A program made the translations under genes and the position numbers. Below the pieces are notes generated by a model, which had not been told where the DNA came from, made no database searches, and was given only the letters and a program-made list of their open reading frames with translations. A DNA stretch of 64,000 nucleotides from Gracilibacter sp. BRH_c7a (GTDB taxonomy: Bacteria > Bacillota > Desulfitobacteriia > Desulfitobacteriales > Syntrophobotulaceae). The number at the start of each line of letters is the position of its first letter. The stretch's first letter is position 1. The DNA is taken from positions 1 through 64,000 of the forward strand of contig LOEZ01000040.1 of NCBI GenBank assembly GCA_001516055.1, read 5' to 3'. Positions 1 to 64,000 of this stretch are shown piece by piece.

Positions 1-127
1 CATTATTGGTTACAGCTTCTTCAAAACGACGAATAGCGGTTTTTAAGGAAGATCTTGCAGCAGTATTTTTAGCATTCTGTAACTTAGAAAGTTGTACTCT
101 TTTAATCTGAGATTTAATATTTGGCAT
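1..127 (-). CDS. rpsT: 30S ribosomal protein S20 (N-terminal part, cut by window edge)
   Basis: The minus strand from position 127 reads MPNIKSQIKRVQLSKLQNAK and continues open to the window edge, giving 42 residues. This is the conserved basic N-terminus of small-subunit protein S20, which binds 16S rRNA; the full protein is usually about 85-90 residues. A strong Shine-Dalgarno sequence (AAAGGGGGTGAC on the minus strand) lies a few bases upstream of the ATG. The rest of the gene lies outside the window. Its position next to the spoIIP-lepA region is usual in spore-forming Firmicutes. Confidence 0.93.
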   Translation of the reverse strand, partial: MPNIKSQIKRVQLSKLQNAKNTAARSSLKTAIRRFEEAVTNN

Positions 128-208
128 GCGTAGTCACCCCCTTTAAAAACTATCTACCGACGTTTTCACGCAACTGATATTTTATCACATAATGTTGAGG
201 ATATGCAA

Positions 209-1807
209 CTATTTTATTCCCTCAAAGCATTTCTCTACGTGCTGGTTGTTATCATCAGGCTTTTGCAGAGCTGTTAATATGATAGCTACTAGAGATGATA
301 CAGTTAAAGAAATAAGAATGGGATCAACATACTGAATATTGGAATTAAAAAGGAATGGTTTATTAAACAGTAGTTGACTGATCTTAAAGACGACAGATTC
401 TTTGGAATGGACGAAGGTCATCCAGAGCAGGCTGACGATGAATCCAGTAAGCATACTCGTTACGGCTGTAGTCCTGTTCATCCTCTTAGAATACAAAGCA
501 CCGATGTACATAGGAATGAAGGCCGCCCCGCAAAGACCGAAGAAGAGACCTGTACTGATACCGATAGCTGCATCCCATATCTTTGGCAGGAAATAGGAGA
601 GAGCAATGGTTAGAAAGATTCCGGCAAGCATCCCTAGCTTGGAGCTAAGCATGCCCTTATCATCGCTGTCATAACTCTCGCTGATAAGATCTCTTCCCAC
701 TGCTGCTCCGATGGTATGGAACTGAGCGCTTAAGGTGGACATGGCGGCTGAGACTATGGTGACAAGGAACAAAGAAGAGAACCATGCTGGCATAAAATTA
801 TTGATAAACAAGGGGATGATGCTGTCGGTGCCTCCGGCAGCAGCAACTGCAATTTTACCAGTAGTATTGAAAAAATAAACATTGGAGAGAGCACCAACTA
901 CGAAAGCAACTCCGGTCATCATAAGGATAAAGACTCCACCTACTGGAATGGCTCGATTAAGATCCTTGGTACTTTTAACAGTCATGAAGCGTACTGCCAA
1001 TTGAGGCTGAGCTAAGGTCCCAATTCCTACACCAAGTACAATACTGCTTAGAACTACCCACCAGTTAACTGATAAAGTCGTAGGCATGGCGGTCCAGCCC
1101 TGGAAGCCACCTTTGGCTAACCCTGCTGCTTGTTCTTGGACTGTTGCGTTATTAAACAACTCACTTAGTTGTAAATGAGCTGATGTGATTCCTCCGAGGC
1201 CTTTATAAGTCCAAAAAATTAGGAAAAGCATTCCGCCAAACATCAAGACACCTTGGAAAGCATCCGAATACATAACTGCTTTCATTCCACCCCAGAAAAC
1301 ATAGGCGGCAACAATAACTGCCATAATCAAGAGGGCTGAGTTATATCCGATATCAAGGCTTCCTTCAATAAATTTGGCAGCGCCAATCATCACGGCAGCT
1401 GTATAAACTGGCATAAAAACAAGCACAACACCTGCAACGAATTTGCGGATAAAATTTGATTGATAACGTTTACCTAAAAGTTCGGCAAAGGTATTGGCAT
1501 TAAGATTTTGCCCCATGGCTCGAGTCCTTTTACCGAAAACAACAAAAGCGATAAAAATACCTACAAAGATGTTTAAAAAGGTTAACCACAAAAGACTCAT
1601 TCCAAAAACACCCGCTAACCCACCGAAGCCTACGATGGCTGAGGTACTGATAAAGGAAGCACCATAGGAAAGTGCCATAACTGCAGGAGCGGTCTTGCGT
1701 CCTGCAAGCAGATAATCGCTACTATCACGGGTTTGCTTATATCCTTTGTAGCCAAGATAAACGATAACAGCCAAGTATAATAGCATTACAATAGATTTGG
1801 TCAGCAT
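209..1807 (-). CDS. Sodium:solute symporter (SSS family), substrate unknown, probably an amino acid or carboxylate
   Basis: A 532-residue, very hydrophobic protein with about 13 predicted membrane segments. The SSS signature is clear near the N-terminus: the SSDYLLAGRKTAP motif (about residues 29-41), then a helix rich in small residues, and later the AMSTLSAQFHT segment (about residue 358) typical of this fold. It should couple sodium influx to uptake of an organic solute. The broad subgroup includes acetate, pantothenate and monocarboxylate/alanine permeases; the sequence alone does not give the substrate. It follows a 35-residue ORF (1848-1955) and both lie behind a T-box leader, so expression should respond to an uncharged tRNA, with a probable Val specifier. 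That regulation suggests an amino acid or precursor as substrate (inference). Confidence 0.88.
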   Translation of the reverse strand: MLTKSIVMLLYLAVIVYLGYKGYKQTRDSSDYLLAGRKTAPAVMALSYGASFISTSAIVGFGGLAGVFGMSLLWLTFLNIFVGIFIAFVVFGKRTRAMGQNLNANTFAELLGKRYQSNFIRKFVAGVVLVFMPVYTAAVMIGAAKFIEGSLDIGYNSALLIMAVIVAAYVFWGGMKAVMYSDAFQGVLMFGGMLFLIFWTYKGLGGITSAHLQLSELFNNATVQEQAAGLAKGGFQGWTAMPTTLSVNWWVVLSSIVLGVGIGTLAQPQLAVRFMTVKSTKDLNRAIPVGGVFILMMTGVAFVVGALSNVYFFNTTGKIAVAAAGGTDSIIPLFINNFMPAWFSSLFLVTIVSAAMSTLSAQFHTIGAAVGRDLISESYDSDDKGMLSSKLGMLAGIFLTIALSYFLPKIWDAAIGISTGLFFGLCGAAFIPMYIGALYSKRMNRTTAVTSMLTGFIVSLLWMTFVHSKESVVFKISQLLFNKPFLFNSNIQYVDPILISLTVSSLVAIILTALQKPDDNNQHVEKCFEGIK

Positions 1808-1847
1808 TATTTTATTCCCTCACTCTCTGATTTTCATTAGATCTGTA

Positions 1848-1955
1848 TTAGCTTTCGTTATTCCAGTTGCGAATTCCGTAAATAACACATAAAAGTGCGC
1901 TTCCTATACAAAGGACATAAACAGTGAGAATCATGGGATCTGATATTCCGAGCAT
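1848..1955 (-). CDS. Small symporter-associated membrane protein (35 aa)
   Basis: A 35-residue ORF starts MLGISDPMILTVYVLCIGSA and ends LCVIYGIRNWNNES, a single hydrophobic helix followed by a short polar tail. A GAGAGGAGAGA ribosome-binding site is 3-5 bases upstream of the ATG. It sits about 40 bases before the SSS symporter in the same direction. As I recall, similar one-helix proteins annotated as symporter small accessory proteins often precede SSS symporters in anaerobes. The placement, the strong RBS and the motif (MLGI-DP at the start, YGI-NW near the end) support a real gene that may assemble with or stabilise the transporter. Function is inferred from context only. Confidence 0.75.
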   Translation of the reverse strand: MLGISDPMILTVYVLCIGSALLCVIYGIRNWNNES

Positions 1956-1990
1956 ATTATCTCTCCTCTCTACTTGAAATTTGGTAAATA

Positions 1991-2141
1991 AAAAAATCCC
2001 GTCCCATAACACTGGGACGGGATTCAACCCGCGGTACCACCCGGTTTGACCTCATTTTGGAGGTCCAACTCAAAGAGATATACATTTACGTATCGTTCTT
2101 GTCAACAAGGTGGTAGAAAGCGGTTAAAGGTTTTTGAGAAA
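1991..2141 (-). promoter_or_regulatory. Second, truncated T-box module: antiterminator and terminator without a specifier stem
   Basis: After the first T-box terminator the minus-strand leader contains another T-box core (GGTGGTACCGCG, 2030-2041) followed by a GC-rich terminator with a U-run (GGGACGGGATTTTTTT, 1991-2022). There is room for only about 100 bases before the core and no Stem I with AGAGAG or GGAGU is visible. A helix resembling Stem III of the first module precedes the core. It looks like a duplication of the 3' half of the leader, giving two terminators in series ahead of the small ORF and the symporter. Confidence 0.75.
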
Positions 2142-2142
2142 C

Positions 2143-2415
2143 AAAAAAACCTCTGCCCCAATCGGGACGAGGATTACTCGCGGTACCACCCGGATTGATC
2201 GTTTTCACGATCCGCCTTCGAAGGATACGTATTCATATCCCCTTCCTGGTAACGGTGGAAGAAACCGGTATCACCTACTTGCCTCAGCGTTCAGTTAACA
2301 ACTCCAGAGGGAACTTCATTTTGACTTATGCTGTCGGCTTCCAGCTAACCCGACTCTCTGTTAAGCTTCCGTCAAAGCTACTTTCCTCTTTCCCAGTCAT
2401 TAGAAAAGTATTTTA
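2143..2415 (-). promoter_or_regulatory. T-box leader (first, full module), probable valine specifier GUU
   Basis: The minus-strand transcript carries a full T-box: the AGUA element, an AGAGAG distal stem, the specifier loop, GGAGUU, a Stem III-like helix, the T-box core (GGTGGTACCGCG, 2179-2190) and a terminator CCTCGTCCCGAT/TGGGGCAGAGG with a U-run (about 2143-2172). In Stem I, UUUGAC pairs with GUCAAA and AGAGG pairs with CCUCU. The unpaired 3' side between them reads AUGAAGUUC, placing GUU (Val, 2312-2314) at the specifier. The base after the specifier is C, not the usual purine, so the assignment is moderate. Uncharged tRNA would allow readthrough into the symporter genes. Confidence 0.85.
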
Positions 2416-2423
2416 TTAAAAAT

Positions 2424-2452
2424 AGCGTACAATAACTTAAGGATGATGTCAA
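2424..2452 (-). promoter_or_regulatory. Sigma-A-type promoter of the T-box/symporter transcript
   Basis: On the minus strand TTGACA (2447-2452) and TACGCT (2424-2429) are separated by 17 bases, placing the start near 2415 just before the T-box Stem I. The -35 is perfect and the -10 is weak. It is divergent from spoIIP. Confidence 0.7.
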
Positions 2453-2623
2453 TAGAAATTGCTAGACACAATAACAATTATTTCTACATTATTGCCTTGA
2501 ATATTTCGTAAACTTTTTCTTTTGTATACAATTGTAAAAGTAAAATTATATTATGAACCTTTGATTTTGTTCTATGGGGAGGTTGTCCTTCATATTCCTA
2601 ATTATGGAAAGGGGGACAAAAGT

Positions 2624-3640
2624 TTGTTTTATGAGAATACATGGGTGAGAACAGCAGGTATTATTCTTTTTTTGGCCATTTTTATCTTTTTTATGTCACT
2701 AAGTATCGTTGATAATAGCTCCCATCAATTAATTAAGATTCTTACTGAAAAAAGCTTTCCGTTTGAGATTGTTCTCCTGGAAGGAGTTCCTGGACTTTCC
2801 AAACCGGAAAGAGAAAGGATACATGATGTTCGGTATAATGTCGCTGGGTTAGGGATGTACTTATTGACGGGAGTAAATATTTCGGATGCCAGAACCTACT
2901 TTCTAAGTTATTATGCTCCTCCTGAGCAAGGATTACCTTGGGTAGGATGGTCTTATTACCCTAATGATCCTGAGATGGAGGGTCCGATCCTGGAGATGCT
3001 GGATAATCCTTTCTATAGCGAACCGACACCAATTACAAGCGAAGATGATATTGTTGTAGGTGTCTATCATACACATAACGCTGAATCTTACGTTGGTGCC
3101 GGAGGAAAGGAGAGGGAAGATCCAGGTGAAAATGGAGACGTGGTAAAAGTCGGTAAAGCATTAGTAGATGAATTAAATAGGCTGGGTATTAGAGCTATTC
3201 ATTCAGATCAAATTAATGATGCTGTGTACACCGAATCCTACGATAATTCATTTACGGTAGCTCAAAACATGTTGAAAGAAAATCCTACTATCCGTATTTT
3301 ACTGGATATTCATAGAGATGGGGTACCTCCTCAAGTAGGTAAATCTGTTGTCAAAATAGGAGATAAAGAAACAGCAAAAATACTTATTGTGCTGGGACAA
3401 AACAATCCAACTTGGGAAAATAATAATTCGGTAGCAAATAACATTATCCAGGTAGCTGAGAATAAATATTCTGGTTTCTTCTATAACAAAATCAGATACG
3501 CTTCTGAAGCTCGTTATAATCAGCATCTGACTAATGGAGCCATCCTCTTAGAGGTAGGAAGTCAGCTTAATACTACTGAGGAAGCGATGAATACTGTGCA
3601 ACCTTTGGCTGAAGTATTGAAGGAATATCTAGAAAGGTGA
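2624..3640 (+). CDS. spoIIP: Stage II sporulation protein P (SpoIIP)
   Basis: The C-terminal 200 residues carry the SpoIIP amidase/endopeptidase domain: VYHTHNAESY with the putative zinc-binding His, LDIHRDGVP, and ILLEVGSQLNT with the catalytic-type Glu. In sporulation SpoIIP works with SpoIID and SpoIIM to strip septal peptidoglycan during engulfment by the mother cell. I take the TTG at 2624 as the start, because GGAAAGGGGG ends 9 bases upstream and translation then opens shortly before the single N-terminal membrane helix (about residues 10-30); this gives 338 residues. The frame is open upstream to 2522 but those residues do not look like SpoIIP. murJ follows after about 70 bases. Start choice is less certain than the family. 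Confidence 0.88.
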   Translation: MFYENTWVRTAGIILFLAIFIFFMSLSIVDNSSHQLIKILTEKSFPFEIVLLEGVPGLSKPERERIHDVRYNVAGLGMYLLTGVNISDARTYFLSYYAPPEQGLPWVGWSYYPNDPEMEGPILEMLDNPFYSEPTPITSEDDIVVGVYHTHNAESYVGAGGKEREDPGENGDVVKVGKALVDELNRLGIRAIHSDQINDAVYTESYDNSFTVAQNMLKENPTIRILLDIHRDGVPPQVGKSVVKIGDKETAKILIVLGQNNPTWENNNSVANNIIQVAENKYSGFFYNKIRYASEARYNQHLTNGAILLEVGSQLNTTEEAMNTVQPLAEVLKEYLER

Positions 3641-3713
3641 TATAATTCCCAGTACAACTACTCTGATATAGAAACATCATGGATGAATATCAACCTTAAA
3701 GGATTATTTGCTG

Positions 3714-5276
3714 ATGTCTACTTCTCAAAAAATGATAAGAGCGGCTGGTTTCCTCATGGCGGCCAACTTGGTATCCAGATTTCTCGGTTTTGTCCGGGAA
3801 TCCCTAATGGCAGGTCTATTTGGTAAAACAGGGGCGACCGACGCTTATAACACTGCTTTTATCCTCCCCGACCTTCTTTATTGGCTTCTTGTCGGAGGGG
3901 TTTTAAGTGCTGCTTTCATACCAGTGCTTTCTGAATATATCGCAAAGCAGAGAGAGGAAGAAGGATGGAAGGTTGTAAGTTCGGTTATTAATATTATGTT
4001 TCTTAGTCTTTGTTCCTTGGTCATCATAGCCATGATTCTTGCCCCTAAGTTTATCTTTCTTCAAGTTCCTGGTTTTAGCCCGGAAAATAGAGATTTAGCT
4101 GTATATCTGACCCGTATTCTGTTGCTCCAGCCTGTTATCTTGGCTATGAGCGGGATAACTATGGGTATATTGAATTCCTATAAGATATTCTGGCCCTCAG
4201 CTTTAGGAACGGTTCTCTATAATGCGAGTATTATTGTTTGTGGGTCTATATTTGCTAATTCAGGTGATGCCTGGAGCATATCGGGCTTTGCTTTTGGGGT
4301 AGTGATTGGTGCAGCAGTGAATTTTCTGGTGCAAGTGCCATCACTTCGGAAGGTTGGGCTTCGATACTATCCGATTATAGACTTCAAACATCCCGGGGTG
4401 AAAAAGATAATCTCACTTTCACTCCCTATTATTATCATGTTCACCCTTAACCAGTTCCAGGTCATAGTCAATTCCAATTTAGGATCAGCCTTGGTTCCAG
4501 GAAGTTTAACTGCTATTTGGTATTCTTACCGCTTGTTCCAGCTTCCCGTGGGGATATTCGCTTTGGCAATCGGAGTAGCTGTATTTCCTACTCTTTCAGA
4601 ACAAGCTGCTCTCCAAAAGGTCAAAGACTTCCTGGAGACTGTTTCTGGGGCCATAAGACTTGTAATATACATAACCATACCCGTATCGGTAGGAATGATA
4701 GTATTACGCTTCCCTCTCATCCGAGTACTATTTGAACATGGAGAATTCGGACCGCTGGATACAGAGATAACGGCTATACCTTTGTTTTATTTTACATTAG
4801 GGATAACTGCTCAGGCAATAATTCAAATTCTGCCCAGGGCTTTCTATGCTTTGCAAAACACTTGGAAGCCTGTAGGGTTAGGAGTTGTAGCTATGGCGGT
4901 TAGTATCGCCTCAATGTTCTTCCTGGTTAGACCTTTAGCGCATGGAGGCTTGGCCTTGGCGGTGACCGTCGGGGCTATCGTTCATATGCTTCTCTTATTT
5001 ATCTCCCTTCGTCGGATGTTGGGCAGGATAGATGGAAAGAGAATTATCTTTACCCTTATAAAATCTTGTGCTGCAGCTTTTGCCATGGGCATAACAGTAT
5101 TTTACTGGGCTGCACAAATCGAGCCTTTAGTTGGGACAGGTAAACTAGGATCAGTTGTAGTCTTAAGTAGTTCGGCGTTAATCGGGATGGTTATATTTAC
5201 TATAATAACTAAGCTTATGAGAATGGAAGAATTCAACATGGCTATGGATATGTTGGGGAGAAAAACGCATAATTAA
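3714..5276 (+). CDS. murJ: Lipid II flippase MurJ (MviN family)
   Basis: A 520-residue polytopic protein with about 14 membrane helices. The N-terminal block (MIRAAGFLMAANLVSRFLGF, then RESLMAGLFG) is the signature of the MVF subfamily of the MOP exporter superfamily. MurJ-type proteins flip lipid II across the cytoplasmic membrane for peptidoglycan synthesis, and Firmicutes may carry several paralogues or the unrelated Amj. I choose ATG 3714 over the in-frame TTG at 3708, because AAAGGA at 3698-3703 is 10 bases before the ATG and only 4 before the TTG. The gene lies 70 bases after spoIIP and could be cotranscribed. Which MurJ role it has, vegetative or sporulation-related, cannot be told here. 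Confidence 0.85.
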   Translation: MSTSQKMIRAAGFLMAANLVSRFLGFVRESLMAGLFGKTGATDAYNTAFILPDLLYWLLVGGVLSAAFIPVLSEYIAKQREEEGWKVVSSVINIMFLSLCSLVIIAMILAPKFIFLQVPGFSPENRDLAVYLTRILLLQPVILAMSGITMGILNSYKIFWPSALGTVLYNASIIVCGSIFANSGDAWSISGFAFGVVIGAAVNFLVQVPSLRKVGLRYYPIIDFKHPGVKKIISLSLPIIIMFTLNQFQVIVNSNLGSALVPGSLTAIWYSYRLFQLPVGIFALAIGVAVFPTLSEQAALQKVKDFLETVSGAIRLVIYITIPVSVGMIVLRFPLIRVLFEHGEFGPLDTEITAIPLFYFTLGITAQAIIQILPRAFYALQNTWKPVGLGVVAMAVSIASMFFLVRPLAHGGLALAVTVGAIVHMLLLFISLRRMLGRIDGKRIIFTLIKSCAAAFAMGITVFYWAAQIEPLVGTGKLGSVVVLSSSALIGMVIFTIITKLMRMEEFNMAMDMLGRKTHN

Positions 5277-5478
5277 AGGGACAATAAACCAATTTAATTG
5301 GTCGATGCAGCTTAACGCTATATCAGCTGCGGTCTCGACGTTTCTCTGCCCTAAGGTTCGATAAGCAATGCACAAATATACTAAAATCTTCAATGATAGA
5401 AGTACACAAAAAAGAATTTGCGGGTCCCGAAGAACCCGTAAATAGCGTATAATTAATTGCGCAAAAACCTGTTTAAAT

Positions 5479-5508
5479 TTGCTTAAATAGGCTGAAATTT
5501 GATATACT
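5479..5508 (+). promoter_or_regulatory. Probable promoter of lepA-hemW
   Basis: TTGCTT (5479-5484) and TATACT (5503-5508) are separated by 18 bases, about 50 bases before the lepA ATG. The preceding 200 bases after murJ hold no gene; a modest hairpin (CGGGT/ACCCG, 5421-5438) could end the murJ transcript. Confidence 0.55.
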
Positions 5509-5556
5509 ATTTGGAAGTGCAATAAAGGTATTTAACATTGGGGAGAGAAAATAACA

Positions 5557-7362
5557 ATGGCACAAGCTTCATCCAGAATAAGGAATTTTTCTATTATAGC
5601 TCATATTGATCACGGTAAGTCAACTTTGGCTGACCGTCTTATAGAGTCAACTGGGACGATGTCTACAAGAGAACTCAAAGAACAGGTTCTGGACTCCATG
5701 GATTTGGAGAGAGAACGAGGTATTACAATTAAGCTCCAGGCTGTACGTTTACACTATAAATCCAAAGACGGAGAGATATATGAATTAAACCTTATAGATA
5801 CTCCTGGTCACGTGGATTTTTCCTATGAGGTATCCAGAAGTTTAGCGGCCTGTGAAGGGGCTTTACTAGTGGTAGATGCTGCACAGGGGATTGAGGCTCA
5901 AACTCTGGCTAACGTTTACCTTGCGTTAGAGAATGATTTGGAGATTATACCTGTTATCAATAAGATTGATCTACCAAGCGCCGATCCGGAAATGGTCAGA
6001 AAAGAAGTTGAAGATGTGATAGGGATAGATGCCAGTGAGGCGATTCTGGCCTCAGCCAAAATGGGTTTAGGAGTAGAAGATATACTTGAAGCTATCGTCA
6101 AAAAGATACCGCCACCGCAAGGTGATGATGAGAAGCCGCTTAAAGCTCTTATCTTTGATTCTAAATTCGATTCGTATAAAGGTGCTATACCTTATATCCG
6201 GGTTCTGGACGGCAAGGTGTCTAAGGGAACTAATATTAAGATGATGTCCAGTGGCAAGCTTTTTGAGATTACAGAAGTAGGGGTATTTACCCCCAATATG
6301 ACCATTGTCAATGAACTTAAGGCCGGCCAGGTAGGTTATATTGCGGGCAGCATCAGAAATGTCCGTGATACACGAGTGGGTGACACGATCACCAATGCCG
6401 AACGCCCTGCAACAGAAGCACTTCCGGGATATAGGAAGGCGGTTTCGATGGTGTTCTGCGGTCTATTCCCGGTTGAAGCCTCCGATTACGATAAGTTAAA
6501 GGATGCTCTCGAGAAACTTCAACTTAATGATGCCAGCCTTATGTATGATAATGAAGTGTCCGCTGCCTTAGGATTCGGCTTCCGCTGTGGTTTCTTGGGT
6601 CTTTTGCATATGGATATCATCCAGGAAAGATTGGAACGGGAATTCGGTTTTAATATCATAACTACCGCTCCTAGTGTTATCTACCGGGTGAACTTAACGG
6701 ACGGGACCCAAGTTTCAATCGATAACCCTGCCTTATTGCCAGATATCGCTAATATAGTGTCTATAGAGGAACCTATGGTCAGAGCATCTGTCATGCTTCC
6801 TTCTGATTATATAGGCTCTATCATGGAGCTTAATCAGGAGAAAAGAGGAACCTTCCTTAATATGGACTATATCACCGCCGCAAGGGTAAACCTACAATAT
6901 GAATTACCTTTAAGTGAGATCGTGTACGATTACTTTGATCAACTGAAGTCTCGGACTAAAGGTTATGCATCCCTAGATTATGAACTCATAGGTTATAAAG
7001 AAGCAAACCTGGTTAAACTCGATATCATGCTCAATGGGGAGATTGTGGATGCTCTTTCCTTCATTGTGCATCGAGATAAGGCCTATGCTCGCGGACGTAA
7101 GCTGGTAGAGAAACTGAGGGGGATGATTCCCCGACAGATGTTTGAAATCCCAGTGCAGGCTGTAATAGGTTCCAAGGTTATCGCCAGAGAGAATATCAAG
7201 GCTATCCGTAAGGATGTTTTAGCCAAATGCTATGGCGGAGATATTTCTCGTAAACGTAAACTACTGGAAAAACAAAAAGAAGGTAAGAAACGCATGAAAC
7301 AGGTCGGCAGCGTAGAAATCCCTCAAGAAGCTTTTATGGCAGTCTTGAAAATGGATGACTGA
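5557..7362 (+). CDS. lepA: Elongation factor 4 (LepA), ribosome-associated GTPase
   Basis: A 601-residue translational GTPase of the usual LepA length. G1 is AHIDHGKST (residues 15-23), switch II/G3 is [11 protein letters not shown] (from residue 81) and G4 is NKID near residue 135. The C-terminal LepA-specific domain begins with the [20 protein letters not shown] segment and ends rich in Lys/Arg. LepA acts on the 70S ribosome, and roles in back-translocation and in initiation or assembly have been proposed. The start is secure: GGGGAGAGAAA lies 5-8 bases before the ATG. It precedes hemW by 60 bases in the same direction, a common Firmicute order. Confidence 0.97.
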
Positions 7363-7422
7363 ATAGATTCCTGATTTTGAAAGTCTTATATTCTGGAGTT
7401 AGTTTAGAGAGTGAGAATTGCT

Positions 7423-8604
7423 ATGCCTTCCTTATATGTACATGTTCCGTTTTGCGTCCGAAAATGTTCCTACTGTGCTTTTTACTCCCTACCCCTTGGC
7501 GGTGAAGGGAGTGAGCGTGGTAACATCTTTAAATATTTAACAGGGTTAGAACGAGAAATAGAGTATTGTTATACAGAAGCCCCTGCGGGGGTTTCTTCCC
7601 TTTTTCTAGGTGGTGGAACTCCGACTGTTCTTAATTATCAGGAACTAGACAGCTTACTCAAGCTCATACATAACAGATTCTCGTTTAGAAGTAGTGTTGA
7701 ATCATTATCTATAGAAAAGACTGTCGAAGCCAATCCAGGGACAATTGATCAGGAAAAGTTAGCAGTGCTACGACATTACGGTATGAATCGCATCTCTTTA
7801 GGTGCCCAAAGCTTTAATGATGATCAGCTTCAAAGTATTGGAAGAATTCATACTTCAGCAGATATTGAACTCGGAGTTAAGCTGATTAGGGAAGCTGGAT
7901 TCATCAATCTAAACTTAGACTTGATATTTGGCCTTCCTGGGCAAACTATGGAAGATTGGAAAACTACGGTCAACAGAGCAGTGAGTTTAACACCGGAACA
8001 TATTTCTATCTATGCCCTTACCTTGGAAGAAGAAACACCACTGGGTAGACGATACTGTGAAAACAGCCCTTCTAAACACGACAATGCTTCTCTTCCAGAT
8101 GATGATCTACAGGCCGATATGTATGGATGGGCTTCATCTTTCCTTAACTCACAAGGGTATATCCATTATGAAATATCTAATTTTGCTCAGGCAGGATTTG
8201 AGGGCAGACACAACCTTTCTTATTGGCAGGGAGAGGATTATCTGGGTCTCGGTCCAGGAGCAGTATCTTGCTTAAACGGGATCAGAGTTAAGAATGTTCA
8301 GGATATTGACCTGTATCGCAATAATTTAGTCTCAGGTGCTAAATCATTAAACAATGGAGAAGTGGAATATCTTTCACAGAATCAACGAATATCCGAATAC
8401 GTAATGCTTGGATTAAGGACAACTAAAGGTATCAAAATTAATCTCTTTGAGGAGAAATTTAAGATGAATATTCAGGATATTTATGGATATAAATTGGTAA
8501 ACTATATTGATAGAGATATACTTTCACTAGAGGATGGATGGCTAAAAATCAATCCAGCTTATCTTTTTGTAAGCAATTTAATTTTGCAAGATTTGATTCT
8601 TTAA
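7423..8604 (+). CDS. hemW: Radical SAM heme chaperone HemW
   Basis: A 393-residue radical SAM protein. The cluster-binding motif is CVRKCSYCAF (Cys 11, 15 and 18); the residue after the third Cys pattern is Phe, the HemW form CX3CX2CXF, and not the CX2CXC of coproporphyrinogen dehydrogenase HemN. GGGTPT and the QSFNDDQLQSIGR segment are conserved in both. HemW binds heme and is thought to deliver it to respiratory proteins; older annotations call it oxygen-independent coproporphyrinogen III oxidase. I choose ATG 7423, since it gives the usual MPSLYVHVPFC start and GAGAGTGAG precedes it by 7 bases; the GTG at 7411 is an alternative. It lies between lepA and hrcA as in many Firmicutes. Confidence 0.9.
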   Translation: MPSLYVHVPFCVRKCSYCAFYSLPLGGEGSERGNIFKYLTGLEREIEYCYTEAPAGVSSLFLGGGTPTVLNYQELDSLLKLIHNRFSFRSSVESLSIEKTVEANPGTIDQEKLAVLRHYGMNRISLGAQSFNDDQLQSIGRIHTSADIELGVKLIREAGFINLNLDLIFGLPGQTMEDWKTTVNRAVSLTPEHISIYALTLEEETPLGRRYCENSPSKHDNASLPDDDLQADMYGWASSFLNSQGYIHYEISNFAQAGFEGRHNLSYWQGEDYLGLGPGAVSCLNGIRVKNVQDIDLYRNNLVSGAKSLNNGEVEYLSQNQRISEYVMLGLRTTKGIKINLFEEKFKMNIQDIYGYKLVNYIDRDILSLEDGWLKINPAYLFVSNLILQDLIL

Positions 8605-8610
8605 TTTACA

Positions 8611-8730
8611 TTTTTCCGATAGCTAACCGCTTCTAAGAAGTCACTTCTAAGAAGTCACTTCTAAGAGGCACTAAGCTCCTGGATAACATCTTCTAAGATT
8701 CAGATGGGTTTTTATCCCATCTGAATTAAG
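8611..8730 (+). repeat. Dispersed hairpin repeat, copy A (related to 37507-37671)
   Basis: This stretch shares CCGATAGCTAACCGC, then AAGAGGC-CTAAGCT-CTGGAT, then CATCTTCTAAGATTCAGAT with a second locus before ybeY. The interior differs: here a 14-base unit (CTTCTAAGAAGTCA, 8630-8643 and 8644-8657) is repeated with a partial third copy. The 3' end forms a strong hairpin, ATTCAGATGGG/CCCATCTGAAT (8698-8726), which could end the hemW transcript. It lies directly before the hrcA promoter. I do not recognise the family. It could be a mobile repeat or a structured RNA. Confidence 0.7.
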
Positions 8731-8746
8731 AATATCGTTTATAGTC

Positions 8747-8775
8747 TTGACAATCTTTTACCTTCGTGCTAATGT
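8747..8775 (+). promoter_or_regulatory. Promoter of the hrcA-grpE-dnaK operon
   Basis: TTGACA (8747-8752) and TAATGT (8770-8775) are spaced by 17 bases and the CIRCE operator follows at the expected transcription start, the normal arrangement for an HrcA-repressed sigma-A promoter. Confidence 0.8.
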
Positions 8776-8787
8776 ATGGTCAGAAGA

Positions 8788-8814
8788 TTAGCACTCACCT
8801 CGATAGAGTGCTAA
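8788..8814 (+). promoter_or_regulatory. CIRCE operator (HrcA-binding site)
   Basis: TTAGCACTC, nine bases, GAGTGCTAA: a perfect CIRCE inverted repeat. It lies between the promoter and the hrcA start codon. HrcA binds CIRCE and represses class I heat-shock genes, with GroE acting as the modulator. I see no second copy before dnaJ. Confidence 0.97.
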
Positions 8815-8831
8815 CAGTAGGGGGTGGCAAT

Positions 8832-9878
8832 GTGAAAATGGATGAGAGAAAGCAGAAGATCTTGAAGGCTATCGTTCAAGATTATATAGCCACTGCTGAG
8901 CCAGTAGGATCGAGAACAATATCTCGGAAGTTTGATTTAGGGGTTTCTCCTGCCACTATCCGTAACGAGATGGCCGACTTGGAAGAAATAGGCTTAATCG
9001 AACAGCCGCATACTTCAGCTGGCAGAATTCCTTCAGATTTAGGATATCGTTATTATGTAGATTATCTGATAGACCCGATTGCCCTTAATGGTGAGGATAA
9101 GAAAAGTATTAACAAGGAAATCGTCAATAGATTGAACGAAGTTCAAGAAGTCATAGAATATACAGGTAAGCTTATCTCTCAGGTCACCAATCTGACTAGT
9201 CTGGTGCTCGGTCCTAAAAGTCGTAATAGTGTTCTTAATAGACTGTATTTTCTACCTTATACCCAAGGGCAGGCTATCATGGTTACTGTCAAGGAGAATG
9301 GTTCGGTTGAAAATAATATCGTTGAAATAGGTCAGGATACCACTCCTGAAGAACTGCAGATACTAGCGAATATATTTAATGAGAAAATGAGCGGTACCAG
9401 AGTTCAGGATTTGAAGCAAGGTTTGATTAAAGAAATTTATAGTGAGCTTTCCAGAAAGCGCCGCATGATAGATAGCATGATGGGAATTTTAGAAAGAATG
9501 TTTGAAGATAAAGATCTAGAGTCGTGTGAGCGTGTATATCTTGGAGGAACTCTCAATATGCTCAATCAGCCGGAGTTTCGAGATTTAAATAAAGTGAAAT
9601 CCCTCTTCGGTGTCTTTGAAGAAAACACTAAATTGATAGAACTTCTCCAACATGGTCAGGAAGGCTTAAGTGTAACCATAGGTTCTGAGAATCCTGATGA
9701 GGTTTTTAAAGATTGTAGTGTGATATCCGCCATGTACCATATCAACGGTAAACAGATAGGATCCATAGGAGTACTCGGTCCTACCCGGATGGATTATGGT
9801 AAAGCGATAACAATTGTAGATTATATGACCAAGAGTCTTACGGAAATGCTTACGGGTAGAATCGTAAGAAGGTCTTAA
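8832..9878 (+). CDS. hrcA: Heat-inducible transcription repressor HrcA
   Basis: A 348-residue protein of the usual HrcA length. The N-terminal winged-helix region includes AEPVGSRTISRKFDLGVSPA (about residues 25-44) and TIRNEMADLEEIGLIEQPHT, both highly conserved; the GAF-like C-terminal region ends in the Y-KA-IVDY motif. It binds CIRCE at 8788-8814 and so controls its own operon. I take the GTG at 8832 as the start because AGGGGG is 7 bases upstream; ATG 8838 is possible. The in-frame extension up to 8766 runs through CIRCE and the promoter and is not coding. grpE follows after 24 bases. Confidence 0.95.
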   Translation: MKMDERKQKILKAIVQDYIATAEPVGSRTISRKFDLGVSPATIRNEMADLEEIGLIEQPHTSAGRIPSDLGYRYYVDYLIDPIALNGEDKKSINKEIVNRLNEVQEVIEYTGKLISQVTNLTSLVLGPKSRNSVLNRLYFLPYTQGQAIMVTVKENGSVENNIVEIGQDTTPEELQILANIFNEKMSGTRVQDLKQGLIKEIYSELSRKRRMIDSMMGILERMFEDKDLESCERVYLGGTLNMLNQPEFRDLNKVKSLFGVFEENTKLIELLQHGQEGLSVTIGSENPDEVFKDCSVISAMYHINGKQIGSIGVLGPTRMDYGKAITIVDYMTKSLTEMLTGRIVRRS

Positions 9879-9902
9879 ACTAAGGGAAGGAGGCGGTAGT
9901 AC

Positions 9903-10445
9903 TTGAAGAAAGACGCTGATCAAGTCGAGAGTAACCATATCGACCAGGAGCTTGCCGAAAAGACTCTTACTATGGATGAAGAAGATATCATAGAAGAAGG
10001 AAGCGAACTGGAAGAATACAAATTAAAGGCGGAAGAGTATTACAACCATATGCAGAGATTAAAGGCAGAGTTTGATAACTATCGTAAAAGGACACAAAAG
10101 GAAAAGGAAGATATTGCCAAGTATGGTTCGGAAAGAATCATCGTTTCTTTGCTTCCTGTTCTGGATAACTTAGAAAGAGCTATCGAATCTACCCAGACGA
10201 ATAAGGACTTTGAGTCGTTTTCTCAAGGAGTAGAGATGATTCGTCGACAGTTCATGAAAATATTAGAGGACGAAGGGCTAAGCCCTATCGAGACTGTTGG
10301 CACCGGATTCGATCCTAATGTACATGAGGCACTCCTTAGGGAGGCTTCAGATAAAGAGGATAATACCATCCTCGCTGAACTTCAGAAGGGGTATTATCTC
10401 AAAGACAAAGTTATCAGACCCAGTCAGGTTAAAGTATCAGGCTAA
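9903..10445 (+). CDS. grpE: Nucleotide exchange factor GrpE
   Basis: A 180-residue protein with an acidic N-terminal third, a long coiled-coil helix (LKAEEYYNHMQRLKAEFDNYRKR, described by position about 40-62) and the C-terminal GrpE head with GVEMIRRQF and the FDPNVHEALLRE motif. GrpE releases ADP from DnaK so that substrate can be exchanged. The start is a TTG at 9903, supported by GGAGG about 9 bases upstream and by the lack of a better codon. It lies between hrcA and dnaK in the CIRCE-controlled operon, 36 bases before the dnaK ATG. Confidence 0.95.
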   Translation: MKKDADQVESNHIDQELAEKTLTMDEEDIIEEGSELEEYKLKAEEYYNHMQRLKAEFDNYRKRTQKEKEDIAKYGSERIIVSLLPVLDNLERAIESTQTNKDFESFSQGVEMIRRQFMKILEDEGLSPIETVGTGFDPNVHEALLREASDKEDNTILAELQKGYYLKDKVIRPSQVKVSG

Positions 10446-10481
10446 TATTTTGAAATGTTTTTTCATAAGGAGGATAAAAAT

Positions 10482-12329
10482 ATGAGTAAAGTTATAGGTA
10501 TCGATTTAGGCACAACCAATTCTTGTGTAGCTGTATTGGAAGGTGGAGAACCTGTTGTAATAACCAATGCAGAAGGAGGGCGCATCACCCCTTCGGTGGT
10601 TGGATTCTCCAAAACCGGTGAAAAGCTGGTGGGGCAAGTGGCTAAACGTCAAGCCGTTTCCAACCCGGATAATACTGTAGAGTCTATCAAACGTCATATG
10701 GGTACTGATCGTAAAGTTACTTTATTAGATAAATCTTATACTCCACAGGAGATATCGGCAATGATTCTTCAGAAACTGAAGGCAGATGCTGAAGCTTACC
10801 TGGGAAGTACTGTTACGCAAGCCGTTATCACCGTTCCTGCATATTTTACCGACGCTCAAAGGCAGGCAACTAAAGATGCGGGCACTATCGCAGGGCTCGA
10901 GGTATTAAGAATAATCAACGAACCTACAGCAGCTGCTTTAGCCTATGGACTTGATAAAGAAAATGATCAGACGGTTCTGGTCTATGACCTTGGTGGTGGA
11001 ACATTTGATGTCTCTGTTTTAGAACTTAGCCAAGGGATGGTAGAGGTTAAAGCTACCAGTGGAAATAATAATCTCGGAGGAGACGACTTCGATAAGCGCT
11101 TAATCGACCATATTGTATCGGAGTTCAAAAAGGCTCAAGGTGTAGATCTTTCTAAAGATCGTATGGCTCTCCAGCGTCTGAAAGAAGCTGCAGAAAAGGC
11201 AAAGATTGAATTATCAGGTGTAACCCAATCAAATATTAATCTTCCGTTTATCACCATGTCTGCTGAAGGACCTCTTCATCTGGATATGAATATCACCAGA
11301 GCGAAGTTCGAAGAGTTAGTAGCTGATTTAGTTGAATCTACCATGGGCCCCACCCGTCAAGCTATGGAGGATGCTAAGCTTTCCTTCCAGGAACTCGATC
11401 AGATTATCCTCGTAGGAGGTTCTACCAGAATCCCTGCTGTTCAGGAAGCTATCAAAAGAGTCGGTGGGAAAGAACCACATAAAGGCGTTAACCCCGACGA
11501 GGTAGTGGCTTTAGGAGCTGCGATTCAGGGAGGAGTTCTCTCAGGTGAGATGAAAGATATCATCTTAGTGGATGTCGCACCTCTTTCTTTGGGTATCGAA
11601 ACCTTGGGTGGCGTTTTCACTCGGATTATCGAACGCAATACCACTATTCCTACTACCAAGTCTCAAGTATTCTCTACTGCTGCTGATAATCAAACCTCTG
11701 TGGATATTCATGTCTTGCAGGGTGAACGTGAAATGGCATCCTATAATAAGACGCTAGGACGTTTCCAATTAACCGGTATCCCTCCTGCTCCTCGTGGTTT
11801 GCCCCAGATTGAAGTTAAATTTGATATTGATGCCAATGGTATCGTTCATGTTTCAGCTAAGGATACTGCGACAGGAAATGAGCAGAAAGTTACGATTACA
11901 GCTTCGGCAGGTCTAAGTAAAGAGGAAATCGACAAGATGCGTAAAGATGCAGAGGCTAATGCTGATCAAGATAAGAAGTTAAAAGAGCTGATTGATGCTA
12001 AGAATGAAGCTGACTCTTTAGCATACCAGGCAGAGAAAACCCTCAAAGATTTTGAAGGCAAAGGCGATGAGGCTGAAAGAGAGAGCATCAAGAAAGCAGC
12101 TGAAGATCTCAAAAATGCTGCTGTAGGGGAAGATTTACAGGATATTAAGGCTAAGTCAGAAGCTCTGACGAAAGTACTCTATCCTTTCGTAGAAAAGATG
12201 TATAAAGAGCAGGCTGCTCAGAATCAGACTCAACAGGAAGCTCAGCCAGGACAAGAGGATACAGGTGCCAATAAGGCAGATGATAATGTGGTTGATGCTG
12301 AATATACTGAAGTAGATAAAGATAAGTAA
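10482..12329 (+). CDS. dnaK: Chaperone protein DnaK (Hsp70)
   Basis: A 615-residue Hsp70. The ATPase domain starts [15 protein letters not shown] and contains [16 protein letters not shown] (phosphate 2) and the adenosine motif [12 protein letters not shown]; the substrate-binding domain starts near [16 protein letters not shown]. The tail is charged and ends [12 protein letters not shown], typical of bacterial DnaK. It folds and protects cytosolic proteins with DnaJ and GrpE. The start at 10482 is chosen because AAGGAGGATA lies 5-9 bases upstream and [12 protein letters not shown] is canonical; an upstream in-frame ATG at 10455 precedes the ribosome-binding site. A strong hairpin follows the stop codon. 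Confidence 0.98.
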
Positions 12330-12337
12330 AAAAACTA

Positions 12338-12371
12338 ACTGGTATCTAGCTCTTTTGCGCTAGATACCAGT
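12338..12371 (+). terminator. Hairpin after dnaK (terminator or processing site)
   Basis: ACTGGTATCTAGC and GCTAGATACCAGT form a perfect 13-bp stem around an 8-base loop, 8 bases after the dnaK stop. No clear U-run follows, so it may be a 3' stabilising hairpin or a leaky terminator, separating hrcA-grpE-dnaK from dnaJ. Confidence 0.6.
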
Positions 12372-12410
12372 ACACATTTCTGTGATATAGTACCAATTTC
12401 AGAAAAAGAC

Positions 12411-12440
12411 TTAACAATTATCTATACGAAGAAGTATAAT
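12411..12440 (+). promoter_or_regulatory. Probable promoter of dnaJ-prmA
   Basis: TTAACA (12411-12416) and a perfect TATAAT (12435-12440) are spaced by 18 bases in the dnaK-dnaJ gap. No CIRCE is seen here, so dnaJ may have some CIRCE-independent transcription. Confidence 0.6.
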
Positions 12441-12471
12441 GATATAATAAGAGCTTAAAGGGCATAAATTA

Positions 12472-12550
12472 GAGGTTCGAAGTTCGAAGTTCGTTGGAAG
12501 TTATACTTACACTTTCGATTTTCGAATTACGAACCTCGAACTTCGAGTTT
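12472..12550 (+). repeat. TTCGAA-rich inverted repeat in the dnaJ leader
   Basis: The DNA reads GGTTCGAAGTTCGAAGTTCG and about 45 bases later the inverted form ACGAACCTCGAACTTCGAG, so the transcript could form a long hairpin just before the dnaJ ribosome-binding site. A related TTCGAAGTTCG block follows the tRNAs at 57316-57350. Short TTCGAA-phased units of this kind look like a dispersed repeat family of this genome. Confidence 0.7.
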
Positions 12551-12573
12551 AGGGAGGAGTTTCGACTAATACC

Positions 12574-13722
12574 ATGAAACGTGATTATTATGAAGTACTG
12601 GGTGTAAGCAAATCAGCTAGCCTTGATGAAATAAAAAAGGCTTACAGAAAGATAGCCAAAGAAAACCATCCTGACGTTAATCCAGGGGATAAAAAAGCTG
12701 AGGAACGATTCAAAGAAGCAACAGAAGCCTATGCTGTATTGAGTAGTCCAGATAAAAAAGCCAAATATGATCAGTTCGGCCATTCTGGAGTAGATTTTAA
12801 TGGTCAAGGTTATGGAGGCTTTGGTGACTTTTCGGATTTCGCAGATTTCGGTTTGGGCGATATCTTTGACATGTTTTTTGGTGGTGGTGGAATGGGCGGC
12901 TCCAGGCGCCAAGGTCCTACTCGAGGATCAGACCTAAGGTATGACCTAACCATAACTTTATTTGAGGCTGCTTTTGGAGCAAAAAAGGAAATTGAAGTGC
13001 CTGTTCACGAGAACTGTTCGGAATGTAAAGGTAGTGGAGCTGCTCCAGGAACACATCCTGTTTCTTGTGCCAAGTGTAATGGGACAGGACAGGTGAGGAG
13101 CGTACAGAGAACTCCCTTTGGTCAAGTAGCTACCACTAGAGCCTGTTCAGCTTGCAACGGTCAAGGTACCACGATAAGCACACCTTGTAGTAAGTGTAAT
13201 GGCCGGGGTAAGGTACGTGAGGTCAAAAAAATAGAAGTAAACATCCCGGCAGGTACTGAGGAAGGATTAAGCCTTCGTTATAGTGGGAAAGGGGAAACTG
13301 GCGAAAAGGGAGGCCCTGCAGGAGACCTTTATGTTGTTCTGCTCGTTAAACCACATGAATTCTTTGAAAGAAATGGTAATGATATCTACTGTGAGATGCC
13401 TATCTCTTTTGTCCAAGCAGCTTTGGGGGATGAGATAGATGTCCCAACCATACATGGTGAAGTCAAGATGAAGATTCCTGAAGGTACCCAGACTTCCAAG
13501 GTCTTTAGACTGAAAGACAGGGGAATACCTTTCCGTAGAGGCGGAGGTTCTGGCGACCAACATGTAAGGGTAGTAGTTGTTACCCCGACCAAACTATCAG
13601 ATAAACAAAAAGATTTATTAAGAGAATTCGGACAGATCACTTCTGAAAGCCAGCAGATGGGCAAAAGGAAGTCTCTTTGGGATAAGGTAAAAGAAAATGT
13701 ACGGGATGCAATAGGGAGTTAG
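12574..13722 (+). CDS. dnaJ: Chaperone protein DnaJ (Hsp40)
   Basis: A 382-residue class I J-protein. The J domain has the HPD triad at residues 32-34. It is followed by a Gly/Phe-rich linker (about 68-112), four CxxCxGxG zinc repeats (CSECKGSG, CAKCNGTG, CSACNGQG, CSKCNGRG), and the two C-terminal beta domains. It delivers substrates to DnaK and stimulates its ATPase. The ATG is certain from MKRDYYEVLGV, but the best ribosome-binding site (AGGGAGGAG) is about 14 bases upstream, an unusually long gap directly after the TTCGAA repeat. prmA starts one base past the dnaJ stop. Confidence 0.97.
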   Translation: MKRDYYEVLGVSKSASLDEIKKAYRKIAKENHPDVNPGDKKAEERFKEATEAYAVLSSPDKKAKYDQFGHSGVDFNGQGYGGFGDFSDFADFGLGDIFDMFFGGGGMGGSRRQGPTRGSDLRYDLTITLFEAAFGAKKEIEVPVHENCSECKGSGAAPGTHPVSCAKCNGTGQVRSVQRTPFGQVATTRACSACNGQGTTISTPCSKCNGRGKVREVKKIEVNIPAGTEEGLSLRYSGKGETGEKGGPAGDLYVVLLVKPHEFFERNGNDIYCEMPISFVQAALGDEIDVPTIHGEVKMKIPEGTQTSKVFRLKDRGIPFRRGGGSGDQHVRVVVVTPTKLSDKQKDLLREFGQITSESQQMGKRKSLWDKVKENVRDAIGS

Positions 13723-13723
13723 T

Positions 13724-14650
13724 ATGAACTGGATGGAGATAGCGGTAACAGTTTCATCAGAGGGCGAAGAGGCTGTTGCCGATCTTTTTTATCGACTCGG
13801 AAGTAAAGGTGTAGTAGTAGAAGCACCTGAAATTATCAAAAACTATATAGATTCCGGAATGTGGGACTATCATGGCTTTGGAGATATTGAACTAACCGGT
13901 ATGATAGTGGTTAAAGGATATTTTCCGGAAGATGAGAATCTCGACGTCAGGCTTGTCTCTCTAAGAGAAGATTTGCTGGCATTAAAAAAACTGTTTGCTC
14001 ACTGGGTTATCGAGTCTGAAGCGGTAATGGTTAAAGAAGAAGACTGGGCCAATGAATGGAAAAAGTATTTTAAGCCTGTGCGAGTAGGTAAGAATATTAT
14101 GATTAAACCTACTTGGGAGGCAGCAGTACTTCAGGAAGGTGACCTGGTGATAGAAATAGATCCAGGAATGGCTTTTGGTACTGGTACTCATCCTACGACT
14201 GTACTCTGCCTTGAAGCACTAGAAAAATATGTCCAGCCTGAACAACTCGTATATGACATCGGGACAGGGTCTGGTATCTTAGCTGTAGCTGCTGCTAAAC
14301 TTGGGGCTGAAGTACAGGCGGGAGATATCGATAGCTTGGCAGTTAGAATCGCTAAAGAGAATATATCCTTGAACAAGGTTGAAGATAGAGTGAAGGTAGA
14401 AGCCGGTGACCTAGGTGAAGTCTTTATAGATCAGGCTGATATTGTAATAGCTAACATCATTGCTGATGTTATAATTGAACTCTTACCTCAACTTCCGTCT
14501 TTATTGAAACCAGGGGGTTTATTTATAGCTTCGGGAATCATCGATTCCAGGGCGGATGAAGTTCGAGAGAAAATGATGGAAGCCGGACTGAAGCTAATAG
14601 AAAGTCCGCAGGATTCGGGATGGGTATTGCTAGTTGCTATGTCTTTGTAA
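13724..14650 (+). CDS. prmA: Ribosomal protein L11 methyltransferase PrmA
   Basis: A 308-residue protein with an N-terminal substrate-recognition domain and a C-terminal Rossmann methyltransferase domain. The SAM-binding motif I is DIGTGSGILAVAAA (about residues 180-193), preceded by MAFGTGTHPTT, which is diagnostic for PrmA, and followed by VIANIIADVI in the motif IV position. It trimethylates ribosomal protein L11. The ATG at 13724 overlaps the end of dnaJ closely (stop at 13722) with AGGGAG in the last dnaJ codons, so the two are probably translationally coupled. In related genomes rsmE follows directly; here the trp operon, ger operon and a chemoreceptor intervene. Confidence 0.95.
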   Translation: MNWMEIAVTVSSEGEEAVADLFYRLGSKGVVVEAPEIIKNYIDSGMWDYHGFGDIELTGMIVVKGYFPEDENLDVRLVSLREDLLALKKLFAHWVIESEAVMVKEEDWANEWKKYFKPVRVGKNIMIKPTWEAAVLQEGDLVIEIDPGMAFGTGTHPTTVLCLEALEKYVQPEQLVYDIGTGSGILAVAAAKLGAEVQAGDIDSLAVRIAKENISLNKVEDRVKVEAGDLGEVFIDQADIVIANIIADVIIELLPQLPSLLKPGGLFIASGIIDSRADEVREKMMEAGLKLIESPQDSGWVLLVAMSL

Positions 14651-14695
14651 TGGTTGCTAAGTCTTAGAAATAGTTGCCTTTCTTAGCTTTCGTCC

Positions 14696-15502
14696 TTATC
14701 TTTCATCAAGGGCCGTACGCAAATCACATATAAATTCTGAGACTGAGGCGATCGCTTCTCTGTTAGTAGGAGCGGTCGCTATTTTTTTGACAATGGCACT
14801 GCCGACAATGATCCCATCACAATATTTCTTAAGTTCTTTTACCTGTTCCGGAGTTGATATCCCAAAACCAAGGGCACAAGGGGCTCTTTTTACTTTGTTG
14901 ATTTGCCCGAAAAAATCACTGAAGTTGGTATTAAAATTAGAGCGCATCCCGGTGACGCCTAGGGAAGACACACAATAAAGAAATCCTTCTGCTTGAGCGG
15001 CTATCATTTCTATCCTAGCAGCAGATGAAGGAGCAACCAAGCGAATCAATTTGATTCCCTTACGGTGTGCCTCTTCGTATATCTCATCACTTTCTTCAAA
15101 AGGTAAATCCGGGACAATAACGCCATCTAACCCATGTTGGAGACAGGAGTCGAAGAATTCAGCTTTACCGTATTGGAGAATACAATTTACATAAAGTAGA
15201 AAAACAAGAGGAATATGAGTATCTTTTCTTAAATCTGAGACTAGTTTAAAAAGTTTATCTAGCCTGACATCGTTTTTAAGGGCTCGAATGTTGGCTTCTT
15301 GGATGACCGGCCCTTCAGCAATAGGGTCGGAATAGGGTACTCCTAATTCGACAAGATCGGCTCCGCTTTCCTCCATCTTTAACACCAGTTGACGGGTAGT
15401 CTCCAAATCAGGATCGCCCGCGGTCACGAAAGTTATCAAGGCTTTTTCGCCACTCGCAAGTCGCTTTGCAAACATTTCATCGATACGATTTCCGTTATTC
15501 AT
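14696..15502 (-). CDS. trpA: Tryptophan synthase alpha chain
   Basis: A 268-residue TIM-barrel protein that cleaves indole-3-glycerol phosphate to indole and glyceraldehyde-3-phosphate, passing indole to TrpB. The catalytic segment is [19 protein letters not shown], with Glu52 and Asp59 in the positions of the active-site acids; the phosphate-binding region has GFGISTPEQ and [10 protein letters not shown]. It is the last gene of the minus-strand trp operon and overlaps trpB by 8 bases. The 45-base gap to prmA, which is convergent, holds a weak hairpin (GCTAAG/CTTAGC) that may end both transcripts. Confidence 0.96.
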
Positions 15503-16685
15503 CTGATTTCACCTCCAAGTACCTGGCAACTTCTTGAACATCTTTGTCTCCTCTACCCGAGAGGTTAATTACTATAATTTTATCCCTGTCCATGTCAGGT
15601 GCGATTTTAACGGCATGTGCGACTGCATGAGCTGATTCTATAGCTGGAATTATCCCTTCGGTCTGGGCAAGCAGTTGGAATGCCGCCAAGGCTTCATTAT
15701 CTGTGGACGAAGAATATTCTACCCGGCCAATATCATGCAGAAAGGCATGTTCCGGCCCTATTCCGGGGTAGTCAAGACCTGCTGAGATAGAATGAACCGG
15801 CAGTATCTGTCCCTCAGAGTCTTGGAGGAAGAAAGACTTCATTCCATGAAAGACACCGATGCTACCTTTGGTAATAGTAGCCGCATGCCTAGAGGTATCT
15901 AGACCAAGACCTGCGGCTTCTACCCCTATCATCTTGACTTTTTGGTCATCCAAGAATGGATGAAAAAGTCCTATGGCATTACTCCCTCCTCCGACACAAG
16001 CGATAAGGTAATCTGGGAGTTGTCCTATTTCCTTAAGCATTTGTTCTTTAACTTCGTATCCAATAACAGTCTGAAAATCTCTTACCATCATAGGGTAAGG
16101 ATGAGGTCCCATGACAGAGCCTAGGACATAGAAGGTATCGTTCACTCGAGCAGTCCATTCCCGCATAGCTTCATTCACCGCATCCTTGAGTGTAGCCGTA
16201 CCGGAGTCTACCGCTCGGACCGAGGCACCGAGAAGGTTCATTCGGAAGACGTTCAGAGCTTGTCTCTCTGTATCTTCCCGACCCATGAATATCTCGCATC
16301 CCAGTCCAAAAAGAGTTGCAGCAGTAGCAGTGGCCACACCATGTTGGCCAGCACCCGTTTCAGCTATTACCCGTTTTTTCCCCATCTTCTTGGCAAGAAG
16401 TACTTGTCCCAGGACGTTATTGATTTTGTGAGAACCGGTATGATTCAGATCTTCCCGTTTTAGATATATTTTGGCACCACCCAGTTTCCGGGTCAGCCTG
16501 TCAGCATAGTAGAGTAAGGATGGACGTCCAGCATACTCTTTTAAATAGTTGGTTAGCTCACTCTGAAAGTCTTTGTCTTTACAATAATATTCATAGGCTT
16601 TTTCTAGTTCTATCAGAGCATTCATTAGGGTCTCAGGAACGTATTGACCTCCGAAAAGACCGTAACGGCCTTTAGTTATATTCAT
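15495..16685 (-). CDS. trpB: Tryptophan synthase beta chain
   Basis: A 396-residue PLP enzyme that condenses indole with serine to tryptophan. The PLP lysine is Lys87 in [13 protein letters not shown]; the phosphate of PLP is held by the GGGSNAIG loop (about residues 233-240) and the substrate loop is AETGAGQHG. The N-terminal [20 protein letters not shown] is typical of TrpB1, the partner of TrpA. AGGAGG lies in the expected place upstream of the ATG at 16685. The 120 bases separating it from trpF are non-coding and GC-richer, with a short sequence (GTGCTTATTGCAGT) resembling one end of the inverted repeat between trpF and trpC. Confidence 0.97.
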
Positions 16686-16806
16686 ATTCTTACCTCCTCG
16701 TATAATTAAGTGTCGCTGATGAATGGTGCATGCTACGGTGCAGCTTGGATAGCTGGGTAGTCCTTGCTACGCTAAGCTGTGCTTATTGCAGTCCATCTTA
16801 AGAATA

Positions 16807-17448
16807 TTAAGTTCTTATATTACTTCTAGTTATGCTTTCACGAGCCTTTTTAATAAAGGCTAAGATTTTATTGCTATCTTTTAAGCCATCTGTCTCTACA
16901 CCCGAACTAACATCTATTCCGAATGGGTGAAGCATCTGGACGGCTATGGTAACGTTATTTTTGTTCAGCCCTCCGGCTAAGAAATAGGGTCGGGTAAAGT
17001 CTTTTAGCAGTGTCCAGTCGAACGTATCTCCGGTTCCACCCGCAACCCCTTCCTGGAAGGAATCCAACAAAAAGATATCACATTCAATGGCGGAGGCTGT
17101 TTCGAGAATTTCTCTGCTTTTCACCCTGACTGCCTTGATAACCAAGGTTCCCTCTGGTAAAAGTTTTCTCAAGTTATCTATATAATGGTTATCTTCATCA
17201 CCGTGCAATTGAACCGCCGCCAGATTACAGGCCTTAGCAATATCAGTAAGTTCCCCTGGGTCATTATTCACAAATACTCCGACCGGCTTGATTGTAGGGT
17301 TGAGTATTGTGATTAGCTCCACAGCCCTTGGGCAGGTTAGCTTACGTCTGCTCTTAGCGAACACGAATCCGGCATAATCCGGTAGAAATTCGTTGACTGC
17401 GTATATATCTTGTTCACGGGTTAGCCCACAGATTTTAATTTTAGCCAT
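16807..17448 (-). CDS. trpF: Phosphoribosylanthranilate isomerase
   Basis: A 213-residue TIM-barrel enzyme converting phosphoribosylanthranilate to CdRP. It begins MAKIKICGLTREQD, where Cys7 is the usual catalytic base position; the acid is the Asp in the LLDSFQEGVAGGTGDTFDW segment. The C-terminal phosphate site has AGGLNKNNV and GIDVSSGVE. The frame is open upstream to 17601, but the added 51 residues are encoded by the inverted-repeat element between trpF and trpC and look non-coding. GGGGGTTTCC lies just before the ATG at 17448. It is placed between trpC and trpB as in many Firmicute trp operons. Confidence 0.95.
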   Translation of the reverse strand: MAKIKICGLTREQDIYAVNEFLPDYAGFVFAKSRRKLTCPRAVELITILNPTIKPVGVFVNNDPGELTDIAKACNLAAVQLHGDEDNHYIDNLRKLLPEGTLVIKAVRVKSREILETASAIECDIFLLDSFQEGVAGGTGDTFDWTLLKDFTRPYFLAGGLNKNNVTIAVQMLHPFGIDVSSGVETDGLKDSNKILAFIKKARESITRSNIRT

Positions 17449-17491
17449 AATGGAAACCCCCAGATTCAATCTTCGATGTAGAATTGATAAA

Positions 17492-17642
17492 GCTATACCG
17501 CAGTAAGAGCGGTAAGCGGAGCATGGATGCGAAGCGCGGCACTTTTCCGCTCCTCGCCATCCATGGCTCCGCGGTATTTGTCCATCCGTGGACTTTGTCA
17601 CAGGACGTGGCTAGTGCAGGATAGTGCTTACTGCGGTGTAGC
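17492..17642. repeat. MITE-like nested inverted repeat between trpC and trpF
   Basis: The ends are 16-base inverted repeats with one mismatch: GCTATACCGCAGTAAG (17492-17507) and CTTACTGCGGTGTAGC (17627-17642). Inside, GCGGAGCATGGATG (about 17517-17530) is complementary to CATCCATGGCTCCGC (17558-17572), so the 151-bp unit can fold extensively. It is more GC-rich than its surroundings, codes for nothing recognisable, and widens the trpC-trpF gap in an otherwise overlapping operon. I see no obvious target-site duplication. Confidence 0.6.
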
Positions 17643-17652
17643 TCTGTGTTTG

Positions 17653-18426
17653 TTAAGGAGCAGAGAAAGCTTTAATTAAGGCTCCTGGATCTTTGGCCCG
17701 CATTAACGTGCCGCCTACCAGTATCGCATCTGCTCCGGCATCCTTCATTCGTTTCGCATCTTCGATGGATTTTATTCCACTTTCAGCTACTACAAGAGTA
17801 TCTGAAGGTATGTGTCCTCGTAATCTTTCAAATGTAAGAATATCTATCTCTAATGTCTTAAGATTACGGTTATTAATCCCGATTATTTTTGCTCCACAAT
17901 CAAAGCTGCGTTTGACTTCGTCTTCGTTATGGGCCTCAAAAAGGCAGTGTAATCCGTAATCAGAGGCAAGATTATATAGCCTGTATAAGGTTTTGGAATC
18001 GAGAATTCCAGCAATAAGCAGGATAGCATCTGCTCCGATAGCTTTACTTTCAACAACCTGACGTTCAGCTATTATAAAATCTTTACGTAGAACCGGTAAG
18101 CTTACGAGTTCTTTAACCTCTGTTAAGTGAAGATCACTTCCCTGAAAAAAGTGCTGTTCCGTCAAGACTGAAATAGCAGAGGCTCCTCCTTGCTCATAAG
18201 TGGATGCAATTTTTCTATAATCAAAATCTTTAGTAAGCATACCTTGAGACGGAGATGAACGTTTGACTTCTGCGATAACCGAAAGGCCAATGTCTCCAAG
18301 ACTCGAATGAAAATCACGGGTGTTTGGCATCTTAGAAGCTTTACGTTCTAATTCGGTTAAAGATATTTGCAGGGAAGACTTTTCAAGATCCAAGCGTTTT
18401 TTTGCTACTATATCGTCCAGGATCAT
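17653..18426 (-). CDS. trpC: Indole-3-glycerol phosphate synthase
   Basis: A 257-residue TIM-barrel enzyme closing the indole ring of CdRP. Recognised by VIAEVKRSSPSQG (catalytic Lys and phosphate loop, about residues 50-62), VLRKDFII, GADAILLIAGIL, and IIGINNRNLKTLEID, ending VAESGIKS and AILVGGTLM. I place the start at 18426 (MILDDIVAKKR): AAAGGAGATGAG lies 5 bases upstream, and the trpD stop overlaps the ATG as ATGA, implying coupling. The longer frame from 18456 lies inside trpD. It stands alone, not fused to trpF as in enteric bacteria. Confidence 0.96.
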   Translation of the reverse strand: MILDDIVAKKRLDLEKSSLQISLTELERKASKMPNTRDFHSSLGDIGLSVIAEVKRSSPSQGMLTKDFDYRKIASTYEQGGASAISVLTEQHFFQGSDLHLTEVKELVSLPVLRKDFIIAERQVVESKAIGADAILLIAGILDSKTLYRLYNLASDYGLHCLFEAHNEDEVKRSFDCGAKIIGINNRNLKTLEIDILTFERLRGHIPSDTLVVAESGIKSIEDAKRMKDAGADAILVGGTLMRAKDPGALIKAFSAP

Positions 18427-19454
18427 ACACTCATCTCCTTTAAACCATGAGAGCACGCTCGATAATCTTCAAGTTTCTGCCAAGCTGAGCCTGAATCGAT
18501 AGCTAAGGTTGCAAGTCTCAACCCTTCCTTGATAGTCTGTGCTTTACCAGCTACATAAAGAGCAGCCCCAGAATTAAGGAGAACCACCTCTCTTTTAGGC
18601 CCTGTTATATCACCCTTTAGTATTCCTTTCATTATCTTAGCGTTCTCCTTAACATCTCCTCCTCGTATCTCATCAAGGCTGCATTGTTGAATTCCAAATT
18701 GATAAGGATGGATTATATAACCGGTCAACCGACCTTCCCGCAATTCACAGACGGTAGTGGGTGCGGATATCGATATTTCATCTAGACCGTCATGACTACT
18801 GACAGTCATGGCATTTTTTACTCCTAGATTGGCAAGAGTTCTCGTTAGAGGTTCGACCAGTTTTTCGTCACACACGCCCAGAAGCTGGTTTCTCACCCGT
18901 GCTGGATTGGCAAGCGGTCCCAAAATGTTGAAAATAGTTCTTAACCCCAGTTCCTTTCGGGGTCCTGCTGCATACTTCATAGAAGTGTGATAGGAGGGGG
19001 CGAACATAAAACATAAACCGGTCTTTTGGAAACACTGAGCAGCTTCTAAGGATAAGAGACTGATATTCACGCCTAAGGCTTCAAGCACGTCGGCACTGCC
19101 GCATTTGCTTGAAACTGAACGGTTTCCGTGTTTAGCCACAGGGATACCTGCACCCGCAACGACAAAGGCCGAGCAAGTCGAGATATTGATGGTGTTGGCA
19201 CCGTCACCCCCTGTTCCAACTATATCGATCACATCTTCAGTTCCAAGCTCCACTTTTTCTGCTTTTTCCCGCATGACCTGGGCACATCCGGATATCTCGT
19301 CGATGGTTTCTCCTTTCATCCTCAGGGCGATTAAGAAGGCACTGAGTTGAGCCGGAGAGGCCTGGCCGCTCATTATTTCTGTCATAGCCTCAGAGGCTTC
19401 CAGAAAGGTGATATTTTCATAGTTAGTCAGTTTGGTTATCGCTTCTTTAATCAT
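18423..19454 (-). CDS. trpD: Anthranilate phosphoribosyltransferase
   Basis: A 343-residue enzyme transferring phosphoribosyl from PRPP to anthranilate. The PRPP site is DIVGTGGDGANTINIST (about residues 76-92) followed by KHGNRSVSSKCGSADVLE, both hallmarks of TrpD, and FAPSYHTSMKYAAGPRKELG shapes the anthranilate channel. The start is ATG 19454, sharing bases with the trpG stop (TGATG), with AAAGGAGG upstream. The TTG directly before is a less likely start. It is unfused, with trpG as a separate gene. Confidence 0.96.
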   Translation of the reverse strand: MIKEAITKLTNYENITFLEASEAMTEIMSGQASPAQLSAFLIALRMKGETIDEISGCAQVMREKAEKVELGTEDVIDIVGTGGDGANTINISTCSAFVVAGAGIPVAKHGNRSVSSKCGSADVLEALGVNISLLSLEAAQCFQKTGLCFMFAPSYHTSMKYAAGPRKELGLRTIFNILGPLANPARVRNQLLGVCDEKLVEPLTRTLANLGVKNAMTVSSHDGLDEISISAPTTVCELREGRLTGYIIHPYQFGIQQCSLDEIRGGDVKENAKIMKGILKGDITGPKREVVLLNSGAALYVAGKAQTIKEGLRLATLAIDSGSAWQKLEDYRACSHGLKEMSV

Positions 19455-20035
19455 CAAACAACCTCCTTTGAATAGAGAAGAAAATTCTCAATTATCTTTA
19501 GTCCATTGGGGGTGAGTAGAGATTCTGGGTGAAACTGCACTCCAAAAACAGGATAAACCTTATGGGAGATACCCATTATTAATCCTCCAGGCGTTTCTGC
19601 CGTAATTACTAGTTCCTCTGGCAAACTCTCTCGCTCGGTGATTAGAGAATGATAACGCCCAACCGTGATTACCGGTGGCAGATAATGAAAGATTGGGCAT
19701 CCGGTAGCAATATGAATATCAGAAGTTTTACCATGCATCAATTGTGGCGAATGTACGATTCTTGCCCCGTAAGCATTCCCGATGGCTTGATGCCCAAGAC
19801 AGACACCGAGGATTGGGATTTTGTCACCGAGCTCTTGAACAACTTCCCTGCTTATTCCTGCTTCTTGGGGGAAACCAGGGCCGGGCGAAATTATGAGGTG
19901 TGAAGGATTAAGAGTTTTGATACCTTGGATATCAATCTTATCGTTGCGAACCACCATAACATCAGGATTTATACCACCGACATACTGATAAAGGTTATAG
20001 GTGAAGGAATCATAATTATCTATAATTAATATCAT
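19454..20035 (-). CDS. trpG: Anthranilate synthase glutamine amidotransferase subunit
   Basis: A 193-residue class I glutamine amidotransferase. The nucleophile lies in ILGVCLGHQAIG (about residues 75-86) and the His/Glu dyad in VQFHPESLLTPNG near residue 170; the N-terminus MILIIDNYDSFTYNLYQ is typical. It supplies ammonia to TrpE. It starts inside the end of trpE (ATGA overlap) and ends at the trpD start, so trpE-G-D-C are all translationally coupled. In some Firmicutes this subunit is shared with para-aminobenzoate synthesis (PabA); no pab genes are in the window to judge this. Confidence 0.95.
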   Translation of the reverse strand: MILIIDNYDSFTYNLYQYVGGINPDVMVVRNDKIDIQGIKTLNPSHLIISPGPGFPQEAGISREVVQELGDKIPILGVCLGHQAIGNAYGARIVHSPQLMHGKTSDIHIATGCPIFHYLPPVITVGRYHSLITERESLPEELVITAETPGGLIMGISHKVYPVFGVQFHPESLLTPNGLKIIENFLLYSKEVV

Positions 20036-21513
20036 CTGATATCACCTGCTTCTTTTAAAGCTCTTATCAAAGCACCTGCTTTATTTTCCGTTTCCTCATA
20101 CTCTTTAGCTGGAATAGAGTCAGCCACTATCCCAGCACCTGCTTGGATATAAGCCATACCATCTTTAAAAAGGATAGTCCGAATAGTAATACAACACTCA
20201 AGGTTACCGTCGAAAGAGAGAAAACCTATCGCGCCTCCATAAATACCTCTCTTGGTAGGTTCCAGCTCATCAATTATCTCCATAGCACGAATTTTTGGGG
20301 CTCCGGATAATGTACCTGCAGGAAAGACTGCTTGCAGGGCATCGAAAACAGTTAAGCCTTCACGCAGTTCCCCACATACTGTAGAGGCAATATGCATGAC
20401 CTGTGAGTAGTGAAGTACTTTCATATATTCTGTTACTTTTACCGTACCGAATTTGGAAATCTTGCCTAAATCATTGCGTCCCAGATCAACAAGCATGACA
20501 TGTTCCGCCAGTTCCTTGGAATCATTGATTAGGTCCTTCTCTATTTCGAGATCCTCTGAGGCTGTTTTTCCCCTTTTACGGGTACCTGCAATAGGACATG
20601 TTTCCACTAATCCGTCTTCACAACGCACGAGCATCTCTGGCGAGGCTCCTACAATAGAGTAATCATCGAATTTGAGGAAATACATATACGGCGAAGGATT
20701 GGAAACACGCAGATAGCGATAGACATCGAGAACTTTGTTCATAAATGGCATGGAAAAACGTTGGGATAATACAACCTGAAAGATATCCCCATTGACGATA
20801 TATTCTTTGGCCTTTTCAACTATTTTTGAAAAGTAGTTTTTATCCATATTGCTGCTTATATCGGGAGTGTTGGCTGGAGTATTTTTTTTGTCTATATAGG
20901 GTTGATAGGAACGAGAATTCCTTATTGTCCTTTCCAGTGAATTGAGACGTTCAATGGTATTGTCATAATTAAGCTGTAGATTACCTTCTGTAGGCATATT
21001 TATAACCAGAAGAAGTTTTTGCTTTAAATGGTCGAAAGCGATTATTTCGTCGACAATCATAAAATGACAGGTAGGGAGATTAAGATCATCCTCAGGGGGG
21101 GTCGGCAGTTTTTCCACGCTGCGTATTAAGTCGTAGCCGAAAAATCCAACCAATCCCCCGGAAAGTCTGGGTATACCTTCCACCTTTGCTCCCCTGTAGC
21201 GCTGCATTATGGTCTCTACAACCTTATACGGATTACCTTCTATTTTTTCGACTCTCCCATTGCGATACTGTAAGGTTGCCTGATTATCTTTAGTGCGTAT
21301 GGTAAGTAGCGGGTCCTTACCGATAAACGAATATCTGGCCCACTTTTCACCTCCCTCTACACTGTCGAGCAAAAAACAGTAAGAGTTTGTATCATTGAAC
21401 CTTTGGAACACGCTGACGGGAGTTTCCGTATCAGCAAAGATCTCCATGGCCACTGGTACAAAATCTACTCCCTTGGACTTAAGTTTAACTTCTTCAAATA
21501 AGGGGTAAATCAT
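20032..21513 (-). CDS. trpE: Anthranilate synthase component I
   Basis: A 493-residue chorismate-utilising enzyme making anthranilate from chorismate and ammonia. The chorismate-binding domain has IVGASPEMLVR, PIAGTRKRGKT, HVMLVDLGRNDLG, FPAGTLSGAPKIRAMEIIDE and the C-terminal IQAGAGIVADS. The N-terminal feedback region includes LLDSVEGG, the variant of the LLES motif bound by tryptophan. I place the start at ATG 21513, since GGAGG lies 9 bases upstream; the ATG at 21522 directly abuts the ribosome-binding site. First gene of the trp operon, controlled by the T-box leader just upstream. Confidence 0.96.
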   Translation of the reverse strand: MIYPLFEEVKLKSKGVDFVPVAMEIFADTETPVSVFQRFNDTNSYCFLLDSVEGGEKWARYSFIGKDPLLTIRTKDNQATLQYRNGRVEKIEGNPYKVVETIMQRYRGAKVEGIPRLSGGLVGFFGYDLIRSVEKLPTPPEDDLNLPTCHFMIVDEIIAFDHLKQKLLLVINMPTEGNLQLNYDNTIERLNSLERTIRNSRSYQPYIDKKNTPANTPDISSNMDKNYFSKIVEKAKEYIVNGDIFQVVLSQRFSMPFMNKVLDVYRYLRVSNPSPYMYFLKFDDYSIVGASPEMLVRCEDGLVETCPIAGTRKRGKTASEDLEIEKDLINDSKELAEHVMLVDLGRNDLGKISKFGTVKVTEYMKVLHYSQVMHIASTVCGELREGLTVFDALQAVFPAGTLSGAPKIRAMEIIDELEPTKRGIYGGAIGFLSFDGNLECCITIRTILFKDGMAYIQAGAGIVADSIPAKEYEETENKAGALIRALKEAGDIR

Positions 21514-21550
21514 TATGCACATCCTCCTTTATAAAACTATGGAATGAAAC

Positions 21551-21835
21551 AAAAAACGCCTGCCCTTGAATAAACAAGGACAGACGATTAATCTGCGGTG
21601 CCACCTTAATTGACTTGTCACAAAACAAGCCCAGCTCATTGCGGAATGCCAACACATCCCCCGTCTTTTAACGCTGACGCCGCGTCGGATTTTACTCACA
21701 GCCAAGGCTGTTTTCCCTCCGCCTTCAGGAGCCCATTTGCCAATCCGTTTCCTGCCGCGCTTTCACCATCCGCAGCTCTCTTTGAGGACGTATACTGACG
21801 TTACTTCTCCCTCAGAAGTTTCTCATATTATTTTA
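21551..21835 (-). promoter_or_regulatory. T-box leader of the trp operon, tryptophan specifier UGG
   Basis: The minus-strand leader has an AGAGAG distal stem, a specifier loop reading GGCAAAUGGG, with UGG (Trp) at 21733-21735, then TGAAGG, the T-box core GGTGGCACCGCAG (about 21593-21606) and a terminator (CGTCTGTCCTTG / CAAGGGCAGGCG plus U-run, about 21551-21586). Uncharged tRNA-Trp should stabilise the antiterminator and switch on trpEGDCFBA. A 35-base piece of the antiterminator (21575-21609) recurs at 26142-26176. Confidence 0.93.
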
Positions 21836-21839
21836 AAGC

Positions 21840-21868
21840 AGTATAACACTAGTGAATAATTGTGTCAA
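21840..21868 (-). promoter_or_regulatory. Promoter of the trp operon
   Basis: On the minus strand a perfect TTGACA (21863-21868) and TATACT (21840-21845) are separated by 17 bases, just before the T-box leader. Confidence 0.85.
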
Positions 21869-21962
21869 TCAATAATATCTAGTAAATAAACTTCTATTAT
21901 TTGGATAGATTAAGATAACTTGGAAAACCTAAGATTTAGAACTATTAGGGAGAGAAAAGGCT

Positions 21963-23588
21963 ATGTTAAATTATTTATCTAAAAAAATCCGATTTTGGCA
22001 GATACAGAATCAAAAGACTAATCATGAAAACGATAAAATGAATAAACAGGATAATACTCAAAATTTCTCTCAATCTAAAATATCTTTAAACTTAAAAGAA
22101 AACTTAAATAATTTAAAAAATATTTTGGGTCCGAGCGATGACATTATAATGCGGGAATTTGCCTTTGGGAAGAAAGCTCAAATAAGTGCTGCCCTAATCT
22201 ATATAGACGGTATGATAGATAAGACCTTGGTTAATGAAAGTATCATAAGACCTTTGATGTATGATAGTCGCTCTAGCTTTGCAGAGGAATCATTAGAGGT
22301 TAAGAATATCGATATTATCAAAAGAAGTATGCTCTCCGTCGGGGAAGTTAAACAAGTTACTACTTTTGATGAAGTGGTGGAAAGTTGTTTATCAGGGGAT
22401 ACAATTTTATTAATAAACGGTGCTCAAGAAGCTTTGATTATCAGTAGCAGAGGTTGGGAGTCCCGTGGTGTGGAAGATCCGAAAACAGAATCCATCGTTC
22501 GTGGACCACGTGAAGGATTCTCTGAAAGCTTGCGGACCAATACAACCTTATTAAGGCGGAAATTAAAAACTCCTGATTTAACTATGGAAACAATGACAAT
22601 AGGTAGAAAGTCTAAAACTGATGTGTGCTTAGTTTATTTAAAAGGAGTGGTGAATCCTCAGCTCATAAAAGAAGCAAGACAACGATTAACGAGAATTGAT
22701 ACTGATGGGATTCTGGAATCAGGGTATATAGAACAATTTATCGAGGATGCTCCATTTTCGATTTTCTCTACGATTGGCAACAGTGAAAGGCCCGATGCCG
22801 TCGCTGCTAAAATATTGGAAGGGAGGGCAGCTGTTTTGGTTGATGGCAGTCCTTTCGTACTTACCGTCCCCATGGTTTTCATTGAGAGTTTTCAAAGCTC
22901 TGAAGATTATTACTCCCGTCCTTATTATGCAAGCATAGTCAGAGTAATAAGATTTATCGCTTTCATGACAAGTGTCCTGGGTCCGGCAAGTTACGTGGCT
23001 GTAACAACTTTTCACCAGGAGCTGCTTCCCACTCCTTTATTATTCACTGTCGCCGCAGCGGTAGAAGGCACTCCTTTTCCTGCAATGATAGAAATCATTG
23101 CTATGGGAGTAATATTTGAGATTCTTAGAGAAGCAGGAATACGCTTGCCTCGTCCTGTCGGTCAAGCTATCAGTATCGTTGGAGCTCTGGTAGTTGGTGA
23201 GTCTGCCGTATCTGCGGGACTGATTGGAGAACCCGTTGTTATTGTAATCGCTTTAACTGCGGTTTCCGGCTTTGCCGTTCCAGCCCAGACAGATTCAGGA
23301 GCAATCCTACGGTTCGTGTTTGTTATCTTGGCTGGAACAATGGGTGGAGTTGGAGTCATTGTCGGATTATTAGGGGTTTTGATCCACTTGGCTTCTTTAA
23401 GGTCCTTTGGTACTCCTTATCTGTCACCCTTAGCTCCTCTAAGTCCGTACGACTTGAAAGACGTTTTTATTAGAGTACCTACTTGGGCTATGATTACCCG
23501 TCCCAGAACAATAGGATGGAAAAATTCTCAGCGAGAGAAATTAATACTTAAACCTAATCCGCCACCGGAAAAAAATCAAAAAAAATAA
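21963..23588 (+). CDS. gerKA: Spore germination protein, GerA family A subunit
   Basis: A 541-residue protein of the GerA/SpoVAF family. The N-terminal half is soluble, with the MREFAFGKKAQISAALIYIDGM region and the conserved EDAPFSIFSTIGNSERPD segment; the C-terminal half has 4-6 membrane helices (about residues 315-470) and the FGTPYLSPLAPL motif. With B and C subunits it forms a germinant receptor in the spore inner membrane; GerA family A subunits are believed to form ion channels. The ATG has TAGGGAGAGAAAA upstream. Its stop overlaps the next start (TAATG). The germinant cannot be told from sequence. Confidence 0.93.
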   Translation: MLNYLSKKIRFWQIQNQKTNHENDKMNKQDNTQNFSQSKISLNLKENLNNLKNILGPSDDIIMREFAFGKKAQISAALIYIDGMIDKTLVNESIIRPLMYDSRSSFAEESLEVKNIDIIKRSMLSVGEVKQVTTFDEVVESCLSGDTILLINGAQEALIISSRGWESRGVEDPKTESIVRGPREGFSESLRTNTTLLRRKLKTPDLTMETMTIGRKSKTDVCLVYLKGVVNPQLIKEARQRLTRIDTDGILESGYIEQFIEDAPFSIFSTIGNSERPDAVAAKILEGRAAVLVDGSPFVLTVPMVFIESFQSSEDYYSRPYYASIVRVIRFIAFMTSVLGPASYVAVTTFHQELLPTPLLFTVAAAVEGTPFPAMIEIIAMGVIFEILREAGIRLPRPVGQAISIVGALVVGESAVSAGLIGEPVVIVIALTAVSGFAVPAQTDSGAILRFVFVILAGTMGGVGVIVGLLGVLIHLASLRSFGTPYLSPLAPLSPYDLKDVFIRVPTWAMITRPRTIGWKNSQREKLILKPNPPPEKNQKK

Positions 23589-24757
23589 TGAGGTTTTGGG
23601 AGATAGACGTGAGAATTGGCAAAGGAATGCTATCGATAATAATTTGTGTTTTTCTGGTTTTAAGCTTATCAGGGTGTTGGAATCGGCGTGAGCTTGATAC
23701 TTTTTCTATTCTGATGGGTATGGGCATCGATAAAGCTGAAGAACTTGGTAAGATCCAGCTAACAGCCCAGATTGTTAAACCAGGTGATTTGAAGAGTGAG
23801 GGTGGTAGTGATGCGAAGGCTTACTTTACCGTGCAAGCTATAGGTGATACTGTTTTCGATACCGTAAGGAATTTTACCAAAGAGACTAACCGCAAAATAT
23901 ACTTGCCACATAGTCAAGTTTTAATATTTGGTCGTGACATAGCTACAGAAGGAGTGCAGAAATATACCGACTTTTTTGTGCGTGACCATGAAACACGACT
24001 TAGAACACATGTGTTGGTCGCAAGAGGGGAAGCAGGAAAAATCCTTGATGTAGAATCAAAATTGGAAAAGGTACCGGCAGTTGGTATTTCCCATCTTCTT
24101 AAAGCACAGAATGCAACATCCGAAGCAATCGAGGTTGATTTAAAACAATTCATCTGTCGCTTAATGAGTAAGACTACAGCACCGATTGCTCCGCTCATAG
24201 AGATATCCGGAGAAGGAGAGAAAGAAACTTTACGTATCCCTGGAATAGCGGTTTTTAAACAAGATAAACTGGCGGGGGAACTGACTGGGGGCGAAGCGCG
24301 GGGTCTTTTATGGGTGATAGGTGAAATCAAAAGCGGGATTATAATTATCGATTGTCCTTCTGGGGAAGACAAGATAAGCATGGAAATCATTCGAGCCAGC
24401 AGTAAGGTTATCCCCAAAATTATAGATGACCAGATATATATCACAGTCAAAATAGAAGAAGAAGGTCATATAGGTGACCAAGAATGTCCTGATAAATTAA
24501 GCTTACCAGATATTAAAGAACTCGAACAAAAGAAAGCCTCTGTCATCCGGAGTGAAGTATTAGCCTCTTTGGAAAAAGCTCAAAAACTGAACACAGATAT
24601 TTTTGGCTTTGGTGAGGCAGTACATCAGAAGTATCCTAAACAGTGGGACGATCTGGAGAAAAGATGGGATGATGTTTTTCCAGAAATCGAAGTGGAGATA
24701 CTTGTAGATGCCCGGGTGAGAAGGTCGGGTACATTAATTGAATCGGTAAGTCAGTAG
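23588..24757 (+). CDS. gerKC: Spore germination lipoprotein, Ger(x)C family C subunit
   Basis: A 389-residue protein with a lipoprotein signal: hydrophobic helix then LSLSGC, the lipidated Cys at about residue 30. The following WNRRELDTFSILMGMGIDK is the classic start of mature Ger(x)C proteins and the domain continues through EVEILVDARVRRSGT near the end. The C subunit is a lipid-anchored part of the germinant receptor on the outer face of the spore inner membrane. It overlaps the A subunit stop by a base and precedes the B subunit. The gene order A-C-B is common in Clostridia GerK-type operons. Confidence 0.93.
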   Translation: MRFWEIDVRIGKGMLSIIICVFLVLSLSGCWNRRELDTFSILMGMGIDKAEELGKIQLTAQIVKPGDLKSEGGSDAKAYFTVQAIGDTVFDTVRNFTKETNRKIYLPHSQVLIFGRDIATEGVQKYTDFFVRDHETRLRTHVLVARGEAGKILDVESKLEKVPAVGISHLLKAQNATSEAIEVDLKQFICRLMSKTTAPIAPLIEISGEGEKETLRIPGIAVFKQDKLAGELTGGEARGLLWVIGEIKSGIIIIDCPSGEDKISMEIIRASSKVIPKIIDDQIYITVKIEEEGHIGDQECPDKLSLPDIKELEQKKASVIRSEVLASLEKAQKLNTDIFGFGEAVHQKYPKQWDDLEKRWDDVFPEIEVEILVDARVRRSGTLIESVSQ

Positions 24758-24772
24758 AAAAGGATGACATTA

Positions 24773-25876
24773 GTGAAGATCGAAAAAGGGATAATAGCAA
24801 GCTCACAGTTAACATTTATGATTATTGGATTTATTCAAGCCTCTAATTTATTGTTATCTTTTTCGAGTGGAATTGTTAGCCATGATGCGTGGTTGGCTAT
24901 TTTGATCGCAATGGTGCTAAGCATACCATTTGTCTTGTCTTATGCGGCCCTAGGCCGGGAATTTCCTGGCAAAAACCTAATCCAGATTAGTGATATCATC
25001 TACGGCGTTTATCTAGGCAAAATTATTTCTGTGTCATATGTATTTATTTTTTTCGCATTAGTTTGTCAAAACTTACGCTATTTTAGCGATTTCTTAATAA
25101 CTTTTATATTTCCAGAAACTCCCATTTGGGCAATACTGATTATGCTAACGTTTATATCGGCTTGGGCTGTACGAGCCGGAATAGAAGTTATTGCCCGGTG
25201 CAGTTTCATTATCATCGCTATTGCTTCAACGATTATCTTAGCGACATCTCTTTTATTACTCCCAGATATGAGATTTAGAAACTTTTTACCCATCTTAGAT
25301 GTCCCACTACAGGATTTAATTCATGGCACTCATATCATATTCTCAATTAATTACCTCGAGATAGTGGTCTTTCTCATGGTTATTGCTTTTGTAAACAAGC
25401 CAAAACAGATTAAGACTTCTATGGTAGGGGGTTTGATACTTGGAGGAGTAAGCGTGTTGATCCTTGAAGTAAGAAATACGGCTGTTTTGGGAACAGTATC
25501 TGAGATTGTGTCATCGCCTTCTTTCGTTACTGCACGTTATATAAGCGTTGCAGAAGTCTTGACCAGGATGGAAATGTTCGTTGCCATTATGTTAATTACG
25601 ACAGTGTTTTTAAAAGTCAGCATACTGTATTACGCAGTGGTCTTAGGTTCAGCTCAGATAATTAATTTACGCTCCTATGTACCACTTGTGATCCCCATAG
25701 GAATAAGCGCTATTTCTTTTTCAATTATTCTAGCGGGCTCCAGTATGGAACAGATCCATTCTGCAATCTATACCTGGCCTGTCTTTATCCTTCCTTTTCA
25801 GTTGTTTCCTGTATTGTCATTGTTTATTGTCAAGATACGGAAGAAATTCAAGAAGCGGTGGGCAAATAAGAAATGA
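24773..25876 (+). CDS. gerKB: Spore germination permease, GerB family B subunit
   Basis: A 367-residue polytopic protein with about 10 helices, homologous to APC amino-acid permeases (spore permease family). In GerA-type receptors the B subunit is thought to bind the germinant. The likely start is GTG 24773, because AAAAGGATGA ends 5 bases upstream; an ATG at 24764 lies inside that sequence and is the alternative, adding three residues. It begins MKIEKGIIASSQLTFMIIGF, the usual pattern for this family. It is followed with an ATGA overlap by a small membrane protein gene. Confidence 0.9.
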   Translation: MKIEKGIIASSQLTFMIIGFIQASNLLLSFSSGIVSHDAWLAILIAMVLSIPFVLSYAALGREFPGKNLIQISDIIYGVYLGKIISVSYVFIFFALVCQNLRYFSDFLITFIFPETPIWAILIMLTFISAWAVRAGIEVIARCSFIIIAIASTIILATSLLLLPDMRFRNFLPILDVPLQDLIHGTHIIFSINYLEIVVFLMVIAFVNKPKQIKTSMVGGLILGGVSVLILEVRNTAVLGTVSEIVSSPSFVTARYISVAEVLTRMEMFVAIMLITTVFLKVSILYYAVVLGSAQIINLRSYVPLVIPIGISAISFSIILAGSSMEQIHSAIYTWPVFILPFQLFPVLSLFIVKIRKKFKKRWANKK

Positions 25877-26103
25877 AGATGATAATGCTACTGGCGGCGG
25901 TTTTCTTGATTATTATTATAATTGAAGCTCCGAAGCTTATAATAAATAAATATTGGAAAGAGCTTATAGCCTTCTTATCTCTGCTATCGTTGGCATTCGC
26001 TTTGACTGCTTTAGTTATTTTTGATGTTGATATACCTAGCCCTCTGGAAGGAATTGAGTATCTGATAGATGATATTTTGGGTTTAAGTTGGGATAGAAAG
26101 TAA
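25873..26103 (+). CDS. Small two-helix membrane protein at the end of the ger operon
   Basis: A 76-residue protein with two hydrophobic segments (about residues 3-20 and 30-50) and a short acidic, soluble tail ending LGLSWDRK. Its ATG overlaps the gerKB stop as ATGA, a strong sign that it is cotranslated with the receptor. Small membrane proteins have been described as D subunits of germinant receptors in Bacillus; two-helix architecture and position fit that idea, but I cannot recognise the family from sequence. No other gene follows before the chemoreceptor. Confidence 0.75.
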   Translation: MKMIMLLAAVFLIIIIIEAPKLIINKYWKELIAFLSLLSLAFALTALVIFDVDIPSPLEGIEYLIDDILGLSWDRK

Positions 26104-26141
26104 TAATTTTTTATTACTGAGTGAAAGATAGTGATATTTTT

Positions 26142-26176
26142 CAAGGATAGACGATTAATCTGCGGTGCCACCTTAA
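26142..26176 (-). repeat. Orphan fragment of the Trp T-box leader
   Basis: These 35 bases match 21575-21609 in 34 positions, in the same orientation; they include the T-box core (GCGGTGCCACC as read on the plus strand). No Stem I, promoter or downstream gene in that direction accompanies it, so it is not a working riboswitch. The pair forms direct repeats bracketing the trp leader 5' part and the whole ger operon. Confidence 0.9.
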
Positions 26177-26323
26177 AGAGTATGGTGTCGCTTGAGAGTT
26201 AAGGCTCTTGAATACCCAAAGTTCTACAAATTATTTAATATATGTAAAAAAGTGCAAAATAAACAAAAAAAGTAGTATAATAAATAATCGATTATTATTT
26301 ATTTGTAGGAGGCCTGAAAACAC

Positions 26324-28042
26324 GTGAAAAGTATCTTCAAAGTTAATAGTATTAAATATAAAATAGTTTTAATCAATATTATGATAGTTTTTTTATTTTT
26401 GGTTATTCAAGTATATCAGTTTAATTCGTTCTCTAAACAGATAAACAGCATGGTAGAATTAAAAGAAAAATCTCTTCAAACAGCACTATTGTCACAGGAA
26501 ATAAAGCTTTCGGTGGTTCAAGTACAGCAGTGGCTAACAGATATTAGTGCCACCAGAGGAATAGAAGGTTTTGAAGACGGCTTTACTGCGGCAGAAAACT
26601 ATGCTAAGCAATTTGCTAATCAACTACAAGAAATAGAAGCATTAAACCCCGATGCTGAAGAACAGATGCAAGAGATTGAAACGGCGTTTAATAACTATTA
26701 TGAGGTAGGTGTATCAATGGCTCACGCTTACATTGATGGGGGCCCTACAGCAGGCAATATTATGATGAGTGTTTTTGATCTGTATGGAGCGAATATCAAC
26801 AAAAAAGTAGAAGAGTTTAAGGCTCAAAGTATTACTGATATAAATGATAGTCTTTCTGCAATTACCGCGTCACTCAGCTCATTGATTAAAAAATCAGTTA
26901 TCATTTTGTTTGGGGTTTTATTTTTATCCATTTTTCTCTCTTTATTGATTAGTAACAGAATCACAAAGCCCATAAAGATTCTTATGGAAAAGAGTGAACA
27001 GGCAGCGAACGGTAATCTTAAAATTGTGGATAATAAAATGATTAATCAAAACTCTGCAGATGAGATTGGCCACTTATCGGCGTCTTTTAATATAATGATT
27101 AATAATCTAGTTAGACTAATTACTAACGTGAGTAATAGCTCACAAAACTTAGCTGCTGCTTCTCAAGAATTATCGGCTAGTGCTGAACAGTCGGCTCAGG
27201 CTACCAGTCAGGTTGCTTCTTCGATCTCTGAAACTGCAGCCTACACTACGAAGCAGTCTGAATTAGTAGATAATGCTTTAACTCTTTTAGAAGAAGTATC
27301 TTCAGGTATACATCAAATCAACTCTACTGCGCAAATTATCGCACAAAAAGCGCAGAACTCTGCTCAAGCCTCCAACAACGGCAGTGATCAAATTACCTTT
27401 GCTAACGAACAGATGAGAGCAATAGAAAAGAGTGTAAAATACTTGGCTGAAGTTATTACGAAGCTCGGAGATCAATCGCAGGAAATAGGGGAGATTGTTG
27501 ATGCAATTTCTGGGATTGCTGGACAGACTAACCTCTTGGCTCTCAACGCAGCGATTGAGGCTGCCCGGGCAGGTGAACAAGGACGAGGATTTGCAGTTGT
27601 AGCTGAAGAGGTCCGTAAACTAGCGGAACAGTCTCAGGGAGCCTCAAACAAAATAGCTGATCTTATCGATCAGATACAAAAAGACACTAAAAAAGCTGTC
27701 GCCGCTATGGGAATAGGTACAGAAGAGGTCACCAAAGGAATCGAAGTCATGCACCATGCTGAATTATCTTTTGAAGAAATAAGCGGTTCTGTTTCAGAAG
27801 TATTAAATCAGGTAGAGGGAGCGACAACTCTCATGCAAAATATCTCTTCACAAAGTGAAAAACTGCTGATATCTGTCCGTGATATTGATACCATAAGTAA
27901 AGAAATAGCAGGCCAAGCCCAGACAGCCTCTGCAGCTACCCAAGAACAGACTGCATCTGATGAAGAGATTGCTTCTTCCAGCGAGAATCTTGCTCAAATG
28001 GCTCAAGATCTTCAAAAAGTGCTGAATAAATTTAAAGTTTAG
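26324..28042 (+). CDS. Methyl-accepting chemotaxis protein
   Basis: A 572-residue transmembrane chemoreceptor. One membrane helix lies at residues 12-28 and another near 188-212; between them is a helical extracytoplasmic sensor domain of the four-helix-bundle type. A HAMP domain follows ([20 protein letters not shown] onward), then a long signalling coiled coil whose hairpin tip is [20 protein letters not shown] and [13 protein letters not shown]. It should control a CheA kinase, but no che gene is in the window. The start is GTG 26324 with AGGAGG about 11 bases upstream; TATAAT at 26276-26281 may be its -10. A U-tailed hairpin follows, so it is probably monocistronic. Confidence 0.93.
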
Positions 28043-28060
28043 ATAGGGATTATAAAATAT

Positions 28061-28086
28061 ATGGAGCTTTTAGCTCCATTTTTTTA
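28061..28086 (+). terminator. Rho-independent terminator after the chemoreceptor
   Basis: ATGGAGC-TTTTA-GCTCCAT hairpin followed by a run of T, 20 bases after the stop codon. Confidence 0.85.
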
Positions 28087-28150
28087 TGTCTAAATAGAAT
28101 TATGGTATGATAATAGAAAATGATAAGTTTTGGGAATTATAGGAGATACA

Positions 28151-28888
28151 ATGTATCGTTTTAAAATTGATCCTGTTGCCAATGAATATTTTTTGGTAAC
28201 GGGAGAGGAACTTCATCATATGATTCATGTCCTGCGCCTAGAGTCGGGAGATAGAGTAATAGGCTTTAATAACTCCGGGAAGCAATACTTAGGAGTTATC
28301 GAGTTTATCCAACAGGATTCAGCCCACTGCAGGATTATTACGGAGGAATCTCCGGAGGTTGAAGCTAAAACTAAAGTTTATTTAATTATGGGGCTGGCTA
28401 AAGGTGAGAAGATGGAATGGGTTATTCAAAAAGGAACTGAACTAGGCATGGATGGATTAATTCCTCTGCGATCAAAAAGGTCTGTTGTTCAGTTGGAGGG
28501 AAAGAAAGCCCAAGACCGTGTTATTCGCTGGCAAAGGATAGCTTCTGAGGCTGTAAAACAATCCCGCAGGATAATAGAGCCAAGAATAATGAATGTTTCT
28601 GACTGGAAGGACTTAAAAAGTCTTCTTCCTCCAAAAACGCAGTGGGTTATTCCCTATGAAGACGAAAAAACAGAGTCTTTGAGGGATACTCTGGCAGGTT
28701 TTGTATCAGACTATCCTGTAGCTATTCTCATAGGTCCCGAGGGAGGATTTTCTACGGAAGAAGTAGAGTTCGCTCGCACTGAACTAAAGGCCACCAGTGT
28801 CTCACTTGGTCCAAGAATACTGAGAACAGAAACAGCAGCCTTAGCCGCTTTGACAATAGTATTAGCTAATTATGGAGATTTGGGGTAG
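28151..28888 (+). CDS. rsmE: 16S rRNA (uracil1498-N3)-methyltransferase RsmE
   Basis: A 245-residue SPOUT-class methyltransferase. It has an N-terminal PUA-like region (HHMIHVLRLESGDRV) and a C-terminal knot with AKGEKMEWVIQKGTELG, VAILIGPEGGFS and LGPRILRTETAALAAL, all diagnostic for RsmE, which methylates U1498 of 16S rRNA in the 30S subunit. The start is ATG 28151 (MYRFKIDP), with AGGAGATACA directly before it; the frame is open to a TTG at 28130, which lies before the ribosome-binding site. mtaB follows after about 20 bases and is probably cotranscribed, the usual neighbour after prmA-rsmE. Confidence 0.95.
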   Translation: MYRFKIDPVANEYFLVTGEELHHMIHVLRLESGDRVIGFNNSGKQYLGVIEFIQQDSAHCRIITEESPEVEAKTKVYLIMGLAKGEKMEWVIQKGTELGMDGLIPLRSKRSVVQLEGKKAQDRVIRWQRIASEAVKQSRRIIEPRIMNVSDWKDLKSLLPPKTQWVIPYEDEKTESLRDTLAGFVSDYPVAILIGPEGGFSTEEVEFARTELKATSVSLGPRILRTETAALAALTIVLANYGDLG

Positions 28889-28911
28889 TATACCCATCTT
28901 GGAGGATACGG

Positions 28912-30231
28912 ATGACTAATAAACTAAAAGTAAGTTTCTTAACCTTAGGCTGTAAAGTCAATCAAACTGAGAGTGAAGCCCTGAATCAACTTCTGACATC
29001 AGAAGGGTATGAAGTAGTTCAAGAAGCTGAAGGTCCCGATGTAGTTATTATTAATACCTGCACAGTGACGGGGACAGGGAGTAGTAAGTCACGTAAGGTG
29101 ATACGCCGTATGGCTAAAGAACACCCACTTAGTACGATTGCGGTTATGGGCTGCTATTCCCAGACTCAACCGGAAGAAGTATCTCAGATTGAGGGAGTTG
29201 ACCTTGTTTTGGGAACCCAAGATAGGGCTACTATCCTTTATCATTTGCGCAAGCTAGCTGAGCAAAAACAAGAGAAACACTTGAAAGAACGAAAACCTGT
29301 TTTAGCAGTGAGAGATTTCGAGTCTCAAGCTGAATACGAAGAATTGCCTTTGATTGAGGGGGAAAGCAGGGTACGGGCAATGTTGAAGATCCAGGATGGC
29401 TGTAGTCAATTCTGTACTTACTGCATAGTTCCTTATGCCCGAGGGCCGGCACGCAGCCGTAGTTCAGAAAAAGTAATCTCAGAAGCCAGAAAACTACTGG
29501 AGGCAGGCCATAAAGAAATTATCCTTACCGGCATTCATACCGGAGCATATGGGAAAGATCAAGCAGGTATGGATCTGAGTAAATTGATTTCGCAATTAGC
29601 TGAACTTCCTAACCTGCTTAGACTAAGGATAAGCTCTATTGAACCTATTGAGTTTTCAGAAGACCTATTGACAGCAGTTACGTCACATCAAGAGGTCTGT
29701 CCACATTTCCATATCCCTTTACAAAGCGGATCGGATAGCGTTCTTACCAGAATGAAAAGGCCATATAGAGTTGATGATTACGCCCGATTATTAAATAGAA
29801 TAAGAGAGAAACTTCCTCAGGCAGCTCTTACAACAGATGTTATGACAGGCTTTCCAGGTGAAACAGAAATAGAACATGAACAATCCCTCAAATTTATTGA
29901 AAGTTGCGAGTTTGCAGGAATTCACGTTTTCCCCTATTCGCGCAGAACAGGGACTATAGCAGCTGAAATGTCCAATCAACTTCCTCGCAGTATAAAGACA
30001 GCTAGAGTTCAAGAAATAATTGCTCTGGGGCAAAAAAGTCGGGCCAATTATATTAAACAATTCATCGGTTATCCACTGGAAGTTCTAGTAGAGAAGATAG
30101 AAGAAGATGGTTCCGCCCAGGGTCATACCCCCAACTATCTGGAGATCAGATTTCCAGGTTCTTTAAATCCCGGTGATTGGCAAGTGGGACAAATTATTAA
30201 ACATCCTCTTAAGCATGAACACATAGTTTAG
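28912..30231 (+). CDS. mtaB: tRNA (N6-threonylcarbamoyladenosine37-C2)-methylthiotransferase MtaB
   Basis: A 439-residue methylthiotransferase. The N-terminal UPF0004 domain has three cluster Cys (in TLGCKVNQTES, NTCTVTG and MGCYSQ), the radical SAM motif is CSQFCTYCIVPYARGPARSR (about residues 158-177), and a C-terminal TRAM domain follows. The GCKVNQTES and SRS features point to the MtaB (YqeV) branch that converts t6A to ms2t6A in tRNAs reading ANN codons, and not MiaB. GGAGG lies 6 bases upstream of the ATG. An uncharacterised membrane-anchored protein follows. Confidence 0.94.
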   Translation: MTNKLKVSFLTLGCKVNQTESEALNQLLTSEGYEVVQEAEGPDVVIINTCTVTGTGSSKSRKVIRRMAKEHPLSTIAVMGCYSQTQPEEVSQIEGVDLVLGTQDRATILYHLRKLAEQKQEKHLKERKPVLAVRDFESQAEYEELPLIEGESRVRAMLKIQDGCSQFCTYCIVPYARGPARSRSSEKVISEARKLLEAGHKEIILTGIHTGAYGKDQAGMDLSKLISQLAELPNLLRLRISSIEPIEFSEDLLTAVTSHQEVCPHFHIPLQSGSDSVLTRMKRPYRVDDYARLLNRIREKLPQAALTTDVMTGFPGETEIEHEQSLKFIESCEFAGIHVFPYSRRTGTIAAEMSNQLPRSIKTARVQEIIALGQKSRANYIKQFIGYPLEVLVEKIEEDGSAQGHTPNYLEIRFPGSLNPGDWQVGQIIKHPLKHEHIV

Positions 30232-30276
30232 TTGTATAAGATTTGTTTTGTAATTTTAGATAAGAAGGGATACATC

Positions 30277-31128
30277 ATGCGGGCTAGGTTTTCTAAAACT
30301 CTTTTAATAACCTTTTTGGTAATCATAGCTTTTAGCTTTCTATTTCTTAAGGTACCACTCTATTCTAAGGCTAGAAGTTATCTTGTGATGTATGCTCACA
30401 GTAGTTTTGTAAAAACCACCAGCCTTTTAAATAAACTAGATCTAAAGATAAAAATCCCGGGAGGAGCAAGTACAGAAGAAAATGACTGGTATCCTTTTGT
30501 TTCAGTATATAGTGATAATCGAGGATTCTCAAACTATATGGGTAGAGAGCTGTCTCTTACTATTCTTTATAATTTTGGTGCTTTTGATTGGAAAACAGGC
30601 TCATCTACCTACTACCAGGAAGATTCTCCTTTCTATAACAGTTTCTATGGTGGATATATCATTCAAGAGCATGAATTAAACCGCAAATATGGATTTTCTT
30701 CAGAAGAAAAACCAATAATTGAGGAAATAATATCTGTACCCGAATATGATTTTAAATATCTGGTAATGCAGGGCTTGGGCTGTCCAGAAGAAAAGCTCGT
30801 AATGGATGCTCTCTCTTATGAAGTAACAGCTAATGTTGATTACGTTGGATATAAAGATTGGTTTAAGATAGATGCTTTGCTTTTGCTCAATAATCCCAAT
30901 CATAAGTTTAAAAGCAATCGGAGGGCATACATTCAATTCGGTAACCCTATCAATTATATTGATAAGGAAGAATTCGGCTTAATAACTATGCAGGGTCGTA
31001 TCTATGCCAAATACTTTGAGGAAATAGACAGTACAATTTTTCTATATATAATGACACCAGGGAGTCTTAATCTAGAACAATGTGATCAAGAGATACTTAG
31101 CAAAACTACTATTGAATTACTCCAATAG
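30277..31128 (+). CDS. Uncharacterised exported or membrane-anchored protein (283 aa)
   Basis: I do not recognise this protein. The N-terminus has a short basic stretch (MRARFSKT) and a hydrophobic helix (about residues 9-25), fitting a signal anchor or uncleaved signal peptide. The remainder is rich in Tyr/Phe/Asn and looks like an extracytoplasmic beta-rich domain without Cys motifs (a single CPEE); no catalytic motif stands out. ATG 30277 has AAGAAGGGATA upstream; the frame is open to a TTG at 30232, right at the mtaB stop. It lies 45 bases after mtaB and may share its transcript. Base composition resembles the other genes. Function unknown. Confidence 0.7.
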   Translation: MRARFSKTLLITFLVIIAFSFLFLKVPLYSKARSYLVMYAHSSFVKTTSLLNKLDLKIKIPGGASTEENDWYPFVSVYSDNRGFSNYMGRELSLTILYNFGAFDWKTGSSTYYQEDSPFYNSFYGGYIIQEHELNRKYGFSSEEKPIIEEIISVPEYDFKYLVMQGLGCPEEKLVMDALSYEVTANVDYVGYKDWFKIDALLLLNNPNHKFKSNRRAYIQFGNPINYIDKEEFGLITMQGRIYAKYFEEIDSTIFLYIMTPGSLNLEQCDQEILSKTTIELLQ

Positions 31129-31244
31129 GAAAACAAAACAATCGAAGTTAAACAGGTTTTTCTTGGACTGAGGAATTATGATATAATATAAAGCAAAACT
31201 TCTATATATTGGGAGTTTTCTTAATTCGTTAGGAGGGTTAGAAA

Positions 31245-31589
31245 ATGGTAGATTGTATCTTTTGTAAAATTGTTGCCAAGGAAATTCCATCGCAAATAGT
31301 CTATGAAGACGATAGCATCATGGCCTTTAATGATATCAATCCTGTGGCACCTATACACGTCCTTGTTATTCCTAAAAAACATATCTTGAATATTAACTAC
31401 CTTACTGAGCAAGATGAGCAGGTAATCGGAAAGATCTTTTCAACTATTAAAACAATAGCCGCTGAGATGGGGGTTGGAGATACCGGATTCAGGGTAGTAT
31501 CCAATAGTGGTTCCGATGGCGGGCAGGAAGTTGATCATTTGCATTTCCATCTTATCGGAGGTAAAGCTTTGGGTAAAAAGATTGGCTAA
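31245..31589 (+). CDS. HIT family protein (HinT-like)
   Basis: A 114-residue histidine-triad protein. CIFCKIVAKEIPS at the start and the triad VDHLHFHLIGG (about residues 96-106) are the family marks; length is that of HinT, a purine nucleoside phosphoramidase active on nucleoside monophosphate adducts. The substrate in bacteria is uncertain. AGGAGGG precedes the ATG by about 8 bases, and TATAAT at 31182-31187 may be its -10. It comes before rpsU as in many Clostridia. Confidence 0.93.
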   Translation: MVDCIFCKIVAKEIPSQIVYEDDSIMAFNDINPVAPIHVLVIPKKHILNINYLTEQDEQVIGKIFSTIKTIAAEMGVGDTGFRVVSNSGSDGGQEVDHLHFHLIGGKALGKKIG

Positions 31590-31757
31590 TCTTCGTCAGC
31601 ACAAGAACAATCTGTAAAATTTTACTACTATAGGCATAAATAATTGAGACGAAATATTAGAACAGAAGCAAGCTGAAACATATAATAATAGAGAATTATT
31701 ATAATTAATTTAGATGTCCAAGGCTGAACGGGAGAACTAAGGCAAGAGGGTTCTTGC

Positions 31758-31786
31758 TTGACGTGTCCATATTCATCCTTTATAAT
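31758..31786 (+). promoter_or_regulatory. Promoter of rpsU-yqeY
   Basis: TTGACG (31758-31763) and TATAAT (31781-31786) are separated by 17 bases, about 40 bases before the rpsU start. A short hairpin (GCAAGA/TCTTGC, about 31742-31757) directly before it may end the HIT transcript. Confidence 0.8.
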
Positions 31787-31824
31787 TATTTCGTATCATT
31801 TGACCAGTGGAGGGAGGGAAAAAA

Positions 31825-32001
31825 ATGAGTGAAGTTAGAGTGGGAAAGAATGAAACCCTAGATTCCGCACTCCGCCGGTTCAAGCGAAATTGTCAACGTT
31901 CGGGAGTTTTGTCTGAAGCTCGAAAACATGAGCACTATGAAAAGCCTAGCGTGAGAAGAAAAAAGAAATCTGAGGCTGCGCGGAAACGTAAATTCAAATA
32001 A
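31825..32001 (+). CDS. rpsU: 30S ribosomal protein S21
   Basis: A 58-residue, strongly basic protein: [20 protein letters not shown], then the [22 protein letters not shown] tail (given here by its start at about residue 34). S21 helps mRNA binding and initiation on the 30S subunit and is close to the anti-Shine-Dalgarno region. GGAGGGAGGG lies 6 bases before the ATG at 31825; an in-frame GTG at 31807 precedes it. yqeY starts 15 bases later, a conserved Firmicute pair. Confidence 0.96.
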
Positions 32002-32016
32002 GGGAGTTGGCTCCAT

Positions 32017-32466
32017 TTGTCCCTAAAGGATCGCCTTGTTGAGGATATGAAGGCTGCTATGAAGGCCAAAGAGGAGGGGAAGGTCAGACTTTCTGTCATC
32101 CGAATGGCTCGTGCTGCCATCAAGAACGCTGAGATAGATAAGAAACAGGAGTTCAACGATAATCAAGTAATTGAGATCCTCGCTCGCGAATTGAAAATGC
32201 GACGAGATTCTATAGAGGAATTTTCCAAGGCTAATCGAATGGACTTAGTCAGCGGGCTGAAAGAGGAAGTGACCATCCTTATGGAGTACCTCCCTCAACA
32301 GCTATCTGAAGAAGAAATACGTTCTTTAGCCAAGGAGATCATCGCTGAAACCGGAGCCCAAGATATTAAGGATTTAGGAAAAGTGATGGGAAGTATCACT
32401 CCTCGCACTAAGGGCAGAGCTGACGGGAAACTAGTTAATCAAATTGTCAGAGAGCTCTTAAACTAG
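32017..32466 (+). CDS. yqeY: YqeY family protein (GatB/YqeY domain)
   Basis: A 149-residue protein made almost wholly of the GatB/YqeY domain, which in GatB helps tRNA recognition by the amidotransferase. Conserved elements are the N-terminal LKDRLVEDMKAAMKAKE helix, LLRR-type RMARAAIKNAEIDK, and the C-terminal GKVMGSITPRTKGRADGKLV. Its molecular role is unsettled; a link to translation is inferred from domain and from the rpsU neighbour. The start is TTG 32017 with AGGGAG about 10 bases upstream. A U-tailed hairpin follows the stop. Confidence 0.93.
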   Translation: MSLKDRLVEDMKAAMKAKEEGKVRLSVIRMARAAIKNAEIDKKQEFNDNQVIEILARELKMRRDSIEEFSKANRMDLVSGLKEEVTILMEYLPQQLSEEEIRSLAKEIIAETGAQDIKDLGKVMGSITPRTKGRADGKLVNQIVRELLN

Positions 32467-32495
32467 CGACACAATTCTTCAACAAAGTTAATTAT

Positions 32496-32526
32496 AAAAA
32501 TGACTTGATTTATTCAAGTCATTTTT
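32496..32526 (+). terminator. Rho-independent terminator after yqeY
   Basis: AAATGACTTGA-TTTAT-TCAAGTCATTT hairpin with a run of T, about 30 bases after the stop codon. Confidence 0.88.
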
Positions 32527-32544
32527 TATGTTTATTTAGTAAAG

Positions 32545-32586
32545 TAAAGAACCGTCCCTGACTTTGTGTGACTTTGTGACTTTGCT
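32545..32586. repeat. REP-like remnant with tandem TGACTTTGTG units
   Basis: GAACCGTCCCTG (32549-32560) resembles the GAAACGTCCCCCTG core of the repeats flanking the transposase at 61.9-62.9 kb and is followed by imperfect copies of TGACTTTGTG. It lies alone between yqeY and yqfC with no transposase beside it. The match is short, so the link is tentative. Confidence 0.5.
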
Positions 32587-32660
32587 CTGCTGACTTTTGA
32601 TTAAAGCTTGGACTATTATTTTCTTCAAAAGCATAGACATGCTATGAGGGAGTGATGTAA

Positions 32661-32936
32661 ATGTTCAAGAAGCTGCAAAAGCAAGTCGGTGAAGTCTTAG
32701 AATTCTCTTCTGATATTCTGGATAATGGACCGAGAATAACTATTATGGGACGTAATGAGATAATAGTAGAGTATTTTCAAGAAGTAATACAGTTCTCAGA
32801 TGAAGAAATAATATTGAAAACTCCTGTGGGTAGATTAGTCATAAGAGGAAAAAAATTTGTTCTTACAACGGTTTTACAGACTGAAATCCATATCAAAGGC
32901 AACCTCCTGCAACTGAGCTTTGAAGAGGGGGTCTAA
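32661..32936 (+). CDS. yqfC: Sporulation protein YqfC
   Basis: A 91-residue protein of the YqfC/YabP-like fold family: a short helical N-terminus followed by a beta-rich region (PRITIMGRNEIIVEYFQEVI and TPVGRLVIRGKKFVLT). It is expressed under sigma-E in Bacillus and is taken to act in the mother cell, though its biochemical role is unknown. ATG 32661 has GGGAGTGATG upstream. It is followed 3 bases after its stop by yqfD, the standard sporulation pair, which in turn precedes phoH and yqfF. Confidence 0.9.
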   Translation: MFKKLQKQVGEVLEFSSDILDNGPRITIMGRNEIIVEYFQEVIQFSDEEIILKTPVGRLVIRGKKFVLTTVLQTEIHIKGNLLQLSFEEGV

Positions 32937-32939
32937 GAT

Positions 32940-34142
32940 ATGTTCACCAAGCTTACTCGTTATTATAAAGGGCGAGTATATATAAAAGCCAAAGGCGATA
33001 AAGTATCGGATTTTATCAACAAAGCCCTCCAAGCTGAAATTGTTTTTTTTAATGTTAAAAGAACACCAGATAGTTTCACAGCAGAAATTAATATTGAAGA
33101 TTTTAGTCGCTTACGCAAGGCTGCCCGAGAAGCAGAAGTCCGAATAAAAATAAGAGCAAAATATGGTTTTCCTTTTGTTGCAGTTCGTTGGCGTAAGAGA
33201 AAAGGCCTTTTATTAGGGATTCTTATTGTCTTTGCGGCTCTTACAATCCTATCCCAATTTATTCTTTCTGTTAGTGTAGAAGGAAATGAGAGAGTTCCTA
33301 CTGAGATAATTTTAACTGAAGCCGAAAAATTAGGGGTAAAGCAGTGGAGATTTAAAAACCAACTGGATTTAGATGAGGTGAGTAAACAGCTTCAGGAAAA
33401 TCTTTCGGACATCGTCTGGGCGACAATGGAAGAAAGGGGAACTAATATTAGAATTAGAGTGGTAGAAAAAACTTTACCAGAGAAAGTAATATATAAAGGG
33501 GACCTCGTTGCGGCTAAGACCGGTTATGTAGAAGAAATTATAATTATCCAGGGACAACCGGCTGTTAAAGAAGGGCAGTTAGTTGAAGCTGGTCAAGTTC
33601 TAATTAAGGCTGCTGGCGGAATGGTAGAGTATAGTTATGATATGGGTGATAAAAAGGATTCTCAGGAAAACATAGTCAATGCTCCGGCAGCAAAAGGTTT
33701 TGTGCGAGGCAAGGTGTGGTATAGTGCTGAGAAGAAGGTTCTCTTGGAAGAAGATATCGTAGAGAAAACCGGAAGAACGGTTATTGGATGGGGTATAAAA
33801 ATAAGGGATAGAGTAATAATGATAACGAACCAAAATAGCCCTTATGCTGAGTCAGATGAAGAAACACAAAGTTATAAACTTCTTTCTTGGAGGAATTGGG
33901 ACTTCCCTGTCGAAATTATTAAGACACAGTATGAACAAAAAGAAACAATACATGTCCAACGTCAGGTAGCCGAGGCTAGAGAGCATGCGGAGAATCAAGC
34001 CAGGGAAGAATTGCAAAAAGAAGTCCCTGCGGATGCTAAAATCCTTCAGGATAGAGTCCGAATTCTTACTAACGTAGATGGAGTCGAGATTCTAAGAGTA
34101 GAAGTAGAAACTTTTGAAGAGTTGGCAATATACAGAGAATAA
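32940..34142 (+). CDS. yqfD: Sporulation protein YqfD
   Basis: A 400-residue protein with an N-terminal soluble domain (about residues 1-85), one membrane helix (about 90-115, GLLLGILIVFAALTILSQF) and a large external domain with VEGNERVPTEIIL, VWATMEERGTNIRIRVVEK and KTGYVEEIIIIQGQPAVKEG, typical of YqfD. It has a sporulation role downstream of sigma-E in Bacillus; mechanism unknown. The ATG lies 3 bases after yqfC with GAGGGGGTC overlapping the yqfC end, so the two are coupled. Confidence 0.93.
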   Translation: MFTKLTRYYKGRVYIKAKGDKVSDFINKALQAEIVFFNVKRTPDSFTAEINIEDFSRLRKAAREAEVRIKIRAKYGFPFVAVRWRKRKGLLLGILIVFAALTILSQFILSVSVEGNERVPTEIILTEAEKLGVKQWRFKNQLDLDEVSKQLQENLSDIVWATMEERGTNIRIRVVEKTLPEKVIYKGDLVAAKTGYVEEIIIIQGQPAVKEGQLVEAGQVLIKAAGGMVEYSYDMGDKKDSQENIVNAPAAKGFVRGKVWYSAEKKVLLEEDIVEKTGRTVIGWGIKIRDRVIMITNQNSPYAESDEETQSYKLLSWRNWDFPVEIIKTQYEQKETIHVQRQVAEAREHAENQAREELQKEVPADAKILQDRVRILTNVDGVEILRVEVETFEELAIYRE

Positions 34143-34166
34143 TTTCTCGATACTGGAGGAAATGGA

Positions 34167-35129
34167 TTGCGTAAAGAAATCAAAGTAAGATTAAAGGACG
34201 GAGAAGAAACATTTAATTTGCTTGGTTTAGAAGACGTAAATTTACGTTATTTAGAGGAACGTATGAACTGTCAGATTGTTGTCCGCGGGGAAGAAATGAC
34301 AGTGTCTGGAGAATCAGAAAACGTTAAACTTGCTGAGGGAGTCTTGGACCAACTACTGACCCTGATAAGAAAAGGTAATAATCTTACCTTGGCAGATATC
34401 ACTTATGTGATCTCCAAAGTAGAAGAAGGCAGCGAACAGGACATGTCTCAGAGCCTGACTAGGGTAATAGCCACTAGCCAAAGAGGACGCCCGATTAAAC
34501 CCAAAACAATAGGTCAATCCAAATACGTCAAAGCGATCGAGAAGGATTCACTCATCTTAGGGATAGGTCCTGCAGGTACAGGTAAAACCTATCTAGCAGT
34601 AGTGATGGCTGTTAAAGCCCTGCGAGCCAAAGAAGTTACGAGAATCGTTCTTACCCGGCCTGCAGTCGAAGCTGGAGAAAAGCTTGGCTTCTTGCCTGGA
34701 GACTTACAAGAGAAGGTTAATCCATATTTAAGACCTCTTTACGACGCACTCTTTGACCTGCTCGGCCCGGAGACTACACAAAGGTATATTGAGAAAGGAA
34801 CAATCGAAATTGCTCCTCTAGCTTACATGAGAGGCCGTACCCTTGATGATTCTTTTATTATTCTCGATGAGGCTCAGAATACTTCTCCTGAACAAATGAA
34901 GATGTTCCTGACCAGGCTCGGATTTGGTTCTAAAGCTGTAGTAACAGGAGATATTACTCAAGTTGATCTTCCAAGAGGTAATTATTCTGGTTTGATCGAA
35001 GTACAAAAGGTTCTTAAGGGTATACCAGACATCTCCTTTCATTACTTTACGGTTGACGATATTGTACGCAACCCCCTCGTCCAGAGCATAATTCAGGCTT
35101 ATGAACAGCAGGAAAATCAGAGCTCCTAA
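34167..35129 (+). CDS. phoH: PhoH family ATPase (YbeZ-type)
   Basis: A 320-residue P-loop protein. Walker A is GPAGTGKTYLA (about residues 132-142), Walker B is DSFIILDEAQN near residue 229, followed by TRLGFGSKAVVTGD. An N-terminal KH-like extension and this length match the PhoH/YbeZ branch that neighbours ybeY and works in rRNA maturation or RNA quality control; biochemical activity (ATPase/helicase) is known for relatives. Start is TTG 34167 with GGAGGAAA 5-8 bases upstream. It lies between yqfD and the HD phosphodiesterase gene, the conserved Firmicute order. Confidence 0.95.
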   Translation: MRKEIKVRLKDGEETFNLLGLEDVNLRYLEERMNCQIVVRGEEMTVSGESENVKLAEGVLDQLLTLIRKGNNLTLADITYVISKVEEGSEQDMSQSLTRVIATSQRGRPIKPKTIGQSKYVKAIEKDSLILGIGPAGTGKTYLAVVMAVKALRAKEVTRIVLTRPAVEAGEKLGFLPGDLQEKVNPYLRPLYDALFDLLGPETTQRYIEKGTIEIAPLAYMRGRTLDDSFIILDEAQNTSPEQMKMFLTRLGFGSKAVVTGDITQVDLPRGNYSGLIEVQKVLKGIPDISFHYFTVDDIVRNPLVQSIIQAYEQQENQSS

Positions 35130-35166
35130 GAAAGAGGATAATAAGTTCGATGAGGATTGAGAGATT

Positions 35167-37488
35167 TTGAGTAATAAATTTAGAGAAATATTTGGACAAA
35201 CTATTAAGAGGAAGAATGCTATGCTGAAATATCAGATAGCGGTTTTTCTCATTTTCTTCATGCTTTTCACCACTATTATCGCTTCGGGTCTATTTGGATC
35301 CAAGCTTAATATCGAATTGCGAGAACCTAGTCCGACGCTTATAACTGCTCCCTATGATAAAGAGATAGAAGACCTGACTAAATACCATGAAGACCAGAAT
35401 GAAGCAGCAAAAGCTGTCAAACCAGTCTATACTTCTGATGCAGAAAAAGTTTCATCCATCTCTACAGAATTGAATAATATCTTTTTAACCTTAAAGCTCC
35501 AACTTGGATCAAGAAAAGATATTTCTCAGAAAATAGATGAGCTAAGGCTGAATTCAGTTTTAGATGCTCTGCCCGATAGTACTTTACACTCTTTATTAAC
35601 CCATTCTGAAAATGATCTGTTCAAAGCTCAAGAAATAATTACTAGAATCATAATTGGAATCGCTACAGATCCTGAAAATGGAGCTAAAGCAGAGGCAGAG
35701 GTTCCTCTTTTAAAAGATAAGATGAAAGAAGAAGTGCAAAAATCCAGCTTATCTGAAGCGGAAAAGACTATGGCTCAAGCTTTGATTGAATTAAAGGTAA
35801 CTGAACCTACATTGATAATTGATGAGATTGAAACCCGCAAACTGCAAGAAGCTGCTAGTGCAGGAGTAAAACCAACAGTTCATCAGTATCGAGCGAATGA
35901 GAAGATTGTAGGACCTGGTGAGATAGTAGATGAGAGAATATACCAAGTACTGGTTAACTATGGCTTAGTGGAGGTTCAATCACCTTGGATACCTGTAGCA
36001 GGCATAGCTATCCATGTCCTAATAGGTATGGTAATTCTTGTTCTTTTCGCCTATCAATTCAGCCCCGAAATTTTTATCAGATGGAAAAGTCTTGTCCTTA
36101 TAGCCCTTGCTATCCTCTTGGTGTTAATTATCGGCAAAGGTTTTCTAGCTATAGATTTAGGTCAAAGTGATTTAAATAATTTGACAACCGCTCTAATTCC
36201 AGTTGCCTGGGCAACGATGACAGTCACTATCCTGCTCGGGGTAAAGATTGCAGTGGTAGTAGCGATAATCTTGGGTATTTTCGTAGGTACTATGGCAGAT
36301 CCTGCTTCTTTGGGAGTTACAGGTTCAATAGCAGGTCTATTTGCCCTAGTAGGAGGCATCGTCGGAATCCAGAGTGTGGCCAGACTTGATCAACGTTCCG
36401 ATCTTGCTCGAGCCGGTCTATATATAGCTTTAGTTAACGTAGCCTTAATAAGTGGTATAGCTTTAATAATCCAGATGAGCCCTACTTACTGGTTTATAGG
36501 ATGCATTCTTGGTTTGTTTAACGGATTCCTCTCGTCAGCTCTTACCATGGGCACCTTACCTTGGTTTGAGTCAGGCTTTCATATTACTTCCTCAGTGAGG
36601 TTATTAGAACTATCCAATCCTAATTCACGCTTGTTAAAAAGTTTACTCATGGAAGCTCCGGGAACTTATCATCATAGTGTCCTTGTTGGCAACCTAGCTG
36701 AGACTGCCGCTGAAGACGTAGGTGCCGATGCAGTATTGGTAAGGGTAGGTGCTCTTTATCATGATATCGGCAAACTGAAACGGCCTTACTTTTTTATAGA
36801 AAATCAGTTTAGTAAGGATAACCCGCATGATAAGATCGCTCCAACCCTAAGTGCATTGATACTTATCTCTCATGTCAAAGATGGGCTAGAAATGGCTAGA
36901 GAGCATAAACTACCGGATAGTATAAAGGATATAATTGCTCAGCATCATGGAGATAGCTTGACATCATTCTTCTATCATAAGGCTAAAGAAGAGAATCCTG
37001 ATATTACTGATGAATCCTTCCGGTATGACGGCTTACGTCCTCAGTCTAAAGAGGCTGCTCTTGTTCTTTTGGCCGATAATGTAGAGGCTGCAGTTCGTTC
37101 TCATAAAGGTAATACCCCTGGAAGAATTGAGGGGCTGGTTCGAAAGATAATAAAAGATAAGTTCGATGAAGGTCTTCTGGATCAGTGTGATCTTACTTTT
37201 AAAGATTTGGACAAGATATCTACGGCTTTCGTGAAAGTATTAAGTGGTATCTTTCATTCTCGGGTGGAGTATCCAGAATTGCCTTCTGCGAAGAAAACCT
37301 TGGAAGAAAAGAATCAGGTGAGGGAAGAAGAAAATGATGTTATTGATGAACTGGAAGTTGCTGAGATAGAACAAGAAACCATGAGTGAGGAAGTTAACGA
37401 TCTGCAAGCAGCAGAAGACAGCCAGGAAGCTACTGATGCCGACCAGGAATCTTCTGATGTTGGTGGAAGTGATAATAAAGGAACTTGA
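35167..37488 (+). CDS. pgpH: Cyclic-di-AMP phosphodiesterase PgpH (7TM-HD, YqfF)
   Basis: A 773-residue protein: one N-terminal helix (about residues 20-42), a large extracellular 7TMR-HDED domain, seven helices (about 275-470), then a cytoplasmic HD domain with HHSVLVGNLAE, LYHDIGKLKRPYFFIENQ and AQHHGD (about residues 498-600). The relative PgpH/YqfF hydrolyses c-di-AMP to pApA, so this gene probably sets the level of that messenger for potassium and wall homeostasis. The last 75 residues are strongly acidic and low complexity, beyond the usual C-terminus. Start is TTG 35167 after GAGGATTGAGAGA. Confidence 0.92.
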   Translation: MSNKFREIFGQTIKRKNAMLKYQIAVFLIFFMLFTTIIASGLFGSKLNIELREPSPTLITAPYDKEIEDLTKYHEDQNEAAKAVKPVYTSDAEKVSSISTELNNIFLTLKLQLGSRKDISQKIDELRLNSVLDALPDSTLHSLLTHSENDLFKAQEIITRIIIGIATDPENGAKAEAEVPLLKDKMKEEVQKSSLSEAEKTMAQALIELKVTEPTLIIDEIETRKLQEAASAGVKPTVHQYRANEKIVGPGEIVDERIYQVLVNYGLVEVQSPWIPVAGIAIHVLIGMVILVLFAYQFSPEIFIRWKSLVLIALAILLVLIIGKGFLAIDLGQSDLNNLTTALIPVAWATMTVTILLGVKIAVVVAIILGIFVGTMADPASLGVTGSIAGLFALVGGIVGIQSVARLDQRSDLARAGLYIALVNVALISGIALIIQMSPTYWFIGCILGLFNGFLSSALTMGTLPWFESGFHITSSVRLLELSNPNSRLLKSLLMEAPGTYHHSVLVGNLAETAAEDVGADAVLVRVGALYHDIGKLKRPYFFIENQFSKDNPHDKIAPTLSALILISHVKDGLEMAREHKLPDSIKDIIAQHHGDSLTSFFYHKAKEENPDITDESFRYDGLRPQSKEAALVLLADNVEAAVRSHKGNTPGRIEGLVRKIIKDKFDEGLLDQCDLTFKDLDKISTAFVKVLSGIFHSRVEYPELPSAKKTLEEKNQVREEENDVIDELEVAEIEQETMSEEVNDLQAAEDSQEATDADQESSDVGGSDNKGT

Positions 37489-37506
37489 ACTAGCCCTAAC
37501 AGGGAT

Positions 37507-37671
37507 AAATTAAAAATATCATCTGAATTAAGAAGATGTTTATCCGATAGCTAACCGCCTCTAAGACTCCCTCTTTATAAAGTTGGAGATAAGAGGCGCT
37601 AAGCTTCTGGATTGCATCTTCTAAGATTCAGATTAAATTAAAAATATTATCTGAATTAAGAAGATGTTTAT
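37507..37671 (+). repeat. Dispersed hairpin repeat, copy B, with direct-repeat ends
   Basis: A 37-base block (core ATCTGAATTAAGAAGATG) occurs at 37507-37543 and again at 37635-37671 with one mismatch. Between them lies CCGATAGCTAACCGC ... AAGAGGCGCTAAGCT-CTGGAT and CATCTTCTAAGATTCAGAT, which matches copy A (8611-8730). The left block pairs with CATCTTC-TAAG-ATTCAGAT and the two GAGGCG-bearing arms pair with each other, so a long hairpin with a variable tip is possible. It fills the gap between pgpH and ybeY. Confidence 0.72.
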
Positions 37672-37717
37672 ATTTCGGACGAAAAGATAATATACTATTA
37701 CTAAGAAGATTTCCGTA

Positions 37718-37744
37718 AGGGAGGTAGAGAGCCTTGTAGCTCTC
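37718..37744 (+). promoter_or_regulatory. ybeY ribosome-binding site with an intervening hairpin
   Basis: AGGGAGG (37718-37724) is 26 bases from the ybeY ATG, too far for normal initiation. Between them GAGAGC-CTTGTA-GCTCTC (37727-37744) can fold into a 6-bp hairpin; bypassing its 18 bases leaves 8, the optimal distance. GAAGGA directly touching the ATG is too close to serve. The hairpin may therefore decide translation of ybeY. Confidence 0.5.
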
Positions 37745-37750
37745 GAAGGA

Positions 37751-38404
37751 ATGGAATTAGAAATTAGCTGGGAAGAAAAAACTATCAATGAAAAGGAGCA
37801 GACAGAACTAACGGAGATTCTTAGGTTAGGGGTATATGAAGCAATCGTTGTTGGTGGAGGATCTGAAGACTCTGAGATATCAATTGTGATGGTTGATGAT
37901 GAAACAATCCATCTGCTCAATAAAAATTATAGGGGCGTAGACCGTCCTACTGATGTTCTTTCTTTTGCTCTTTCTGAGAAAGGAGAAGGTGAGCAAGATA
38001 TAAATTTTAGTAGCTTATTCGATGAAGAAATAGAAGAAACATTAGAAGATGGTCAAGACAATCAGTTAGATAGCGTAAATAATAGTAAAGAAGATTTCTC
38101 TGTCGAAGCTATAATGGAAGAAGAGCTGGGGATTGATGATGATAACGAAGAGGAACTCATATTAATAGATGAAGAGGAAGTACTCTTTTATGAGGATTCC
38201 ATTCTGGGAGATATCGTCATCTCTATTGAGAGAGCACGCGCTCAGGCTCAGGAGTATGGCCATTCCTTAACTAGGGAGATAGTATATTTAGCTGTCCATG
38301 GCACTTTTCACCTCTTAGGTTATGATCATAATACCGATGAAGATAGTAGTAAAATGAGACGCTTAGAGGAGCGGGTCATGGATAAGATCGGATTACCCCG
38401 ATAG
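37751..38404 (+). CDS. ybeY: Endoribonuclease YbeY with an acidic insertion
   Basis: A 217-residue protein; typical YbeY is about 150-170. The metal site [13 protein letters not shown] has His183, His187 and His193, and [16 protein letters not shown] (about 61-76) is the other conserved block. Between this block and the next ([11 protein letters not shown], from about residue 152) lies an insertion of about 70 residues, about half Asp/Glu, predicted to be disordered. YbeY matures the 16S rRNA 3' end and takes part in ribosome quality control. The ATG at 37751 is the only plausible start in frame; its ribosome-binding site is separated by a hairpin. dgkA follows about 95 bases later. Confidence 0.93.
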
Positions 38405-38500
38405 TTCCTATGGAAAGAGATGTAGCTTCACTTGCTGTATTCACTGAGGTGCTTCTAATTAGAGCAGTTCTATGGAATCCGTGACCCTTAGGAGGTTAGG

Positions 38501-38878
38501 ATGTCAAAAAATATAAATTTGAAACCTACCGGGTTTGTTCAGAGTTGTAAAGGAGCATGTAGAGGGATAGCCTACTCCTTGCAAACCGAAAAACATCTCA
38601 GGTTTCATTTTTTTGTTGCATTTATTGTTACCACACTTGGTTTATATGTTAACTTGGCCAGAGAAGACTGGCTCTTTGTTATTTATGCCATTGGCAGTGT
38701 AATAGTTGCGGAATTGTTTAACACGGCCTTAGAAAGAAATATAGATCTTACTCAACCTACTTATCATCCCATAGCTGGAATTGCTAAGGATGTTGCTTCT
38801 GGAGCAGTATTAATTACGGCTATTCAAGCTGTAATAATAGGGATCATTGTTTTTAGCCCCTATCTGGGTTTTGAGTAA
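38501..38878 (+). CDS. dgkA: Diacylglycerol/undecaprenol kinase DgkA
   Basis: A 125-residue small membrane kinase with three helices. The core motif EKHLRFHFFVA and the active-site stretch VIVAELFNTALERNIDL (about residues 67-83, with the Glu and Asn of the family) are clear, followed by AKDVASGAVLITA. In Firmicutes this family mainly phosphorylates undecaprenol, recycling the peptidoglycan lipid carrier. AGGAGG lies 6 bases upstream of the ATG. It sits between ybeY and cdd as in most Firmicutes. Confidence 0.94.
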   Translation: MSKNINLKPTGFVQSCKGACRGIAYSLQTEKHLRFHFFVAFIVTTLGLYVNLAREDWLFVIYAIGSVIVAELFNTALERNIDLTQPTYHPIAGIAKDVASGAVLITAIQAVIIGIIVFSPYLGFE

Positions 38879-39013
38879 GCGGTTATGTTATACTGTCAAT
38901 ATAATTTCCATACTTTTGGTACCATCCCGTACGCTGGAATTTAATTCTTTCAATAAAGTAATAACACGATTAAATAAATTATTCCACTCTAGTAATAATA
39001 AGGATGTGTGAAG

Positions 39014-39418
39014 ATGGAAGAGAAGTATATAGAACTTATACATAAAGCACAGTTAGCTTACGAAAATGCTTATGCACCTTATTCTAATTATAAAGTAGGT
39101 GCTGCAGTATTATGGGACTCTGGGGCTATCACTACCGGGGTGAATATGGAGAACGCCTCTTATGGACTCACAGTCTGTGCTGAACGAAATGCTATCGCAG
39201 CTGGAATCGGAACAGGTGAAAGGAAGATAGATGCAATCGCTATTGCTGTTCCGTCAGAAGACTTACCTGCTCCTTGTGGAGCGTGCCGTCAGGTCCTGAG
39301 GGAGTTCTCTACCGACTGTACGATTTTGTTAGCTAATGGTAAAAGGGAAAGCAAGATAACCGACTTGAAAAAGCTTTTTCCATATGGGTTTGGTCCTGAA
39401 TTTTTAAAGAAGCTTTAG
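39014..39418 (+). CDS. cdd: Cytidine deaminase
   Basis: A 134-residue homotetrameric-type enzyme that deaminates cytidine and deoxycytidine in pyrimidine salvage. The zinc site is VCAERNAIAAG (Cys and catalytic Glu, about residues 55-65) and PCGACRQVLREF (about 86-97); YAPYSNYKVGAAVL precedes it. I choose ATG 39014: AAGGATG lies about 8 bases upstream, while the GTG at 39008 is too close. The 130 bases before it are AT-rich and without clear signals. era follows after 24 bases. Confidence 0.95.
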   Translation: MEEKYIELIHKAQLAYENAYAPYSNYKVGAAVLWDSGAITTGVNMENASYGLTVCAERNAIAAGIGTGERKIDAIAIAVPSEDLPAPCGACRQVLREFSTDCTILLANGKRESKITDLKKLFPYGFGPEFLKKL

Positions 39419-39442
39419 AAAAACGTAAGGAAGGTAGTTAAT

Positions 39443-40351
39443 TTGAATAGGATAGAAAGAAGGTCGGGTTTTGTAGCGGTGGTTGGCAGGCCTAATGCCG
39501 GTAAATCTACCCTACTGAATACTTTGTTCGGACGAAAAATTCTTATCATCTCAGATAAGCCCCAAACAACCAGGAACAGTATTCGCTGTATCCTTACGGA
39601 AGAAAGAGGGCAGGTTATCTTCATTGATACACCTGGTATTCATAAGCCTAAACATCAACTAGGTGAATATATGGTAGCTGCGGCGAAAAGTTCGCTAAGA
39701 GGAGTGGACATGGTCGTCTGTGTAGTTGATGCTTCCGTACCCTTTGGTACAGGCGATGAGAGGGTTATCGAGATAATAAAGGATAGTAAACTTCCTTGTA
39801 TACTAGCCTTGAACAAGATAGATTTAATAAGCAAAGACAACATCTTAGAAATAATTGATAAATATTCGAAACTGGCTAGTTTTCAAGAGATAATCCCTAT
39901 TTCAGCTTTACAGAAAGAAAATACGGTTAAGTTGATGGATTTAATCTTTGCAGCCCTTCCGCCAGGGCCGATGTATTATCCTGAGGACAGTGTAACTGAT
40001 CAGCCGGAAAAATTCGTAATAGCTGAACTAATTCGGGAGAAGTTGCTTCACTTGACTAGGCAAGAGATACCACACTCCGTGGCGGTGGTTGTAGAATCAA
40101 TGGAAGAAGAGAAAAATCTGGTGAAAATCGGAGCTGTAATCCTAGTGGAACGTGATTCTCAAAAAGGAATAGTAATTGGCAGAGGAGGGAGTGTCCTCAA
40201 AGAGGTAGGCAGTCTAGCTCGTCAGGAGATTGAAAATCTTCTGGGTGGCAAAGTGTTCCTGGAGATTTTTGTAAAAGTTAAAAAAGATTGGCGCAACCAG
40301 CAGAACCGTCTGAGAGAGTTAGGTTATAACCTTAAGGAACTTCAGGAATAA
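39443..40351 (+). CDS. era: GTPase Era
   Basis: A 302-residue GTPase needed for 30S maturation. G1 is GRPNAGKSTLLN (residues 14-25), G3 DTPGIHKPKHQLG and G4 NKIDL (about 120-124); the C-terminal KH domain contains IGRGGSVLKEVGSLARQEIE and FVKVKKDWR. It binds the 16S rRNA 3' end, functionally close to YbeY upstream. Start is a TTG at 39443 with AAGGAAGG about 6 bases upstream; no better codon precedes the conserved RRSGFVAVVGRPN. deoC is inserted between it and recO. Confidence 0.96.
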   Translation: MNRIERRSGFVAVVGRPNAGKSTLLNTLFGRKILIISDKPQTTRNSIRCILTEERGQVIFIDTPGIHKPKHQLGEYMVAAAKSSLRGVDMVVCVVDASVPFGTGDERVIEIIKDSKLPCILALNKIDLISKDNILEIIDKYSKLASFQEIIPISALQKENTVKLMDLIFAALPPGPMYYPEDSVTDQPEKFVIAELIREKLLHLTRQEIPHSVAVVVESMEEEKNLVKIGAVILVERDSQKGIVIGRGGSVLKEVGSLARQEIENLLGGKVFLEIFVKVKKDWRNQQNRLRELGYNLKELQE

Positions 40352-40400
40352 ATTAGGCTATTGTAATTTCTAAATTTATAAAGGGAATGGAGTATAGAAA

Positions 40401-41054
40401 ATGAAGCAAGTAGATATTGCAGCTAGAATAGATCATACCCTACTTAAACCTGATTCAACTGAAAAGGATATAGTTAACCTTTGCCATGAAGCTGTTAAGT
40501 ATAGTTTCGCCTCAGTCTGTATTAATCCTACATATCTTTGCACTGCAGCACGCTTATTACACGGGACAACTATTGTGCCGACTACCGTTGTTGGATTCCC
40601 ACTCGGAGCAGCTATTACGGAGATCAAGCTCCAGGAGATTCTAACAGCCAAGGCTCATGGTGCCAGAGAAGTGGATGTAGTGATGAATATAGGCAGGGCC
40701 AAATCTGGCGACTGGAATACTGTTAAACGAGATATTGAAGCAATGGTACATACTGCTCAAGGATGCGGACTGAAAATTAAAGTTATTATTGAAGCAAGTC
40801 TGCTTGATGAGGCCGAAAAACAAAAAGCAACCGAAATTACTCGCGAATCTGGAGCCGATTATATCAAAACATCAACAGGTTTCTTCGGTGGTGCTACGGT
40901 AGAAGATGTAAGAAAGCTTAAACAATGGGGAGGCAGCGAATTAAAAGTAAAGGCCTCCGGTGGGATAAAGACCCAAGAATTCGCTTTGGAGCTCCTAGCT
41001 GCCGGTGCGGATAGAATTGGGACGAGTTCAGGGGTTATGATTATAGGGGATTAA
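40401..41054 (+). CDS. deoC: Deoxyribose-phosphate aldolase
   Basis: A 217-residue class I aldolase that splits 2-deoxyribose-5-phosphate into glyceraldehyde-3-phosphate and acetaldehyde. The Schiff-base Lys lies in ADYIKTSTGFF (about residues 149-159) and the second Lys in LKVKASGGIKT; IDHTLLKPDST opens the protein. It works in deoxynucleoside catabolism and fits next to cdd upstream. AAGGGAATGGAG lies before the ATG. Its place between era and recO breaks the usual adjacency of those genes. Confidence 0.95.
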   Translation: MKQVDIAARIDHTLLKPDSTEKDIVNLCHEAVKYSFASVCINPTYLCTAARLLHGTTIVPTTVVGFPLGAAITEIKLQEILTAKAHGAREVDVVMNIGRAKSGDWNTVKRDIEAMVHTAQGCGLKIKVIIEASLLDEAEKQKATEITRESGADYIKTSTGFFGGATVEDVRKLKQWGGSELKVKASGGIKTQEFALELLAAGADRIGTSSGVMIIGD

Positions 41055-41136
41055 GTATATTCATGTATAACCCGCTTACATAAATCTTAATCATATGTAG
41101 GTTTAGATATAAGTGAAGAACTGGGGATGGTGAGAA

Positions 41137-41877
41137 TTGGCTGTCTATAAAGCGGATGCGATAGTGATCCGCAGTAGAGAATATGGAGAGGCAGATAAAC
41201 TTCTTACCCTTTTTTCAAGGGAACGAGGAAAGTTGGAAGCGGTAGCTAAGGGTGTTCGCAAACCCAAGAGCACTCAGAGAGGAGGCACCCAACTTTTCAC
41301 CTATGCAGATTTTCTCTTATATAAAGGAAAAAGCCTGGATACCGTGAATCAGGTTCACCCTCGGGAGAGCTTTATTCACCTCTGGGATGATTTTGATCGT
41401 ACGATAGCGGCTTCGGGGATAGCTGAACTTTTAGATATCTCTACCACGAGAGATCAACCGGAGCCTGAATTATTCACGCTTACACTTGGTTTTCTTTTCT
41501 TGCTAAAATATGTAGATCCTTATATTGCCCAAGCATCTTATGCCCTTAGATTACTGAATATCCATGGTTATCTGCCAGGACTTAATAATTGTGTAGAATG
41601 TGGAGCAACTGTAAGCGGTACACAGGCCTTCTTGAGTGCTGAAGCTGGTGGCCTCCTTTGTTCTAGTTGTAAAAACAATGAGACTGTAACCATGTTGAAT
41701 GGCGGAGGATTGGCTCTTATGCGGAGATTGAAAAGTGTGGAGATTGATAAACTTGATCGTTTTCGTTGGAATAAAAAGATGAGACTAGAGATCTTAGGAA
41801 GTCTATGTTATTTCTGTGAGAACAAATTTGAAAGAAAGCTTAAGGCCTGGAGATCTGGTAGTGAGTTAATTGTTTGA
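41137..41877 (+). CDS. recO: DNA repair protein RecO
   Basis: A 246-residue protein with an N-terminal OB fold (KADAIVIRSREYGEADKLLTL) and a C-terminal helical region with a four-Cys zinc site (CVECGAT near residue 147 and LLCSSC near 170). RecO loads RecA onto SSB-coated DNA together with RecR. The TTG at 41137 follows GGGGATGGTGAG and gives the usual N-terminus. The stop codon TGA lies within the -35 (TTGACA) of the glyQS promoter. Confidence 0.93.
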   Translation: MAVYKADAIVIRSREYGEADKLLTLFSRERGKLEAVAKGVRKPKSTQRGGTQLFTYADFLLYKGKSLDTVNQVHPRESFIHLWDDFDRTIAASGIAELLDISTTRDQPEPELFTLTLGFLFLLKYVDPYIAQASYALRLLNIHGYLPGLNNCVECGATVSGTQAFLSAEAGGLLCSSCKNNETVTMLNGGGLALMRRLKSVEIDKLDRFRWNKKMRLEILGSLCYFCENKFERKLKAWRSGSELIV

Positions 41878-41903
41878 CAGAAAAACAAAGAAGATAATAT
41901 AAT
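41874..41903 (+). promoter_or_regulatory. Promoter of glyQS
   Basis: TTGACA (41874-41879, overlapping the recO stop) and TATAAT (41898-41903) are spaced by 18 bases, about 30 bases before the T-box leader. Confidence 0.8.
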
Positions 41904-41929
41904 GTTTTGTAGATTCTTATATATATTTT

Positions 41930-42151
41930 CATAATAATATTTTAATATGCCTTGATGGGAAGGAAACTTGTAAAAATCCCTTGAAGAGAGTTCGGATTGG
42001 TGAGAGCCGAGCAGGAATGTAACAGGTTGGGCAGCCCGGAGCGTAATGTAATATAAAGAGGGTTTCCCTTGGGGGAACCAAGCAGGGTGGAACCGCGGGA
42101 GTAAGCTCTCGTCCCTGCAGCATGTAATGCTGTATGGATGGGGGTTTTTTT
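41930..42151 (+). promoter_or_regulatory. T-box leader of glyQS, glycine specifier GGC
   Basis: A short T-box: Stem I with GAGAG and a specifier region GUUGGGCAGCCCGGAGC, in which GGC (42030-42032) is followed by A and the closing helix; then the core GGGTGGAACCGCGG (about 42085-42098) and a terminator ending in a T-run (about 42109-42151). It lacks room for a full Stem II, as is known for glycine T-boxes. Uncharged tRNA-Gly would switch on glyQ-glyS. Confidence 0.92.
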
Positions 42152-42195
42152 AGTTTTTTATTATCGAATTATTATTTGGATACGGGAGGAAAGCC

Positions 42196-43080
42196 ATGAA
42201 ATTTCAAGATTTGATTATTACCCTCAACCAATTTTGGGGAGAACAAGGATGTATTATTACTCAGCCTTATGACATGGAAAAAGGAGCCGGGACCATGAAT
42301 CCAGCAACATTTTTAAGGGCACTGGGTCCTGAGCCATGGAACGTGGCTTATGTAGAACCATCAAGACGTCCTACAGACGGTAGATATGGGGAGAACCCTA
42401 ACCGCCTTCAACATTATTTCCAATTCCAAGTCATAATGAAACCTTCGCCTGATAATATTCAGGAACTGTATCTGGAAAGCCTGGAACGTCTCGGGATTAA
42501 TCCAGCTGAACATGATATTCGCTTTGTGGAAGATAATTGGGAATCACCTACTCTGGGTGCCTGGGGGTTAGGATGGGAAGTTTGGTTAGACGGTATGGAA
42601 GTAACCCAGTTTACCTACTTTCAGCAGTGCGGTGGGATAGACTGCAAACCTGTAAGTGCGGAGATAACTTATGGTATTGAAAGGCTCGCTACCTTTATCC
42701 AAGGTAAGGACAGCGTTTATGATATTGAGTGGGTAGGAGACATAACTTATGGGGATATCTATCTGCAGAATGAAAAGGATTTTTCCAAGTATAACTTTGA
42801 GATAGCTGATGTAGAAGCACTGGGGTTATGGTTTGATATGTACGAAAAAGAAGCGCAGAAGATACTTGAGCATGGCCTAGTTGTGCCTGCCTATGATTAT
42901 GTCCTTAAATGTTCTCATACTTTTAACCTATTAGAAGCAAGAGGAGCAATCAGTGTGACTGAGAGAACTGGTTATATAGCCAGGGTAAGAAACTTGGCTC
43001 GGGCATGTGCTCAAGCGTTTGTAACCCAAAGGGAAGAATTAGGATTCCCACTCCTTAAAGGGAAAGGAGAATTGAGATGA
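42196..43080 (+). CDS. glyQ: Glycine--tRNA ligase alpha subunit
   Basis: A 294-residue class II synthetase subunit carrying the catalytic site: [27 protein letters not shown] (given by position about residues 13-39), [22 protein letters not shown] (about 58-79) and [10 protein letters not shown]. It forms the alpha2beta2 enzyme charging tRNA-Gly. GGAGGAAAGCC lies before the ATG. Its end overlaps glyS by 4 bases (ATGA). A T-box leader with a Gly specifier controls the pair. Confidence 0.97.
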
Positions 43081-45149
43081 GTAAAAATTTCTTGCTAGAG
43101 ATTGGAATGGAAGAATTGCCGGCTAAGTTTGCGCCTGGGGCTGTTTCTCAAATGGAGAGCAATGCCCGCAAGAAACTAAGTGAATTACGCTTGGATTATA
43201 AAAGTATAAAAACCTATATTGCTCCCAGGCGGCTGACTCTTTATATCGAGCAGCTTGCTGAGAAGCAAGAAGATATTAGTGAGGAAGCTAAAGGACCAGC
43301 TCAGAAAGCTGCTTACGATGCTGAAGGTAACCCTACCAAAGCGGCTCAGGGATTTGCAAGAGGTCAAGGAGTCGATGTTCAGGAACTCTTTATCAAAGAG
43401 CTCAATGGAGCGCCTTATGTTTACGCTGTGAAATCGTTAAAGGGAGAAGATACAGAGACACTGCTGCCGCAATTCTGTCTGGACATGATTCAAAATCTTA
43501 GTTTTCCTAAACCTATGCGTTGGGGCGATTATGATATCCGCTTCGCCAGACCTATACGTTGGCTAGTTTCTCTTTATGGAGATAAAGTAATACCTTTTAG
43601 TTATGCTGGTTTGCAAGCAGGTAGAACTTCTCGCGGCCACCGTACCCTTGGTGGATATGTTCGCCTGGTTAACCCAGAAGAATATCTGGAAGCATTAGAG
43701 ATAGCCTATGTCATAGCAGATCAAGAGAGAAGAAGAGAGATCATCAGCAAACAGATTAATACCCTAGCCACTAATGTTGCGGGACAAGTAGATGAAGATG
43801 ATGAGTTGTTAACAGAAGTTAGCCATCTAGTTGAATATCCTACTGCTCTTTTGGGTGAAGTAGGAGTGGAATATATGATTCTGCCCGAAGAAGTTATCAC
43901 GACTCCGATGAAAGAACATCAGAGGTATTTCCCTGTACGTTCCGGTGAAGGAAAGCTGCTTCCCTATTTCATTACTGTACGCAATGGGGATAAGACTTCT
44001 TTAGATATGGTGAAAGAAGGTAATAAGAAAGTTCTTAAAGCCCGCTTGGAAGATGCTGCTTTCTACTACCGTGAAGATTTGAAAAAACCTTTGTCTGATC
44101 TGGTTCTTCAATTGGATAGAGTGGTTTATCATGAAAAACTCGGAACAGTGGGACAGAGGGTTGAACGCTTAAGAAAACTAGCAGGTGTAATAGCTCAAAA
44201 CATGGGTGTGTCCAATCAAGATAAGGAATCAGTAGATCGCACGGCCTTCCTTGCTAAAGCCGATCTTGTCACCAATATGGTCTATGATTTTCCGGAATTA
44301 CAGGGAATAATGGGATCTTATTACGCCCGCAGCAATGGTGAAAAGAAAGAAGTCTATACCGCTATCCGGGAGCATTATCAACCACGTTATACCGGGGATA
44401 CACTTCCTACAACCAGTATCGGAATAGCAGTGAGTATGGCCGACAAGCTTGACGCTATCGTAGGTTCTTTCGGAATAGGTATCCAGCCCACAGGGTCCCA
44501 GGATCCTTATGCGTTAAGAAGACAAGCCTTAGGTATAGTGAGTATGCTTATCAAGGATGAACGAAATATTTCCTTAACCCATCTACTAGAAGAATCATAT
44601 AATATCTTTATTCAACAGGGTATAACCATGGAACCTTTGGAAGAAGTAATGCCGGCTTTAGAAGATTTCTTTAATCAAAGATTGCGTTATATCCTTCAGG
44701 AAATAGGTCTGAGATATGATACTATAGATGCTGTATTAGCCCACGCTGGCCAACAACCATATAATACTGTTACGAAGGCTCAAGTGTTGGCTGCTAAAAG
44801 GGAAGAAGAACAATTCACTGCTTATCTCAATGCATATACCCGCTGTGTTAACCTTAGTAAGAAAGCGGTTAGCACGGAGTGGAGTGAATATAGCTTAACA
44901 GACGTTGCGGAAATCGTACTAGCCAAGAATCTCAAGACTTCAGTTCCTAAAATTCAAGAAGCCGTAGACAAGATGAATTATGAAGAAGCTTATATCCTGG
45001 CTGCAGAGCTGGTACCTTTGATTGAACAGCTTTTTGAGGCGGTCATGATTATGGTCGAAGATGAGAAATTGAGAAATGCTCGGTTAGGCGTGTTGCAGGA
45101 ATGCGTGAAAGCCCTTGGTTGTCTGGGTGATTTAACTTTACTGGCGTGA
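43077..45149 (+). CDS. glyS: Glycine--tRNA ligase beta subunit
   Basis: A 690-residue subunit that binds tRNA-Gly. It begins [13 protein letters not shown] and has the GPAQKAAYD region, [23 protein letters not shown] (about 140-163), the KEHQRYFPV segment, an HD-like domain ([20 protein letters not shown]) and a C-terminal DALR-type anticodon-binding part. Its length is normal. The ATGA overlap with glyQ indicates coupling for equal subunits. The next gene, leuA, has its own T-box leader. Confidence 0.97.
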
Positions 45150-45177
45150 ATTCCCGTAGTAATATATAATAATAGAG

Positions 45178-45486
45178 TAAAGGCAAGGAAAAGGACTAGT
45201 ATCGGTAAACTGGATTTCAGAAAGCTGTTGGCTGATGTGAAACAGTAGAAGGGTTATCGGGAACTCACCTTGGAGCTGCTATTTGAAATTCAGGGAATTA
45301 CTTTTTTGTTCCTTGGAAAGTAAGTTTAGACGGAGCCCCACCGTTACAGGGGGAGGACATAAGGCTAGTCCCTGTGTCCATTTTGAGGGTATGAACTTGG
45401 CTTCATAAATTAGAGTGGTACCGCGAAAGTTCGGTCTTTCGTCTCTAACTGCAGAATATTGCAGGGAGACGAAAGGCCTTTTTATT
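45178..45486 (+). promoter_or_regulatory. T-box leader of leuA, leucine specifier CUC
   Basis: A full-length T-box leader. The specifier loop reads CGGGAACUCACCUUGGAGC with CUC (Leu) at 45264-45266, followed by the A and CCUUG helix. The T-box core TGGTACCGCG is at 45416-45425 and the terminator (TTTCGTCTC ... GAGACGAAAGG plus U-run) ends near 45486. Uncharged tRNA-Leu should activate leuA. A TATAAT at 45165-45170 is a candidate -10, but no good -35 is visible. Confidence 0.92.
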
Positions 45487-45506
45487 TTTAGCAAAGGAGA
45501 ACCAGA

Positions 45507-47162
45507 ATGAAAAATTTTGAGAAGTATCAAAGAAGTTATTATTTGCCTCCCACCCCATCTACCAATTGGGTCAATAAAGACCATCTTGATAAAGTACCAA
45601 TTTGGTGCAGTGTTGATTTACGAGATGGCAATCAGGCATTGGTCGAACCGATGAGCCTGGAAGAAAAACTAGAATTTTTTAATCTTCTAATAAAAATAGG
45701 ATTTAAAGAAATAGAAGTTGGATTTCCAGCAGCTTCTGAAACAGAATATCAATTCTTAAGAACTATTATAGAAAAAGATATGATTCCCAATGATGTATCT
45801 ATCCAGGTTTTAACCCAAGCCAGGGAACATATAATCAGAAGGACTTTTGAAGCCATCAAAGGAGCCCCTCGGGCTATTGTCCATTTATATAATTCTACCT
45901 CGGTTGCCCAAAGAGAACAGGTATTCCGAAAGTCTAAAGAAGAGATTAAGGAGCTGGCGGTAGAAGGAGCAAAACTTTTAAAGAAGTTGGCTCAAGAGAC
46001 TGAGGGGGAGTTCTCTTTTCAATACAGCCCTGAAAGCTTCCCAGGAACAGAAGTTGAATATGCCCTTGAAGTTTGCAATAGTGTAATCGATATCTGGCAG
46101 CCGGACAGTGAGCATAAAGTAATAATTAATATCCCAACAACGGTGGAAAATGCTATGCCCCATGTTTTTGCCAAGCAAGTAGAATATATTAGTACGAGCT
46201 TAAAAAACAGGGAAAATGTAATTCTATCTCTCCACCCCCATAATGACAGAGGGTGTGGAGTTTGCGATGCCGAACTCGGATTATTGGCAGGTGCTGACCG
46301 CATCGAAGGAACTCTGTTTGGCAACGGGGAAAGAACCGGGAATGTTGATATTATCACGCTTGCCATGAACCTTTATGCCCATGGGGTGAATCCTGAACTG
46401 GATTTCAGTGATATGCCGTTTATCTGTGATAAATATGAAAAACTTACAGGAATGAAGGTTAATGAAAGACAACCCTATGCCGGCTCCTTGGTTTTCACAG
46501 CCTTTTCTGGTTCCCACCAAGATGCAATAGCTAAGGGGATGCAGTGGCGCAAAGAAAAAGACTGTCAATCCTGGACAGTACCATATCTTCCAATCGATCC
46601 TAAGGATGTGGGAAGAGAATATGATTCTGATGTCATTCGGATTAACAGCCAGTCCGGCAAAGGCGGCGTCAGTTATATTCTTCAGCAAAGATTCGGAATC
46701 CAAATGCCGGAGAAAATGAAGGAAGAGATGGGATACCTTGCCAAGTCCATCTCGGACAGTCAGCATAAAGAATTAACACCCGAATGGATTTATGAGCTAT
46801 TCAAAGAAGCATATCTGGAAACAAAAGGTGCTTTTGAAATAAAAGAATTTCACTTCCATCAGGCAAATGGTATTCGGGCAGAAGTTGGAATTTGTCATCA
46901 AGGGGAGCATAAAGTAATCTCTGCTCAGGGCAACGGCAGGCTGGATGCCGTAAGTAATGCTGTAAAACAATATTTGGAGAGCGACTATGAACTGACCAAC
47001 TATGAACAGTACTCCTTAGGAAAAGGTTCTTCCGCTAAAGCCATATCATATGTCGGCTTAACCTATCAAGATAAACTATATTGGGGAGCGGGCATTGATG
47101 AAGATATCATCAAGTCATCCATAAAAGCTCTAATGATAGCAGTGAATCTTATATCAGATTAA
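45507..47162 (+). CDS. leuA: 2-isopropylmalate synthase (LeuA2 type)
   Basis: A 551-residue enzyme of the longer LeuA type, related to the fungal/actinobacterial and gamma-proteobacterial LeuA2 group. The DRE-TIM barrel starts [18 protein letters not shown] (about residues 33-50; catalytic Arg and Asp); the metal His pair is in [11 protein letters not shown] and [12 protein letters not shown] lies in the substrate site. The C-terminal third is the leucine-binding regulatory domain. It condenses acetyl-CoA with 2-ketoisovalerate, the first leucine-specific step. No leuBCD follows, so the gene stands alone in a housekeeping region, controlled by its own Leu T-box. AAAGGAGA lies before the ATG. 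Confidence 0.93.
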
Positions 47163-47265
47163 GTATATTTATGTGTTAGAATTAGTTTAATAGGCATTCA
47201 TGCTGCAATGCATCAAAAAAGTTACAAGAGTATTCTTAGAGCAGAGCAGAGGGGGAGAGGTATAA

Positions 47266-48138
47266 TTGTCTAAGACCAAGCTGTTATCTATTACGTTAGC
47301 TGTAATTATAATTATGAATGTTGTCCTTATTTCTAAAATAGGAGACTTAAATAACCGTGTCCAAAACTTAAGTCATAATTATAATAATCTAGGGTCAAGT
47401 ATAAATTCTGTTACAAGTAATGTTAATCAAAGCCTAGATCGTTTTATCAGGGAACAAAGCTGGATCACTCCAGTTCAAATTAACCATGAAAAATCTAAGG
47501 TGGATACGGAGCAGGTTTTGGCGGTATTCAACTGGCAGATTAAAGACTACCTAGAGGAGTCAGAAGTAGTCTTCCATTACCGCCTTTCAGACACAGAAGA
47601 GTTTACGACTGTTGTGGCTGAAAGCATAAATACCGGCTTTTTCGAAGTGAGTCTGCCCTTAGAGATCAAGGCTGAACCTTCCTGGGAGGTTAACATCAGT
47701 AGAACTGAAAAAGGTGTTTCAGAGCAATCAATTGAACAAATAGCTAGGGAAATAAAACAGGCCGATAAACCTATTCGGTGTTATGTCAGCATGAAGACCA
47801 AAGATTCTATTAAAAGCAGTGAGGTTTCTTATATAAATTATGAGTATCTGGCTCATATTAAATATGAACCTGTTCGGGGACATGTCCATATAGACGGCAA
47901 TCAGTATAATATCTCATTATTTGATGACAGTATTACTACAAATAATATGGAGTCCATAACTGCGGAGTTTTATAACGGGAATAATCTTATTACCCATAAA
48001 CAGCTGGAAAGGCAAGACGATCAAAATGGCATAAAGAGCTATCACTTATCGTATAGCTCGGATTCAGAAGATGTTTCTCATATCGTCCTTGAAGTCGAAT
48101 ATTCGAATGGGGATACTTTTCAAAAGGAGATATACTAG
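47266..48138 (+). CDS. Uncharacterised membrane-anchored coiled-coil protein (290 aa)
   Basis: I do not recognise this protein. It begins with a short basic stretch and a membrane helix (about residues 4-24), then a heptad-like coiled coil (IGDLNNRVQNLSHNYNNLGS and on to about residue 65), followed by a soluble, beta-rich, externally placed region with an N-terminal Ile/Thr/Glu composition and no Cys. The last third reads like an Ig-like or YtkA-type beta sandwich but I cannot confirm this. Start TTG 47266 has GGGGGAGAGG about 7 bases upstream. It lies between leuA and ccpN and ends before a U-tailed hairpin. Function unknown. Confidence 0.68.
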   Translation: MSKTKLLSITLAVIIIMNVVLISKIGDLNNRVQNLSHNYNNLGSSINSVTSNVNQSLDRFIREQSWITPVQINHEKSKVDTEQVLAVFNWQIKDYLEESEVVFHYRLSDTEEFTTVVAESINTGFFEVSLPLEIKAEPSWEVNISRTEKGVSEQSIEQIAREIKQADKPIRCYVSMKTKDSIKSSEVSYINYEYLAHIKYEPVRGHVHIDGNQYNISLFDDSITTNNMESITAEFYNGNNLITHKQLERQDDQNGIKSYHLSYSSDSEDVSHIVLEVEYSNGDTFQKEIY

Positions 48139-48188
48139 AGTAAGGACTAAAACTACAAAAAGAATTAAGCATAATAAGTGCTTAGGGA

Positions 48189-48228
48189 ATAAGCTGCAAG
48201 AATATTTTTCTTGTGGCTTATATTTTTT
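48189..48228 (+). terminator. Rho-independent terminator before ccpN
   Basis: ATAAGCTGCAAGAA and TTCTTGTGGCTTAT form a 13-14 bp stem followed by ATTTTTT. Confidence 0.85.
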
Positions 48229-48391
48229 AAGTATTAACTAAAAATTTTCTTTAATTCGCTGTACTTTTTTATTGGGTTGTGTATATAATAAGTTAATGTG
48301 ACATAACATATAGAATATTTTAGACTAATAACACATACTATTTGTCCGTTGTTATTTGATTAATGCTACACATTACATCTGAGGTGATAAT

Positions 48392-49024
48392 ATGCGTTTG
48401 TCTGAGCGTCAAGAGAAGATAGTTGAATTGGTCAAAGGATGCAGTCCGATGACAGGAGAACAGATAGCGAATCAGCTTAGTTTAGCCCGAGCTACCCTAA
48501 GACCGGACCTTACTATCCTAACCATGTCCGGGGTTCTGGAAGCACGGCCACGGGTAGGTTATTTTTATAGGGAAGCAAGTGCACGTTCTCCTATAACTGA
48601 AAGACTGCGCCAACTAAGAGTATGCGATTTCAAGTCAATGGCCGCCGCTGTTAAAGAGAATATCACGATTTATGATGCTGTTGTATCTTTGTTTACCAAT
48701 AATGTGGGCAGCCTGATTGTGGTGGGGGATGACAGAGAGCTTAAAGGTATGGTATCCCGAAAGGATATCCTCAAGGCTTCCTTGGGAAAATTAGATCTTC
48801 AGACTGTCCCTATCGGGGTGATAATGACTCGGATGCCCAATATCATTATGGTCGCATCTGATGAGTCAGTACTTGAAGCAGCGAAGAGGTTGGTTCAACA
48901 CCAGGTAGATACCCTGCCCGTAGTCGATTACTATATTGATGAAGAAGGAAACGAGAAATATGAAGTGATAGGGAGGTTTACCAAAACCAATGTAACCAAT
49001 CTTTTTGTTGAGCTTGGGTGTTAG
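48392..49024 (+). CDS. ccpN: CcpN-like transcriptional regulator (HTH plus two CBS domains)
   Basis: A 210-residue protein with an N-terminal winged HTH (MRLSERQEKIVELVKGCSPM and QLSLARATLRPDLTILTMSG) and two CBS domains (about residues 75-135 and 140-205) that sense adenine nucleotides. CcpN represses gluconeogenic genes in Bacillus; this homologue lies directly before the PPDK regulatory protein and ppdK, so control of phosphoenolpyruvate/pyruvate interconversion is the likely role (inference from context). CTGAGGTGATAAT lies before the ATG. In Bacillus the same gene pair (ccpN-yqfL) is conserved. Confidence 0.92.
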   Translation: MRLSERQEKIVELVKGCSPMTGEQIANQLSLARATLRPDLTILTMSGVLEARPRVGYFYREASARSPITERLRQLRVCDFKSMAAAVKENITIYDAVVSLFTNNVGSLIVVGDDRELKGMVSRKDILKASLGKLDLQTVPIGVIMTRMPNIIMVASDESVLEAAKRLVQHQVDTLPVVDYYIDEEGNEKYEVIGRFTKTNVTNLFVELGC

Positions 49025-49098
49025 GTTTAACTTTCCTAGAAATAATAAAAAAGGGAACTACTTACGTAACTACAATACTTGAAAGTGGGGGATATTAG

Positions 49099-49911
49099 GT
49101 GACAGATAAGGTTCCGGTAATATACGTGATTTCTGATGCACTTGGAGAGACAGCTGAATTTGTAAGTAGAGCAGCTGCTGCTCAATTTAACGGTATCAAA
49201 ACAAAAATACGACGCGTACCTTACGTTCAGGATGAGACTCATATAGATGATATTCTCGAGGAAGCGGCCGAAGAACAGGCAATCCTAGTTTATACTTTAG
49301 TGCTCACTCATCTCAGACAATATATAGAACGTCGAGCAAGAGAGAAAAACTTGACCACCATTGATATTTTAAGCCCTGTTATCGTCGCTCTTTCTAATAA
49401 AACTGGATTACAACCTGTAAATACTCCCAATATCACCCATCGCCTTGATGAGCAATATTTCCGTAAGGTAGAAGCAGTAGAATTTGCAGTCAAGTATGAT
49501 GATGGGAAAGATCCAAGAGGGGCTCTTTATGCTGATGTTGTGTTAATAGGAGTATCAAGAACATCAAAGACTCCTCTTAGTATGTACTTAGCCCATAAAG
49601 GACTAAAGACAGCCAATATACCACTCGTGCCTGAGGTAACACCGCCCAGGGAACTCTTCGTGATTGAGCCTAAAAAGATTTTTGGTTTGGTGTTAAGTCC
49701 TGAGAAATTGAACCAGATACGAAGTGAAAGACTTAAAACACTGGGGTTAGGTGAATCTGCCGATTATGCTAAACTCAATAGAATAATTGAAGAACTTAGC
49801 TATGCCGATCGAATTATGAAAAAATTAGGGTGCATGATTATTGACACGACCACCCGAGCAGTAGAGGAAACTGCTAGTATTATCCTTCAAAAACATTTTA
49901 AAAAGGAGTAG
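49099..49911 (+). CDS. yqfL: Pyruvate, phosphate dikinase regulatory protein (PdRP, DUF299)
   Basis: A 270-residue bifunctional kinase/pyrophosphorylase. The P-loop-like site is GVSRTSKTPLSMYLA (about residues 150-164) and the N-terminus has VIYVISDALGETAEFV; both are diagnostic for DUF299. It uses ADP to phosphorylate a Thr next to the catalytic His of PPDK, inactivating it, and reverses this with phosphate. The adjacent ppdK starts 9 bases later, showing they form one unit. The start is GTG 49099 after GTGGGGGATAT. The -35/-10 region before it is weak. Confidence 0.95.
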   Translation: MTDKVPVIYVISDALGETAEFVSRAAAAQFNGIKTKIRRVPYVQDETHIDDILEEAAEEQAILVYTLVLTHLRQYIERRAREKNLTTIDILSPVIVALSNKTGLQPVNTPNITHRLDEQYFRKVEAVEFAVKYDDGKDPRGALYADVVLIGVSRTSKTPLSMYLAHKGLKTANIPLVPEVTPPRELFVIEPKKIFGLVLSPEKLNQIRSERLKTLGLGESADYAKLNRIIEELSYADRIMKKLGCMIIDTTTRAVEETASIILQKHFKKE

Positions 49912-49919
49912 AAGAAAAG

Positions 49920-52586
49920 ATGAGTAAGAAATATGTCTATCTATTCCACGAGGGAAATGCTGAGATGCGAGACCTTCTTGGCGGTAAAGGAGCTAACCTA
50001 GCTGAGATGACTAACATCGGGCTAAGTGTTCCCCCGGGGTTCACTGTTTCAACTGAGGCTTGCCAGGTTTACTACGATAACGCTGAACAATTCCCTGAAG
50101 GACTTTGGGAACAGATACTCCCAGCTGTAAGAGATGTAGAGGTGGCTAGCGGCAAAAGATTTGGAGATCCCGATAATACTCTTTTGGTATCAGTTCGTTC
50201 CGGAGCCAAGGTATCTATGCCGGGGATGATGGATACTATTCTTAATCTTGGCCTGAATGATCAGACTGCTGAGGGATTAAGCCAAGCAACAAATAACGAA
50301 AGATTTGCCTATGATTGTTACCGACGTTTCGTTCAAATGTTCGGTGAAGTTGTCTTAGGGATAGAAAGTTATAAGTTTGCCTCAATCTTAGAAGATATTA
50401 AAGAAGAACAGAAAATAAGCTTTGATTCTGAACTTACACCAGAGAGCTTACACAAACTTGTGAATAAATTCAAAAGCCTTGTCCGTCAGGAAACAGGGTC
50501 TTCCTTTCCAGAAGATCCTTATCAACAACTCCAGCAAGCCATAACTGCAGTATTCAAATCCTGGAATAACCAACGAGCCAAAATATACAGAAGATTCAAT
50601 GGGATAGAAGATAGTATCGGAACTGCAGTTAATATTCAAGCTATGGTCTTTGGTAATATGGGTCAAGATTCGGGCACGGGTGTAGCTTTTACCCGTGATC
50701 CTTCAACTGGAGAAAACTATTTATATGGAGAATTCCTTATGAATGCTCAAGGTGAAGATGTGGTAGCCGGAATCCGGACTCCTAACCCAATAGTCCAAAT
50801 GCAAGAGGAAAATCCAGAACTATATAAACAGTTCTCGGAGATAGCAGCTAGCTTGGAGACCCACTATAAAAACATACAAGACATAGAATTCACTATTGAG
50901 CGAGGTAAACTTTATATTTTGCAGACTCGTAACGGTAAATGTACAGTTTCGGCCTCTATCAGGATTGCAGTCGAGCTTTGCCAGGAAGGTTTAATTACCA
51001 AGGAAGAAGCAATCAAAAGAATCGATCCTCACCAGCTAGGCAAACTTCTTCATCGGAGGATAGATGATGATGTTGTTTTTGATGTAATTGCGAGCGGCCT
51101 CCCCGCTTCACCAGGGGCAGCTTCAGGTAAGATTATCTTAGACGCAGACCTTGCTGAGAAACTTGGGACAGCAGGGGAAAAGGTAATCCTGGTGCGCACT
51201 GAAACCACCCCAGATGATATCCATGGGGTCTTAGCAGCCCAGGGCATTCTTACCAGCAGGGGAGGGATGACTAGTCACGCTGCTGTTGTGGCTAGACATA
51301 TGGGGAAACCTGCTATTTGTGGTTGTGAGGCTGTAATAATAAACTATGGAACTAAAAAAGTCTATATTGATGGGGAGGAATATCCTGAAGGGTCAGAGAT
51401 TACGATTGACGGAGGAACTGGTCGGGTGATACGGGGTATAGTTCCCATGAAAGATCCTGATCTAAGTGGGGAATTCCAGACAATATTGAAGTGGGCTGAT
51501 GAAATCAGAACCCTTAAGGTGATGGCTAATGCTGATAATTCTCTAGATTCGGCTAAAGCAAGAGAGTTTGGGGCAGAAGGTATCGGACTCTGTCGAACAG
51601 AGCATATGTTCATGGATGCAGTCCGATTGCCAATCATGCAGAAAATGATTTTAGCCCAAACACTAGAGGAGAGGGAAGAGGCCTTGGCTGCTCTTCTACC
51701 CATGCAAGAAGAAGATTTTTACGGAATACTCAAAGCCATGAACACGCTCCCCGTGACCATAAGGCTGCTTGATCCTCCCTTACATGAATTCTTGCCTAAT
51801 ATTGAAGAATTGATTGAAGATATTCTTAGAATTAAGCTAACTATGGACATTGACGATAGGAAAGCTCAGGAAGAGCTGTATCACAAGGAAAATCTTCTAA
51901 GAAAAGTAAGAGCTCTGCAAGAGATGAACCCTATGCTTGGTCATCGGGGCTGCCGCTTAGGTATTACTTATCCAGAGATTTATGCGATGCAGACCAGGGC
52001 TATATTTCAAGCCTCAGCCAGACTTATCAAAGAAGGATATAAAGTCTATCCCCAGGTTAAAATTCCGCTAGTTATTCACTTTAGAGAACTGGAGATTCTT
52101 CGTCAACAAACGGTGGAGATCGCTAAAGATGTGATGGAATCCCAGGGGGTAACCATACCTTATATTGTAGGAACAATGATTGAGATGCCAAGAGCGGCCT
52201 TAACAGCTGATGAGATAGCCCCCTTCGCTGATTTCTTCTCCTTCGGTACAAATGATTTAACCCAGACCGTTTTCGGCTTCTCTCGTGACGATGCTGAAGG
52301 CAAATTCTTGCCTCATTATATACACAGTAATATATTAACTGAAAATCCTTTTGCCGTTTTAGATAGAAAAGGGGTAGGGAAAATCATGCAATATTGTGTT
52401 GAACTTGGGAGGAAGACCAATCCCAATTTAAAAGTAGGAATTTGTGGAGAACATGGAGGAGATCCCTCTTCCATAGATTTTTGTCAAGAGATTGATCTTG
52501 ATTATATATCCTGTTCACCTTTCCGTGTTCCAATAGCCCGTCTTGGAGCAGCTCAAAGTGCTTTAAAAACCAGAGATAAAGAATAA
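49920..52586 (+). CDS. ppdK: Pyruvate, phosphate dikinase
   Basis: An 888-residue PPDK with an N-terminal ATP-grasp-like domain (LGGKGANLAEM, residues 20-30), a central phosphohistidine domain with LTSRGGMTSHAAVVARHMGK (the phosphorylated His and the Thr/Ser regulated by PdRP, around residue 455), and a C-terminal PEP/pyruvate barrel with GLCRTEHMF and FSFGTNDLTQTVFGFSRDD. It interconverts pyruvate + ATP + Pi with PEP + AMP + PPi, in gluconeogenic or glycolytic direction. AAGGAG lies in the end of yqfL. A strong terminator follows. Confidence 0.97.
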   Translation: MSKKYVYLFHEGNAEMRDLLGGKGANLAEMTNIGLSVPPGFTVSTEACQVYYDNAEQFPEGLWEQILPAVRDVEVASGKRFGDPDNTLLVSVRSGAKVSMPGMMDTILNLGLNDQTAEGLSQATNNERFAYDCYRRFVQMFGEVVLGIESYKFASILEDIKEEQKISFDSELTPESLHKLVNKFKSLVRQETGSSFPEDPYQQLQQAITAVFKSWNNQRAKIYRRFNGIEDSIGTAVNIQAMVFGNMGQDSGTGVAFTRDPSTGENYLYGEFLMNAQGEDVVAGIRTPNPIVQMQEENPELYKQFSEIAASLETHYKNIQDIEFTIERGKLYILQTRNGKCTVSASIRIAVELCQEGLITKEEAIKRIDPHQLGKLLHRRIDDDVVFDVIASGLPASPGAASGKIILDADLAEKLGTAGEKVILVRTETTPDDIHGVLAAQGILTSRGGMTSHAAVVARHMGKPAICGCEAVIINYGTKKVYIDGEEYPEGSEITIDGGTGRVIRGIVPMKDPDLSGEFQTILKWADEIRTLKVMANADNSLDSAKAREFGAEGIGLCRTEHMFMDAVRLPIMQKMILAQTLEEREEALAALLPMQEEDFYGILKAMNTLPVTIRLLDPPLHEFLPNIEELIEDILRIKLTMDIDDRKAQEELYHKENLLRKVRALQEMNPMLGHRGCRLGITYPEIYAMQTRAIFQASARLIKEGYKVYPQVKIPLVIHFRELEILRQQTVEIAKDVMESQGVTIPYIVGTMIEMPRAALTADEIAPFADFFSFGTNDLTQTVFGFSRDDAEGKFLPHYIHSNILTENPFAVLDRKGVGKIMQYCVELGRKTNPNLKVGICGEHGGDPSSIDFCQEIDLDYISCSPFRVPIARLGAAQSALKTRDKE

Positions 52587-52630
52587 TAAAGACCAAATAG
52601 TGGTAAAATATTAAATAATACGGATATATG

Positions 52631-52662
52631 AGCATTTACAGCGTTTTGTAAATGCTTTTTTT
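52631..52662 (+). terminator. Rho-independent terminator after ppdK
   Basis: AGCATTTACA-GCGTTT-TGTAAATGCT with a run of seven T, 45 bases after the ppdK stop. Confidence 0.92.
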
Positions 52663-52759
52663 CATGATATACTTTATAGCTTTGAAAAAAGGAATAAGAA
52701 GTTCGATGTGGAATTACTATATAAATCAATCTTAAAATCATTAATAAAAGGAGAATGCC

Positions 52760-53749
52760 ATGTCAGAGCTAATTCGGGAGAGAACGGAAAAAGAAGAATT
52801 CGTTAGACTTTCCCCTAGGGCTGCCAAAAGTTCAGAGGCTCGGCGGGCAAGAGAAGAGTACGAGTGTGCTGTCAGGACAAAATTTCAAAGAGATAGAGAC
52901 AGGATTCTTCATAGCAAACCATTTCGTCGGCTTATGCATAAGACCCAGGTGTATATTGCTCCTACAGGCGATCACTTTAGGACAAGAATGACCCACAGCC
53001 TTGAAGTTGCCCAGATTTGTCGTACTGTGGGAAGAGGTCTTAAGCTCAATGAAGATCTAATAGAAGCTATAGCATTAGGTCATGACGTAGGACATACCCC
53101 GTTTGGTCATGTGGGGGAAGAAGCTTTGGCCAGCATTATTGGCTATTTCGAGCATAATGAACAATCTGTAAGGATTTTCACATTACTTACCAATAACGGA
53201 CAGGGGATGAACCTTACAGACCAAGTTCTAGATGGAATTCTTCATCATACGGGTGATGGGATACCATTAACCCTCGAAGGTCAGGTTGTCAAGATCGGTG
53301 ATAGAATAGCGTATCTCTGTCATGACTATGATGATGCTTTAAGAGCCGGTATTCTGAATACTCATGATATACCTCAAAAGGCTAGGGAGGTCATAGGAAC
53401 AAATACCAGCGAGATGATTACAACTATGGTCATCGATATGATTCAAGCCTCGGAAGGTAAAGATAGAGTTTGTCAATCTGAAACCGTTGCTCATGGTATG
53501 AAGGTATTCCGAGAATTCATGTTTGAGAAAGTATATTTTAGCAAATCGCTAGAGGAAGAACGGAGCAAAGGAAGGCTTATCCTAGAAATTCTTTTTGATT
53601 ACTACCTCAAACATCCAGATAAGATTCCACCTGAATATCATAATTGGACGCAGGGAAATCTCCAGAAGGCGGTTACAGATTATATCTCCGGCCTTACAGA
53701 TAACTACGCGATAAGAACTTTTAAACATTTTTTCATCCCTAAGGAATAA
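52760..53749 (+). CDS. dgt: Deoxyguanosinetriphosphate triphosphohydrolase-like protein
   Basis: A 329-residue HD-domain protein. The metal-binding residues are in RMTHSLEVAQI, ALGHDVGHTPFGHVGEEAL (about residues 75-120) and ICHDYDD-type YLCHDYDDALRAGI. FRRLMHKTQVY is a family motif. Relatives hydrolyse dNTPs to deoxynucleoside plus tripolyphosphate, balancing the dNTP pool; the preferred nucleotide cannot be told here. AAAGGAGAATGCC lies before the ATG. It lies upstream of dnaG-sigA as in many Clostridia, separated by 185 bases of AT-rich DNA without a hairpin. Confidence 0.92.
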   Translation: MSELIRERTEKEEFVRLSPRAAKSSEARRAREEYECAVRTKFQRDRDRILHSKPFRRLMHKTQVYIAPTGDHFRTRMTHSLEVAQICRTVGRGLKLNEDLIEAIALGHDVGHTPFGHVGEEALASIIGYFEHNEQSVRIFTLLTNNGQGMNLTDQVLDGILHHTGDGIPLTLEGQVVKIGDRIAYLCHDYDDALRAGILNTHDIPQKAREVIGTNTSEMITTMVIDMIQASEGKDRVCQSETVAHGMKVFREFMFEKVYFSKSLEEERSKGRLILEILFDYYLKHPDKIPPEYHNWTQGNLQKAVTDYISGLTDNYAIRTFKHFFIPKE

Positions 53750-53934
53750 GACTTTAATTATATATTCTCTTTTTAACAAATTTTACGTTTATTAAAAGAA
53801 GGAAATTTAAAAAATATATCGAAAAAGATAAAGACTTGTCATAATAAAAATAAATTAAGAACTAATTTAATTTTCTGATTTTTTAATATGTCAGGTGAAT
53901 TCCAAAAGGTAAGGTATATAAAGGGTGCTAATTG

Positions 53935-55776
53935 GTGGATAAAAGGATTCCCGAACATTTGATTGAAGAAGTACGACAGCGGGCAGATATTGTTGAAATC
54001 ATATCGGAGCATGTAGTGCTAAAACGTACGGGCAAAAACTATCAAGGGCTTTGTCCGTTTCATTCTGAAAAGACACCTAGCTTTAATGTTAATCCCGATC
54101 GTCAAATGTTTTACTGCTTTGGCTGCCATGCTGGAGGTAATGTTTTCTCTTTTCTTATGAATAAAGAGAACCTTACTTTTGTAGAATCTTTAAAGATTCT
54201 GGCCGAGAGAGTAGGGGTTGAGCTTCCCGAGAAAGAAAGTTCTCCTGCCCAGAAGCAGAAAGAAGCCAAACACAAACGAGGGCAGCAAATCCATGAATGG
54301 TCAGCAGAATTCTTCCATGATGTCCTGCTTAATCGTCAGGAGGGAAGAATAGGGTTAGATTATTTAATAGGCAGGGGAATAGATTTAGAAACCATCAAAA
54401 AGTTTCGTCTTGGCTATGCCCCGGATGGATGGGATAGCTTGCTCAATGAAATGTCTAAGAAGAGTGTAACCCCAGAGGAGCTAGTTGAGTTCGGACTTAT
54501 TGTTCGAAAAACCAATGAAAATGAAGAAAAAACACACTTTTATGATAGGTTCCGAAGACGAGTTATTTACACAATTCTGGATATTCGAGGAGCACCAATT
54601 GCTTTTGGAGGCAGAGTACTAGACGAATCCCTGCCGAAATATTTGAACTCTCCTGAGACTCAATTCTTTAATAAAGGTCATAATCTTTATGGTTTGCATA
54701 TTGCATATCGCGGTATTAGAGAAGCAGGTTGCGCTTTGCTTCTTGAAGGTTACATGGATGTCATTGCTGTTCACAAAGCGGGGTTTGCTAATGCGGTAGG
54801 TTCACTAGGAACGGCCCTAACCAAAGATCAGGCCAAACTTTTAAAAAGATATGCTCCCAAAGTAATTATCGGCTATGACTCTGATGAAGCCGGCATACAG
54901 GCAGCATTAAGGGCTGGAGAAATTCTTTTGGAACAGGGCTTACAGGTAGAGGTATTAGTTCTCAAGGATGCTAAAGATCCTGATGAATTCCTAAAGACAC
55001 ACCGAATTGAGGAATTCAAAGCTAGTTTGGAAAATGCTCTTACCTTCGTAGAATATCAATACCAAATCATGGTTAGAGAGAGCCCACCTCGGACTATCCC
55101 CGACAAAGCTGAGTTAATCAGGAAGCTGGCACCTCATATCCTGAAAACAGGCAGTGCAGTGGAAAGAGAAGGATATGAAAGATTTTTAAGTCTTGAATTA
55201 GGACTTACGTTAGAGGCTGTCCAACATGAGATTGGAAGTTTAGACAAGAAAATCGGAGGAAACAGAGGAAATAAAGAAAATTTTTCAAATAAACAGGATA
55301 TTTATGTAAAAAATAGAAATACTATAGAAGGGAACAATCTTGACTTTCCCTTAGAATCGTTTGTCCCTTTAGGAGTATTTAGAGCGGAACAGATAATATT
55401 AAGTATCATTTTGGAAAATCCGCATCTAAAAGATTTGGTATCAGAGAGTTTACCTGAAGACTTTTGGCGTCTTCAAGAACATAAGTATATCTTTGATAAC
55501 TATCCCGAAAATAACCTAAGTTATTTTCAAGGTGAAGACTCCTGGTATGAACAAATTCAAAAACGTCTTGCTGAGATATATGCACTTAACATCGAAATAA
55601 GTAAGGCTGAGACACTTCTTAGGGATTGTATACAAGCAGTTCAGACTACCAAGAATAAAGAGACGGTTGAAGAACTACAGGCAAAAATGATTAGATTAGA
55701 AAATTTGGGAGATATGGCCGGAGCACTGGCTGTGCTTCAGGAGATAGGAGAGCGGTTGAAACGTGGCGAAAAATAA
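53935..55776 (+). CDS. dnaG: DNA primase DnaG
   Basis: A 613-residue primase. The CHC2 zinc domain has [11 protein letters not shown] and [14 protein letters not shown] (about residues 40-70); the TOPRIM core has [16 protein letters not shown] (from about 267) and IGYDSDEAG; the C-terminal part binds the replicative helicase DnaB. It makes RNA primers at the fork. AAAGGGTG is 7 bases before GTG 53935 and 4 before TTG 53932, so I prefer the GTG, but both are possible. Its end overlaps an open frame running into sigA; the sigA start is just downstream. This is the dnaG-sigA operon. Confidence 0.96.
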
Positions 55777-55822
55777 GATTAGAGGCCTTGTTGCGAATTA
55801 CCCGTTGGAAGGGGGAATCTCA

Positions 55823-56923
55823 ATGATGGTTGAGGAACAAAAAAAAGAAAATGTCTCCAATCTTATAGAATTAGGCAAGAGTAAAGGAAACCTAACCTAT
55901 GATGAGATTGCTAATGCCTTACAGAAGATAGATCTTTCAGAGGAACAGATTGAAGAGATTTATGATCAGATCAGCGGTCTGGGTATTGATGTAGTTGATG
56001 AGAGTGCTGATATTGAGATAGATAAAGAGACGAAGGATCTTGCTGAAGAGATAGCAAATGAGACAGATATTGACCTTTCCATCCCTGAAGGAGTAGGTAT
56101 TGATGATCCAGTCCGGATGTATCTCAAAGAGATAGGCAGGGTGCATCTTCTTACCGCAGAAGAAGAAATTGATTTAGCTTTAAAGATGGAAGCTGGAGAT
56201 GAGATGGCTAAGCGCCGCTTGGCTGAAGCAAATCTCCGTTTGGTAGTTAGTATTGCTAAACGTTACGTCGGCCGTGGTATGCTCTTCCTGGATTTAATTC
56301 AAGAAGGTAACCTTGGACTTATTAAAGCTGTCGAGAAGTTTGATTACCGTAAAGGTTTTAAATTCAGTACCTATGCTACTTGGTGGATTAGACAAGCAAT
56401 AACACGTGCTATCGCAGACCAAGCACGAACGATCCGCATCCCCGTCCATATGGTGGAAACTATCAACAAACTTATCCGCGTTAATAGACAGTTGTTACAG
56501 GAGCTGGGAAGAGACCCGACTCCTGAAGAGACAGCCAGAGTGATGGAAATCCCTGAAGAAAGAGTACGCGAGATTTTAAAGATTGCTCAGGAACCTGTTT
56601 CCTTAGAGACTCCAATAGGTGAAGAGGAAGATTCTCATCTCGGAGACTTTATCCCGGATGAAGATGCACCCGCGCCGTCAGAGGCAGCTTCCTTCATCCT
56701 GCTTAAGGAACAGCTGGAAGAGGTCTTGGAAACGCTCACCCCAAGAGAAGAGAAAGTTCTCAGACTCCGCTTCGGTCTAGATGACGGAAGGACGAGAACT
56801 CTGGAAGAAGTAGGTCAAGAATTCGGGGTTACCAGGGAAAGAATAAGACAGATAGAAGCTAAGGCTTTACGTAAACTTCGTCATCCAAGTCGCAGCAAGA
56901 AACTTAAGGATTATCTGGATTAA
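55823..56923 (+). CDS. rpoD: RNA polymerase primary sigma factor SigA (RpoD)
   Basis: A 366-residue sigma-70 protein. Region 1.1 is [21 protein letters not shown]; region 2 contains [20 protein letters not shown] and [16 protein letters not shown] (-10 recognition); region 4.2 has [20 protein letters not shown] (-35 recognition, HTH). Length matches Bacillus SigA-type factors. I place the start at ATG 55823, because GGAAGGGGG lies 7 bases upstream; the GTG at 55763 overlaps dnaG and adds residues without likeness to region 1.1. The first two codons are both ATG. Confidence 0.96.
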
Positions 56924-57109
56924 AGACTGGAAACAATTTAGTATTGATATTTTTAGTTTTAATTATTATAATACTATAGTTGATTAGTATTTTAGACTAA
57001 AATGTTTACAATTATTATTTTTATGATTGTAAGTATTAGATATCTCAGTATTTATCCAAAAAGAGGATAATGTGGCAAATAAAAAGTGCAAAAATGTCTT
57101 AAATACTAC
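56924..57109. other. AT-rich gene-free stretch after sigA
   Basis: About 185 bases after sigA are very AT-rich, with no ORF, no clear U-tailed hairpin and no recognisable RNA. It ends at the tRNA promoter. Confidence 0.6.
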
Positions 57110-57138
57110 TTGACCGTAATGTCCTAATTAAGTATAAT
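57110..57138 (+). promoter_or_regulatory. Promoter of the tRNA pair
   Basis: TTGACC (57110-57115) and a perfect TATAAT (57133-57138) are spaced by 17 bases and end about 18 bases before the tRNA-Asn. Confidence 0.85.
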
Positions 57139-57155
57139 ATACGTCGCAGGCTTTT

Positions 57156-57230
57156 TCCTCGATAGCTCAATGGTGGAGCAACCGGCTGTTAACCGGTAGG
57201 TTGCTGGTTCGAGTCCAGCTCGGGGAGCCA
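57156..57230 (+). tRNA. tRNA-Asn (anticodon GTT)
   Basis: The acceptor TCCTCGA pairs with TCGGGGA, the anticodon loop is CTGTTAA with GTT, the T-loop is GGTTCGAGTC, and the 3' CCA is encoded. Discriminator is G, as for tRNA-Asn. 75 bases including CCA. Confidence 0.96.
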
Positions 57231-57238
57231 TTTATTTT

Positions 57239-57313
57239 GGGCCTATAGCTCAGCGGTAGAGCGGCCGGCTCATAACCGGTTGGTCCCTGGTTCGATCCCA
57301 GGTGGGCCCACCA
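57239..57313 (+). tRNA. tRNA with CAT anticodon, probably tRNA-Ile2 (lysidine-type)
   Basis: Acceptor GGGCCTA pairs with TGGGCCC, anticodon loop CTCATAA, discriminator A, CCA encoded. CAT can mean Met, initiator Met or tRNA-Ile2. It lacks the three G-C pairs of an initiator anticodon stem. C4-G69 and C5-G68 in the acceptor are features recognised by TilS, the lysidine synthetase, so Ile2 is favoured; elongator Met is not excluded. Confidence 0.85.
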
Positions 57314-57315
57314 AA

Positions 57316-57350
57316 TTCGAAGTTCGATGTTCGTGATTCGAAGTTCGAAC
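57316..57350 (+). repeat. TTCGAA-phased repeat after the tRNAs
   Basis: TTCGAAGTTCGATGTTCG and then GATTCGAAGTTCGAAC, directly after the tRNA 3' end. It belongs to the same sequence type as the inverted repeat before dnaJ (12472-12550). The role is unknown. Confidence 0.6.
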
Positions 57351-57390
57351 GAGAACTAGAAACGAATATTGTTTTAATAGCAACGAGATG

Positions 57391-57419
57391 AACTCTGGCA
57401 GTGCGCCAGGGTTTTGTTG
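57391..57419 (+). terminator. Terminator of the tRNA transcript
   Basis: AACTCTGGC-AGTGC-GCCAGGGTT hairpin followed by TTGTTGT, a moderately T-rich tail, about 80 bases after the second tRNA. Confidence 0.7.
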
Positions 57420-57483
57420 TATATATTAAGAGTAATAAAGAAAAAGATATAATAAGATAAAAATTACAAAGGAAAATGATAAT

Positions 57484-58308
57484 ATGGTCAATGATATAGT
57501 TAAGGATAATATCAAACTTGGAACTCGACTACATACTATAGCTTCCTTCGTACCGGAAGGATCCAGATTAGGGGATATCGGAACAGATCATGCTTATCTG
57601 CCGGTTTATCTTATTCAAAAAGGTATAATAAAGTCGGCTGTAGGGGTTGATATTCACAAAGGTCCATATGAATCAGCTCTGGAAACAGTAACGATGTATG
57701 GAGTAGGACAGAATATAGATATTCGTCAGGGAAATGGGTTAATTCCTTTGAGACCTGACGAGATAGATACCTTAGTAATTGCTGGTATGGGTGGTGGGAC
57801 TATCCTTGAAATCCTCCAGAGCCAACCAAAAGTTCTAGAAGAGGTGAGTAAGATTATTATCCAGCCTCAGGGAGCCGAAGCTCGAGTGAGAAAGGAACTA
57901 ATCTCTCAAGGATGGAGGCTCAAGGATGAGTGTCTAGTTGAAGAAGATAACAGAATATATTCTGTTATAATTTTAACAAGGTCTGAAGGTCTGGGTTATC
58001 AAGATATAGAGAATAGAATCAAAGATATTAGAGGTAGCTTCAGTAATTATGCCCAGCAGCAGAATCTAGATATCTCAACAGAAGTAATAAATGATTTTAT
58101 CAATAAATATGTTTGGATTCTCGGACCGATTATCATAGAAGACAGAGATAAACATTTGCAAAGCATTATCAGAGATAATATGATAAATATGGAAAATATA
58201 ATTCAAGAAATGAGAAAAACGATAAGAGAACAGGTACAAACCAAATCCAAATTAGTTGAACAGGAAAGTAAACTTTTGGAGGTAATGCGAAGATGGCTGT
58301 TTCAGTAG
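57484..58308 (+). CDS. trmK: tRNA (adenine22-N1)-methyltransferase TrmK
   Basis: A 274-residue protein. Rossmann motif I is LGDIGTDHAYLPVYLI (about residues 31-46), followed by VDIHKGP and VIAGMGGGTILEIL, typical of the TrmK (YqfN) family that methylates A22 in the D-loop of some tRNAs in Firmicutes. The C-terminal part is a coiled coil. AAAGGAAAATGATA precedes the ATG. The last 16 bases overlap the next gene, and sigA-trmK-nif3 is the standard Firmicute order, here interrupted by two tRNAs. Confidence 0.93.
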   Translation: MVNDIVKDNIKLGTRLHTIASFVPEGSRLGDIGTDHAYLPVYLIQKGIIKSAVGVDIHKGPYESALETVTMYGVGQNIDIRQGNGLIPLRPDEIDTLVIAGMGGGTILEILQSQPKVLEEVSKIIIQPQGAEARVRKELISQGWRLKDECLVEEDNRIYSVIILTRSEGLGYQDIENRIKDIRGSFSNYAQQQNLDISTEVINDFINKYVWILGPIIIEDRDKHLQSIIRDNMINMENIIQEMRKTIREQVQTKSKLVEQESKLLEVMRRWLFQ

Positions 58309-59480
58309 GTCAGGTGGAACAACTGATAGAAAAGATGGCTCCCCGTTCCTGGGCAGAAGAATGGGACAATCCTGGATTATTGGTAGGAAGCAGTGCCCAA
58401 AAGGTGGAAAAGATACTTCTTGCGCTGGACGGAACTTTAGAAGTAGTGGATGAAGCTATTAAAGAAAAAGCTTCTCTGATCATAGCTCATCATCCGCTGA
58501 TGTTTAAACCGCTGAAGAACCTCCGAATGGATAATGCAAATGCTATATTACCTCTTAATCTTTTCCGTAATGGAATTTCTTTTTATGCTGCTCATACCAA
58601 TTTAGACAAATCGGTATTATCTTCGAGTAAAACCTTTGCTAATATATTGGGTTTGGAGCAGTTAGAATACCTTGATAGTACTTCGGAAAAGCTGATCAAA
58701 ATTGTGACCTTTGTTCCGGAAAAGGATGTGGATACTGTTCGTAGAGCTTTAGCTGACGAAGGGGTCGGTGCAGGAATCACGGATGGGAAACATAGTGAAA
58801 ACTATCTGGAATGCTTCTATCAGATAAAAGGAGAAGGTATGTTCAAAGCCCTGAAGGGTGCTGAGCCAGTAATAGGAGATATCAACGAGTTAACTAGAGT
58901 AACAGAGATTCGTCTGGAAAGCATCGTGGAAGAGAGAGCTCTGGCGAGGGCTGTGAGAGCACTACATAGGGCACATCCTTATGAAGAACCTGCTTATGAT
59001 CTCATACCTTTAATAAACTCTGGTAAAAGTCGTGGATATGGAATGATCGGATATCTACCCCAGCCAATAGCTTTGGGAGAGTTATGGGAGTTGTTTCTTG
59101 AGAAGCTTGAGAAGAATTCAGTTGACACAATCACCGGAAGCAAGGTGTTCCCTTTAGTATATGATTTCTCTTCTATTAGGCTTGCAGGAGATATTAACAG
59201 AAAAGTTAAGAAAATTGCTATTTCCAACGGTAGTGGTAATAGTTTTGTGCAGAAAGCTGTCTCTAAAGGTGCCGATTTATTCATAACAGGGGATATAGAC
59301 TATCATGGAGTGCTGGATTCACTCGAAGCAAGTATGGCTGTTGGAGAACTGGGTCATTTCCTTAGCGAAATTCCTATGATGCAGTCGCTCTATGAATATC
59401 TTCGTGGCGAGAAGACAATGAATGACGTAGAAATAGTAATTAGTGCTGCTAATCAAGTACCCTGGATAAGTCGTGGATAA
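58293..59480 (+). CDS. yqfO: Nif3-like dinuclear metal protein (YqfO)
   Basis: A 395-residue Nif3/NGG1p-interacting-factor family protein. The metal-binding sites are in IIAHHPLMFKPLKN (about residues 64-77), FYAAHTNLDKS and, near the end, FITGDIDYHG and VGELGHFLSE with a Glu/His pair. The PII-like insertion typical of the YqfO group lies between them (IKIVTFVPEKDVDTVRRAL and ANPYEEP-like AHPYEEPAYDLIPL). It is sometimes called a GTP cyclohydrolase 1 type 2; its function is uncertain. GGAGGTAATGCGAAG precedes the ATG inside trmK. Confidence 0.93.
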   Translation: MAVSVGQVEQLIEKMAPRSWAEEWDNPGLLVGSSAQKVEKILLALDGTLEVVDEAIKEKASLIIAHHPLMFKPLKNLRMDNANAILPLNLFRNGISFYAAHTNLDKSVLSSSKTFANILGLEQLEYLDSTSEKLIKIVTFVPEKDVDTVRRALADEGVGAGITDGKHSENYLECFYQIKGEGMFKALKGAEPVIGDINELTRVTEIRLESIVEERALARAVRALHRAHPYEEPAYDLIPLINSGKSRGYGMIGYLPQPIALGELWELFLEKLEKNSVDTITGSKVFPLVYDFSSIRLAGDINRKVKKIAISNGSGNSFVQKAVSKGADLFITGDIDYHGVLDSLEASMAVGELGHFLSEIPMMQSLYEYLRGEKTMNDVEIVISAANQVPWISRG

Positions 59481-59580
59481 CTTTATCAACATGTAAGTTT
59501 TTATTATGTTTTGATTTTATCGGAAATATCATTAGTCAAGATAAAAACTTATCCACATGTTATGCACATTTTGTGTATAA
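59472..59580. promoter_or_regulatory. Cluster of DnaA-box-like sequences after yqfO
   Basis: Three sites match TTATNCACA fully: TTATCCACA (59549-59557), TTATGCACA (59560-59568) and, inverted, TGTGTATAA (59572-59580). Two more have one mismatch: inverted CGTGGATAA (59472-59480) and TTATCAACA (59483-59491). About 140 bases of very AT-rich DNA follow. No dnaA, dnaN or rpmH is in the window, so this is not shown to be the replication origin. It could be a DnaA-binding or regulatory cluster. Confidence 0.6.
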
Positions 59581-59721
59581 CTATAATTAAAATAAATACA
59601 ATAATGTATTATATTTTAAATAATAATGTAAAATATTGTATCTTGATTTATTATTTTGTAGTGTTATAATATTTAAGCACTCAAATTAGTCAAAAGAAAA
59701 AGATGTTCAATCATTATTTAT

Positions 59722-59750
59722 TTGACCAATACAAAATAATCTAGTAAGAT
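59722..59750 (+). promoter_or_regulatory. Promoter of RNase P RNA
   Basis: TTGACC (59722-59727) and TAAGAT (59745-59750) spaced by 17 bases, ending just before the rnpB 5' end. Confidence 0.75.
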
Positions 59751-59753
59751 TGT

Positions 59754-60117
59754 GACGAAGTCAACCGGATGGTCGCGGAGACAAGTGCCGAAAGGTAGTT
59801 CTCTGAGGAAAGTCCGAGCTCCAACGGGCAGGGTGCCGGGTAATTCCCGGTGGGGGTGACCCCAAGGAAAGTGCAACAGAGATATACCGCCGCACTTAGC
59901 GGTAAGGGTGGAAAGGCGAGGTAAGAGCTCACCGGCAGTCAGGTAACTGGCTGGCCATGCAAACCCCACCTGGAGCAAGACCAAATAGGGGAACAATGGA
60001 GCGGCCCGTTCCGTTCCCGGGTAAGGTCGCATGAGGCTGTCGGTAACGTCAGTCCTAGATAGATGATCATCACCTCGCAAGAGGTACAGAACTCGGCTTA
60101 TAGGTTGACTTCGGAAC
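59754..60117 (+). ncRNA. rnpB: RNase P RNA (bacterial class A)
   Basis: Catalytic RNA of RNase P, which makes tRNA 5' ends. The 5' end CGAAGTCAACC pairs with the 3' end GGTTGACTTCG to form P1. The conserved core includes GGAAAGTCCGAGCTCC, GTGCAACAGAGA, GCAAACCCCACC and near the 3' end ACAGAACTCGGCTTATAGG. The universal motifs and pairing leave no doubt. The P15 loop GGGAACAATGGA-type region suggests an A-type fold. A terminator hairpin follows at once. Confidence 0.96.
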
Positions 60118-60124
60118 ATAAAAG

Positions 60125-60162
60125 AACCCAGCAGTTACGTTAAGGTAGCTGTTGGGTTTTTC
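60125..60162 (+). terminator. Terminator after rnpB
   Basis: AACCCAGCAGTTAC and GTAGCTGTTGGGTT form a long stem followed by TTTTT. Confidence 0.9.
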
Positions 60163-60196
60163 GCTTTTGTTTTAAGGTTCTTACTATTCTATTATT

Positions 60197-60212
60197 GGTA
60201 ACATTTGTTACC
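60197..60212. promoter_or_regulatory. Palindromic operator candidate upstream of the hemerythrin-like gene
   Basis: GGTAAC-ATTT-GTTACC is a perfect inverted repeat about 70 bases before the start codon, just ahead of a TATATTATAAGAT stretch that may hold the -10. The spacing and symmetry suit a dimeric regulator, perhaps of the CRP/FNR superfamily. The regulator is unknown. Confidence 0.5.
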
Positions 60213-60282
60213 GAATTTATTGTGGTTTAACTATATTATAAGATAAACAAATCTAGAATTACAGAAATAGGAGGAGCTTAAT

Positions 60283-60687
60283 ATGAGTATATCAAATCTA
60301 CAGAGACAACATACAGAAATAGCAAAGATTATTGAGGAAATTCAGAGAATGCTAGATGACAAAACAGTAACAGACAATAGTAATCAAATATCACTGAATA
60401 TTGGAACTCTTGCTGGTAAACTTCAAAATCATTTGCTCTTGGAAGATAAGTTTCTTTATCCATCTTTATTAAATCACAGAGATCAGCATATTCAAACCAT
60501 AAGTAAAAGATTTATGGAAGAAATGGGAAATCTTAAAGAAGTTTTCACTACATATAAGAATAAATATATGATTGCAAACAACATAAGATCCAATCCACAG
60601 AATTTCATTAAGGATAGTAATGCAGTTTTTGTAGCAATCCAAAAAAGAGTTGTTGCAGAAGAAAGTGAGCTTTACCCCATTGTATAA
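60283..60687 (+). CDS. Hemerythrin-like protein (HHE domain)
   Basis: A 134-residue, all-helical protein. LQRQHTEI (His10) and LQNHLLLEDKFLYP (His50 and Glu54) fit the first iron ligands of an HHE hemerythrin, and the C-terminal EESELYPI (Glu and following) fits the last; a middle His near residue 66-70 (LLNHRDQHIQT) may complete the site. Proteins of this group bind a di-iron centre and handle oxygen, NO or iron. AGGAGGAGC lies before the ATG at 60283. It appears monocistronic, with a palindrome upstream and hairpins downstream. The exact ligand set is uncertain. Confidence 0.75.
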   Translation: MSISNLQRQHTEIAKIIEEIQRMLDDKTVTDNSNQISLNIGTLAGKLQNHLLLEDKFLYPSLLNHRDQHIQTISKRFMEEMGNLKEVFTTYKNKYMIANNIRSNPQNFIKDSNAVFVAIQKRVVAEESELYPIV

Positions 60688-60971
60688 ATATGTATATCTC
60701 ACAATTAATTGTGGGCCTATGGCAAAATGATGAATTTATACAGTAGACATCTTAATAGTTAATAGAACAGATATCTCATTCTAGAGATATCTGTTCTGTA
60801 TCACCATCACAATGATTCTCAATAAGAGGTAATAATTACAAGATTATGTATGTTGGTAGATACAATAAATATCGAATTTAGGCTATAAAATACAGATAAA
60901 AACAGGGTAACACCTGTTTTTATCTTTTAATAAACGACCAAGTCTACCGATTTTTATGTCTATTGGAATGA
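60688..60971. other. Gap with two strong hairpins between hemerythrin-like and EcfT-like genes
   Basis: AGAACAGATATCTC/GAGATATCTGTTCT (60764-60797) is a perfect 14-bp stem without a U-run. GATAAAAACAGG/CCTGTTTTTATC (60895-60924) is a perfect 12-bp stem followed by TTTT and is probably a terminator. I see no ORF or known RNA between the two hairpins. Confidence 0.7.
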
Positions 60972-61001
60972 TTGACATAAAAATAATATAGATATTATAA
61001 T
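60972..61001 (+). promoter_or_regulatory. Promoter of the EcfT-like gene
   Basis: TTGACA (60972-60977) and TATAAT (60996-61001) are spaced by 18 bases, 84 bases before the start codon. Both hexamers are perfect. Confidence 0.8.
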
Positions 61002-61084
61002 GGGCATATTGTGTATATTAGTACGAGTTGATTGTGAGATTGAATTAATAATTAATCAATTAAAATATGTGAGGATAATCACGA

Positions 61085-61909
61085 ATGAATAAGAATGTAG
61101 CTGACATTGCTATGACAAGCAACCTGTCTGTCACAAATCTGAATACGCTTAAAGAAAATGAGCACTGGGATATGGATGGATTTATAAAGTTCATCTTAGC
61201 CACAGGGCTTGCTAGTATGGGGTTCTTTTTTGAAGAACAGATGAGTTTTGGCATTTTATCCATTTATTTATTAATTGTGACTTTAGTATTAAGAATTAAA
61301 TTCCGAACACTATTACTCAGTGCTGCTTCATATTGTGTAATCGTATTAATACCCTTCTTATTTGGGATATTAATGAATAGTGTAATCTTTTCATTAACTA
61401 ATAATGAACTTTTTGTTTATAATCAAGGTTCTTACGAGTTAGTACTAAGACTGTTCCGCTTATTTCTTATCTGGTATGTGAGTATCCTGTATTTTCATAC
61501 TACCCCCCTGAAAACCATTATTGGACTTCTAGACAAACTTTTTTTTCCATTAAAATTATTAGGCGTTCCTGTTAAGGACTATTTAAAAATAGTAATGTGT
61601 ATCGTCTTGGACCTGAAAGGGACTGGAGTAGAAATGAAGAACAAGTTTCTAGAAAGTGCTCGCTCCAGCATAGGAGGAACCAAAGGAAAGTTTAAAATAA
61701 ATATTAAGGGAATATCTCAAATTATCGTATCACTGTTGGTGAATTCTTTTGAAAAAATAGATAAGATACAAAAATTTGTTGAAGAAGTCAATACGGAAGA
61801 TCTATATCATTACAGTTTTAAAATATCAAAAAGAGATGTAGTTGCTGTATTGAGCTTTGTCTTGTTCACATCTGCAGTTATAATGATCGAAAAAGGATAT
61901 TGGTTTTAA
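61085..61909 (+). CDS. EcfT/CbiQ-like energy-coupling transmembrane protein, orphan
   Basis: A 274-residue membrane protein with about 5-6 helices in the first 150 residues and one near the C-terminus. The stretch HTTPLKTIIGLLDKLFFPLK and LLGVPVKDYLKIVMCIVLDL resembles the conserved TTP...PL..LG.P block of EcfT/CbiQ T-components of energy-coupling factor transporters, and SARSSIGGTKG could be a degenerate form of the Ala-Arg-Gly coupling motif. A working ECF transporter also needs two ATPases and an S-component; none is nearby, and the second coupling motif is unclear. GTGAGGATAATC precedes the ATG. A divergent T-component sharing distant ATPases is possible. Confidence 0.6.
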   Translation: MNKNVADIAMTSNLSVTNLNTLKENEHWDMDGFIKFILATGLASMGFFFEEQMSFGILSIYLLIVTLVLRIKFRTLLLSAASYCVIVLIPFLFGILMNSVIFSLTNNELFVYNQGSYELVLRLFRLFLIWYVSILYFHTTPLKTIIGLLDKLFFPLKLLGVPVKDYLKIVMCIVLDLKGTGVEMKNKFLESARSSIGGTKGKFKINIKGISQIIVSLLVNSFEKIDKIQKFVEEVNTEDLYHYSFKISKRDVVAVLSFVLFTSAVIMIEKGYWF

Positions 61910-61912
61910 AAG

Positions 61913-61931
61913 GTGGCAAGGGGACGTTTCG
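61913..61931. repeat. Left inverted repeat flanking the RAYT gene
   Basis: GTGGCAAGGGGACGTTTCG here is the inverted match (18 of 19) of the right repeat at 62842-62860. The preceding AAAAGGTGGCAA (61908-61919) also occurs directly at 62829-62840. Such short GC-rich ends are typical REP-type sequences mobilised by the transposase between them. Confidence 0.85.
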
Positions 61932-61979
61932 CTTGACACATTGCTGAGGGAAAAGTAAGCTGATTAAGGGTGGTAATTT

Positions 61980-62726
61980 GTGGCAAGGCAGTGTAGAGAA
62001 AAAAGCAGTACCGGGATATATCATGTTATGTTAAGAGGAATTGATAAGAGAGAAATATTTCTAGATGATCAAGATCGAGAAACTTTTTTATCATATTTAT
62101 CTAGTGCTAAAGAAAAAAGTGACTATACTATTTATGGGTATTGCTTAATGGATAACCATGTGCACTTGTTAATAGAGGAAGGGCATGAAAATATCGGAGA
62201 ATCGATAAAGAGAATAGCTGTGGGTTATGTGCAATCCCATAATTTGAAATACTCTAGAACGGGTCACTTGTTTCAAAATAGGTTTAAGAGTGAAGCAGTT
62301 GAAGATGATAGCTATTTCTTAACCGTATTAAGATACATACATCAAAATCCCATTAAAGCCGGATTAACAAAAGATATCGCCCATTATAAGTGGAGTAGTT
62401 TTATTTACTATATTAAGGACGATCATCAAGGTATAGTAAGTGTAGAGAGAGGAAAAGGATTTTTCGAAAATATTAAGGATTTCTTACAGTTCATGAATAT
62501 GCCTGGTAATGAACAATGTTTAGAATATGTAATAAAGCAGAGATACTCGGATGAAAAATTACATAATAGAATAATTGGAATTTTTGACAACCCGGCTGCA
62601 ATTGTAAAGCTATCTAAAGAAGAAAGAGATAACGTAATAAAAGAAATAAAAACAATAACAGGTGTGAGTAACCGTCAACTTAGTAGAGTATTGGGAATTG
62701 GTAGGGGAATAATAGAGCGAATATAA
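61980..62726 (+). CDS. REP-associated tyrosine transposase (RAYT, Y1/HUH family)
   Basis: A 248-residue single-strand transposase of the IS200/IS605-like Y1 superfamily. The HUH motif is in YCLMDNHVHLLI (His-x-His, about residues 54-65), the N-terminus has GIYHVMLRGIDKREIFLDD, and the tyrosine is likely in VGYVQSHNLKYSRTGHLFQNR (by position about residues 76-96). The C-terminus (SNRQLSRVLGIGRGIIERI) is a DnaA-like helix-turn-helix found in Firmicute members. RAYTs are domesticated and move or copy REP sequences. GTG 61980 is the start; no strong ribosome-binding site is seen. The gene looks intact and is flanked by inverted repeats. Confidence 0.92.
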   Translation: MARQCREKSSTGIYHVMLRGIDKREIFLDDQDRETFLSYLSSAKEKSDYTIYGYCLMDNHVHLLIEEGHENIGESIKRIAVGYVQSHNLKYSRTGHLFQNRFKSEAVEDDSYFLTVLRYIHQNPIKAGLTKDIAHYKWSSFIYYIKDDHQGIVSVERGKGFFENIKDFLQFMNMPGNEQCLEYVIKQRYSDEKLHNRIIGIFDNPAAIVKLSKEERDNVIKEIKTITGVSNRQLSRVLGIGRGIIERI

Positions 62727-62841
62727 TTTTTGTCACGTCTAATTTGAACATTTATCGATTATGTTATAGTTTAATAGGTTATGAAATGAAAAAGATGATT
62801 AGCCGTCTTATTTAAAACCAAACTTAGCAAAAGGTGGCAAA

Positions 62842-62880
62842 CGAAACGTCCCCCTGCCACGGGCGCCCCTGCCACGGGAG
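62842..62880. repeat. Right inverted repeat (REP hairpin) flanking the RAYT gene
   Basis: CGAAACGTCCCCCTGCCAC (62842-62860) mirrors the left repeat. Together with the preceding GTGGCA and the following GGGCGCCCCTGCCACGGG it can form REP-like hairpins. Its end runs into GGGAGGAG, the ribosome-binding site of the sensor kinase gene. Confidence 0.8.
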
Positions 62881-62891
62881 GAGAATAGCTT

Positions 62892-64000
62892 ATGACTATT
62901 ATTGAATTCGTATTATATCTAATTTACGGTTTCGCCATGATTACTATGGGGATTTTTGCGATTTTGCAGAAGGATACGAAGATAATGAACTTATCTTTAA
63001 TTAAATCCTTGAAGTATTTAGGCCTTTTTGGGATTACTCACGGTATTAGTGAATGGATCTCTTTAGTTATTAAGCTTGAACTGTGTCATCCTTATTTTCA
63101 TCCGGAATTATATAACATCAATATTATTATTAAGGCCATTTCTTTTGCTTTTTTACTGCACTTTGGTTTAGATTTATTGCCTCTTAGAGACAAATACAAG
63201 AATATTGTGCTTAAAATTCCTATTCTCATCTTTGTTCTTTATCTGTCAGGATTCTTCCTGTTAATGGAAAACTATGGTGCTTATTATCATCTTACGAATC
63301 CTAAATATAACACGATTGCACTACGCTATTTGATGGGATTTCCAAGCTGTATAATATCTGCGATAGCTTTATACAATAATGCTCGGATAATCGAGAAAAC
63401 AAAATCGGTAAAAATATCAAGAAGATATAAGAATCTAAGCTGGGTTTTTATATTTTATGGATTGTTGGAAGGATTGCTTGTTACCAGAGCAAGCTACTTT
63501 CCTGCTAATATAATTAACAAAGAACTTTTTGTGGAGTACTTGAATTTCTCACCATTGTCTATAAAAGCATTTGTAGGATTTGCAATTAACTTATTATTAA
63601 TTAAGGTAATCGACACTTTTAGTTGGGAACAAGAAGAAAAGCTAAAGCAGTTGGAAGAACTAAGAATAGCCTCCAAAGAAAGAAGGAAGTTAGGACTGGA
63701 AATACATGATAGTATTATCCAAGGCTTATACGCTGCTGGATTGAAAATAGACTATTTATTAATGAACAAGGACGTAGATAAAAAAATAGATATTTTAGAT
63801 CAAATTAAAAGTGATTTAAACAATACGATTCAGAAAACTCGTCAATTTATCTCTACAACATCTATGGATAAAATCAAATTGGAGGATTTAAAATACAACC
63901 TAGAGCAATTAGTGAAGATGTTTAATGAAAATCAGAGTATAAGAATAAACCTCAATTGCGAAATTTACCCTTATATTAGAGGGCATTTATCACCAGATAC
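62892..64000 (+). CDS. Sensor histidine kinase, NarL/LuxR-partner type (3' end outside window)
   Basis: From ATG 62892 the frame is open to the window end (369 codons). The first 240 residues hold about 7 membrane helices. A dimerisation/phosphotransfer domain of the HisKA_3 type follows: ERRKLGLEIHDSIIQGLYAA with the phosphorylated His about residue 275, preceded by a coiled coil (EEKLKQLEELRIASKE). The ATPase domain is only partly inside the window. Such kinases pair with NarL-type response regulators, probably encoded just beyond the end. The ribosome-binding site GGGAGGAG overlaps the right REP repeat. The signal sensed is unknown. Confidence 0.9.
   Translation, partial: MTIIEFVLYLIYGFAMITMGIFAILQKDTKIMNLSLIKSLKYLGLFGITHGISEWISLVIKLELCHPYFHPELYNINIIIKAISFAFLLHFGLDLLPLRDKYKNIVLKIPILIFVLYLSGFFLLMENYGAYYHLTNPKYNTIALRYLMGFPSCIISAIALYNNARIIEKTKSVKISRRYKNLSWVFIFYGLLEGLLVTRASYFPANIINKELFVEYLNFSPLSIKAFVGFAINLLLIKVIDTFSWEQEEKLKQLEELRIASKERRKLGLEIHDSIIQGLYAAGLKIDYLLMNKDVDKKIDILDQIKSDLNNTIQKTRQFISTTSMDKIKLEDLKYNLEQLVKMFNENQSIRINLNCEIYPYIRGHLSPD

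Follow-up and report, generated by a model that had tools for sequence, protein, structure and literature searches.

Transcriptional T-box leaders of the Rfam family RF00230 are built from a Stem I that carries the specifier, a Stem II, a Stem IIA/B element, a Stem III, an antiterminator with a UGGN bulge, and a terminator. Partially tandem T-boxes are also known, with their mode of action listed as unknown (review PMC7583486). In fully tandem T-boxes and tandem riboswitches (PMC12452182, PMC9481103), serial terminators stand ahead of one gene and each unit has a sensor. The survey of Wels 2008 (PMC2494555) lists four sodium symporters and five chorismate mutases with T-boxes 300-480 nt upstream.

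Here we analyse a leader in a 64,000-nt stretch of the genome of Gracilibacter sp. BRH_c7a (hereafter the window). It has the parts of an RF00230 T-box, but Stem III, antiterminator and terminator occur twice while Stem I occurs once, and there is also an additional hairpin with two copies of its 3' strand. Like the fully tandem systems it has serial terminators before one gene; unlike them, it has one sensor for two platforms. For the partially tandem T-boxes we can now offer a concrete mechanism, a shared 5' arm with exchanged 3' arms, which has covariation support. New here, judged by sequence comparison, is that of one hairpin of module 1 (the complete T-box), module 2 (the second Stem III, antiterminator and terminator) retains the 3' strand alone, and that this strand covaries with the shared 5' strand. 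We found no description of the shared arm or of the dominance of Phe in the literature searched, to which Vitreschak 2008 and Gutierrez-Preciado 2009, possibly describing the architecture, did not belong; nor did that search return anything on Phe T-boxes with phenylacetate or DAHP synthase. The far-upstream T-boxes of Wels 2008 plausibly belong to the same two-core class, although the accessible part of that paper describes neither a second core nor its pairing.

Layout of the leader

The leader runs from 2403 to 1990 on the minus strand, upstream of the genes for a small symporter accessory protein and a sodium:solute symporter (SSS) (Table 1). An Infernal search of this strand with RF00230, as the earlier note had suggested, gives one T-box above the gathering score of 93 bits, at 2403-2160 (112.6 bits, E 4e-24). 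This match is a complete T-box and covers module 1 only. The second core is revealed by exact repetition: GGTGGTACCRCG occurs at 2190-2179 and again at 2041-2030, 149 nt from start to start, where shuffling gives an expectation of 0 copies in the window. Both cores are followed by terminators (terminator 1 at 2172-2150 with a U-tract, terminator 2 at 2024-1990), and module 2 has its own Stem III and antiterminator. In the roughly 77 nt that separate the U-tract of terminator 1 from Stem III of module 2 there is no Stem I motif, and permissive cmscan reported no second T-box there. The leader is therefore partially tandem, having two cores and terminators with one Stem I, rather than fully tandem with a Stem I per unit, and the partial duplication proposed in the earlier note is borne out. 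Spacer matches to PyrR and anti-hemB were weak, far under the gathering scores, and were rejected.

In predicted folds antiterminator 1 and terminator 1 are mutually exclusive, as are antiterminator 2 and terminator 2, since they share the CUCGUCCC and CCCGUCCC strands. Both bulges read UGGU, so both would be expected to receive the same ACCA end.

Table 1. Features of the two-core leader and the genes behind it (window positions)
Feature	Positions	Strand	Basis or remark
Stem I (sole one)	2300-2403	-	RF00230 alignment
Specifier loop GAAGUUC; specifier UUC (Phe) at 2313-2311	2311-2317	-	Loop in 82/85 two-core loci; pheST leader L013
Stem IIA/B element, 3' end CCGUUA	2250-2268	-	RF00230 alignment
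Shared 5' arm, AAGGGGAUAU	2235-2244	-	Pairs with arm 1 or arm 2
Arm 1, UAUCCUU, 3' strand of module 1 hairpin	2221-2227	-	Hairpin fold, -9.2 kcal/mol
Stem III of module 1, GAUCG...CGAUC	2197-2212	-	RF00230 alignment
Core 1, GGGUGGUACCGCG, UGGU bulge (predicted ACCA partner); antiterminator 1 about 2192-2163	2179-2191	-	
Terminator 1 and U-tract	2143-2172	-	-13.6 kcal/mol vs -10.1 for antiterminator 1
Competing local spacer hairpin	2077-2094	-	Also spans the -10 of a promoter-like TTGACA-17-TATATC (2105-2077)
Arm 2, AUAUCUCUUU	2072-2081	-	10 contiguous pairs (two G-U) with shared 5' arm
Stem III of module 2, GACCUC...GAGGUC	2048-2065	-	Sister keeps it with a G-U replacement
Core 2, GGGUGGUACCGCG; antiterminator 2 about 2042-2013	2030-2042	-	
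Terminator 2 and U-tract, 13 pairs	1990-2024	-	-23.8 kcal/mol
Symporter small accessory protein, 35 aa	1848-1955	-	NF045580, 67.7 bits vs cut-off 35
Sodium:solute symporter (SSS family), 532 aa	209-1807	-	Family-level match; proposed phenylacetate/aromatic acid importer

Spread among relatives

The sister genome (L014/G058), a Gracilibacter MAG that is the only other genome of the genus in the comparison set, has the same two-core leader before a symporter 94% identical to that of the window. The two leaders barely differ in the cores, both antiterminators and terminator 2; the differences fall mostly in the spacer. The orthologous leader, in which loss of a core would by the earlier note have weakened its proposal, keeps both. 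The 80 further genomes from the host's class all lacked the double core. Across the phylum, two GGTGGTACCNCG cores about 100-165 nt apart were found in 25 of 398 sampled genomes, and scans of three particular classes found the pattern in 26 of 63, 42 of 113 and 3 of 4 genomes; the reversed control pattern gave no hit in these phylum and class scans. Doubled cores with another bulge base (GGTGGV) were found in only two of the 398 genomes, and a scan of genome contigs returned five relatives only. Removal of identical leaders left 85 two-core loci for comparison.

A shared 5' arm and a doubled 3' arm

Module 1 has a hairpin between Stem IIA/B (CCGUUA) and Stem III, typically GGUAUCGGAU...AUCCCGUACC; single-core T-boxes of the host (L004, L009) contain a similar hairpin. 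The two strands of this hairpin are not repeated equally. The 5'-arm motif is present in module 1 of 79 of 83 two-core loci and in the spacer of only 3, while the 3'-arm motif is present in module 1 of 71 and returns just before Stem III of module 2 in 54 (1.8 when shuffled); the exact arm-2 motif is absent from 29 of the 83 loci, the window among them. By these counts module 2 has an extra 3' strand and, as a rule, no 5' strand to go with it.

Pairing of arm 2 with the single 5' arm should leave covariation between them, and covariation was found. The duplex energy of 5' arm and arm 2 across all loci was -19.99 for native partners against -16.12 (sd 0.31) for swapped ones, a gap of 3.9 kcal/mol, and none of 2000 permutations matched the native value. 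Such swap and shuffle controls model phylogeny incompletely, and representatives and slid alignments guard better against relatedness: for 13 representatives below 65% identity the gap was 5.0 kcal/mol (native -19.15, swapped -14.19, sd 0.82), again unmatched in 2000 permutations, and over 49 sequences aligned without gaps the helix was 85.6% paired in register and at most 56.6% when slid. Eight pairs of this helix show two-sided changes (68 cells, 26.6 when shuffled). Control segments from Stem II and from Stem III of module 2 gave no native excess; a Stem I segment gave a small one in the full related set (p 0.0005), with p 0.10 among the representatives. In L082, AAAAU/AUUUU substitutes for GGAU/AUCC.

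Recent duplication as the source of the match between arm 2 and the 5' arm is rejected on two grounds. First, arms 1 and 2 of the same locus are hardly more alike than arms of different loci (identity 0.685 vs 0.621). Second, the pairing often continues into the hairpin-1 loop (contiguous extension 1.95 on average vs 0.77, sd 0.15), which copying of the hairpin could not produce. Where the two arms differ, only arm 2 pairs with the 5' arm at 41 positions and only arm 1 at 21. Predicted folds of the full leaders, which are thermodynamic and leave aside co-transcriptional kinetics and bound tRNA, join the 5' arm to the arm-2 side in 70 of 83 loci, including the window.

In the window itself, the duplex of the 5' arm with arm 2 has an energy of -11.0 kcal/mol, reached by 0.2% of 2000 shuffles. 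When the whole leader is folded without constraints, the 5'-arm and arm-2 regions form a long-range helix; in the ensemble, the 5' arm pairs with the spacer at a probability of 0.84 and with arm 1 at 0.00. Arm pairing is stronger in the leaders L069 and L156 than in the window. A local spacer hairpin of about -6.9 kcal/mol competes for arm 2 in this genus, and in the sister alone the short arm test was not significant (p 0.24). The window genus by itself is thus insufficient, and the class carries the case: a single 5' arm that covaries with a second, spacer-borne 3' arm is found in the class and by the window's own test, and weakly in the sister alone.

Two Trp (UGG) two-core leaders surfaced in a control search, after the main set, before trpD-like (L155) and trpE-like (L156) genes. 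Their cores are GGUGGCACC and their shared-arm design is the same; in the trpE leader a long, nearly unbroken helix runs through the loop of hairpin 1.

Other accounts of module 2

The asymmetric retention of the arms and their covariation favour, among the modes of action that the earlier note had listed for module 2, the borrowing of the first specifier. A possible objection is that module 2 is an independent gate, binding any free uncharged tRNA with A73 without the help of Stem I, and that arm 2 is a relic of duplication. Core 2 is indeed complete and conserved, and isolated antiterminators bind tRNA ends weakly, which would allow such a gate. A relic, however, would be expected to retain both strands of the hairpin or neither, not mostly the 3' strand alone; the objection also has no place for the covariation of arm 2 with a distant 5' arm, and a gate of this kind would lose specificity, yet 82 of the 85 loci are Phe leaders (see below). 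We regard it as improbable.

A second objection accepts that the tRNA docked on Stem I also serves core 2, reaching it through a flexible linker, but takes the two serial terminators merely to cut leakage and the arm pairing to be incidental. Terminators in series would reduce basal expression, and the core-to-core spacing of 100-165 nt is short enough to suit this explanation, which nevertheless leaves the asymmetric retention of arm 2, its covariation and the extended match to the hairpin-1 loop without a cause; we give it little credence. It is very unlikely that a second transcript, under module 2 alone, starts from the promoter-like spacer site of the window: its -35 and spacing are good, but the -35 is missing from the sister leader, the site was not among the output of a stricter scan, and the transcript would have no Stem I. 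We therefore retain exchange of the 3' arms on the shared 5' arm as the preferred reading.

Specifier and regulated genes

The base 3' of UUC in the GAAGUUC loops is unconstrained (U in 33, A in 28, C in 14 and G in 7), so position alone does not fix the reading frame of the codon, and the downstream genes must decide. The genes downstream of two-core leaders include 34 for DAHP synthase (one assignment resting on 279 residues of protein), several of these then followed by prephenate dehydratase; 18 for the phenylacetate-CoA ligase PaaK; 16 for relatives of the window symporter; and 4 that are TrpX-like, among them the Tyr-type exception described below. The remainder are mostly LivK-type ABC binding proteins, and in two cases that were checked the operon ends in paaK. 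The T-box of the host's pheST (L013) reads GUGAAAGUUCACC, carrying the same GUUC, and the host's valS leader is without that loop. Since 82 of 85 loci share GAAGUUC upstream of Phe-related genes, the specifier is UUC, which is predicted to read tRNA-Phe and which fits the regulated pathway, as expected of an RF00230 leader.

The earlier note had read GUU (Val), which is obtained when three bases are counted directly after GAA, but this can scarcely be right, given that the genes behind the 82 identical loops concern Phe or phenylacetate, with none recognised as valS or a gene of branched-chain synthesis, and that the pheST loop has the identical GUUC. The marks of a Val-specific T-box, a GUN specifier and Val or branched-chain genes, were thus not found here, and Stem I gives another codon, an outcome that the earlier note had itself named as fatal to its proposal.

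Three loci depart from GAAGUUC: one before a TrpX-like gene has an apparent UAC (Tyr) loop, and two are aminotransferase leaders of other build. L073 and L074, which precede genes for an aspartate-type aminotransferase, have two cores without GAAGUUC and without the arm hairpin, and represent a different kind of double core. In L086 the first long frame behind the two-core Phe T-box resembles a HemZ-type radical SAM protein rather than a Phe gene. L150 and L151 are two-core Phe T-boxes followed by a full Liv-type ABC operon with paaK as its last gene, which suggests an aryl-acid importer among transporters usually named for branched-chain amino acids.

Candidate substrate of the symporter

The protein falls under the cut-off of all NCBIfam equivalogs, including PanF and PutP, so its assignment is to the superfamily. 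The earlier note's identification of an SSS transporter stands, but control of such a gene by a T-box is not the oddity it was taken for, as 16 of 85 two-core loci precede relatives. In two genomes a two-core leader precedes an SSS-EamA-PaaK-ACT operon; several other relatives have unrelated next genes. Elsewhere the host has an SSS-PaaK-IorA-IorB cluster (G000:C71:60000-75000, L152) without a T-box hit, and it also has a prephenate dehydratase. By a known anaerobic route, PaaK together with indolepyruvate ferredoxin oxidoreductase converts aryl acetates to aryl pyruvates. The relatives' operons, the host's PaaK-IorAB cluster and this route together make phenylacetate or a related acid the best guess, and the symporter probably imports such an aromatic acid, going by gene context. 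Valine or a branched-chain precursor, which the earlier note had favoured, is an unlikely substrate because the Val specifier is unsupported; the UUC specifier and the Phe/phenylacetate surroundings point elsewhere. If this is right, what is expected of this symporter family would be corrected from valine to phenylacetate or aromatic acids, and the family would be linked to the PaaK-IorAB route to Phe in anaerobes.

No T-box was detected at symporter relatives of about 50% identity in the host's order, and the leader comparison accordingly leaves them out. On the SSS tree the T-box label has to change three times. The window gene clusters there with L015, at which no T-box was detected but of whose leader only part is visible, since its contig begins some 180 nt ahead of the small accessory gene. 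The L152 cluster is possibly a second unit for uptake and activation of aryl acids.

Proposed mechanism

We think it likely that the leader is a tRNA-Phe-sensing T-box whose single sensor (Stem I-II-IIA/B) serves two platforms in series, coupled by arm exchange, and that the gene it controls imports phenylacetate or a related aromatic acid. The parts, their conservation and their covariation are established by comparison of the leaders; the hand-off of the tRNA is what we infer from them. Uncharged tRNA-Phe would dock on Stem I and its ACCA end would stabilise antiterminator 1, so that RNA polymerase passes terminator 1, the first gate. Arm 2, once transcribed, would pair with the shared 5' arm, using the hairpin-1 loop as a toehold in many relatives, and would displace arm 1. 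Module 1 would thereby be looped out, Stem III of module 2 and core 2 would take its place, and the same docked tRNA would offer its end to antiterminator 2, its charging being checked twice. With two successive passes of the charging test needed for expression, leakage would be low and the response sharper; the symporter would then supply Phe synthesis, by way of PaaK and IorAB, with imported phenylacetate or a related aromatic acid.

On the broader proposal, that one docked tRNA is read twice and that strand exchange between near-identical 3' arms serves as co-transcriptional proofreading of aminoacylation in Bacillota, mainly for Phe and also for Trp, our judgement is evenly balanced. If true, this would be a riboswitch in which one sensor and two serial platforms are joined by strand exchange, multiplying fidelity without a second sensor. 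The action of a "partly doubled" T-box is in any case now a specific model that can be tested by mutation, and a class of 80-odd leaders is defined.

Other T-boxes in the window and the host

Two further T-boxes of the window fall under the Rfam cut-off: one at 41943-42119 on the plus strand (76.2 bits), before an apparent gene for the glycyl-tRNA synthetase alpha chain, and one at 21573-21824 on the minus strand (81.8 bits), before an anthranilate synthase-like gene. A Leu-type T-box (GAACUCACC) at 45177-45449 on the plus strand scores 116.4 bits and precedes a 2-isopropylmalate synthase-like gene. Elsewhere in the host, L007 and L008 (G000:C16 and C49) are identical leaders with identical proC/proB-like genes on separate contigs, reflecting either a duplicated region or assembly redundancy.
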